Origin: a virus | Direction: 5' to 3' (one strand) | DNA length: 24,960 bases | Virus record (IMG/VR): IMGVR_UViG_3300037847_005195 | Coordinates: 455 to 25,414 of that record | Part shown: piece after piece, positions 1-24,960 of the stretch | Layout: each line of letters starts with the position of its first letter | How positions within the stretch are numbered: position 1 is the first letter of the stretch | Position numbers and translations under genes: made by a program | The notes under the pieces: generated by a model | The model's database searches: none | What the model was told of the DNA's origin: nothing | What the model saw: the letters and a program-made list of their open reading frames with translations, nothing else

Positions 1-1470
1 ATAGACCCTATTCGCAATCGCAATTGTGGCTTTATCGGGTCTGTCCAACCTTCTCTTTACGTTGCGACCCAGCAAACAGGTGGCCCTGCATGGGACGGTA
101 CTAAGGAGTGTCAAATTTTTTATGATGGCTCTGCTGGAGCGACCACTGCGGTTATTGCAATTAGTGCTGAGGCCGTAGGTACGGAACCTAGCTCTGCTTT
201 TGAAAACACCATATACGGCGTGTGCTTCCAGAACATCACGTTTAACGGGAATGACAAGGCTCAGTACGGATTCTATGCTGCTCGCCTGCAACAGGCTTAC
301 GTCACAAATTGTATTGCCCGTCAATGTGAAGGTGATGGATGGTACATCAATGGAGCCTACAGTGGGTTGTTTCAGAGCGTAATAGCCAGAAACAATGGCG
401 GTCGTGGCATTAGCGTTGGGGCTGCTGGGTTAGACCTAGGATGGACAACAAACAATAAGGTTAATGCGGTATTGTTTTCTAACCTATGGGCGGTTAATAA
501 CGGACTAGACGGCGGCTTTGACCACTCACATGCTTCTAACCACACCAAGGGTGCAGGAGTTTACTTTAGACCACACAGGGGCTGCACAATTGATCGTGTG
601 ACCTCAGAGGTGAATGGCGGTGCTGGAATTGTTTTTGCTCCGACTAGCACGGGCAACAGCATAAACAATATATACACTGAACTAAACGACAGTCACAATA
701 CGGGCAACTCTACGCCTACTATGACTGGCACCATTAGCAGCAGTGGCACAACCGTTACGGGCAGTGGGACCAAGTTTACTACAGAGTTAAAAAGCGGTGA
801 CACTATTAACGCTGATGGTCAGTCAAAAATAGTTGACGTCATTACTAATGACACGTCTCTGACTACGACAGTTGCGTTTTCTCCTGCCCTTAGTTCCGAT
901 ACGTTTACCAGGAACACAGACTTCGGGGTCATCTTTGAGGGCATCTCAGGCGGCGTCAGCTATGGCAATGTCATAAACAACGCATTCCTAGCCTCTGAGG
1001 AGCTTTACCTCAAGGGCACCGAACCTTCTACTGGAAGAGCGGAGAACGCTCCAGAGTTTAGAAACTTCACTGGTGGATCTGGGATTACTGCGGAGTGGGA
1101 TAACTACAAGATTGTTTCCTTTGCCGAAGAGTTTACCGAACGCATAACTGGATCGGCTTCTGCTTTTGATAAGGAAATTGCCGCAGTGGCCCATGCTACA
1201 TTCGATGCTAGTGCGGGGTCTATGACCACAACAGCTTCGTTTGGTTGCAGCCTAACCTATACAAGCACTGGAATCTACGATGTAAGCTTTACCACTGCTA
1301 TGCCAGACACTAACTACACTGTGTGTATCCCAGCTCCTGCTGGGAACAGGGGCGTTTCAATTTCCTCCAAAGCAACTGGTGGCTTCAGGATTTCTCATTT
1401 TAGCGTAGGGACATATGCCTTGACCGATACGAGTGCGGTGCTGTCCTTCATTGTATTTGGCAAAAGATAG
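1..1470 (+). CDS. tailspike / tail fibre protein, C-terminal part (5' end outside window)
   Basis: The reading frame is open from base 1, so the real start lies upstream; the first ATG-like starts inside the window are internal. The visible 489 residues are rich in Asn, Gly, Thr and Ser with short alternating strands, as in right-handed beta-helix (pectate-lyase-like) receptor-binding spikes. Around window residues 240-300 sits a Thr/Ser/Gly-rich module (GTISSSGTTVTGSGTKFTTE) of a kind seen as an insert in other phage tail proteins. The last ~80 residues (YDVSFTTAMPDTNYTV ... SFIVFGKR) look like the beta-sandwich cap common at phage fibre C-termini. Expected role: host-surface binding, perhaps glycan cleavage; no catalytic residues can be assigned. 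Its stop codon directly abuts the stop of the convergent HNH gene. Confidence 0.8.
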   Translation: MDPIRNRNCGFIGSVQPSLYVATQQTGGPAWDGTKECQIFYDGSAGATTAVIAISAEAVGTEPSSAFENTIYGVCFQNITFNGNDKAQYGFYAARLQQAYVTNCIARQCEGDGWYINGAYSGLFQSVIARNNGGRGISVGAAGLDLGWTTNNKVNAVLFSNLWAVNNGLDGGFDHSHASNHTKGAGVYFRPHRGCTIDRVTSEVNGGAGIVFAPTSTGNSINNIYTELNDSHNTGNSTPTMTGTISSSGTTVTGSGTKFTTELKSGDTINADGQSKIVDVITNDTSLTTTVAFSPALSSDTFTRNTDFGVIFEGISGGVSYGNVINNAFLASEELYLKGTEPSTGRAENAPEFRNFTGGSGITAEWDNYKIVSFAEEFTERITGSASAFDKEIAAVAHATFDASAGSMTTTASFGCSLTYTSTGIYDVSFTTAMPDTNYTVCIPAPAGNRGVSISSKATGGFRISHFSVGTYALTDTSAVLSFIVFGKR

Positions 1471-1908
1471 TTAGCCGTGTGCGTGTGACCAGTCGTGTGG
1501 TGGCGGGTATGTCTTTGTGGCGTCCCGCAACGCCCTTTCGTCTGCTGACTTAAGCTTGTGGCACCCCTTGCACAACGCCTGGAAGCCATCGATTTCGCAG
1601 TAAAGTCGTTGGATTAGCTCATTCCAGTTGTAGCCCAAGTAAGTTTCTCCGACAAATCCCTCAATGGGGACCACTGGATTAACGTGGTCAGCGGCCATGT
1701 CCTTTTGGGGAAACAGGTTTCCGCATTGGGCACACTTGTGAAGTTTGCACTTGCGTCCCGTAGCAGGGTTGACCCCATCCTTGACGTAGGCATTCTTAAT
1801 CGCTTCGTATTTTACCGGCCACTTGGCACCACGCAAAGCAGACATAACAAAGCTACGTTTGCGAGCGTCGGTCCATTGACCTGAATTGTGTGGTTTAGGT
1901 TTTTTCAA
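1471..1908 (-). CDS. HNH homing-type endonuclease
   Basis: A 145-residue protein with the HNH arrangement: a zinc pair CAQC (C59/C62), the catalytic strand AADHVNPVV with D74-H75, and a second zinc pair in LCKGCHKLKSADE (C113/C116 followed by H117). Such enzymes make metal-dependent nicks or double-strand breaks; in phages they are either free-standing homing nucleases or act in DNA processing or packaging. It is the last gene of the leftward unit, overlaps the stop of the preceding gene by 4 bp, and ends with no gap against the convergent tailspike gene. Metal-site residues are all present, so it looks intact. Whether it is a selfish element or a working phage nuclease cannot be decided from sequence. 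Confidence 0.85.
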   Translation of the reverse strand: MKKPKPHNSGQWTDARKRSFVMSALRGAKWPVKYEAIKNAYVKDGVNPATGRKCKLHKCAQCGNLFPQKDMAADHVNPVVPIEGFVGETYLGYNWNELIQRLYCEIDGFQALCKGCHKLKSADERALRDATKTYPPPHDWSHAHG

Positions 1909-2270
1909 GATTTGAATCTCCGTTTTTTAAAAAGGGTTGATGCTTCCTCTTTAGATATTTCCAACAGGGGTCTTAGTTCTTTTTTGAACCGGTGCCCTGA
2001 TACATCTCCCACGAAATAGTCCAGACATAAGTTATAAAGCTTGCCATAGTTCTTTCTGAGGGGCTTTAGCTCCTCTTCTATTGCCTCGCGTATGGCGGCT
2101 TTTAAGGCGTTCTGCTGTTTTCCCTCGGGGCTAGAATGCAATACTTTGTCGCCCCCCATATCAAGGTATGGGTCTTGGCTTTTTGCGTAAAGTATTAGGG
2201 CCTCTAAATCTTGAAAAAACTTCCCGTTAATTTGAATGTTGAATGGATAATTGTTGTCAGTTTTAATCAT
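1905..2270 (-). CDS. hypothetical protein (121 aa, charged, helical)
   Basis: No family recognised. The start chosen is the ATG in ATGATTAA, which overlaps the end of the upstream gene by 8 bp; an ATG 12 bases further upstream (2282) is an equally possible start. The protein has a short beta-like N-terminus (YPFNIQINGKFF), then a charged helical middle rich in Glu, Lys and Leu, and a very basic end (FKKRRFKS), which suggests nucleic-acid contact but proves nothing. It overlaps the HNH gene by 4 bp, so the two are probably translationally coupled. Confidence 0.7.
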   Translation of the reverse strand: MIKTDNNYPFNIQINGKFFQDLEALILYAKSQDPYLDMGGDKVLHSSPEGKQQNALKAAIREAIEEELKPLRKNYGKLYNLCLDYFVGDVSGHRFKKELRPLLEISKEEASTLFKKRRFKS

Positions 2271-2469
2271 TTTTGTCTTCATATTTTTGCAAAGCACTCC
2301 ACACTGATAGCAAGCAATCGATTTCTGCCCTTTTCCAAGTGTCCCACAACTCTGGCATTTGGGAGTATGCCTCTGGGTCTACGGCCTGGATTCCCCTAAT
2401 GGCTTTTGATAACTCAAAATAGGCTAGTTCTACTGTTCCTGCTTCTGGTTCCTTAGTTGGCGAACTCAT
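2263..2469 (-). CDS. hypothetical protein (68 aa)
   Basis: Small acidic protein with no recognised domain. The ATG at 2469 (MSSPTKEPE) is preferred over the upstream alternative at 2520 because it limits the overlap with the helicase gene to 17 bp. The sequence is predicted mostly helical (ELAYFELSKAIRGIQAV ... WDTWKRAEIDCLLSVWSAL) with several Trp residues. It lies directly downstream of the helicase and upstream of a charged unknown protein in the same overlapping series, which suggests, without proof, a role in replication or recombination. Confidence 0.65.
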   Translation of the reverse strand: MSSPTKEPEAGTVELAYFELSKAIRGIQAVDPEAYSQMPELWDTWKRAEIDCLLSVWSALQKYEDKND

Positions 2470-3790
2470 ACTGCTGATCTGGTTCTTTAAAGTTTTCAAT
2501 TGTAGATGATATGTCCCCATGTGTCAAGGGTCTATTAATCGTAAGCCCAGATAAAGAGGTGACTCGGCTCACTGCCACATAGAGCAACCCGAACCAATCC
2601 TTCATAACCCGATTAGGCAACTCTAGGTGGACACGCTGCAAAGTTAGCCCCTGACTGGCGTGTACCGTAAGGGCGTAGCCTAGCCGCACGGGGTACTGCT
2701 TAAAGTAGGCAACCTCTTTGGACTCAATGTTGCCGTCCTCGTCCATCTCGTGCTTGAACTTGCTTTCCTTTTCCTGCCCAATGTAAACGTAGTCGCTGTC
2801 ACTGTCCCTGATAATGACCAGCCTCTGGTACTTGTCCATGCCCACGAAGGTGCCAGTGTCCCCATTGACAACGTGCTGCATCTCGCCCCTGATCTTCTTT
2901 CGAATGTTCTTCTTGATGATGACACGGCATCCCTCCCTGAGAGTTAGAGTGCGGTCCATGTTTCTCACCTCATCCATCTCGCCCTTCTGCGTACCCTCGA
3001 ACACATACTCCTTGCTCTTTAGTTCAGACAACCTAGCCTCGTTAATCTGGCTGGCTCTCTTGCGGTATGGGGTCAGGATCATGGCAGCGTTGTGAGGCTC
3101 TCCCACCCTGCTGTTTATTAGTCGCAGGTCTATGTCAGTCTGCTTGCCTATCTTTACACGCTCCAGTATGTTTGCCTCAATTGGATTGGACTGTCGGAAG
3201 ATGTGGTTAAGGCTGCAAATCCGTATGTGGTTCACGTTGTCACGCCAGAACCTAGACTGCTCCAACCCAAATGGGGGAGGGTAGTTATAGCTCAGCAGGG
3301 TCTTGGTATCCTTCTCGTCGGCCACTGGCAGCAATTGCCCTGGACCACCGACAAAGAGTACGTGCTTGCCGCCAAACGCCTCTGGGTTTCCGGTAGCCCT
3401 ACGCATTGCCTTGTCGATGAAGTCAATGTGGTCACACCTGACCATAGTGTACTCCTCGATTACGATCCAAGAGATGCTTTGTAGAAGTCGATCCTTTTTG
3501 CGTCCAAAGAATCTGGTTTGGATTTGCTTTGCTCTGAGTGTAGTGACTCTCTCGTCTGGGTCAAGCGATCCCTCACTCGGGACGCCAAACATTCTATAGA
3601 GAGTCTCGCCTCGAACATTGGAAGCGGCTCTGCCCGTTGGGGCAACGATGCAAACTGCTGTGTCATATTTTCTGATCTCGTCTATGAGGTAGCTCTTGCC
3701 GGTGCCAGCCGATCCATCGAGACGGACAAACTTGCACCTGCGTGACTTGATAAGGTCAAATACCTCTTGTTGTTGTTGGGATAGGCTCAA
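2453..3790 (-). CDS. SF1B DNA helicase, Pif1/RecD/Dda-like
   Basis: A 445-residue ATP-dependent helicase. Walker A is GSAGTGKS (residues 26-33); motif Ia is VAPTGRAA (49-56); Walker B reads VIEEYTM (around 110-116) where DEhSM is usual; motif III reads GGPGQLLPV where GDxxQLPPV is usual; near the C-terminus come the UvrD_C_2-type motif TVHASQGLTL and motif VI AVSRV. This order is diagnostic of Pif1/RecD2/T4 Dda-type 5'-3' helicases, which act at replication forks or in recombination. It overlaps the upstream PD-(D/E)XK nuclease gene by 4 bp (ATGA), so helicase and nuclease may be made together and work as a recombination or replication-repair pair. The changed motifs II and III may alter ATPase coupling. 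Confidence 0.9.
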   Translation of the reverse strand: MSLSQQQQEVFDLIKSRRCKFVRLDGSAGTGKSYLIDEIRKYDTAVCIVAPTGRAASNVRGETLYRMFGVPSEGSLDPDERVTTLRAKQIQTRFFGRKKDRLLQSISWIVIEEYTMVRCDHIDFIDKAMRRATGNPEAFGGKHVLFVGGPGQLLPVADEKDTKTLLSYNYPPPFGLEQSRFWRDNVNHIRICSLNHIFRQSNPIEANILERVKIGKQTDIDLRLINSRVGEPHNAAMILTPYRKRASQINEARLSELKSKEYVFEGTQKGEMDEVRNMDRTLTLREGCRVIIKKNIRKKIRGEMQHVVNGDTGTFVGMDKYQRLVIIRDSDSDYVYIGQEKESKFKHEMDEDGNIESKEVAYFKQYPVRLGYALTVHASQGLTLQRVHLELPNRVMKDWFGLLYVAVSRVTSLSGLTINRPLTHGDISSTIENFKEPDQQYEFAN

Positions 3791-4545
3791 AGTCCAGTAA
3801 AGAAATTGTATGCTCCGTTCAAATAGTCAAACGCCTCAATGCCCCACTCGACCTTGTGCAGAGGCCACTTCTTGACGTGCATCTGGGCAGTCTCGCAGTC
3901 GAAAATAACACTGTAGCAGTCAATGTCGCAAAGCTCGAAGCCCCACTCCTCGGCTATTATGTCTGCCTCCACCGCAAGCTGGCACAAGTCAGTCTCGTAG
4001 CTCTTCTTTCGTGGATCTCCTTGACGAAACTTAAAGTCCATCAGCACTGGCTTGTCGTCACGCTCTCCGATAAAATCGATCATGCCTGCCACCCTGCGTT
4101 CAGTGTCGATAACCGAATGCTCCACAAGTTGAGGGTAAATCCCAAGGGCGTCTATCCAAACAAGGAATGGCTGGTAGAAGTGGCGGTACTCGCTATGGTA
4201 GTCTGCCCCTAGCATACGCTGGTTAATCGCCTCCTCCATTTCTGCGTGTAGCTTTGTCCCAAACTCTGATGAGGTTATTTCGCTTCCATCAAGGTCGGTG
4301 CGGTAGCCCCACAGTCTTTCTCTAAGCTTGTCCTCTGTGTCCTCGGGAAACTCCCTAGCCAAGTGGACCAGCTTACGCTCACGCCATTCGTTAATATCAA
4401 AGCCACGCAGTTGCCTAGGGAACAGTGACAGGACGGTGGTCACGCTCTTAACGCAGTTGCCGTGACCTCGTGCCTTGGCAATTGTGTCGATGCTCTTCAG
4501 CAGCTTCACCTTGCCGTTCTTTTGCTGTGTATAGAAGTGACTCAT
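3787..4545 (-). CDS. PD-(D/E)XK exonuclease, RecB/Cas4-like
   Basis: A 252-residue protein with a RecB-type nuclease core: H100 in the helix FGTKLHAEMEEA, E142 in LVEHSV, D157 in AGMIDFIG, the D170-x-K172 strand VLMDFKF, and the Q-containing helix ETDLCQLAVEA (Q189). This spacing matches phage single-strand or 5'-3' exonucleases of the PD-(D/E)XK superfamily used in recombination or host DNA breakdown. All expected metal and catalytic residues are present. The gene overlaps both neighbours by 4 bp (an unknown protein upstream, the Pif1-like helicase downstream), so it belongs to a coupled replication/recombination block. Confidence 0.85.
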   Translation of the reverse strand: MSHFYTQQKNGKVKLLKSIDTIAKARGHGNCVKSVTTVLSLFPRQLRGFDINEWRERKLVHLAREFPEDTEDKLRERLWGYRTDLDGSEITSSEFGTKLHAEMEEAINQRMLGADYHSEYRHFYQPFLVWIDALGIYPQLVEHSVIDTERRVAGMIDFIGERDDKPVLMDFKFRQGDPRKKSYETDLCQLAVEADIIAEEWGFELCDIDCYSVIFDCETAQMHVKKWPLHKVEWGIEAFDYLNGAYNFFTGL

Positions 4546-4850
4546 AGGCTTTCAGTAAATGCTTCCACTGCTGAGAATATCATGGCAATTAGCATGCCCT
4601 TGGCGTCAAAGTCGGTAAGCCCGTCGCAACGCCATGCTGCTATCTTCTCCCCTTCGAAATCGTAGTCTGTCAGGTAGTATGTCGCTGGCCCAAATTCGCG
4701 GTTAGGCTCCTCCCTGTCAATGGGCCAAGTATTGCCGTGGGCAGGTCCACCCACCACAATGCCAATGCTCTCATTAGTAAACTCGGAGCCGCCTGTCATC
4801 CAGTCTCGGCACTCTCTCACTACATGCGGTATATTTTCTTTTGTGTACAT
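4542..4850 (-). CDS. hypothetical phage protein (102 aa, GGPAHG motif)
   Basis: No function assigned. The segment IGIVVGGPAHGNTWPI followed by a Tyr-rich stretch (ATYYLTDYDF) resembles small phage proteins that carry a GGPxxG turn followed by beta strands; those are likewise uncharacterised. The C-terminal third (AKGMLIAMIFSAVEAFTESL) is a predicted helix. The gene overlaps the exonuclease gene by 4 bp and is separated from the upstream DUF1599-like gene by 2 bp, so it lies within the same transcription unit. Confidence 0.75.
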   Translation of the reverse strand: MYTKENIPHVVRECRDWMTGGSEFTNESIGIVVGGPAHGNTWPIDREEPNREFGPATYYLTDYDFEGEKIAAWRCDGLTDFDAKGMLIAMIFSAVEAFTESL

Positions 4851-4852
4851 AT

Positions 4853-5167
4853 TTACGGATATTGTCTTTCGCTCAACATTGCCAACGCCAAAACCGAGTA
4901 ACCAATTAGATCCTTGAAAGCGTCATCCACTGCTTCGTTTTGAACCATCAACTCTCCATTCTTGCAGAATGTCTGGATTCGTTTAAATTTATCCCCCATG
5001 CGAATGCAAAGGGCTATTAATGGGTCTACCCCAAATTCCTCAGACTGCCTAAAGTTGGCAAATGCGTCGCCACTTAGGGACGTGTAGTCATGGTTCTTCC
5101 CTTTCAGGATTGCCTCCATCCTCTCAAACAGGACGGGGATGTATTCTTCTAGTTGTTCGTGTGTCAT
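4853..5167 (-). CDS. DUF1599-like protein (nucleotide-modification-associated domain 1 family)
   Basis: A 104-residue helical protein with the family pattern KNHDYTSLSGDAFANF, then SEEFGVDPLIALCIRMGDKFKRI, and finally a VDDAFKDLIGYSVLAL helix. This pattern is recognised from DUF1599/Nmad1 proteins, which are frequent in phages and often near nucleotide-metabolism or DNA-modification genes; the helical arrangement recalls MazG-type nucleotide pyrophosphatases. No enzymatic activity can be shown from the sequence. It overlaps the upstream phosphoesterase gene by 4 bp. No thymidylate synthase or DNA-modification gene appears in this window, so its partner would have to be elsewhere in the genome. 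Confidence 0.8.
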   Translation of the reverse strand: MTHEQLEEYIPVLFERMEAILKGKNHDYTSLSGDAFANFRQSEEFGVDPLIALCIRMGDKFKRIQTFCKNGELMVQNEAVDDAFKDLIGYSVLALAMLSERQYP

Positions 5168-5811
5168 AATTCCATTAAAAAGTTGGTCGCCACTTTGCCA
5201 TGCTCAACTACTCCGCACCCGATAGCGGGGTGAGGCCCATATTTACCGTAGGCCATTGCATACGAGTCTTTGTCGATCCCGTTGCCCACTTGCATTCCAA
5301 ACACTTTGCACTTGGCTCCCGTGTGCCACTGAACGTAGCACTCTGAGTGCCAGTGACCTTGGACCACGCTCTGCATATTTTGCTTGGCTCGCTGAATAGC
5401 CTTTTTCCCGTCCCCGTGACAGTAAACCACGTTGTCGATACAGACCGACTCAACGAATTTCCAACCAGGTGCCTCGAACATTTCGTTATAGTCCCTGACC
5501 CACCTTTTGGATATGCCAGCACTGTACGCCTTGCGGTGTACCAGCCGGTCGTGGTTGCCAATACAAACGTGTGCCTGGGGGAACGCCTTGTACCATTTCT
5601 GGATCTCGGAGATCGCCCTGTCTAGCTCCTCACCTGCACTGAAACCATCGGGGTCTGTCTCATGATATGATGAATAATGATTATCGACGCAGTCTCCAAT
5701 AAACACCACTTGGTTGCAGCCCATCTTGCGATCCACGTTTTTACAGAACCGCAAGTATTTCTTGAGGGTAAATGGGCAATGCAAGTCCCCTACTACCAAT
5801 ACCTTAGCCAT
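5164..5811 (-). CDS. calcineurin-like metallophosphoesterase
   Basis: A 215-residue protein with every binuclear-metal motif of the family in order: GDLHCP (8-13), GDCVDN (39-44), GNHDRL (85-90), CHGD (131-134) and GHWHSE (152-157). These enzymes hydrolyse phosphomono- or diesters; phage members include nucleases, protein phosphatases and nucleotide phosphatases, and the substrate here cannot be inferred. It is a compact single-domain protein with no signal peptide, so probably cytoplasmic. It overlaps the small upstream gene by 8 bp and the DUF1599-like gene downstream by 4 bp; that neighbourhood makes a nucleotide or nucleic-acid substrate plausible. Confidence 0.9.
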   Translation of the reverse strand: MAKVLVVGDLHCPFTLKKYLRFCKNVDRKMGCNQVVFIGDCVDNHYSSYHETDPDGFSAGEELDRAISEIQKWYKAFPQAHVCIGNHDRLVHRKAYSAGISKRWVRDYNEMFEAPGWKFVESVCIDNVVYCHGDGKKAIQRAKQNMQSVVQGHWHSECYVQWHTGAKCKVFGMQVGNGIDKDSYAMAYGKYGPHPAIGCGVVEHGKVATNFLMEL

Positions 5812-5998
5812 TGTCAGAAATCACTGCGACAGAGACTCCCCCGTCATTTTCCAAGTCACACCTAATAATCTTGCCGTTAATAACGGCAGTTATGCTAACC
5901 TCATCTACTGGCAAAACCTCAATAATCTTGCCGATTGCCCCGACAAGGACCTCGTGATCTTCCAAGTATTCTAATTTGTCGTTGTATCTATAGCTCAT
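5804..5998 (-). CDS. hypothetical protein (64 aa)
   Basis: Small acidic protein of unknown function. The sequence suggests an SH3- or OB-like small beta barrel: EVLVGAIGKIIEVL, SITAVINGKIIRCDL and VSVAVIS are three to five short strands separated by turns. It overlaps the sigma-like gene upstream by 4 bp (ATGA) and the phosphoesterase gene downstream by 8 bp, which supports real expression despite its size. No family recognised. Confidence 0.7.
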   Translation of the reverse strand: MSYRYNDKLEYLEDHEVLVGAIGKIIEVLPVDEVSITAVINGKIIRCDLENDGGVSVAVISDNG

Positions 5999-6507
5999 AA
6001 AAATTTCCTAGCGTATCTCAAACCACTGTCTATTGCCTGCTTACTTACTCCAACGTGTCTAGCCAATTCCGAAAAATTAAAGATCTCATTGTCCATAGCA
6101 AGCTTAATTCTGCTGGAAATAAGCTTCCCTTGTTTCCCCTTGTTTGAAAGCATTTTGCAGATTTCAACCAGTTTTGCCTTTGCTTTTTTTCTGTTCCTCT
6201 GGGCCTCAAGGCAATCTTGAACAGAGTCATAGCTGGCGTCATTTTGAAACGTCTCAGCAATTTCCTCTGCTGACGACTCGATCCTATTGCTGATTCGGAT
6301 TCTCTTAAGAATCCGTTCTTTCAATATAAGCGGGATAGAAATCTTTACATAGCCCACTGCATTTCTCTTGGCTGTTCCCTCTGTCCTTCTGCAAAATACA
6401 TCGTAAGCCTCAGATGCAAGGTCCTCAGCGGTTGGCTTGCCCAGCTTTCGGGCATACCTACGGATGGAACAACCCATCGCAAATTTCCATATTTGCTCGT
6501 CGGTCAC
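5995..6507 (-). CDS. putative divergent sigma-factor-like / HTH DNA-binding protein
   Basis: A 170-residue basic protein. The N-terminal part (KPTAEDLASEAYDVFCRR) resembles the sigma-70 family region 2 helix pattern (AEDLxQExF), and the last ~28 residues (FNFSELARHVGVSKQAIDSG, then LRYARKFL) form a helix-turn-helix like sigma region 4 (ELAxxLGVSxxxVxxxLxRAR). A Lys/Arg-rich linker (residues 108-135) joins them. If it is a sigma factor it is of reduced ECF type and might redirect host RNA polymerase to phage promoters; it could equally be a repressor or activator. It overlaps both neighbours by 4 bp. The assignment is inference from pattern only. Confidence 0.55.
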   Translation of the reverse strand: MTDEQIWKFAMGCSIRRYARKLGKPTAEDLASEAYDVFCRRTEGTAKRNAVGYVKISIPLILKERILKRIRISNRIESSAEEIAETFQNDASYDSVQDCLEAQRNRKKAKAKLVEICKMLSNKGKQGKLISSRIKLAMDNEIFNFSELARHVGVSKQAIDSGLRYARKFL

Positions 6508-6887
6508 AGTTGCCCCCGCTCCATGTTCTTAACCGCCCTCTCCGCTGCCAGCATCTTAATCGTCTCCAGGTCCATCTCAATGTTAGCCGCCTCGAACACG
6601 CTTACAGCCAACGCCTCCAGGAACCCAATGATATACTGTGTGTCAGGCATAGAGCCACGCTCTGGCGGTTCCTGTCTGTTGCCATCCTGGTCTACATAAG
6701 CGGGAGCAGGGACTTCTGTGTAGGCCATTGTGCCGTCCTCTTTGGTTGCCGTGTACTCGGTCCACCAATTAGCCTCGTCGCCAACCTTGTGCTGGCCTGG
6801 GTCAATCATCTTAATCAAGACCCGATCTCCTTGTTCAGTTAGGCAATCTGCCCACTGCCCTTGTATTGTTTTTATTGTCGCTTTCAT
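6504..6887 (-). CDS. hypothetical protein (127 aa)
   Basis: No recognised family. The N-terminal ~60 residues look like a small beta domain (ATIKTIQGQWADC ... DRVLIKMIDPG ... NWWTEYTA). A proline-rich, charged linker (PAPAYVDQDGNRQEPPERGS) and a C-terminal helical segment follow (IIGFLEALAVSVFEA ... IKMLAAERAVKNM). It overlaps the sigma-like gene by 4 bp downstream and a small unknown gene by 4 bp upstream. The strict ATGA couplings support it as a genuine gene. Confidence 0.7.
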   Translation of the reverse strand: MKATIKTIQGQWADCLTEQGDRVLIKMIDPGQHKVGDEANWWTEYTATKEDGTMAYTEVPAPAYVDQDGNRQEPPERGSMPDTQYIIGFLEALAVSVFEAANIEMDLETIKMLAAERAVKNMERGQL

Positions 6888-7084
6888 CGTAATTCGCTTA
6901 TGCCTAGCAGGTAGTCGTCACTGCCAAATGGCTCCAGTTCAATTTCAATTCTTCGTTCAACGTAGTCACCAATGTCATGGATCTGCTCGTCACTGCAGCA
7001 CCTCTCGATAGCCTCCTCGATTACCGTCACAAGGATCTCGACCTCCTCCTCATCTGTTGGGTTTATCAGTCTTACGAAATCCAT
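6884..7084 (-). CDS. hypothetical protein (66 aa, acidic)
   Basis: Very acidic small protein (EEEVEILVTVIEEAIERC, then DYVERRIEIELEPFGSDDY), predicted to be largely helical. Acidic small phage proteins sometimes act as DNA mimics or bind host proteins, but nothing specific supports that here. It overlaps the upstream gene by 13 bp and the downstream gene by 4 bp. Confidence 0.65.
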   Translation of the reverse strand: MDFVRLINPTDEEEVEILVTVIEEAIERCCSDEQIHDIGDYVERRIEIELEPFGSDDYLLGISELR

Positions 7085-7368
7085 TCGATAGTTTCCTGTC
7101 TAAATTTGTCTAGCACTGAGTCCGTAACTCGGTAGTGCCTGGGCTGATCGACTGCATACTGATCGCCAATTAGGTTCTTCTTAATCCAGTCGATTCGGGC
7201 CTTGCCGCTCTCGGTTAGCTGGACAAAATAAAGGTTCCCGTAGGTACATACGCCAATCACCTCTGTGATCCCGTTGCGTTTCTTTACGGCTAAAGTGGTC
7301 TTCCACTTCTGGTCATCTTGACCGTTATGGTTCTCTACGAGTGAGTCTAAAAGTTTTTTTGTAATCAT
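7072..7368 (-). CDS. hypothetical protein (98 aa)
   Basis: First gene after the hairpin at 7386-7401. The protein has a basic N-terminus, a beta-like centre (TEVIGVCTYGNLYFVQL) and a C-terminal part with TESGKARIDWIKKNLIG, which looks like the wing and helix of a small winged-helix fold; the resemblance is weak. No family recognised. Expression probably depends on read-through of the upstream hairpin, since no promoter is seen between this gene and the SSB-like gene. Confidence 0.7.
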   Translation of the reverse strand: MITKKLLDSLVENHNGQDDQKWKTTLAVKKRNGITEVIGVCTYGNLYFVQLTESGKARIDWIKKNLIGDQYAVDQPRHYRVTDSVLDKFRQETIEWIS

Positions 7369-7385
7369 AGCTTAATTTTAGCCCC

Positions 7386-7401
7386 GCCCCCCGAAGGGGG
7401 C
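7386..7401 (-). terminator. GC-rich hairpin after the SSB-like gene (terminator or attenuator)
   Basis: A perfect six-pair GCCCCC/GGGGGC stem closed by a four-base loop lies 27 bases downstream of the SSB-like stop on the minus strand. It is followed by GCGGGGCTAAAATTAAG, so the U-tract is poor. That points to partial termination or an RNA 3' stabiliser that sets the SSB-like gene higher than the genes downstream. Confidence 0.6.
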
Positions 7402-7427
7402 AGGACATTTAACGACAACTAGACCGA

Positions 7428-8072
7428 CTAGAAAGGGCAGTCGGCCAAAGGATCTGTTGATTGAGCAGCGGCTTTCTCGTTTTCAGTAGGCTCTCGGCTG
7501 GCTTTCGCTTCCTCAAGGTTGCCTTTGTTGGCGACAATAAATGCCTCAACCTGTTCCTCCAACGCCTTAAAAAGAGGCTCGGTATCCCAAACCTTTTTTG
7601 ACCCGACAATAACTGGGTCAATCTTGGGCTGCTTGTCCCTAGTCAATGCTTCGGCAACTGGCTTGCGTCCACCCTGGTAGGGCATGATAAAAAGCTTATC
7701 GTAATCTGAATCTTCCGGTTTGAACTTCCATATCTTCAGCTCAAGCATGCTGTTAATGTCAAAGTTCATAACCCTTTTAGCAAGGTAAGCATACTCAGCC
7801 ACGGGCCAGTCGCTGTTCTGCTTGTGCGTGGGCACTTGCAAAACGTCAACGCCTGCACTGTTCTGCAACCCTATGCAAAGCTGCTGCCCATACGGGCTAT
7901 CGTCCATGTACAGGCTCTCAATGTGACCCGCAAGCGTAGGCACTTGCAACTGCCACTTGAACCCGCCAGGGATCATGGGGTGCTCGTACCGGACGGCCCC
8001 CGCTGTGTTTTCGTCAACCTTGCAGCAAAACTGCCCAAGGTTTTTGTTTGTTTTCCAATATCGTGTTTCCAT
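7428..8072 (-). CDS. probable single-stranded DNA-binding protein
   Basis: A 214-residue protein ending in an acidic tail with terminal DPLADCPF, the type of C-terminal tip (acidic residues ending in Pro-Phe) through which SSB proteins recruit partners. The body (residues ~15-140) is beta-rich (FKWQLQVPTLAGHIESLYMD ... MLELKIWKFKP), compatible with an OB fold, followed by a charged, low-complexity linker. I chose ATG at 8072 (METRYWK) because a -10 box lies at 8101-8106, so an upstream TTG start at 8102 would be untranscribed from that promoter. Two promoters precede it, consistent with a protein needed in quantity. Family assignment rests on the tail and size and is not certain. Confidence 0.6.
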   Translation of the reverse strand: METRYWKTNKNLGQFCCKVDENTAGAVRYEHPMIPGGFKWQLQVPTLAGHIESLYMDDSPYGQQLCIGLQNSAGVDVLQVPTHKQNSDWPVAEYAYLAKRVMNFDINSMLELKIWKFKPEDSDYDKLFIMPYQGGRKPVAEALTRDKQPKIDPVIVGSKKVWDTEPLFKALEEQVEAFIVANKGNLEEAKASREPTENEKAAAQSTDPLADCPF

Positions 8073-8100
8073 ATTTATTAATTTTAGATTTATGAGAGAC

Positions 8101-8129
8101 AAAATATACTAATGATAGCGTATTGTCAA
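8101..8129 (-). promoter_or_regulatory. sigma-70-type promoter for the SSB-like gene
   Basis: On the minus strand a perfect -35 TTGACA (8124-8129) is followed after 17 bases by TATTTT (8101-8106). Transcription would begin near 8094, giving a leader of about 20 bases before the ATG at 8072. No Shine-Dalgarno sequence is visible in that leader, which is AT-rich. Confidence 0.7.
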
Positions 8130-8173
8130 CAACTCTTTTTATAATTTAACAACTAAGGCAAAGCCAATTAATC

Positions 8174-8201
8174 ATAATTGTAGTTAACTATAATTGTAGT
8201 T
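8174..8201. repeat. direct repeat of ATAATTGTAGTT between two promoters
   Basis: ATAATTGTAGTT occurs at 8174-8185 and again at 8190-8201, a 16-bp period, inside an AT-rich 90-bp stretch between the -10 of the upstream promoter (8222) and the -35 of the downstream one (8129). Flanking AATTAAT/TTAATTAA adds dyad symmetry. It could be a binding site for a phage regulator; no binding protein is known. Confidence 0.5.
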
Positions 8202-8221
8202 TAATTAAGGCCGACCAGGCC

Positions 8222-8250
8222 ATTATAACCTAATCTCGAATAGCTGTCAA
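8222..8250 (-). promoter_or_regulatory. consensus sigma-70 promoter, leftward
   Basis: A perfect -35 TTGACA (8245-8250), a 17-base spacer and a perfect -10 TATAAT (8222-8227) lie on the minus strand. The TGA stop of the preceding 54-residue gene is embedded in the -35 box. It would start RNA near 8215 and transcribe the SSB-like gene and the replication block after a ~140-base leader carrying the ATAATTGTAGTT repeats. Confidence 0.85.
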
Positions 8251-8411
8251 GAATAGAATCCATAATCTTCTAAGGCATCTTCGATCTCCTCCATGTCATC
8301 GCACTCTGGCGGGTCCAAATCGGACCCATCCAAAAGATTCTCAATTTTTTTCATAAGCACAGGGTCTCGTGGCCTTGAAATTTCCCGAATATCTGAAGCT
8401 AGTAAATCCAT
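8247..8411 (-). CDS. hypothetical protein (54 aa, acidic)
   Basis: Short ORF with ATG at 8411, overlapping the end of the upstream gene by 13 bp in the same way as its neighbours. The product begins MDLLASDIREISRPRDP and ends ALEDYGFYS, with a highly acidic centre (PPECDDMEEIEDALED). No family recognised. Its stop codon lies inside the -35 box of the promoter at 8222-8250. Coupling and composition support it as real despite its small size. Confidence 0.6.
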   Translation of the reverse strand: MDLLASDIREISRPRDPVLMKKIENLLDGSDLDPPECDDMEEIEDALEDYGFYS

Positions 8412-8593
8412 TTTATCGTTTCTCCGTAAACAAAATCACTATCCTGGTTTAATTCATCCAGCTCCTCGTCGCTTGCTGGCTTGCCGTCAATCTCTGCGTA
8501 GCTAATGTAAGCATCGCAGAAATCTGGATAATCAGAGGGGTCAATCCCCTCGACTTCCACAGATTCAATCTTCGCGTTTTCAGGTATTGGCAT
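8399..8593 (-). CDS. hypothetical phage protein (64 aa)
   Basis: Small acidic protein with the pattern GIDPSDYPDFCDAYISYAE followed by DGKPASDEELDELN. This resembles a widespread family of small uncharacterised phage proteins with a DPSDYPDFCDAYI-type core; function unknown. It overlaps the genes on both sides by 13-14 bp. Confidence 0.75.
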   Translation of the reverse strand: MPIPENAKIESVEVEGIDPSDYPDFCDAYISYAEIDGKPASDEELDELNQDSDFVYGETIKWIY

Positions 8594-8798
8594 TTAAAAA
8601 CCTTTCTATCGTGCAGAGGTCGCCCTCGTTGAGAATAGCCTGTATGCACTGGTCGTTTCCGTCCAGCCACACTCCGGTGAGAATGACGTCTCCTTCGTCT
8701 CGGTGATACTGTACCGTTAGGTTGTAAATCTTTTGAGGGACCCCCAAAAGAATTTCAATATCGGTTTCTTTTTCTATATCCATTTTTTCTATATCCAT
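8580..8798 (-). CDS. hypothetical protein (72 aa) with duplicated start
   Basis: No recognised family; a beta-rich small domain (IYNLTVQYHRDEGDVILTGV ... TIERFL). The gene starts with two tandem copies of the 15-mer ATGGATATAGAAAAA, so the protein starts MDIEKMDIEK and two in-frame ATG starts (8798 and 8783) have identical downstream contexts. The first ATG overlaps the stop of the membrane-peptide gene as TAATG, which favours 8798. Confidence 0.65.
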   Translation of the reverse strand: MDIEKMDIEKETDIEILLGVPQKIYNLTVQYHRDEGDVILTGVWLDGNDQCIQAILNEGDLCTIERFLNANT

Positions 8799-8890
8799 TA
8801 TCCAATTTGGTTAATTAAAATTGCAATTGTAATTCCCAGCAGCCCCGCTATCAGCAGGACCGCCGTTATCATTTCGAGGAACCTATCCAT
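8798..8890 (-). CDS. 30-residue single-pass membrane peptide (possible holin/lysis component)
   Basis: The ORF begins at ATG 8890, overlapping the end of the upstream gene by 8 bp, and ends in a TAATG overlap with the next gene. The product has a short charged head (MDRFLEM) and one continuous hydrophobic segment (ITAVLLIAGLLGITIAILIN, about residues 8-27). Its position two genes after a lysozyme-type protein suggests a small holin-like or lysis-accessory peptide, but a single helix this short could also be an unrelated membrane peptide. Confidence 0.6.
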   Translation of the reverse strand: MDRFLEMITAVLLIAGLLGITIAILINQIG

Positions 8891-9218
8891 GAGTGGGTCC
8901 ACTCCCTTCTTTTGGCTCATAGATGGCCCTGAGATCGTCGAAAAACGTCCCGATGGTTGTCCTGGCCTCCATTGTGCGGTGCAGCCTTTCGTTGTCATCT
9001 TCGCGGTCTTCGACCTGAGAGCGACCAGCATCTTTACCCTTCTCGAAGCTTTCCTTCAAATCGAAGGGGAGCTGCTCGTTTCGTATCCGTCTAAGGTCCC
9101 TCTGGACTACCGACAAAATCATGTCGGTCGAATTGCCCCCGTCATTGAGGGCGATATCCTGCCTAGCGTCTTTTATGTCCCTGGCAAGTTGAGACAATGC
9201 TATTTCAGTTTGTGTCAT
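8883..9218 (-). CDS. hypothetical helical protein next to endolysin (111 aa)
   Basis: Highly charged and mostly helical: ALSQLARDIKDARQDIAL at the start, then RDLRRIRNEQLPFDLKESFE, and a Glu/Arg-rich stretch (VEDREDDNERLHRTMEARTT) with coiled-coil character. There is no signal peptide, lipobox or membrane segment, so it is not a classical Rz/Rz1 spanin. It sits between the lysozyme-like gene (39-bp gap) and the 30-residue membrane peptide (8-bp overlap); a lysis-related role is only positional inference. Confidence 0.6.
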   Translation of the reverse strand: MTQTEIALSQLARDIKDARQDIALNDGGNSTDMILSVVQRDLRRIRNEQLPFDLKESFEKGKDAGRSQVEDREDDNERLHRTMEARTTIGTFFDDLRAIYEPKEGSGPTHG

Positions 9219-9257
9219 ATATTTTTTGAATTATGCCTCTACCTTAACCAGTAAAAG

Positions 9258-9614
9258 CTAGTTGTCAAACTCTTTCTTAACTTTCTCCCAGTAGGGCAAA
9301 GTTGAATCCTTGTAGGCTCCTCGCGGGCCTCCGTTGTGGGTTCTCGCAATGAACTCTTCGCGAGACATGCCCTTAGGCCGCCTGGAATTGCCGCAATAGC
9401 GTTCCACGTAAGCAGCGAATATCTCCACCGCCTTGAAGGGGTCGAACGCATCCTCGTGCGTCCAGTTTTCCCCAGACCACTCAGCCGCATCCTGCACATA
9501 GGCAGAATGCAACTGGAGAATTCCAAAGGCTAGGCCGTTGTCTCCGACCGCCCCAGGATTTCCTTCTGACTCGACCGCAATCAATGCGGTTAACAATAAT
9601 ATCCAATCAATCAT
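9258..9614 (-). CDS. endolysin: lysozyme-like / lytic transglycosylase (SLT fold)
   Basis: A 118-residue compact muramidase-fold protein. ALIAVESEGNPGAVGDNGLA followed by FGILQLH is the catalytic-Glu motif of SLT/goose-type enzymes (Glu in AVESEG, then the G-x-x-Q-L strand); it is followed by AVEIFAAYVERYC, and HNGGPRGAY provides the second conserved block. Such enzymes cut the MurNAc-GlcNAc bond of peptidoglycan. The N-terminus (MIDWILLLTALIAV) is hydrophobic but coincides with the first helix of the fold, so it need not be a signal anchor. It heads a three-gene group with a helical protein and a membrane peptide, so host lysis is the likely role. Confidence 0.85.
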   Translation of the reverse strand: MIDWILLLTALIAVESEGNPGAVGDNGLAFGILQLHSAYVQDAAEWSGENWTHEDAFDPFKAVEIFAAYVERYCGNSRRPKGMSREEFIARTHNGGPRGAYKDSTLPYWEKVKKEFDN

Positions 9615-9645
9615 TTTTTATTAGTTCGTTAGTGGTTACACCCCG

Positions 9646-9679
9646 AAACCCCGCACTTCTGAGGTGCAGGGCAGGGTTT
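9646..9679 (-). terminator. imperfect hairpin between the 81-aa gene and endolysin
   Basis: On the minus strand AAACC pairs with GGTTT outside and GCAC with GTGC inside, closing a loop of CTCAGAA. It lies in the 83-base gap before the endolysin gene. There is no strong U-tract, so it may be an attenuator or mRNA-stabilising stem that lowers endolysin expression relative to the genes upstream. Confidence 0.45.
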
Positions 9680-9697
9680 GGTTTTATCTGTTATCAA

Positions 9698-9943
9698 TCA
9701 TTTGTCTCCTTTCGGTTCAAATTTGAGGGAGTGTATTGCGGGAGACCCGTAATAGGTCCCTATCTCTGCGGTGACTTCACGGCCCTCCGAGCTGCTGCTG
9801 AGGGCGTAAGCATGCATGCTGTCTGGTAACGTTCTACATGTCCAGCCGTCAATTTTCATTATCCACCTGGGATTCCCGTGCCTTGAGCTTGGGAGCCTTT
9901 TCAGGTTGGTTATCTTGCCCTTGTGTCTTGTTATATTTTTCAT
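9698..9943 (-). CDS. hypothetical protein (81 aa, basic N-terminus)
   Basis: No recognised family. The first 25 residues are strongly basic (KNITRHKGKITNLKRLPSSR), followed by a beta-rich part with WIMKIDGWTCRTLPD and the end EIGTYYGSPAIHSLKFE. The start overlaps the upstream gene by 4 bp (ATGA). An AAAGGAG just before its stop is followed by ATGATTGAT, but that frame closes after five codons. Confidence 0.65.
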   Translation of the reverse strand: MKNITRHKGKITNLKRLPSSRHGNPRWIMKIDGWTCRTLPDSMHAYALSSSSEGREVTAEIGTYYGSPAIHSLKFEPKGDK

Positions 9944-10380
9944 TCTGCTGCTTCTCTAACTTCGTTGGTTATGGTTTCTGGATCTTCGTAAACCGAGCGG
10001 TACGCCCGAAAGAATTTATCCGTTGCTTTGTGATGGGCGTAGTATCCCGTGATCTCTCCGCTGAGCCTCTCTGACATTGAGAAGAACTCAACGCCGTTGA
10101 GAGTGTGCCAGCATCGAGGCGGCAAGACATTGAGCTGTTCGTCAAATTCGTCCTGGCTGGACAGCTCCCAGTCTTTGCAATATTTCGCTCGTTGTGCTGC
10201 AACTACCTGGTTTGTCGCGTCATTCAGTTCAAAGATTTGAGTTCCTAGGTATTTTTCTTTAAGTTCAGGAACCGTTTTCCCTGAATACCGGCAGACAAGC
10301 TGCCCGCCCTCGTTTTTGAGAAGGGTCGCTATGCCAGTCGTGTGCGGCCGGTAAAGAACCAATTCTATTTCAGTTGTCAT
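9940..10380 (-). CDS. hypothetical protein (146 aa)
   Basis: Start chosen at ATG 10380 (MTTEIELVLYRPH), which lies in the short gap after the upstream gene; a longer frame would run through that gene. Features: a beta N-terminus (TTEIELVLYRPHTTGIATLL), a central helical part with CKDWELSSQDEFDEQLNVLP, and a C-terminal part WHTLNGVEFFSMSERLSG followed by Tyr/Phe-rich helices. No domain recognised. It is coupled to the downstream gene by an ATGA overlap. Confidence 0.65.
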   Translation of the reverse strand: MTTEIELVLYRPHTTGIATLLKNEGGQLVCRYSGKTVPELKEKYLGTQIFELNDATNQVVAAQRAKYCKDWELSSQDEFDEQLNVLPPRCWHTLNGVEFFSMSERLSGEITGYYAHHKATDKFFRAYRSVYEDPETITNEVREAAE

Positions 10381-10400
10381 ATTGTCGTTAGGGTTAAGGG

Positions 10401-10694
10401 TTAATCCATTAATGGCGAAACGGGACCTCCTTCGGGGAAGAGCATTATCAGACCAATGTCTGAACACTCTCCGTAGTATCCCGAAACTTCACACTTTCTC
10501 CAGGCGGTGCATTCAGTTAGCTCAGCCCAGTGGGCAGAGGCAGCTCCCTGCCTTTTCGCACTAGCAAAAGCCTCATTTTCGAAGGCTAGAATTTCCTCGG
10601 ACTCCGTAGTGCTGAGTCCCGTAGCATCACCGTTTATCAGATAGGGCAGAAAGTCTCGCCCTATGGTGTATTCGAATAGATCAGTTTTTCTCAT
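10401..10694 (-). CDS. hypothetical protein (97 aa)
   Basis: The N-terminus (FEYTIGRDFLPYLINGDATG, then LSTTESEEI) and the C-terminal CEVSGYYGECSDI segment resemble small uncharacterised proteins common on plasmids and phages, where a DFLPYLINGD-like helix is followed by a C-x(6)-C strand. Role unknown. An unusual TTGACA-containing element lies 20-50 bp upstream. There is no Shine-Dalgarno sequence before the ATG. Confidence 0.7.
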   Translation of the reverse strand: MRKTDLFEYTIGRDFLPYLINGDATGLSTTESEEILAFENEAFASAKRQGAASAHWAELTECTAWRKCEVSGYYGECSDIGLIMLFPEGGPVSPLMD

Positions 10695-10714
10695 ATATTT
10701 GTCGTTGTTATTTG

Positions 10715-10743
10715 GTTCAATCAGAGTTTTCTCTAAATGTCAA
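10715..10743 (-). promoter_or_regulatory. TTGACA-N16-ATTGAAC element (weak promoter candidate)
   Basis: A perfect -35-like TTGACA (10738-10743) is followed by 16 bases and ATTGAAC, directly upstream of the gene starting at 10694. The same arrangement occurs at 11441-11469 and 12431-12460. No TATAAT-like -10 is present, so host sigma-70 would use it weakly unless helped. Confidence 0.35.
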
Positions 10744-10760
10744 TAGCTATTTTTGCAAAC

Positions 10761-10970
10761 TCAATAATACGTTTTAATTCTTTCTACGAAAAGCTTCGGA
10801 TCAGGGTCTCCCACTTCCTCCGTAATTCTCCTATAGACGGTTTTAACCGCTTGATCCCTAGTAAATCCTCCCGAGTATATCTTGTGGGATTCGCACCTAG
10901 CGGTAAACATTATCACTTTTTGCAAGGGGCAAGGCTCCTTGTCGCGTTCCACCGTTACATAATAAGTCAT
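10761..10970 (-). CDS. hypothetical protein (69 aa)
   Basis: Small basic protein (MTYYVTVERDKEPCPLQKVI, later TRDQAVKTVYRRITEEVG) of unknown function, with a beta start and a helical second half. ATG at 10970 is preceded by AACGAAAGGATAAAGCA, a Shine-Dalgarno-type leader shared with several other small genes in this unit. Confidence 0.65.
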   Translation of the reverse strand: MTYYVTVERDKEPCPLQKVIMFTARCESHKIYSGGFTRDQAVKTVYRRITEEVGDPDPKLFVERIKTYY

Positions 10971-10994
10971 TGCTTTATCCTTTCGTTTTTCTAG

Positions 10995-11216
10995 TTAATT
11001 CAAAAAAGTTCGCCGGTCTGCAAGTGGCTTAAATATCTGGACCGCTTCTTCGACGGAGAAAAACGCTCCCAACGCACCTTGTTCGGGATTCCGCTCATCA
11101 GTGACTTTGAACTTCGTGACCCCAGAGGGGGTCTTAAACTCCTCGATAATAAAAGTGGGGAGAGTTCGCTTGCGACCGAACTGCCCTCCGGTTTTCGTGT
11201 AATTTATTTCCTGCAT
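10995..11216 (-). CDS. hypothetical protein (73 aa)
   Basis: Basic N-terminus (YTKTGGQFGRKRTLPTF), then strands IIEEFKTPSGVTKFKVTD and a helix SVEEAVQIFKPLADRR. It resembles small single-domain proteins of plasmid and phage accessory regions, but no named family is recognised. Gaps to neighbours are about 20 bp and contain no recognisable promoter. Confidence 0.6.
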   Translation of the reverse strand: MQEINYTKTGGQFGRKRTLPTFIIEEFKTPSGVTKFKVTDERNPEQGALGAFFSVEEAVQIFKPLADRRTFLN

Positions 11217-11236
11217 AATACTGTTATAGATTTGAA

Positions 11237-11431
11237 TTATCGCTCAACACTTTCGGCTTCTTCGACCCATTGGGCGAGTGTCAACTGATTGAGATATGCA
11301 ACCCAAACCGTCGAATTGTCAATGCTGTAACCGCTTTGGGCGTCAACGAAGTGAAAGCATCCGGCTCCCCGTCGACCTTCGACCTTTAGGCCGGTGTGTT
11401 TGATTGCTGAATTGATCGTTGACTTTTTCAT
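11237..11431 (-). CDS. hypothetical protein (64 aa)
   Basis: Begins MKKSTINSAIKHTGLKVEGR and contains GAGCFHFVDAQSGYSIDNST followed by VWVAYLNQLTLAQWVEEAE. This pattern is familiar from small uncharacterised accessory proteins of phages and plasmids; function unknown. It is preceded by a TTGACA-N16-ATTGGAC element (11441-11469) and then by a hammerhead ribozyme. Confidence 0.7.
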   Translation of the reverse strand: MKKSTINSAIKHTGLKVEGRRGAGCFHFVDAQSGYSIDNSTVWVAYLNQLTLAQWVEEAESVER

Positions 11432-11440
11432 AGAATGCTA

Positions 11441-11469
11441 GTCCAATCAGAAAAATTTAAGTTTGTCAA
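11441..11469 (-). promoter_or_regulatory. TTGACA-N16-ATTGGAC element (weak promoter candidate)
   Basis: TTGACA (11464-11469), 16 bases, then ATTGGACTAG, ending ten bases before the ATG at 11431. It is placed between a hammerhead ribozyme and the next gene, so it could restart transcription after RNA cleavage. It lacks a good -10 box. Confidence 0.35.
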
Positions 11470-11489
11470 TAGTTATCTTAAATTAATTT

Positions 11490-11548
11490 GGTTTGTCTCA
11501 TCAGTTACCAGGTAACCGTCCTGGCAAGACCCCTTACGGGGTTTCAAC
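11490..11548 (-). ncRNA. type II hammerhead ribozyme, copy 1 (overlaps gene 3' end)
   Basis: On the minus strand: GTT, GAAA core, stem III CCCC-GTAA-GGGG (GNRA loop), the GTC cleavage triplet (11530-11528), stem I TTGCCAGG/CCTGGTAA, CTGATGA core (11504-11498), then GAC (11497-11495) to pair with GTT as a three-pair stem II including one G-U. Predicted scission lies between 11528 and 11527. The loop of stem I contains GGTT, which can pair with AACC at 11493-11490. The upstream gene's last codons run into the ribozyme and its TAA stop lies within the GTAA loop. Confidence 0.85.
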
Positions 11549-12400
11549 TATGTCAATAAGCTTTGGCCGCTTATAGAAAGCGAACTTACTATCATCAGGG
11601 GCGGGACTAAAGGTGGCCCTTATCTCAATCCGGTCGCCCCTTTCGGCGGCAGCCCCAGAGGGGACCGTGCCCCAGCATTTACGACCGTCATCGAGCTGAA
11701 TAAGGCATTTCAACGACCTGCCCCAGTCGCTTTCGACGCTTTTAAGGCTCAATATTTTGCCCTCGATTTCGTAGCGACCGCTCTCCCAATCCGGTGCATT
11801 TTTCCGCATTGCTTCATCCGCTTCTTTTCGAGCCTTAATCTTGGCCTCTTTCTCGGGAGACTCCTCAACTATTTTGCGAACGAAAGCGATCTGCTTCCGG
11901 CTCAAGCTGAAATACCTAGACAGTTTGCGAAGCATGTCTTCCGCGATCCCCCGCTCCCAACTTCCAACTGCTTCGTTATTGCAGGCAGCCTCCAGGAAAC
12001 TGATAACCGGCTTCCACCTCCAGGACCGCCTCATGGCTTTTCGAAGACCACTGATATAAAGGCGGTTTTCCTTGTGAGCGGCGATTATCTCGCTCGCAGA
12101 CTCGAATTCGAGCCTGTTAACACAGGTGCTGCCTATAACGACATGCTCCCCGCTTGGCTCGTGTTCAAAAACCGCCCCTGCCTTGAGGGCAGCCCCGCAA
12201 TGGGTGCAGTGATCAATGCTATATCCTTCCGATTGAACGGCCCGCTGCAGATATGGAGGCAGTGGGTCAATAGGGTCCCCGCCCCCGCCATCTTCGTCAT
12301 CGCTGGCATAAATAACGCGATGATCGAAAGCCTCGATAAAATTATAAGCCTGGGGATCGAACCCCCCGCTTAGTCGATGCTTTGAAATTTTTAAATCCAT
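11534..12400 (-). CDS. hypothetical zinc-finger protein (288 aa)
   Basis: N-terminal third: an acidic, Gly-rich stretch, then a C4-like zinc motif, HCTHCGAALK near residue 65 and a second arm VVIGSTCVNRL near residue 92, an arrangement found in uncharacterised actinophage and plasmid proteins. The middle (residues ~100-205) is helical with a Lys/Glu-rich stretch (EKEAKIKARKEADEAMRK). The C-terminal ~75 residues look like a small OB-type beta barrel (LIQLDDGRKCWGTVPSG, GDRIEIRATF). Nucleic-acid binding is plausible. ATG at 12400 has an AACGAAAGGA leader. The C-terminal residues VETP and the stop are encoded by hammerhead copy 1. Confidence 0.75.
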   Translation of the reverse strand: MDLKISKHRLSGGFDPQAYNFIEAFDHRVIYASDDEDGGGGDPIDPLPPYLQRAVQSEGYSIDHCTHCGAALKAGAVFEHEPSGEHVVIGSTCVNRLEFESASEIIAAHKENRLYISGLRKAMRRSWRWKPVISFLEAACNNEAVGSWERGIAEDMLRKLSRYFSLSRKQIAFVRKIVEESPEKEAKIKARKEADEAMRKNAPDWESGRYEIEGKILSLKSVESDWGRSLKCLIQLDDGRKCWGTVPSGAAAERGDRIEIRATFSPAPDDSKFAFYKRPKLIDIVETP

Positions 12401-12430
12401 AATTTAGTATCCTTTCGTTATCTTTGACTA

Positions 12431-12460
12431 GTCTAATAAGAGAAAACGGGCAATTGTCAA
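12431..12460 (-). promoter_or_regulatory. TTGACA-N17-ATTAGAC element (weak promoter candidate)
   Basis: TTGACA (12455-12460) overlaps the TGA stop of the upstream gene and is followed after 17 bases by ATTAGACTAG, close to the 11441 element (ATTGGACTAG). It occupies the one gap in this stretch of genes where no hammerhead is found. No convincing -10 hexamer. Confidence 0.35.
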
Positions 12461-12675
12461 GCTTTATTCCCTAGACGAATAATTTCCTTTTCAATTTCCT
12501 CAGCCTGCTTTGCTCTTCTGCGAGCAAATTCTTTTAGGGTCTCCTTTTCAGGATCGAAACTTTCTTCCGGCAAAATTTGCTTTGCAACTTCGCTTTCGTT
12601 TCCGAGAAGGCGGCCTAGCAATGCCAGCTCCCTAATCGTAAATCCAGTCCAGGTTTTTGTTTCGAGAATGTTCAT
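12457..12675 (-). CDS. hypothetical protein (72 aa, charged helical)
   Basis: ATG at 12675 (MNILETKTWTG) has a leader AACGAAAGGAAAAGAA with a Shine-Dalgarno-like AAAGGA. The longer frame beginning at 12714 was rejected because its start is the ATG inside the hammerhead CTGATGA core. The protein has a short ELALLGRLLG segment and a long charged helix (KETLKEFARRRAKQAEEIEK). No family recognised. Confidence 0.7.
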   Translation of the reverse strand: MNILETKTWTGFTIRELALLGRLLGNESEVAKQILPEESFDPEKETLKEFARRRAKQAEEIEKEIIRLGNKA

Positions 12676-12701
12676 TTCTTTTCCTTTCGTTATCGTTAAT
12701 T

Positions 12702-12763
12702 TAGCCTGTCTCATCAGCCACCAGAAGGCTACCCTGGCAGGACCCCCTTGCGGGGGTTTCGAC
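12702..12763 (-). ncRNA. type II hammerhead ribozyme, copy 2
   Basis: Minus strand order: GTC (12763-12761), GAAA, stem III CCCCC-GCAA-GGGGG, cleavage triplet GTC (12743-12741), stem I CTGCCAGGG/TTCTGGTGG with loop TAGCC, CTGATGA core (12717-12711), GAC (12710-12708). Stem II is GAC/GTC. Scission is predicted between 12741 and 12740. The loop TAGCC is complementary to GGCTA at 12706-12702; both sides differ from the other copies in a compensating way. It begins two bases after the stop of the 116-residue gene. Confidence 0.9.
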
Positions 12764-12764
12764 T

Positions 12765-13115
12765 TTAATAATCGAGACCGTGCTCAGCATCGTATCTCTC
12801 ACGAGCGGCCATATGAGGCTCTTCGATTCCGTAAGCGCGAGAACCATAACGTGGTGGAACGCTTATCCAATGCTCAACGTTGATCACTAGCTTCTCGTTA
12901 ACTCGATCGGCAAGTTTCTGAGCTTCTTCCTCGGTATCGTAAGGTTTAAAGTGACCCATGCGAGATCCATCAGACTCTTCACCAATCACGAAGTATTTCT
13001 CTCCGTAAGTGTGACCCTCTGGGTTTCCTGGCTCGGCATTTTCTGGGTTGCTCCAAAGTACAACCACTTGCGGTCGAACAAAAGCGAATTCGATTTTTTG
13101 TTCTGTGCTGGTCAT
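12765..13115 (-). CDS. hypothetical protein (116 aa)
   Basis: The segments KYFVIGEESDGSRMGHFKPY and DTEEEAQKLADRVN, then HWISVPPRYGSRAYG, recall small accessory proteins of plasmids and phages in which a beta hairpin is followed by an EEAQxxADR helix; function unknown. ATG at 13115 is preceded by AACGAAAGGAGACAATACCA, with a good AAAGGAG Shine-Dalgarno sequence. The gene is flanked by a hammerhead ribozyme on each side. Confidence 0.7.
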   Translation of the reverse strand: MTSTEQKIEFAFVRPQVVVLWSNPENAEPGNPEGHTYGEKYFVIGEESDGSRMGHFKPYDTEEEAQKLADRVNEKLVINVEHWISVPPRYGSRAYGIEEPHMAARERYDAEHGLDY

Positions 13116-13145
13116 TGGTATTGTCTCCTTTCGTTGTCGTTAATT

Positions 13146-13206
13146 TGGCTTATCTCATCAGTCGCTGGTAGCCATCTCAGCGAGACCCCCTTGCGGGGGT
13201 TTCGAT
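13146..13206 (-). ncRNA. type II hammerhead ribozyme, copy 3
   Basis: Minus strand order: ATC (13206-13204), GAAA, stem III CCCCC-GCAA-GGGGG, cleavage triplet GTC (13186-13184), stem I TCGCTG/CAGCGA with a larger ten-base loop, CTGATGA core (13161-13155), GAT (13154-13152). Stem II is GAT/ATC, a compensatory change relative to GAC/GTC. Scission is predicted between 13184 and 13183. Loop bases TGGCT pair with AGCCA at 13150-13146. The ribozyme starts on the last base of the TAA stop of the 58-residue gene. Confidence 0.9.
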
Positions 13207-13382
13207 TATCGACCCGACTCGATCAAAAGTTCTTCGAAAGCGTCGATGAACGCATCAGCCGCACCCTCTAAAGAATAACCGAGACCCTCAATGGGATTTG
13301 GATCGAACCCTTCAATATCGAATTCGTCATCGAAATCATTTTCGATAAATTCGCCCGTTGTGTTTTCTGTTAAACCGCTCAT
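13206..13382 (-). CDS. hypothetical protein (58 aa, very acidic)
   Basis: ATG at 13382 (MSGLTENTTGEF) has the leader AACGAAAGGAAAAACA; the longer frame from 13430 would begin within the hammerhead core and is rejected. The product is strongly acidic (IENDFDDEFDIEGFDPNP) with a C-terminal helix (DAFIDAFEELLIESG). Function unknown; an acidic decoy or host-protein-binding peptide is possible but unsupported. Flanked by hammerhead ribozymes. Confidence 0.65.
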   Translation of the reverse strand: MSGLTENTTGEFIENDFDDEFDIEGFDPNPIEGLGYSLEGAADAFIDAFEELLIESGR

Positions 13383-13410
13383 TGTGTTTTTCCTTTCGTT
13401 GTCGTTAACT

Positions 13411-13472
13411 TGGCTTATCTCATCAGTCACCAGGGAGCCACCCTAATGAGACCCCCTTTCGGGGGTTTCGAT
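13411..13472 (-). ncRNA. type II hammerhead ribozyme, copy 4
   Basis: Minus strand order: ATC (13472-13470), GAAA, stem III CCCCC-GAAA-GGGGG, cleavage triplet GTC (13452-13450), nine-pair stem I TCATTAGGG/CCCTGGTGA with loop TGGCT, CTGATGA core (13426-13420), GAT (13419-13417). Stem II is GAT/ATC. Scission is predicted between 13450 and 13449. TGGCT in the loop pairs with AGCCA at 13415-13411. It begins one base after the TAA stop of the 105-residue gene. Confidence 0.92.
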
Positions 13473-13473
13473 T

Positions 13474-13791
13474 TTAAAGGTCGTTATAAAAAGCGAGAAC
13501 AGTTTCCTTGTCATAAAAATCATACGACCAACCATGCTGTTCCAAAACGGATGCAAGCTTCTCGTTTAAAACGCAATCTACCTGGTAAACCTCCCAATCT
13601 TCGAAGTCGTTTGACCCATTTTTGTTGATCTTCCATTGACCGGTCAAATCTTCCCCCAGGAAAGAGTAGCCGGTAAACCAAATCCCCTGGCGGTCATCTC
13701 CATAGAATTCGGCCTGGGTTTTCATCTCCAAATTAGGGTCGATCTCCCTGAGCTTTTTAATCATTGTTTCGGTTTTTTTAATCTGTCTCAT
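13474..13791 (-). CDS. hypothetical protein (105 aa)
   Basis: ATG at 13791 places the start about 31 bases after hammerhead copy 5, the same distance as for neighbouring genes; an internal ATG at 13764 is the alternative. Beta-rich middle (IWFTGYSFLGEDLTGQWKIN) and helical C-terminus (KLASVLEQHGWSYDFYDKET). No family recognised. Its first codons ATGAGACAG echo the ribozyme sequence (CTG)ATGAGACAG, possibly by chance. Confidence 0.65.
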   Translation of the reverse strand: MRQIKKTETMIKKLREIDPNLEMKTQAEFYGDDRQGIWFTGYSFLGEDLTGQWKINKNGSNDFEDWEVYQVDCVLNEKLASVLEQHGWSYDFYDKETVLAFYNDL

Positions 13792-13815
13792 AATCTTGTC
13801 GTTTTGTCGTTAATT

Positions 13816-13875
13816 TGGCTTGTCTCATCAGTTACCAGGGAGCCACCCTGATAAGACCCCTTGCGGGGTTTCGAC
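13816..13875 (-). ncRNA. type II hammerhead ribozyme, copy 5
   Basis: Minus strand order: GTC (13875-13873), GAAA, stem III CCCC-GCAA-GGGG, cleavage triplet GTC (13857-13855), nine-pair stem I TTATCAGGG/CCCTGGTAA with loop TGGCT, CTGATGA core (13831-13825), GAC (13824-13822). Stem II is GAC/GTC. Scission is predicted between 13855 and 13854. The loop can pair with AGCCA at 13820-13816. It begins one base after the stop of the 80-residue gene. Confidence 0.92.
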
Positions 13876-13876
13876 G

Positions 13877-14119
13877 TTACAATTCAGAGGCCCAGCCATC
13901 AAAGGCATCCGTTTTAATGCCAAACCTGCAGCCATCCTCGTCAATGACCCATTCGACAGGCTCATCAGCGGAATAAGGGTGGCTAAGCCACGGTTCGCCC
14001 GTTCTGACAATTTTGCAATCGAAATCGAAACCGCCCAGGTAATGAGTGAATTCGTAGGTTTTGCCCTCGTATTCAATGGTTTTTGGGCCGCTGTTTTTGA
14101 TGTCTTCTATTGAGATCAT
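13877..14119 (-). CDS. hypothetical protein (80 aa)
   Basis: ATG at 14119 (MISIEDIKNSG) was chosen; the longer frame to 14176 would include hammerhead copy 6. Beta-rich small protein with TIEYEGKTYEFTHYLGGFDF and WVIDEDGCRFGIKTDAFDGW. No family recognised. The leader AACGACAACAGAAAGAATACCA is a variant of the AACGAAAGGA leader of its neighbours. Flanked by hammerhead ribozymes. Confidence 0.65.
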   Translation of the reverse strand: MISIEDIKNSGPKTIEYEGKTYEFTHYLGGFDFDCKIVRTGEPWLSHPYSADEPVEWVIDEDGCRFGIKTDAFDGWASEL

Positions 14120-14145
14120 TGGTATTCTTTCTGTTGTCGTTAACT

Positions 14146-14205
14146 TGGCTTGTCTCATCAGCTGCCAGGGAGCCACCCTGACAGGACGCTTTTCAGCGTT
14201 TCGAC
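14146..14205 (-). ncRNA. type II hammerhead ribozyme, copy 6
   Basis: Minus strand order: GTC (14205-14203), GAAA, stem III CGCT-GAAA-AGCG, cleavage triplet GTC (14187-14185), nine-pair stem I CTGTCAGGG/CCCTGGCAG with loop TGGCT, CTGATGA core (14161-14155), GAC (14154-14152). Stem III has a wholly different sequence from the C/G-only stems of the other copies yet keeps pairing and a GNRA loop. Scission is predicted between 14185 and 14184. The loop pairs with AGCCA at 14150-14146. It directly follows the TGA of the kinase gene. Confidence 0.92.
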
Positions 14206-14898
14206 TCAGTCGTTGTCAATTATCCTGACCAAATCAGCCTGCCCTCTGATGGCCTCGAATGAGGCAGCAATGGTAGCATGTTTCGACCGTACAATTGATT
14301 CCGGCACGGTGCGGGTTCTGTCCTGGTTCCGCTGCAGGGCGGTAGCTAAGGAGCATCGAACCATGACAATTTCCACCTTAAAACCGGCCTGCCGTGCCTG
14401 ACTCATCAAAGCCTGGTATTTGGCCGCATTGCTGCCAGTGCCGTCATAGACGAATGACCGAGTGCCAGCAATGGCCTCGAAAAATTGCTTCTGCAGCCGC
14501 TGCCGGCTTTCCTCATGAACCGCCATTGGGTTTTTGGGGTCGTATCCTGGCAAGGTTCGCTTGATCCGGTCGCAATCCAGAACGGTCTCAATCTGGATAT
14601 CCCGCTTTCTAACGTAACTTTTCCCGCTGCCAGGGCCGCCCATAAGGAAGACCGCCCTCGATGCTCTCCCCCTTCTGACCTCAGCCATTTGGGGGCGGCT
14701 TTGAAAGTTAACGCATACCAGGATTGCCCAGATAGCCATCAAAGGGGAGAAGGCGGCCGCTGCTAGACTGTGGTCGTCCAGCAACTCGATAAGAAAAGAG
14801 GTCCATAAAAACCCCTGAAACGCTACCAGGATGGCAGCGGTCAAAACCAGCCCCGTTACCAGGGCGGCGATCGTTTTTGTTGTCGTCGTGTTTTTCAT
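14206..14898 (-). CDS. membrane-anchored P-loop kinase (AAA_33 / zeta-toxin-like)
   Basis: A 230-residue protein. Two N-terminal membrane segments (TIAALVTGLVLTAAILVAFQ, about residues 9-28, and AAAFSPLMAIWAILVCVNF, about 47-65) precede a cytoplasmic kinase domain with Walker A GGPGSGKS (about 87-94), an aspartate after a beta strand (VLDCDRIKRTLPG), the FVYDGTGS strand typical of zeta-toxin and polynucleotide-kinase-like AAA_33 proteins, and an Arg-rich lid (RNQDRTRTVPESI). It should transfer phosphate from ATP to a nucleotide, sugar-nucleotide or RNA end. First gene of the leftward unit, just behind the promoter at 14909-14936, hence probably early. A 5'-OH kinase acting on ribozyme products is a speculative possibility. 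Confidence 0.75.
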   Translation of the reverse strand: MKNTTTTKTIAALVTGLVLTAAILVAFQGFLWTSFLIELLDDHSLAAAAFSPLMAIWAILVCVNFQSRPQMAEVRRGRASRAVFLMGGPGSGKSYVRKRDIQIETVLDCDRIKRTLPGYDPKNPMAVHEESRQRLQKQFFEAIAGTRSFVYDGTGSNAAKYQALMSQARQAGFKVEIVMVRCSLATALQRNQDRTRTVPESIVRSKHATIAASFEAIRGQADLVRIIDND

Positions 14899-14908
14899 AA
14901 ATGCCTAA

Positions 14909-14936
14909 ATTATACGGGGCAGAAAAACGCTGTCAA
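14909..14936 (-). promoter_or_regulatory. sigma-70 promoter for the leftward unit
   Basis: Minus strand TTGACA (14931-14936), 16-base spacer, perfect TATAAT (14909-14914). The start would be near 14902, only a few bases before the ATG at 14898, so RNA from this promoter would be nearly leaderless for the kinase gene. It is the evident source of the RNA carrying the hammerhead series. Confidence 0.85.
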
Positions 14937-15022
14937 ATCTATTTTTCGAAAATCGTTACCGGGGGCAGCAAACAATGGCAGCCTTACCAGGTAGCAGGCA
15001 ACGGCAACAGCTTATCAGGTGA

Positions 15023-15083
15023 CCCCCTGCAGATGCTCACACCATGATAGCAGCAGGGGGGGTGGATGACGGGGGGAGGGGGG
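15023..15083. repeat. inverted repeat with adjoining G-runs
   Basis: CCCCCTGC (15023-15030) and GCAGGGGG (15053-15060) form an eight-pair stem, with TGCT/AGCA possible inside the loop. The right arm merges into three G-runs on the + strand (7 G at 15056-15062, 6 at 15071-15076, 6 at 15078-15083), enough guanines for a G-quadruplex. It lies in the non-coding divergent region, between the two leftward promoters. It may be a terminator, attenuator or replication-related structure. Confidence 0.5.
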
Positions 15084-15154
15084 CTATTTGATCGGTGCGA
15101 GACGATATGGTACCTATCACTCACACACTCAACGGCTTACAAATAGTCGTGTTT

Positions 15155-15174
15155 ACATATGTTGCTACATATGT
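15155..15174. repeat. two ACATATGT palindromes, 12-bp period
   Basis: The perfect palindrome ACATATGT occurs at 15155-15162 and 15167-15174, separated by TTGC, inside the ~480-bp non-coding region between divergent units. Paired palindromes near one helical turn apart are typical of operator sites; the two could also pair with each other in single-stranded form. No binding protein can be named. Confidence 0.45.
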
Positions 15175-15282
15175 TCTGTATATAACCACGCTTATAACTG
15201 CGTATTGTTCGGTACTCGTTCCGCAAGCTCCACTCCGTTCCGATATAACACGTCTCGTGTCTCTCTTCGCTCGCACTTGCGT

Positions 15283-15311
15283 ATTATAGTACATATTGGG
15301 GTAATTGTCAA
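15283..15311 (-). promoter_or_regulatory. consensus sigma-70 promoter, leftward, upstream of a non-coding tract
   Basis: Minus strand TTGACA (15306-15311), 17-base spacer, TATAAT (15283-15288). RNA would start near 15276 and cross about 370 bases without a convincing gene before reaching the kinase ATG at 14898. It could give a long leader for the leftward unit or a separate small RNA ending at the 15023-15060 hairpin. It lies 30 bp from the rightward promoter's -35. Confidence 0.75.
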
Positions 15312-15340
15312 GACTAAAATCGGAATAGTTAAGTTATTAC

Positions 15341-15369
15341 TTGACAGTGTTAAGTTTATCTGGTATAAT
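15341..15369 (+). promoter_or_regulatory. rightward sigma-70 promoter, packaging/virion unit
   Basis: TTGACA (15341-15346), 17-base spacer, TATAAT (15364-15369), followed by GTGCGGCG. The upstream ACTTGACA and the downstream R-T-K-C-R-G-C pattern are shared with the promoters at 18536 and 22156, so the three form a family. Predicted start about 15376, just before the ATG at 15380. Confidence 0.85.
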
Positions 15370-15379
15370 GTGCGGCGTT

Positions 15380-15571
15380 ATGAAAAGTGACAGATATGCG
15401 TTGCTTGAGCGTTTAATAAATATGGAGGGTGGTTTAGACCCGAGGTCTGGTCGTAGAGTTATGCCCCGAGAATTGTGGGAAACGCTAATAGAGGATGAGA
15501 TGCGTGATCTGTACGGACCTGTTAGGCATGAGCCGTGGGACAAGCTGGAGTGGTGCAAGGTTGATGATTAA
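15380..15571 (+). CDS. hypothetical protein (63 aa), first rightward gene
   Basis: Start at ATG 15380 (MKSDRYALLERL), only 11 bases after the -10 box; if used, the mRNA is leaderless or nearly so. An alternative ATG at 15422 would give a normal leader but no better ribosome-binding site. The product is mixed-charge (RRVMPRELWETLIEDEMRDL) and helical; no family recognised. It overlaps the next gene by 8 bp. Confidence 0.65.
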   Translation: MKSDRYALLERLINMEGGLDPRSGRRVMPRELWETLIEDEMRDLYGPVRHEPWDKLEWCKVDD

Positions 15572-15938
15572 GCTTGTATTAAAGCCTGATGTCTACCCCT
15601 GTTCGTTTATTGTCTGGGGTGGCAACAAAGACTATGGGGGGTTCGTTGACGCTATGGTAAAAGAGGGGGCTAGTGTAAAGGAAATAGAAGAGCAAGCTGG
15701 AAATTTAAAAAGTTGCGAGAACACTGCTGGCTTTAGGCTTGACCTGGGAATAGTGCAAGGCATATTTGTTAAAGAGGCGTTGAAGTGGTCTACCGTAGAC
15801 ACATATGCTCACGAAGCGTACCATGCTGTGGTTGGGGCCTTGGAGTATTTGGGGCTGGAAGGCCAAGAGGCCGGAGCCTACTTAATGGATTATCTAATAA
15901 GGGAAATAACAAAAAGCAAGACTAAGATAAAGCAATGA
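15564..15938 (+). CDS. putative zinc-metallopeptidase-like phage protein (HExxH)
   Basis: A 124-residue protein starting at ATG 15564 (MIKLVLKPDVYPCSF). It carries HEAYHAVV (near residue 91), an HExxH zinc-binding motif, followed by a Leu/Glu helix (LEYLGLEGQEAGAYLMDYLI) with Glu residues that could be the third ligand. Similar short HExxH proteins are recurrent near phage packaging genes and are uncharacterised; protease activity is inferred from the motif only. It overlaps neighbours by 8 bp upstream and 4 bp (ATGA) downstream. Confidence 0.65.
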   Translation: MIKLVLKPDVYPCSFIVWGGNKDYGGFVDAMVKEGASVKEIEEQAGNLKSCENTAGFRLDLGIVQGIFVKEALKWSTVDTYAHEAYHAVVGALEYLGLEGQEAGAYLMDYLIREITKSKTKIKQ

Positions 15939-16138
15939 GCAATAAAGAAAACGAGAGCAAAAATACTTATTGGGAAAATCTTTACAAGGTTCATAATAAA
16001 ATATTTCGTCCTAAAGATCCTTTTTACAAGGACATTAAAAAGTACGAGAGTAGATTTAGAGGGGGAAACATAGATTCGACTCAGGGGGAGACTTCTGAAG
16101 ACGTGGGTGCGAATCCCACTTCCTCCACCAAAGAATGA
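15935..16138 (+). CDS. hypothetical 67-aa ORF containing the tmRNA-like element
   Basis: The ATG overlaps the stop of the preceding gene and the TGA overlaps the TerL ATG, both as ATGA. The first ~42 residues (MSNKENESKNTYWENLYKVH, then NKIFRPKDPFYKDIKKYES) look like an ordinary hydrophilic small protein. The last ~25 residues (GGNIDSTQGETSEDVGANPT...) are translated from the tRNA-like sequence at 16061-16130 and resemble the artefactual peptides often predicted across tRNA genes. It may be a small gene whose 3' end has been replaced by, or doubles as, an RNA gene. Confidence 0.5.
   Translation: MSNKENESKNTYWENLYKVHNKIFRPKDPFYKDIKKYESRFRGGNIDSTQGETSEDVGANPTSSTKE
16061..16130 (+). ncRNA. tmRNA-like tRNA-like domain (70 nt), no tag domain visible
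   Basis: GGGGGAA (16061-16067) pairs with TTCCTCC (16120-16126) as a seven-pair acceptor stem with one G-U pair at position 3-70, the alanine identity element. Discriminator A and an encoded CCA follow (16127-16130). The T-arm is GTGGG-TGCGAAT-CCCAC (16103-16119). The 5' side contains GATTCGAC (16073-16080), the conserved D-loop sequence of tmRNA, and GACG precedes the T-stem region as in tmRNA. The 33 bases between D-region and T-arm cannot form a standard anticodon arm; TCAGG/TTCTGA-type pairing would close a short helix 2. It could be a miniature tmRNA-like RNA, an attP core derived from a host ssrA gene, or a degenerate tRNA. Confidence 0.6.
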
Positions 16139-17697
16139 ATAGGGAAGGAATAGCAAAGGTTCGGGAAATTATGGCCGAGCCAATTAGCGAGGAGTCGTTT
16201 GCCAATCCAGTGTGGCGAATAGGCAACCTATACACCTGCATAACCAAAGAAGGCGTAGAGGTCCAGTTTGTTCCGAATGACGCTCAGTGCGATGTGCTTA
16301 ACGAGGTATTCCTAGAGGGACACAAACGTGTGCTTATACTTAAGGCTAGGCAACTTGGAATGTCCACCCTCATTGCCATTATTGGCCTAGACTATGTACT
16401 AACTCACGAGAACAGCACGTTTAACATTCAGTCTCATAATGACGAGGCGGCAAAGGATTTGTTGAGGGAAAAGGTTATCCAGCCTTTTAACCAGCTAGAC
16501 GATTCTTTAAAGGCCACAGTTGATGTGGTTAACAGCAACTTAAACGAGTTGGTGTTTAGTCCGGTATGGAAAATTAGATCCAAGGTCAAAATTCGTGGTG
16601 GCACGAGCCAGGTACTGCATGTGTCGGAGTGGGGAAAAGTTGCGGCTAAAGATCCTATTAGGTCTGAAGAAATCCTTACTGGAGCTTTGCCTACCGCCGG
16701 TCAGGGTGCTATAGTTTTTATCGAGTCTACCTATGAGGGTGGTCAGTCGGGCCACTTTTATAATCAAGTAGTCCAAGCCATGAACACTACAGATGAGCAT
16801 AGGACCGACATGGACTTTAAGTTCCTGTTCTATCCTTGGTACGATGACGCTAGCTACAAGATGGTGGGCGACGAGTCGTTGCTTACGCAAAGCACAATAG
16901 ATTACTTTGCGGAATTAGAGGAACGTGTAAACCGGAAGTTTACCGTGTCGCAGAAGATATGGTGGCAAAAGCAAAGCGACCTTCTTGGCCTATTTATGGG
17001 ACGGGAGTTTCCGTCTACGCCAGAAGAAGCAATGGCTGCTCCTGTCGATGGTGCCATATACGCTGACATACTGGAGGTTGTTAGAAGAAAGGGTCACTAC
17101 CGGAACGATTTGCCAGCCAGCAAGGAAGTACCAATATGGGCGGTATGGGATTTGGGTTTCCGTGACTACACGGCTATATGGTTGGTGCAATGGGATGGGG
17201 TTACGCTTAAGTGGCTATGGTTTACCCAGGGCAGTCAAAAGCAAACTCGGGAGTATGTGTCTGAGCTTGCCATGTCGGGCTACGAGGTGTACGGCCACAT
17301 CTTACCGCATGACGCTGCGTACATGGACAAAACCGGAACTAAAAACTATGTCATGGAACTGCGTGATTGTGGCGGCAACAACATCAAGGTGTGCCCCAAG
17401 ACTAGAGACGTGTGGCGTGGCATTAACAATTTAAGAAGTCTGCTGCACAAGTCCTACTTCTATCGCCCCAACATGGAAGATGGTCTTAAGATGCTGCAAC
17501 AGTACAGGGCTAAGAAGAATGACGCTGCCGGAATACTGGGTACTGTGCCTGTCCACGATTTTACTTCTCACGCCGCTGACGCTGCTAGATATGTAGCGGA
17601 AGGCATCGAGCATGGTTTGCTAAGCACAACGGTCGGGTACTCTCAAGACAAACGCAAGGGTCCGGTATATGTTGAGGAACCGGTTAATGGTTTTTAA
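16135..17697 (+). CDS. terL: terminase large subunit (TerL)
   Basis: A 520-residue packaging motor. The ATPase part has an adenine/Walker A block LKARQLGMST (70-79) and a Walker B VLHVSEWG (160-167) with E165; the nuclease part has D339 in AVWDLGFRDYT (with D344), D393 in PHDAAY and D482 in HAADAARY, the expected RNase H-like acidic set. It cuts and translocates concatemeric DNA into proheads with TerS and portal. The ATG at 16135 overlaps the preceding ORF as ATGA but lies only five bases after the tRNA-like CCA; ATG at 16171 (MAEPISEES) is an alternative start. A GNAT-like gene follows after 2 bp. Confidence 0.93.
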   Translation: MNREGIAKVREIMAEPISEESFANPVWRIGNLYTCITKEGVEVQFVPNDAQCDVLNEVFLEGHKRVLILKARQLGMSTLIAIIGLDYVLTHENSTFNIQSHNDEAAKDLLREKVIQPFNQLDDSLKATVDVVNSNLNELVFSPVWKIRSKVKIRGGTSQVLHVSEWGKVAAKDPIRSEEILTGALPTAGQGAIVFIESTYEGGQSGHFYNQVVQAMNTTDEHRTDMDFKFLFYPWYDDASYKMVGDESLLTQSTIDYFAELEERVNRKFTVSQKIWWQKQSDLLGLFMGREFPSTPEEAMAAPVDGAIYADILEVVRRKGHYRNDLPASKEVPIWAVWDLGFRDYTAIWLVQWDGVTLKWLWFTQGSQKQTREYVSELAMSGYEVYGHILPHDAAYMDKTGTKNYVMELRDCGGNNIKVCPKTRDVWRGINNLRSLLHKSYFYRPNMEDGLKMLQQYRAKKNDAAGILGTVPVHDFTSHAADAARYVAEGIEHGLLSTTVGYSQDKRKGPVYVEEPVNGF

Positions 17698-17699
17698 TT

Positions 17700-18068
17700 A
17701 TGACAAATATAAGAGACATACAAGAAGAAGACATAGAAGAACTAGTAGACTTAGCCAAAAAAAATGGACATGGCTTGTGGCGTCCGACTAACATTATAGA
17801 AATAGATGGCGAAATAAAAGGAAGCATATCTATTGGCGGAGTCCCTTTAGTAACTATGTTTATGGACAAGGAAATCAAAAATCCAATTTCGTTAATGAGG
17901 GTTTTTAGACAAGGTGAAAAAATAAGTAAAGAAGTTGGGTTTTGCGACGCACTTGTTTGTTGCAATGAGGATAGCCCTATATTTAGATTTATGCCTAAAT
18001 TTGGGTATACTCCGTATCAATCAGTTCTTTGGCATAAAGAATTTCAAAACGATGGGGAAACACAATAG
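17700..18068 (+). CDS. GNAT-fold-like protein (122 aa)
   Basis: N-terminal pattern MTNIRDIQEEDIEELVDLAK, the central IIEIDGEIKGSISIGGVP strands and the end DSPIFRFMPKFGYTPYQSVL are like those of small GNAT acetyltransferase-fold proteins often encoded beside phage terminase and portal genes. The R/Q-x-x-G-x-G/A acetyl-CoA loop is not clear, so catalysis is doubtful and a structural or regulatory role is possible. The gene is more AT-rich than its neighbours and overlaps the next gene by 17 bp. Confidence 0.65.
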   Translation: MTNIRDIQEEDIEELVDLAKKNGHGLWRPTNIIEIDGEIKGSISIGGVPLVTMFMDKEIKNPISLMRVFRQGEKISKEVGFCDALVCCNEDSPIFRFMPKFGYTPYQSVLWHKEFQNDGETQ

Positions 18069-18519
18069 ATTTACGGATGACAAGTATGCGGAGTACGCTC
18101 TTCGCATTCACAAGAAAGACGCATCGCAAACCATACCAAAGATAGCTTCTGCGGTGTTTGGAGTTAGCCTTAGCTATGCCCAGCAGAAAGCCTGGGACTG
18201 GATGAAGCATGCCGAGTTTATTCGTGAGAAGGATAGGCTTGAGCAGATTGAGACTTCCAGCGATCCCATGACTAAAGATGAAAAACTTATCCAGAATCGA
18301 GTGCTAATTGACGAGGCTTACCGGATTAGGGATAAAGAAAACTACATTAAGCTAGTGCGTATGGACAATGAAATGCAGGGGCATACAAGGTCTGACGAGC
18401 AAGGGGATGCAAAATTGCAGCAAGGCAATGCCCTTATTGGTGAACTTATGAAACAGCTACGGGAAAAGAACAAAGATATTAAGCAAGCCGAAAAAGTTAT
18501 AGACATTTCTGAAGAGTAG
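18052..18519 (+). CDS. putative terminase small subunit (TerS-like)
   Basis: Start at ATG 18052 (MGKHNRFTDDKYAEYAL), overlapping the GNAT-like gene by 17 bp; an earlier in-frame start at 17935 would overlap far more. The 155-residue protein has a helix-turn-helix-like region (TIPKIASAVFGVSLSYAQQK) followed by a long helical oligomerisation-type region and an acidic/basic tail (KQAEKVIDISEE). Size, N-terminal DNA-binding region and position between TerL and portal fit TerS, though the order TerL-TerS is the reverse of the usual one. It recognises phage DNA in the family; specificity unknown here. Confidence 0.55.
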   Translation: MGKHNRFTDDKYAEYALRIHKKDASQTIPKIASAVFGVSLSYAQQKAWDWMKHAEFIREKDRLEQIETSSDPMTKDEKLIQNRVLIDEAYRIRDKENYIKLVRMDNEMQGHTRSDEQGDAKLQQGNALIGELMKQLREKNKDIKQAEKVIDISEE

Positions 18520-18535
18520 TTTTTTTATTTTTTAC

Positions 18536-18564
18536 TTGACAATTGATGTTCAATAGTGTATAAT
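18536..18564 (+). promoter_or_regulatory. rightward promoter before portal group
   Basis: TTGACA (18536-18541), 17-base spacer, TATAAT (18559-18564), preceded by TTTAC and followed by GTTCGGCA. The spacer ends in AATAGTG exactly as at 22156. It lies in the 65-bp gap after the TerS-like gene, just behind an A/T-rich run that could act as a weak terminator for the upstream unit. Predicted start about 18571, giving a leader of roughly 14 bases. Confidence 0.85.
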
Positions 18565-18584
18565 GTTCGGCAAGTTTTATTATT

Positions 18585-18914
18585 ATGTGTTTACCCATGA
18601 TACAACAGGCGGCTACTGCTATTTTTCAAGGAGCTAAAACTTCAAAAGCTGTAAAAACAGCTACTGCCGTCGCTAAAGGTGCTAGTAAATCAAAAATGCT
18701 TACACAGGCCGTTCAGGTTGCTGCCGTAACTAAAGGAGTTTCTGAAATAGCAAAAGCAGCAGCACCAAAACCACCACCTGTTCCGACTCAAATTAGTAAA
18801 CCGCCTATGGTACAAACTGTTGAAACGCAACCTCAAATGCCGGAAGACCGTCGCCAAATGGACTTGCTTAGTACAATTATTGCTGGGCGAGAAAGAAAAA
18901 ATAAATTAGGATAA
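18585..18914 (+). CDS. small Ala/Lys-rich virion-region protein (109 aa)
   Basis: N-terminal half is Ala/Lys-rich and helical (AIFQGAKTSKAVKTATAVAK, AVQVAAVTKGVSEIAK); then a Pro-rich linker (PKPPPVPTQISKPP) and a C-terminal motif DRRQMDLLSTIIAGRERKNK. Small proteins with such an end are commonly encoded directly before podovirus portal genes and may be minor virion or internal proteins; no function is proven. Starts at 18585 or, alternatively, ATG 18597 (MIQQA). The stop overlaps the portal ATG by one base (TAATG). Confidence 0.65.
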   Translation: MCLPMIQQAATAIFQGAKTSKAVKTATAVAKGASKSKMLTQAVQVAAVTKGVSEIAKAAAPKPPPVPTQISKPPMVQTVETQPQMPEDRRQMDLLSTIIAGRERKNKLG

Positions 18915-20575
18915 TGCCTCAAGAAGATTCATCAAGGGCGAGAGCCATCCTTGCTGACTTCAACGACTTTCCAGAAATGGAACAGTGGAAGTCTTACGCA
19001 AACAACATAGCAATTTATGGAGAGGAGCGTAAGTCTGGACAGATCGGTGGTCGTACCGCAGGTCAGATTGACAGCACTCGCATATTTGACACCACGTTTC
19101 GTGATGCCTTGGAGGTGTTTAGTGCTGGCATTGTGTCGGATCTAACTCCGCAAAACGAGCGTTGGCTAGAACTTGAGTCACAAAGTTTTGACCCAGAAGT
19201 TATAGAAAGCGAGCGTCGATTCTACAATGGTGCGTCAGATCGCATTCGCACTCGCATTGGTCAGTCTAATTTTTACCGTGCATTTCACGAGGCAGTGCAT
19301 AGTGGCGGCATGTTTGGTACGTTTTGCTTGGCTATGATGCCATCTAAGAAACGTGCATTTAACTTTGTAGAAATTCCATTTGGCAAGTTTAGATTCCGCG
19401 AGGATGAAGACGGGTATGCTACTACAGTATTTCACGAGTGGGACGGCAAGACGGCTGAGCAAATCTATGCCTACTTCAAAGACGACATAGAAGATGGCAA
19501 GGCAGAGCTTCCAGAAGTTATTATGGACGCAATGAAGTCCGACCATCCTTCTTCTCGCAATAAAAAGTTTACCATTATCCACATGGTAAAGCCACGCCTA
19601 GGCTCTGAAGGCAACATACCGGCTGCACCGGAAAACCGTCCGTTTGAGTCGGTGTATGTTTGCAAGGAAAGCAGCAGCGTTATCCTAGACAATGATGGCC
19701 TGTACTACCAGCCTTACATTGTAACTCGCATACTTAAAAGCAGGCACGATGCAGGCTTTGGACGTTCTCCTGGAACGCAAGCATACCCAACTGTCCGAGT
19801 TCTAAATCGTGCTATACGCGACATTAGTGTGGCAGTGGAAAAGGGTGTGCGTCCTCCAATGCTGGTGCCCAAGGATAGCTCTTATCGCAAAGACGACCGT
19901 GCCGGTGGGGAAATCATGTTTGACCCACATACGCCAAACGGAGTACCTCAACCATACATTGTTCCATTTAACATTCAAAGTGTTGACTGGTTTATCCGTA
20001 GGCTTGAGGGCCAGATTCGCTCTGCGTTTTTCAATGAAATGTTTAAGTTCTTTACTCAGCAAGACGTTGCCACTACTGAGAAGACAGCATTTGAGGTTCA
20101 GATGCAGGCAGAAGAACAGCTTAAACTTTTTACTCCCATATTCCAAAACATCGTAGACGAGTGTCTGAATCAAGTTATTGAAAACGTGTTTATCCAAATG
20201 TCTCTAGTCGGAGACTTTGATGACATACTTGAGGAAGCGGGACTTGAAGACATTAGCAATTTTAGCGTAGTATACAATAGCCGAATTGCTCTAGCAGTTA
20301 AAGCACAACGCACACAAGGCTTGGTTAGGGTGGCTCAAGCTGCACAGGTTGTAGAAGCGTTTGTGCCTGGTGCCGGAGCAAGGTCCCTTGACTGGGAGCG
20401 TGGCTTGAAGGAAATTGCCGTTAACTCTACGGTGCCTGCCGAAATTGTTAATGATGATGCTACGATAGATCAGCTTAAGCAACGCGATGAGCAAATCGCA
20501 ATGCTTACTCAGCAGTTGCAGCAATTGCAAATGGCTGGGCAGGCCGTTTCCCAAATGAGCGGTGCTGGTCTTTAA
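18914..20575 (+). CDS. portal protein (head-tail connector)
   Basis: A 553-residue podovirus-type connector. Typical features: the N-terminal block RIFDTTFRDALEVFSAGIVS followed by DLTPQNERWLELE, the SGGMFGTFCL region near residue 130, a segment near 290-300 containing DISVAVEKGVRPPMLVP, and a C-terminal helical part ending in a Gln-rich stretch (MLTQQLQQLQMAGQAVSQMS), a common trait of these portals. The dodecameric ring forms the DNA entry vertex and binds TerL and the tail. It follows the small Ala-rich gene with a one-base overlap and precedes a Bbp19-like gene by 3 bp. Confidence 0.92.
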   Translation: MPQEDSSRARAILADFNDFPEMEQWKSYANNIAIYGEERKSGQIGGRTAGQIDSTRIFDTTFRDALEVFSAGIVSDLTPQNERWLELESQSFDPEVIESERRFYNGASDRIRTRIGQSNFYRAFHEAVHSGGMFGTFCLAMMPSKKRAFNFVEIPFGKFRFREDEDGYATTVFHEWDGKTAEQIYAYFKDDIEDGKAELPEVIMDAMKSDHPSSRNKKFTIIHMVKPRLGSEGNIPAAPENRPFESVYVCKESSSVILDNDGLYYQPYIVTRILKSRHDAGFGRSPGTQAYPTVRVLNRAIRDISVAVEKGVRPPMLVPKDSSYRKDDRAGGEIMFDPHTPNGVPQPYIVPFNIQSVDWFIRRLEGQIRSAFFNEMFKFFTQQDVATTEKTAFEVQMQAEEQLKLFTPIFQNIVDECLNQVIENVFIQMSLVGDFDDILEEAGLEDISNFSVVYNSRIALAVKAQRTQGLVRVAQAAQVVEAFVPGAGARSLDWERGLKEIAVNSTVPAEIVNDDATIDQLKQRDEQIAMLTQQLQQLQMAGQAVSQMSGAGL

Positions 20576-20578
20576 TTT

Positions 20579-20836
20579 ATGGAAAAAGGAGAAAAGGACT
20601 TAGTTAAAGCATATCAAGAATGTTTTAATAACGATTATGGCGAAACTGTTCTGAACCATCTTAAAGATGTTTGTCGGATGAATCAGTTTGGCGTAGACCC
20701 AAATGTAACCAATGACGAGCTTAGGAGCTATCATCTTCTAAGCCGTATAGTTAATTACATTGAGTACATGCGGGGGCTTGAAAACTTTCAAAGACCTGAA
20801 GTGGATGGTCCATTTCGGATAATCAACGAAGTATAA
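20579..20836 (+). CDS. Bbp19-like small phage protein (85 aa)
   Basis: The core AYQECFNNDYGETVLNHLKD followed by a Cys and a C-terminal helix (LLSRIVNYIEYMRGLE) resembles Bbp19-type proteins, small helical proteins typically encoded next to phage portals in podoviruses. Role in the virion is unknown. The ORF overlaps the next gene by one base (TAATG). Confidence 0.7.
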   Translation: MEKGEKDLVKAYQECFNNDYGETVLNHLKDVCRMNQFGVDPNVTNDELRSYHLLSRIVNYIEYMRGLENFQRPEVDGPFRIINEV

Positions 20837-21249
20837 TGCCTACAAAGAAAACAGTAAAAAAGGTTACCAAAAAGGTAGCCACTAAAACTGCGTCTAAACC
20901 CGAGGGTCCGACGCTTAAAGAAAGATTAGCCATGCCTATTGATGAGGCTTATCCCGATGCTCCAGGACTTAATAGTCTTTATGGAGATAAGGACCCTAAT
21001 TTTGTGACATGGCTAAATAAAAACTACCCTGAAGATTACAAGGCTAGATATAAAAATAGATATACTATTCTTGATGATCGGGAACGGCGAAGCGGTCCGT
21101 CGCTTACTAAGCAATGTGTCGCCTCACAAAGACAAGGGTTTGAAGACGCTCGATCTCGGCTAGGGTATAACGCCGATGAGCATGGGTATAAAGGTATGGT
21201 CAGGGACGAGTACGACATTGGCTATAAAAACGGTGGAGGTGTATTGTGA
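20836..21249 (+). CDS. hypothetical virion-region protein (137 aa, Lys-rich N-terminus)
   Basis: The first 25 residues are a histone-like Lys/Thr/Val repeat (TKKTVKKVTKKVATKTASK), a DNA-contacting tail; the rest (ERLAMPIDEAYPDAPGLNSL, LTKQCVASQRQGFEDARSRL) has no recognised family. Its position between the portal group and the scaffold suggests a minor head component or a DNA-associated internal protein. It overlaps the scaffold gene by 4 bp at a GTGA junction. Confidence 0.65.
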   Translation: MPTKKTVKKVTKKVATKTASKPEGPTLKERLAMPIDEAYPDAPGLNSLYGDKDPNFVTWLNKNYPEDYKARYKNRYTILDDRERRSGPSLTKQCVASQRQGFEDARSRLGYNADEHGYKGMVRDEYDIGYKNGGGVL

Positions 21250-22139
21250 GCGAAGAAACAACCAATCCACTTGCAGCAGAGCCAACAGAAGCACCAGCAA
21301 CTGAGCAAGTTGAGGCGGCACCCGCCGCCCCTGCAGAACCGGTTGCTACAGCAAACTTAAAGGAGTTTGTTGGCGATGATTTGTCATTTAAGGAAAACAT
21401 ATTTGACAGATTGCCTTTGGAAGAGGGCGAAAATGTCGATAAGTATAAAGCCCTTGGGGACAAGTTCAACTCAGTTAGTAGCTTAGCCAAGTCCTACCTT
21501 AACCTGGAGCGTATGCTTTCTAAGGAAAAGATGCCCATTCCAACAGACAATGATGGCGATGAGGTGTGGGATCAGGCTTATAAAGCTATGGGAAGACCAG
21601 AGTCTCCTGAAGGCTATCAGGCTCCAGCGGGGATAGACCCAGAAGATAAAGCTGCAACTGATGCTATATTTTATGATGCTGGGCTTTCGCAACGTCAAGC
21701 ATCTAAACTTTATGGGCAAATTGCTAAAGCTCTTGAAGAAAATGCCAGCAATCAGCAAGAGCAGTCTACTCAAAGCGTAGAGCAGGCGGTTCAATCACTG
21801 GAGGCAGATTTTGGCCCACGAGGCGGTGAAAACTATCAGCAAGCCTTAGACAAAGCTCAGGTAGTTGCTAAGCACCTAGGACTAGACGTTGCCGACTTTT
21901 GGACCATGCCTGGGTTTGCCTCTCGTTTGGCGTCTCAGTACGATACGCTGATGGGGTCTAAGATTAGGGGTGTTGAGAATACTAGTATAACGTCATCTCA
22001 AAGTATTGACGAGCAGATTCACGACATTCAAAACAACCCTTCAAATCCTTACTACACTGCGTACCGAGATGGAGATCGTGCCGCTCACCAAAAGGTTTTA
22101 AAGCTTTTTGAAGAGAAGGCAGCACTACAGCTTGGATAA
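21246..22139 (+). CDS. capsid assembly scaffolding protein
   Basis: A 297-residue acidic protein with GTG start at 21246 (GTGA overlap with the previous stop). The N-terminal 35 residues are Ala/Glu/Pro-rich and disordered (EPTEAPATEQVEAAPAAPAE); the middle contains AMGRPESPEGYQAPAG and the helical segment YDAGLSQRQASKLYGQIAKA, patterns found in T7-like scaffolds; the C-terminal part is helical (YRDGDRAAHQKVLKLFEEK), as needed for capsid binding. It directs prohead assembly and leaves before or during packaging. It directly precedes the major capsid gene, as is standard. Confidence 0.85.
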   Translation: MSEETTNPLAAEPTEAPATEQVEAAPAAPAEPVATANLKEFVGDDLSFKENIFDRLPLEEGENVDKYKALGDKFNSVSSLAKSYLNLERMLSKEKMPIPTDNDGDEVWDQAYKAMGRPESPEGYQAPAGIDPEDKAATDAIFYDAGLSQRQASKLYGQIAKALEENASNQQEQSTQSVEQAVQSLEADFGPRGGENYQQALDKAQVVAKHLGLDVADFWTMPGFASRLASQYDTLMGSKIRGVENTSITSSQSIDEQIHDIQNNPSNPYYTAYRDGDRAAHQKVLKLFEEKAALQLG

Positions 22140-22155
22140 TTATTTAAAATTTTAC

Positions 22156-22184
22156 TTGACATTTTAAATAAAATAGTGTATAAT
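22156..22184 (+). promoter_or_regulatory. rightward promoter for the major capsid gene
   Basis: TTTACTTGACA with -35 TTGACA (22156-22161), 17-base spacer ending in AATAGTG, -10 TATAAT (22179-22184), then ATGCAGC. It is near-identical to the 18536 promoter outside the variable spacer. RNA would start near 22191 and carry a ~100-base leader before the capsid ATG. Confidence 0.88.
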
Positions 22185-22215
22185 ATGCAGCATTCCAATC
22201 AGACAAGCCTTATGC

Positions 22216-22255
22216 CCTGTGTCGGAAGCCCCTGCCAGTGTTGACTGGGAACAGG
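22216..22255 (+). promoter_or_regulatory. structured leader of the capsid mRNA
   Basis: CCAGT (22235-22239) and ACTGG (22244-22248) close a GTTG loop; CCTGT (22216-22220) pairs with ACAGG (22251-22255) outside it, leaving a 14-base internal loop that contains GTCGGAAGCCCC. A second CCTG (22231-22234) can compete for CAGG. It lies 40-80 bases before the capsid ATG, which lacks a Shine-Dalgarno sequence. It could be an mRNA stabiliser or translational control element. Confidence 0.5.
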
Positions 22256-22293
22256 AAATAAACCTGAACTATAACAACTAATTATATTACAAT

Positions 22294-23187
22294 ATGTCCT
22301 CACAATATCCTAATGCATTCTCGCAGAAGTTTGCTTCGGACGTACATATTCAATATCAGCAGGGAGCTTCTCGTCTCAAGGGCAAGCTCGCTGAGCGTAG
22401 CATGGTTGGTGGAGAAGCTTTGTTTTTGCCCCAGGTTGGAGCAATTTCAAGTGGAACCTCTTACACTCGTGCCGCAGACACTGCGTATATTGATACGGTA
22501 CACGAAACTCGCAAGCTTACTGCAACTCCAACTCGTTGGGCAGATCTTATCGACATGCCTGACCGCAATCGTAGCGTTGCCGACTTCCTCGGACCATACG
22601 TCGAAATAGCGTCTGCCTTCTTTGGCCGCTCTTACGACTCCACGGTTATCGCGGCTGCTTTGGACGCTGCTACGGCTAAGCTCTCTGGATCTACTTCCGA
22701 GTCTTCAGTTTCTCTTCCTGCTTCGCAGAAAGTTGCTGTTGACCTAGGCGGTTCCAGCGAAGGGTTGACCCTTGCTAAGCTCATCGAAGCCAAGTCTATC
22801 CTTGGTAAGAATGAGACTCCAATGGGTGAGCAAAAATACTACGTCCACCGCCAAGAGCAGTTGGACGACTTGCTAAACAATGTAAACCAAGTCAGCGATT
22901 CCGACTTTGCTGCTGTTAAGGCTCTCGTAAACGGTGAAGTTAATTACTTCATGGGATTCGAGTTCTGCCCAACTCAGCTAGTTGCCGTTGACGGAAGCGA
23001 CATTGCAAGCTCGTTTGCTTACACTCGCAGCGGAGTCGTTGCCGGTATCACCTCTGGCTTTAATGCTAAAGTCGAGCAGCTCCCAACCAAGAACTACTCT
23101 TGGCAAGTTTGGGCAGAGCAAGACATTGGTGCTACTCGCGTTCAAGAAGAAGGCGTAGTAGAGGTACTCTGCGACCAGAGTCCATAG
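22294..23187 (+). CDS. major capsid protein
   Basis: A 297-residue protein with HK97-fold-type phage capsid features: the N-terminal arm (NAFSQKFASDVHIQYQQGAS), PTRWADLIDMPDRNR near residue 95, the sugar-helix-like segment TLAKLIEAKSILGKN, and the C-terminal block NYSWQVWAEQDIGATRVQEE followed by GVVEVLC, which closely follows podovirus capsid proteins of the Pfam phage-capsid type. Forms the icosahedral shell. It has its own promoter and leader, and is followed by a strong GC-rich hairpin, consistent with high separate expression. Codons seem richer in C-ending Arg, Leu and Ser codons than in neighbours, as expected of a highly expressed gene. Confidence 0.92.
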   Translation: MSSQYPNAFSQKFASDVHIQYQQGASRLKGKLAERSMVGGEALFLPQVGAISSGTSYTRAADTAYIDTVHETRKLTATPTRWADLIDMPDRNRSVADFLGPYVEIASAFFGRSYDSTVIAAALDAATAKLSGSTSESSVSLPASQKVAVDLGGSSEGLTLAKLIEAKSILGKNETPMGEQKYYVHRQEQLDDLLNNVNQVSDSDFAAVKALVNGEVNYFMGFEFCPTQLVAVDGSDIASSFAYTRSGVVAGITSGFNAKVEQLPTKNYSWQVWAEQDIGATRVQEEGVVEVLCDQSP

Positions 23188-23222
23188 GCTCTTTAAATTC
23201 TAGGTTCTTCCTAGTCTCCTTG

Positions 23223-23246
23223 GCTCACCCCTTTCGGGGGGTGGGC
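23223..23246 (+). terminator. hairpin after the major capsid gene
   Basis: GCTCACCCC pairs with GGGGTGGGC (nine pairs, one G-U) around a six-base TTTCGG loop, 35 bases after the capsid stop. Only a short TT follows, so it may act as a partial terminator or as a 3' protector for the capsid mRNA, lowering expression of the tail genes downstream. Confidence 0.65.
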
Positions 23247-23270
23247 TTAGGGGTTTAACACACAAGAAGC

Positions 23271-23882
23271 ATGGCAGTAACAAAAACCGATATAGTAAAT
23301 TTAGCGGCAACCCATTTAGGGGAAAGAAGGTACACCGACCCTTTTACCGACACTAGTCCAACAGCCGAGCTTCTTAGCTTTCGGTATGACTTTAGCAGGA
23401 AAGAAGTGCTAAGGTCGCACACCTGGGGATGTGCTAAGAAAGACACTAGCCTTTCCGAAGATGCAACTGCTCCGGTCCATACATGGAGCAAAAGATATTT
23501 AGTTCCTCAAGAGTCCTTAAGGCTTGTTAATATAGCCGATACGGACCTAGACGATTTACATTTTAAGGAGTACGAACTCAAGGGGCAGTATATACACACT
23601 GACTTAGCTGCTCCTTTAAAAATTACTTACATTAGAGACGAAGAAGACACTTCTTTGTTTGATGCGTTACTTGTAGAGTCTATGGCACTTCACTTGGCAG
23701 CGTCTTGCTCAATGGCTGTTGCTGATGACAAAGGTTTAACCCAAGGATTGTTTTCGTTGTATGACCAAAAAGTAGAGGAAGCTAAATTTACAGATAGTCT
23801 GCAACGTCGCAGGCCGGTTGACAACATGTACGCTTCTTCTGCTTGGGACTCTCTCCACCACGGCGGCGAAGGAGCATCATGA
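23271..23882 (+). CDS. tail tubular protein A-like (head-tail adaptor, gp11 type)
   Basis: A 203-residue protein with the pattern of podovirus tail tubular A/gatekeeper proteins: an N-terminal VNLAATHLGERRYTDPFTDT helix-turn, FSRKEVLRSHTWGCAKK near 42-58, WSKRYLVPQESLRLVNI, then LKGQYIHTDLAAPLKITYI, and a C-terminal helical part rich in Ala/Leu. The ring it forms links portal to nozzle. It lies after the capsid hairpin and overlaps the next gene by an ATGA. Confidence 0.85.
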   Translation: MAVTKTDIVNLAATHLGERRYTDPFTDTSPTAELLSFRYDFSRKEVLRSHTWGCAKKDTSLSEDATAPVHTWSKRYLVPQESLRLVNIADTDLDDLHFKEYELKGQYIHTDLAAPLKITYIRDEEDTSLFDALLVESMALHLAASCSMAVADDKGLTQGLFSLYDQKVEEAKFTDSLQRRRPVDNMYASSAWDSLHHGGEGAS

Positions 23883-24960
23883 GTTTGTGGACCAGAATAA
23901 ATCGATTTAATGCTGGACTGTGGTCGCCCCTGTTGCATGGGCGTACAGACTTAGAAGACTACGACTCAGCTCTTAAAACCTGCACGGGCTTTATCCCGCT
24001 TAAGTATGGTCCAGCTGAACGCATGTGGGGTTTTGAGTATGCGACTGAGGCTAAGACTAGCAGCAGCATATTGTTGCCATTTAAGTTTAGCCAATCGGTA
24101 AATTATATTATTGAGACTGATGGAACGTACATGCGTTTCTTTGATAGCTCTCAAGGCACTATTGGGAATACCCAAGTTACGGTTGACATAGGAGATGTGT
24201 CGGCTTGGGCGGCAACCACCTCATACAGATACGGCGAGTTAGTTAGCAATGGTGGCGTTGTGTACGCATTTGATACCTTGGGTGGTGGAACATCCGCTGG
24301 CACGTTTACGCCAAGCAACTGGCATGCTTTGACAGAAACAGAAACAACGGGTACGTTTATCTACGAAATCCCGTTGCCAATGAGCCAGTTTACTTCCTAC
24401 CTAGACTACCCGATGAGGGCACAGGTAAACGATGTGGTCTATTTAGTAAATGAAAACTACCAGCCGCTAACTCTATCTCGCTACGGGGCAACCGATTGGC
24501 GTATAGAGGAAATTGACTTTACCCTGCCTCCGGTTATTGAGCAAAACACTAGCACAACTACGCTTGCAGTTAACTCATATCATGGAACCGGAGCTACGGT
24601 TACGGCTTCAGCAAACTTGTTTGAGTCAGGGCATGTAGGCAGTTATTGGGAAATACGAGAAAAACGTGAGGCCCAAAAAGCGTCATTAGATTTACATGGC
24701 ACTTCTGCGGGAGCCGGAAATGATAATAGTAATCAAATTCCCGTGCTAGGAGATTGGAAGTTTACCACGTCTAATGGATGGAGTGGGATTTTGCACATAC
24801 ACAGGTCCATTGACAATTGGTCAACTGATGAAATCATACACACTGTTCAAAGCGAGGGTAATGATAATTTTATTATAACAGGTTTTGAGTCAGACGCTAG
24901 GGCACAATATCAGATTAAGGAAGACACTACAGATGCATTGCACAGTGGAAGCTCTGGCTC
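23879..24960 (+). CDS. tail tubular protein B-like (nozzle), N-terminal part, runs off the window
   Basis: The frame from ATG 23879 (ATGA overlap with the previous stop) stays open to the last base, 360 codons. The N-terminus INRFNAGLWSPLLHGRTDLE followed by DYDSALKTCTGFIPLKYGPA matches the start of podovirus nozzle/tail tubular B proteins (N-F-x-G-G-x-x-S-P-x-L-x-G-R-x-D-L). Then come beta-rich repeats typical of the platform and propeller domains. It should form the tail tube through which DNA exits. Its 3' end is outside the window. Confidence 0.85.
   Translation, partial: MSLWTRINRFNAGLWSPLLHGRTDLEDYDSALKTCTGFIPLKYGPAERMWGFEYATEAKTSSSILLPFKFSQSVNYIIETDGTYMRFFDSSQGTIGNTQVTVDIGDVSAWAATTSYRYGELVSNGGVVYAFDTLGGGTSAGTFTPSNWHALTETETTGTFIYEIPLPMSQFTSYLDYPMRAQVNDVVYLVNENYQPLTLSRYGATDWRIEEIDFTLPPVIEQNTSTTTLAVNSYHGTGATVTASANLFESGHVGSYWEIREKREAQKASLDLHGTSAGAGNDNSNQIPVLGDWKFTTSNGWSGILHIHRSIDNWSTDEIIHTVQSEGNDNFIITGFESDARAQYQIKEDTTDALHSGSSG

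Follow-up and report, generated by a model that had tools for sequence, protein, structure and literature searches.

The window analysed here is a 24,960-nucleotide stretch of tailed-phage DNA that encodes phage terminase, head-tail connector and major head proteins. On its minus strand, seven genes are read leftward in a region headed by a sigma-70-type promoter with a perfect TTGACA-16-TATAAT (14909-14936), and six candidate ribozymes on the same strand, numbered here HH1 to HH6 in the direction of reading, lie at gene junctions, as the initial annotation had placed them.

Genes and promoters of the array region

Gene 1 (14206-14898, minus strand as for all features below) encodes a P-loop kinase-like protein of 230 aa (AAA_33/Zeta_toxin; PF13671, 8.4e-16; PF06414, 4.4e-15). 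The next five are open reading frames: gene 2 (13877-14119; 80 aa), for which Pfam and PHROG searches returned no match; gene 3 (13474-13791; 105 aa), for which no relative was found in viral contigs; gene 4 (13206-13382; 58 aa), with an AAAGGA leader; gene 5 (12765-13115; 116 aa); and gene 6 (12457-12675; 72 aa), which is followed by a promoter-like site and not by a ribozyme. Gene 7 (11534-12400; 288 aa) encodes a phage protein (phrog_18425, 5.5e-19). Because promoter-like sites of the form TTGACA-N(17-18)-TTRGACTA occur after gene 6 (12460-12429) and again after HH6 (11469-11439), the earlier proposal of one simple operon does not hold for the region. The former, TTGACA-N18-TTAGACTA, lies in the interval between genes 6 and 7 and was found in none of 100 shuffles; the latter reads TTGACA-N17-TTGGACTA.

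The leaders within the array resemble one another. Searching viral contigs for their shared pattern gave two matches, which is about the chance level. Computed accessibility was higher after cleavage for most leaders, a comparison to which we give no weight, as removal of upstream sequence always favours this outcome and the cut was modelled one base early.

Identity and structure of the six elements

The initial annotation had read six minus-strand type II hammerheads from the sequence and had suggested a covariance-model check; when run, Rfam model RF02276 (Hammerhead_II) returned exactly those six. With cmscan over 3.8 kb, six minus-strand matches were obtained at E<=1, with E values of 3.4e-7 to 2.5e-3 computed against all 4227 Rfam families. 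At gathering thresholds, a scan of the whole window retained three minus-strand matches, at 12700-12764 (HH5; 45 bits), 13143-13207 (HH4; 41.4 bits) and 13408-13473 (HH3; 39.5 bits). The other three fall below the gathering cut-off of 37 bits, namely HH1 (14144-14206; 34.8 bits, E 1.6e-4), HH2 (13813-13876; 34.4 bits) and HH6 (11487-11549; 30.2 bits, E 2.5e-3). All six match every position of the model; these three differ from it in their sub-threshold scores, and the elements differ from it in stem II, which has 2 pairs in RF02276 and 3 bp in the elements of this phage. The same six, and no further elements, were found when the entire 38.8-kb virus record was searched with the model, and 14 control genomes gave zero matches. 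Consistently, a search with strict structural criteria (core, stem III of at least 5, stem I of at least 6, stem II of at least 3 and pseudoknot of at least 4) yielded 6 matches, all of them on the minus strand; the plus strand and 200 Markov surrogates gave 0.

In every element the catalytic core, CUGAUGA plus GAAA in permuted order, is intact, stems I and III are closed by loops, stem II (3 bp) is open, and the cleavage triplet is GUC (NUH). A pseudoknot of 4-5 bp between loop I and the 3' tail is likewise present in all six, with compensatory changes. HH1, whose MFE structure is the hammerhead fold, and HH2 both have the pseudoknot UGGCU/AGCCA, while HH5 and HH6 carry the compensated versions UAGCC/GGCUA and GGUU/AACC, respectively; stem II of HH3 is AUC/GAU, and HH4 has a shorter stem I (6 bp). 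The predicted cuts follow H17, a C at 14185, 13855, 13450, 13184, 12741 and 11528 in HH1 to HH6, and agree with the scission sites given in the initial annotation.

Covariation was found in every helix and in the pseudoknot of the six elements: for the structure including the pseudoknot, 97% of cells are paired and 10 pairs are changed on both sides, a result reached in 0 of 500 shuffles. Among 129 distinct related elements, in an alignment that was fitted to the model, 97.7% of cells are paired and double changes number 688 versus 202 in shuffles. Of 113 distinct relatives, 106 have a pseudoknot of at least 4 bp. Pairing is thus maintained by compensatory change and not by sequence identity, a sign that selection acts on the RNA fold. 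These comparisons support the identification of the six elements as pseudoknotted type II hammerhead ribozymes that are predicted to cleave themselves. A mere resemblance to hammerheads on the part of intrinsic terminators or RNase III sites is extremely unlikely. The stem III hairpins are GC-rich and a plus-strand scan labels two of them terminator-like, but the coding strand has no U-run after stem III, the plus-strand calls have only GTTTC, and terminators need neither CUGAUGA and GAAA nor a co-varying pseudoknot. A retrozyme or viroid-like circular RNA was also considered and rejected, since the stretches from one ribozyme to the next are distinct protein-coding frames that differ in length.

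Gene junctions and arrays in other phages

Five of the six elements start 0-2 nt from a stop codon. The claim that the elements follow stop codons therefore holds for these five and fails for HH6, which overlaps its gene: its stem III tetraloop, GUAA (GTAA in the DNA), holds the stop codon TAA of the upstream frame at 11534-12400. The predicted cut lies 6 nt past the stop in HH6 and 21-24 nt past it in the other five. Across eight arrays, 78 of 80 elements are located at gene junctions. Of 98 related elements, 95 have a stop upstream (median gap, 1 nt) and a start downstream, compared with 47% of random positions.

Since the stop codon abuts the ribozyme or falls within it, ribosome occupancy must affect folding, and one could suppose that the ribozymes are regulators in which a ligand, salt or terminating ribosomes switch cleavage and thereby set the expression of each early gene. 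Perreault et al. (2011), as their report discusses phage hammerheads, deem regulated cleavage possible (PMC3088659). The loops, however, are small tetraloops and pseudoknots, the elements lack both an insert of ligand size and any additional conserved domain, and unrelated genes are served by the same element, so that we regard regulation as quite improbable.

Hammerhead arrays are common in viral contigs and occur in unrelated phages. Seven Streptomyces phages have 9-14 hammerheads per genome, three Arquatrovirinae genera (Arequatrovirus, Caelumvirus and Sentinelvirus) have arrays of 9-12 copies, and the longest array has 20 hammerheads in a 112-kb contig. Two long arrays, G034 and G031, found no match when phage records were searched by BLAST, nor did a search of array DNA against plasmids give one. 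The first exact-pattern match (L007) was initially taken for chance because Rfam missed it; that dismissal was withdrawn when model R1 revealed a good hammerhead whose pseudoknot is UGGUU/AACCA.

Three comparisons of related phages suggest that the ribozyme goes with the junction and not with the gene. Streptomyces phage R4 and phiELB20 are 97-98% identical, and phiELB20 carries one additional gene with a ribozyme; the gene after it sits, in R4, directly behind the promoter and has no ribozyme. A relative of gene 5 in another contig (L023) similarly stands behind a promoter-like region with no upstream ribozyme, making two cases in which the first gene after a promoter lacks one, and a relative of gene 7 (in L170) is flanked on both sides by terminator-like hairpins instead of ribozymes. 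Conservation of particular genes was rejected, the relatives found being none for gene 3 and one each for genes 5 and 7. Coupling to a phage polynucleotide kinase that repairs 5'-OH ends, considered in view of the kinase-like gene 1, was rejected too: among 20 searched records, array-bearing and ribozyme-free, phrog_505 matches only 2, so that no association is seen.

The near sibling L008, with a terminase 99% identical, has neither the array region nor any hammerhead, and the array is thus dispensable for the lineage. Such absence from near siblings, together with the likeness of the array leaders, would fit degenerate or selfish repeats that have no present function. This reading is nonetheless very unlikely, given that all six elements retain every core base and compensated pairs, that arrays of 9-12 copies are found in the three Arquatrovirinae genera, and that placement at junctions is strict. 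Alternatively, active ribozymes may be kept for a recombinational benefit, the conserved repeats at gene ends serving as homology patches for shuffling accessory cassettes, with RNA cleavage as a by-product. Elements resemble each other more within an array than between arrays (0.76 versus 0.61 for those of the window), and Streptomyces phage alignments often break at ribozyme ends. Any break at the end of a gene would fall at a ribozyme regardless, however, and compensatory changes keep the pairing while the sequence is not kept identical. The R4/phiELB20 difference is also clean, with no ribozyme copy on both sides. We therefore hold a recombinational role to be unlikely.

A proposed role in mRNA punctuation

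What hammerheads do in bacteria and phages has been described as an open question (PMC6155905). Per-gene mRNA processing is the best reading of the array from its sequence: the hammerheads probably punctuate an early phage transcript, such that a polycistronic mRNA is cut into insulated single-gene messages. This model draws on sequence, structure, covariation and position, and on presence tied to the junction in the three comparisons; from these we infer cleavage in vivo and the stability and insulation of its products. With six self-cutting RNAs predicted at the stop codons of neighbouring genes, the long message probably cuts itself into one-gene pieces. RNA transcribed leftward from the promoter at 14936-14909 would fold at every gene junction while emerging and cut itself 6-24 nt past the upstream stop codon. 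The upstream message would then carry the stem III hairpin and a 2',3'-cyclic phosphate at its 3' end. The downstream message would open with a 5'-OH and the stem I hairpin, after which comes a short A-rich leader that has a ribosome-binding site of its own. One-gene mRNAs would thereby acquire defined, probably nuclease-resistant ends and be free of translational coupling, and hence small accessory genes could be added, lost or replaced with their neighbours undisturbed. Several points count against the model. Three of the six elements score under the Rfam gathering cut-off, and the sibling L008 does without the array. Cleavage may be incomplete, since a ribosome on the stop codon would sit over the 5' part of the ribozyme, and the cut in HH6 would not be needed for a separate downstream mRNA because a promoter-like site comes after it.

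RiboJ, a hammerhead insulator, derives from a plant satellite RNA hammerhead. In E. coli it raises transcript (mean twofold) and protein levels (PMC6206723). Insulators of this type resemble the phage elements in that self-cleavage before the ribosome-binding site leaves a defined 5' leader with a hairpin, but they are man-made and sited after promoters, whereas the phage elements are sited after stop codons. In haloviruses HF1 and HF2 a hammerhead, HHphage, stands just before an early virus gene, and a mapped 5' end lies within 3 nt of its cleavage site (PMC3088659). It shares with the phage elements a position ahead of an early gene, but it occurs singly, has a variant core and belongs to an archaeal virus.

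The initial annotation had considered a per-gene processing array undescribed. Perreault et al. (2011), however, had already reported clusters of type II hammerheads with pseudoknots around single prophage genes and proposed single-gene mRNAs, the product predicted here; in their account, tandem phage hammerheads cleave in vitro, one triple also in E. coli, fast cleavage requires the pseudoknot, and an Agrobacterium triple surrounds ardA (PMC3088659). Those clusters share with the present elements the type II fold, the pseudoknot of loop I with the 3' tail and several same-strand copies flanking single phage genes. They differ from the six copies of this phage and the up to 20 of related arrays, and the main text of that report does not describe arrays this long, a rule of abutting stop codons or a dependence on interior genes. 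Our genome comparisons show longer predicted arrays in many phages (up to about 20), which is new here and beyond the 2011 report.

More tentatively, hammerhead arrays could serve tailed phages in general as a system of gene punctuation, the counterpart in nature of synthetic ribozyme insulators. If so, interior genes of early accessory operons would each have a ribozyme in front, abutting the stop of the gene before, and each gene would become an insulated, swappable mRNA unit. The positional rule (a ribozyme at the stop codon of interior junctions) and long arrays in laboratory phages, such as that of Streptomyces phage R4, make the idea directly testable, and with it the question of whether ribozymes, and not RNases or terminators, set the ends of individual phage mRNAs.

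Six type II hammerheads on the minus strand

Six elements on the minus strand of the window (HH1 to HH6), with predicted cuts after C14185, C13855, C13450, C13184, C12741 and C11528, share one order of parts: a stem II strand, GAAA, a stem III hairpin capped by a GNRA loop, GUC, a stem I hairpin, CUGAUGA and the other stem II strand. When all Rfam families were run against 3.8 kb, all six were matched as Hammerhead_II (RF02276; E≤0.0025), and three of them exceed the curated score. The entire 38,807-base virus record contained exactly six hammerheads and 14 control genomes none, and a strict structural filter retained six on the minus strand, none on the plus strand and none in 200 surrogates. 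These searches confirm the six ribozymes proposed in the initial annotation. They are not an assembly duplicate, since the copies differ (mean identity 0.76).

Stem II consists of three pairs that co-change among the six (GUC/GAC, AUC/GAU, GUU/GAC), and loop I pairs with a tail 3' of stem II (UGGCU/AGCCA in four elements, UAGCC/GGCUA in HH5 and GGUU/AACC in HH6). With this pseudoknot included, 97% of cells are paired and 10 pairs are altered on both sides, a result reached in none of 500 shuffles; slid controls gave 33-48% by the same count. Among 141 related elements (129 distinct), in an alignment fitted to the model, the nested stems were 97.7% paired, with 688 double changes versus 202 in shuffles. 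Loop I/tail pairing of at least 4 bp was present in 106 of 113 distinct relatives versus 68 with tails swapped, a comparison biased by a search pattern that fixed part of the tail. The free-energy fold of HH1 is exactly the hammerhead; HH4 and HH5 have different nested minima under an energy model that cannot represent the pseudoknot.

Placement against genes and promoters

HH1 to HH5 begin 0-2 nt from a stop codon and are predicted to cut 21-24 nt past it; in HH6 the stop codon lies inside the stem III loop, and the predicted cut is 6 nt beyond. The distance from cut to next start codon is 63-68 nt, or 96 nt for HH6. A perfect sigma-70-type promoter (TTGACA-16-TATAAT) upstream of gene 1 (14206-14898) ends ~10 nt before the ATG, so the gene 1 mRNA may be nearly leaderless. 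The gene 1 product in this region (14206-14936) has a kinase-like P-loop domain preceded by a hydrophobic N-terminal stretch.

The junction of genes 6 (12457-12675) and 7 (11534-12400) has no ribozyme; a promoter-like TTGACA-N18-TTAGACTA site (12429-12460) is found there instead, and a similar site lies past HH6 (11439-11469). No TTGACA-N(17-18)-TTRGACTA sites were expected by chance, and the two appear to form a second class of phage promoter, marked by an atypical -10. The ribozymes do lie between genes, as initially annotated, but the array region holds promoters besides ribozymes, with promoter-like sites after gene 6 and after HH6, and is therefore not the single plain operon envisaged.

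Arrays in siblings and other phages

The window encodes a large terminase subunit (~33% identity to Burkholderia, Erwinia and Vibrio phage terminases), a head-tail connector, a major head protein and a Dda-like helicase. The terminase is common to 15 viral contigs at 85-99% identity. One sibling (L008) aligns on either side of window 9006-15107, with 1.7 kb of different DNA in between, in which sibling a search found no hammerhead; another (L014/L024) has a single hammerhead past a stop codon. Many of the siblings are short fragments, in which absence means little.

An exact search pattern combining the core with the pseudoknot tail matched at least 119 stretches of viral contigs, and four in bacterial and archaeal genomes totalling 257 Gb. 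At least three hammerheads are carried by 11 of 36 viral records searched whole, two of which (G024 and G030) appear to share one array. At E≤0.001, G031 (112 kb) carries 20 and G034 (55 kb) carries 11; seven Streptomyces phages (R4, Paedore, phiELB20, Jevington, Paolo, Alvy and Spernnie) have 9-14 each. No ribozyme was annotated in the phage stretches retrieved. Of 80 elements in eight arrays, 78 have an open frame on either side. The same holds for 95 of 98 distinct elements from many contigs (median 1 nt to the stop), versus 47% of random positions.

In R4 (NC_019414.1 43403-51071), annotated gp81, gp75.1 and gp67.1 (1579-1869, 3898-3999 and 6855-6947 of that stretch) overlap hammerheads; for this reason gp81 probably has a misplaced start, and gp75.1 and gp67.1 are probably not real genes. 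An Ocr-like antirestriction gene lies 3' of a hammerhead in R4-type phages (5260-5325 of the R4 stretch; Paedore 46901-46966), recalling the antirestriction gene ardA adjoining hammerheads in Perreault et al. 2011 (PMC3088659). Back-to-back pairs 1-3 nt apart occur in Jevington (PP978834, 49528-49663), Alvy (MN234208, 51395-51528) and Spernnie (MT701594, 45572-45700), each with one member bearing a 7-bp pseudoknot (UGGGCAG/CUGCCCA); cleavage at both would free a ~65-70-nt RNA. An Rfam tmRNA match of very compact form (61.6 bits; L154 5475-5576) lies ~1.1 kb past the point where the hammerheads of the G036 array end.

Ribozymes as probable separators of neighbouring genes

R4 and phiELB20 are 97-98% identical in the array region; phiELB20 has one additional gene with a ribozyme behind it, and in R4 the gene that follows directly adjoins the common promoter region, without a ribozyme. 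A relative of gene 5 (12765-13115) in L023 has a TTGACA promoter-like region upstream, and a model search found no ribozyme before it; in L170, a gene 7 relative lies between terminator-like hairpins. These three cases, not a survey, fit a ribozyme that serves to separate neighbours and goes with the junction, not with the gene.

When a hammerhead cleaves, the upstream RNA ends in a 2',3'-cyclic phosphate, a poor substrate for 3' exonucleases requiring a 3'-OH, and the downstream RNA begins with a 5'-OH, a poor substrate for RNase E, an enzyme that senses a 5'-monophosphate. RiboJ, a synthetic hammerhead insulator, raised transcript levels twofold on average and protein two- to tenfold (PMC6206723), and hammerhead insulator parts in E. 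coli mostly cleave with an efficiency of 0.84-0.94 (PMC7536230). Because of such ends and RiboJ-type results, we favour the reading that the array transcript would be cut into insulated, stable single-gene mRNAs.

The initial annotation called such a per-gene array undescribed, which is too strong. Perreault et al. 2011 (PMC3088659) describe type II hammerheads with this loop I/tail pseudoknot and prophage clusters around single genes, propose single-gene mRNAs, and report three tandem arrangements active in vitro, one in E. coli. A 2017 review (PMC6155905) called the prokaryotic role open and pointed to an association with phages and with small ORFs that are not conserved. No paper on long hammerhead arrays, or on arrays in Streptomyces phages, was found in the open-access literature, a weak absence as most subscription papers lie outside that search. 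The window array is a good further case of the already known clustered phage hammerheads.

Follow-up and report, generated by a model that had tools for sequence, protein, structure and literature searches.

In the window, a 24,960-nt stretch of a viral record (IMG/VR IMGVR_UViG_3300037847_005195, positions 455 to 25,414), the TAA stop codon of a 288-aa gene lies inside the stem III tetraloop of a type II hammerhead ribozyme. The placement was proposed in a preliminary description of this DNA and is borne out by the coordinates of both the open reading frame and the structure. The predicted cut falls between 11528 and 11527, 6 nt past the stop. The arrangement appears to be the closest-fitting version of a widespread layout that leaves the stop codon on the cut message. 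The elements of this ribozyme (copy 1) and its gene are as follows:

11534..12400, minus strand: 288-aa gene (PHROG 18425, 4750 and 4265; homologue in L007)
11487..11549, minus strand: ribozyme copy 1, type II hammerhead (RF02276, 30.2 bits, below the gathering score of 37)
11546..11548, minus strand: stem II 3' strand GTT of copy 1 (partner GAC at 11497-11495, one G.U)
11529..11542, minus strand: stem III hairpin of copy 1, ACCCC GTAA GGGGT
11534..11536, minus strand: TAA stop of the 288-aa gene, the final three bases of the GTAA tetraloop at 11537-11534
11490..11493, minus strand: tail AACC of copy 1, forming a pseudoknot with GGTT 11517-11514 of the stem I loop

The 288-aa gene is real, because its PHROG matches extend to residue 285 and a homologue, 51% identical, is present in L007. 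The protein ends in ...KLIDIVETP, and VETP is encoded by ribozyme sequence. VETP had been assigned to the catalytic GAAA and stem III; this holds for E-T-P, with the P codon using the G of the loop, but V is encoded by the GTT of stem II. Homologues end shortly past an RPK motif with unlike tails (FISAA in L007, KAQKL in L294, SKAVAHYAEDEEVA in L218 and L172), and the conserved part of the protein finishes before the ribozyme, indicating that VETP is a tail made from ribozyme sequence. No hammerhead match was found in L007, where a terminator-like hairpin and T run are seen by eye behind the homologous gene.

Alignment of homologues from related phages, suggested earlier as a check, thus yielded homologues with unlike tails, but the close relatives lack the gene. 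Specifically, related terminases were found at 15 loci, and the 288-aa gene is absent from all 15 terminase-related records; it is present in a sixteenth record that was also searched, the one holding L007. The close relatives therefore do not reveal how copy 1 came about. Among those relatives, a clear ribozyme is found only in G007 (L135), again with the arrangement TAG-TC-GAAA, and G006 has one weak match. The part of the window that holds the ribozyme block (~9006-15107) is a variable region absent from L129, the terminase of which is 99% identical, while the flanking pieces align with L129 at 69-94%. The ribozyme block could be transient cargo.

Copy 1 is one of six Hammerhead_II (RF02276) matches, all on the minus strand between genes, with scores of 45.0, 41.4, 39.5, 34.8, 34.4, and 30.2 bits. 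The gathering score of 37 bits is exceeded by three of the six; copies 1, 5, and 6 are below it. No further RF02276 match was found anywhere in the 38.8-kb phage record. The ribozymes follow a P-loop kinase gene, four small genes without a Pfam match, and the 288-aa gene. Below, offset denotes the first base of the stop relative to the G of GAAA; on this scale the stop of copy 1 is at +9.

14206..14898, minus strand: first gene of the ribozyme block, P-loop kinase of 230 aa (PF13671, AAA_33, 8.4e-16; PF06414, 4.4e-15)
14144..14206, minus strand: ribozyme copy 6, after the 230-aa kinase gene (stop 14208-14206); 34.8 bits, below the gathering score; offset -6
13813..13876, minus strand: ribozyme copy 5, after an 80-aa gene (stop 13879-13877); 34.4 bits, below the gathering score; offset -7
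13408..13473, minus strand: ribozyme copy 4, after a 105-aa gene (stop 13476-13474); 39.5 bits; offset -7
13143..13207, minus strand: ribozyme copy 3, after a 58-aa gene (stop 13208-13206); 41.4 bits; offset -5
12700..12764, minus strand: ribozyme copy 2, after a 116-aa gene (stop 12767-12765); 45.0 bits; offset -7
12675-12457, minus strand: 72-aa gene without a ribozyme, between copy 2 and the 288-aa gene
14936-14909, minus strand: promoter-like TTGACA-16-TATAAT before the kinase gene

The offsets agree with the earlier statement that the other five stops are at, or 0-2 bases before, the ribozyme. In copies 2-6, the stop reaches stem II, falls 1 nt short of it, or shares 1 nt with it; in copy 3, the final A of the stop is the first base of stem II.

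All six copies contain the core CUGANGA ... GAAA and the A15.1-U16.1 pair, with C or A at the cut. They have the type II architecture, with loops closing stems I and III and stem II open. The string GAAACCCC...GGGGTC occurs five times in the window, compared with 0 occurrences expected from shuffles. In an alignment of the six window copies with one hammerhead from the relative L135, 97.9% of pair cells are standard, and both sides have changed in 10 of 21 pairs; with slid partners as a control, pairing falls to 30-45%. A pseudoknot between loop I and the tail is also present, its helix being 97.1% paired with double changes in three of five pairs, one of them in copy 1. Judged from their sequences, the six copies are homologous but diverged.

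Copy 1 retains the core, the three stems, and the loop-tail pseudoknot, in which a U-A pair replaces C-G (the double change) and one of the five pairs is lost. In its stem II, the pair beside the core is G.U instead of G-C. Given this pair and the lowest score of the six, copy 1 may be slow. Upstream of its core, an out-of-frame TAG is present at offset -5.

The layout was surveyed in viral contigs gathered, among the matches listed, by pattern scans for a C/G-rich stem III. The patterns make no demand for an upstream stop, and some of them fix the loop letters GTAA or GTGA. Type II hammerheads were called by a structural finder, which returned at least 260 hits in 1.29 Mb among the matches listed and 0 in reversed sequences. 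Upstream stops were placed by a codon-usage frame caller with a margin rule. This caller was used because a longest-open-frame caller located 17 of 191 stops past the cut, several of them through wrong frames in GC-rich contigs.

The first viral set, thinned at 80% identity, contains at least 216 non-redundant hammerheads, of which 176 have a confident frame and 40 were left out. The stop is within 0-8 nt before GAAA in 142 of the 176 and further upstream in 31; of the rest, one is in the stem III hairpin (this window), one in the core, and one beyond. The combined viral set, thinned at 75% identity and enriched by design for GTAA and GTGA loops, contains at least 353 non-redundant type II hammerheads among the matches listed; 62 of the 353 without a confident frame and eight hits near contig ends were omitted. 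Of its 291 confident frames, 231 have the stop 0-8 nt before GAAA and 49 have it further upstream. In six it is in the stem III hairpin ahead of the cut, in three it is in the core, and in two it is beyond. Thus, the stop precedes GAAA in 280 of 291 and precedes the cut in 286 of 291. Three cases called as stops after the cut (L075, L076, and the second L296 case) were rejected as misassigned frames on codon-position GC or frame length. In L065 a genuine frame runs through the ribozyme, and the fifth after-cut case, L201, is ambiguous. In a sample of bacterial contigs (genome_contigs), 20 of 23 frames are confident, and the stop precedes GAAA in all 20.

In the combined viral set, the median stop-to-cut distance is 24 nt (5th-95th percentile 20-39), and the next start, located for 260 of 291, follows the end of CTGANGA by a median of 27 nt. 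No stop in this set begins between offsets -3 and +8. The distribution of spacings breaks off sharply at the ribozyme and trails away upstream, the shape that simple compactness would produce. The triplet used is also biased: TAG accounts for 70 of 142 close stops of the first viral set, compared with 192 of 825 background long ORFs at the same loci (p = 8e-10). Offset -5 is common in the combined set, and TAG makes up 55 of the 58 stops there, because the G of the stop is the outer base of a stem II pair. When the sequence around the stop is folded, a hairpin encloses the stop in about half of the close cases, mostly through weak pairings.

The stop-in-loop form recurs in other phages. Eleven contigs were found with a GTAA-loop pattern, and the best coding frame was examined in each. 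The stop is in the loop in L232, L234, L237, and L239, which form one lineage, and in L235 and L240; it is upstream in L072, L233, and L236, and L238 is ambiguous. L241 was discarded as not ribozyme-like in appearance. The L232 lineage is outside the counts over 291 frames, since its bulged stem I is missed by the finder. The combined viral set adds L299 (GTAA), L246 (GTGA), and L296 (TAG in a longer loop). L232, L235, and L246 have no RF02276 match at E <= 0.01 and were identified by finder or pattern. The proteins end in VETP (window, L246, and L299), VETA (L235 and L240), or DETP (L232 and L234), and L296 is the sole in-loop case without one of these tails. The gene products of L253 and L274, 77% identical to that of L232, end in KVEIAA where L232 has KVAIQDETP. 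At L296:3797-3900 (plus strand), the hammerhead with TAG in its stem III loop is immediately followed by a terminator-like hairpin and a T run.

GTAA loops are rare, with two in 208 hammerheads of the first viral sample among the matches listed, this window excluded. Among confident frames, the loop holds the stop in 4 of 8 GTAA loops, compared with 1 of 69 GTGA loops and 1 of 214 other loops. The difference between GTAA and GTGA loops has p = 2.5e-4, or p = 0.0019 with 3 of 7 when the window is left out; these values are only a guide, because deeper kinship persists after thinning at 75% identity. In-frame stops are thus associated with GUAA loops in the RNA.

Of 26 type III hammerheads, 15 have a confident frame; the stop starts 14-23 nt before the cut in 13 of these and after the cut in two. 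The outcome for a 3' hairpin is mixed, with one reaching the end in 10 of 26. At six type III loci (L172, L231, L178, L200, L208, and L188), a separate GC-rich hairpin stands immediately ahead of the ribozyme and has the stop of the upstream gene in its loop, which is GTAA in L172 and L231. A stop in a hairpin loop near the cut may therefore have had a second origin in type III loci.

We consider it probable that a polycistronic transcript is divided by the ribozymes into single-gene mRNAs, and that their placement leaves each upstream product with its stop and a 3' hairpin. The type II hammerhead would fold as RNA polymerase passes and cut behind the GUC at the end of stem III. Upstream, this would yield a full single-gene mRNA with its stop retained and the stem III hairpin at its 3' end. 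The downstream product would carry a 5'-OH and open with the stem I hairpin, behind which comes the next gene's ribosome-binding site. A cassette fitted tightly between stop and start would explain why most stops either touch stem II or share bases with it. In genes of the copy 1 type, the frame would cross stem II and run on past GAAA into the 5' arm of stem III, to be ended by the loop GUAA (rarely GUGA). Because the loop stop is ahead of the cut, the cut mRNA would not be a non-stop mRNA. Cleavage in the cell, protection of the 3' end by the hairpin, and a selective pressure that retains the stop in the upstream mRNA are inferred. Weighing against this reading are the possibly slow copy 1, the absence of the block from L129, the read-through frame of L065, and the two type III stops past the cut.

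Compact packing alone accounts for much of the spacing between stop and ribozyme. An alternative is that packing is neutral throughout, namely that ribozymes were inserted between tight genes and a gene that had lost its stop ran on to a chance stop in the loop. Consistent with this, the out-of-frame TAG at the modal offset -5, found in both the window and L299, looks like the relic of an earlier stop bypassed by a frame slip, and the variously ending homologues of the 288-aa protein, with a conserved part that finishes before the ribozyme, would fit as well. However, frames that enter a type II ribozyme stop in the loop in 4 of 8 GTAA cases against 2 of 283 for all other loops, and GTGA loops, which are common and offer a stop in the same register, almost never supply it. 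Neutral packing as the full explanation thus appears fairly unlikely.

A ribosome covers about 12-13 nt beyond its A site. A terminating ribosome would therefore extend over the cut site in copy 1, where it should keep stem III open; in the common layout it would mask the core together with the 5' arm of stem III. Ribosome occupancy and the active fold are thus sterically likely to exclude each other briefly at termination. The mutual exclusion of translation and cleavage proposed in the preliminary description is thus expected from the geometry, for the moment of termination. It had further been proposed that the layout is a general translation-timed switch with copy 1 as its extreme form, in which the terminating ribosome keeps the ribozyme unfolded and the cut waits on, and reports, upstream translation. 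The layout is indeed general, 231 of 291 stops end no more than 8 nt before GAAA and so lie inside the footprint, and the extreme in-loop form is seen again in other phages, but the data lend the switch itself no support. The spacing has no narrow optimum, and the analysis turned up neither a regulator nor an alternative fold. A brief block on an irreversible reaction such as cleavage would amount to a delay and not to a switch, unless ribosome traffic is dense. Moreover, in the part of PMC7858274 that deals with Bacillus subtilis, terminators a few nucleotides past stop codons are taken as a sign that RNA polymerase runs ahead of the ribosome, and short stop-to-hairpin spacing is read as uncoupled transcription. 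With RNA polymerase ahead, the ribozyme would be free to cut before the ribosome arrives. We therefore regard a translation-timed switch as unlikely.

A stronger version, an evolved ribosome-gated gene-end device in which the stop is an integral part of stem II or of the stem III tetraloop and each terminating ribosome resets the fold, is distinctly unlikely. If it were true, the message would be cut when ribosome traffic lapses, and translation of one gene would clock the mRNA of the next. That the copy 1 arrangement is peculiar to a single metagenome-assembled record, as might be suspected from one record without a second copy of the 288-aa gene and with the TAG at offset -5, is very improbable given the same in-loop layout in L232/L234/L237/L239, L235, L240, L246, and L299, some of which have no stop in the usual place in any frame.

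Other elements lie in or near the block. The kinase product resembles the polynucleotide kinase and zeta toxin families (Pfam and PHROG), and 5'-OH ends made by the ribozymes are a possible substrate for it. Two diverging promoter-like sites with perfect TTGACA and TATAAT are found near 15.3 kb (15311-15283, minus strand; 15341-15369, plus strand). A 66-70-nt RNA corresponding only to the tRNA-like part of tmRNA occurs in the window (16061-16130, plus strand, 37.1 bits), in L007 (972-1037, 65.3 bits), and in L129 (9928-9996, 45.7 bits), and was not seen in L130-L133. In the window copy, 314 model positions are missing. The RNA has a CCA end and, by our reading, the G.U pair of alanine identity. 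Such a free-standing domain could compete with host tmRNA for SmpB. It differs from the full two-piece phage tmRNA reported in the relevant part of PMC9004378.

Ever since hammerheads were discovered in bacteria and phages, their function has been an open question. The strict placement of the stop relative to the cut offers a testable clue, namely that cleavage is positioned to leave the upstream message fit for translation. Loops that also serve as stops, in which ribozyme and gene share bases, would provide a direct handle on whether translation and self-cleavage affect each other in the cell. That clustered hammerheads process long phage transcripts into single-gene mRNAs was proposed by Perreault et al. 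2011 (PMC3088659), whose account of the clusters reports three cleaved in vitro and one active in E. coli. The prophage type II hammerheads described there (RF02276) resemble those of the window in core, permutation, loop-tail pseudoknot, and tandem copies between genes. The wording 'stop codon' is absent from the main text of PMC3088659, and the paper describes no stop built into stem II or into the loop of stem III. In the open-access literature, we found no report of stops inside or abutting phage hammerheads; print elsewhere is possible.

Two other systems share part of this layout. The terminators of runaway transcription (Johnson et al. 2020), as outlined in the section on them in the review PMC7858274, also place a 3'-end hairpin within the ribosome footprint of the stop. 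An intrinsic terminator ends transcription, whereas the ribozyme would cut RNA that is still being extended into the next gene. The theta (HDV-like) ribozymes of gut phages, as presented in the corresponding part of PMC10879173, are likewise self-cleaving and used by phages, but they belong to a different class and are tied to tRNAs and recoding instead of gene ends.
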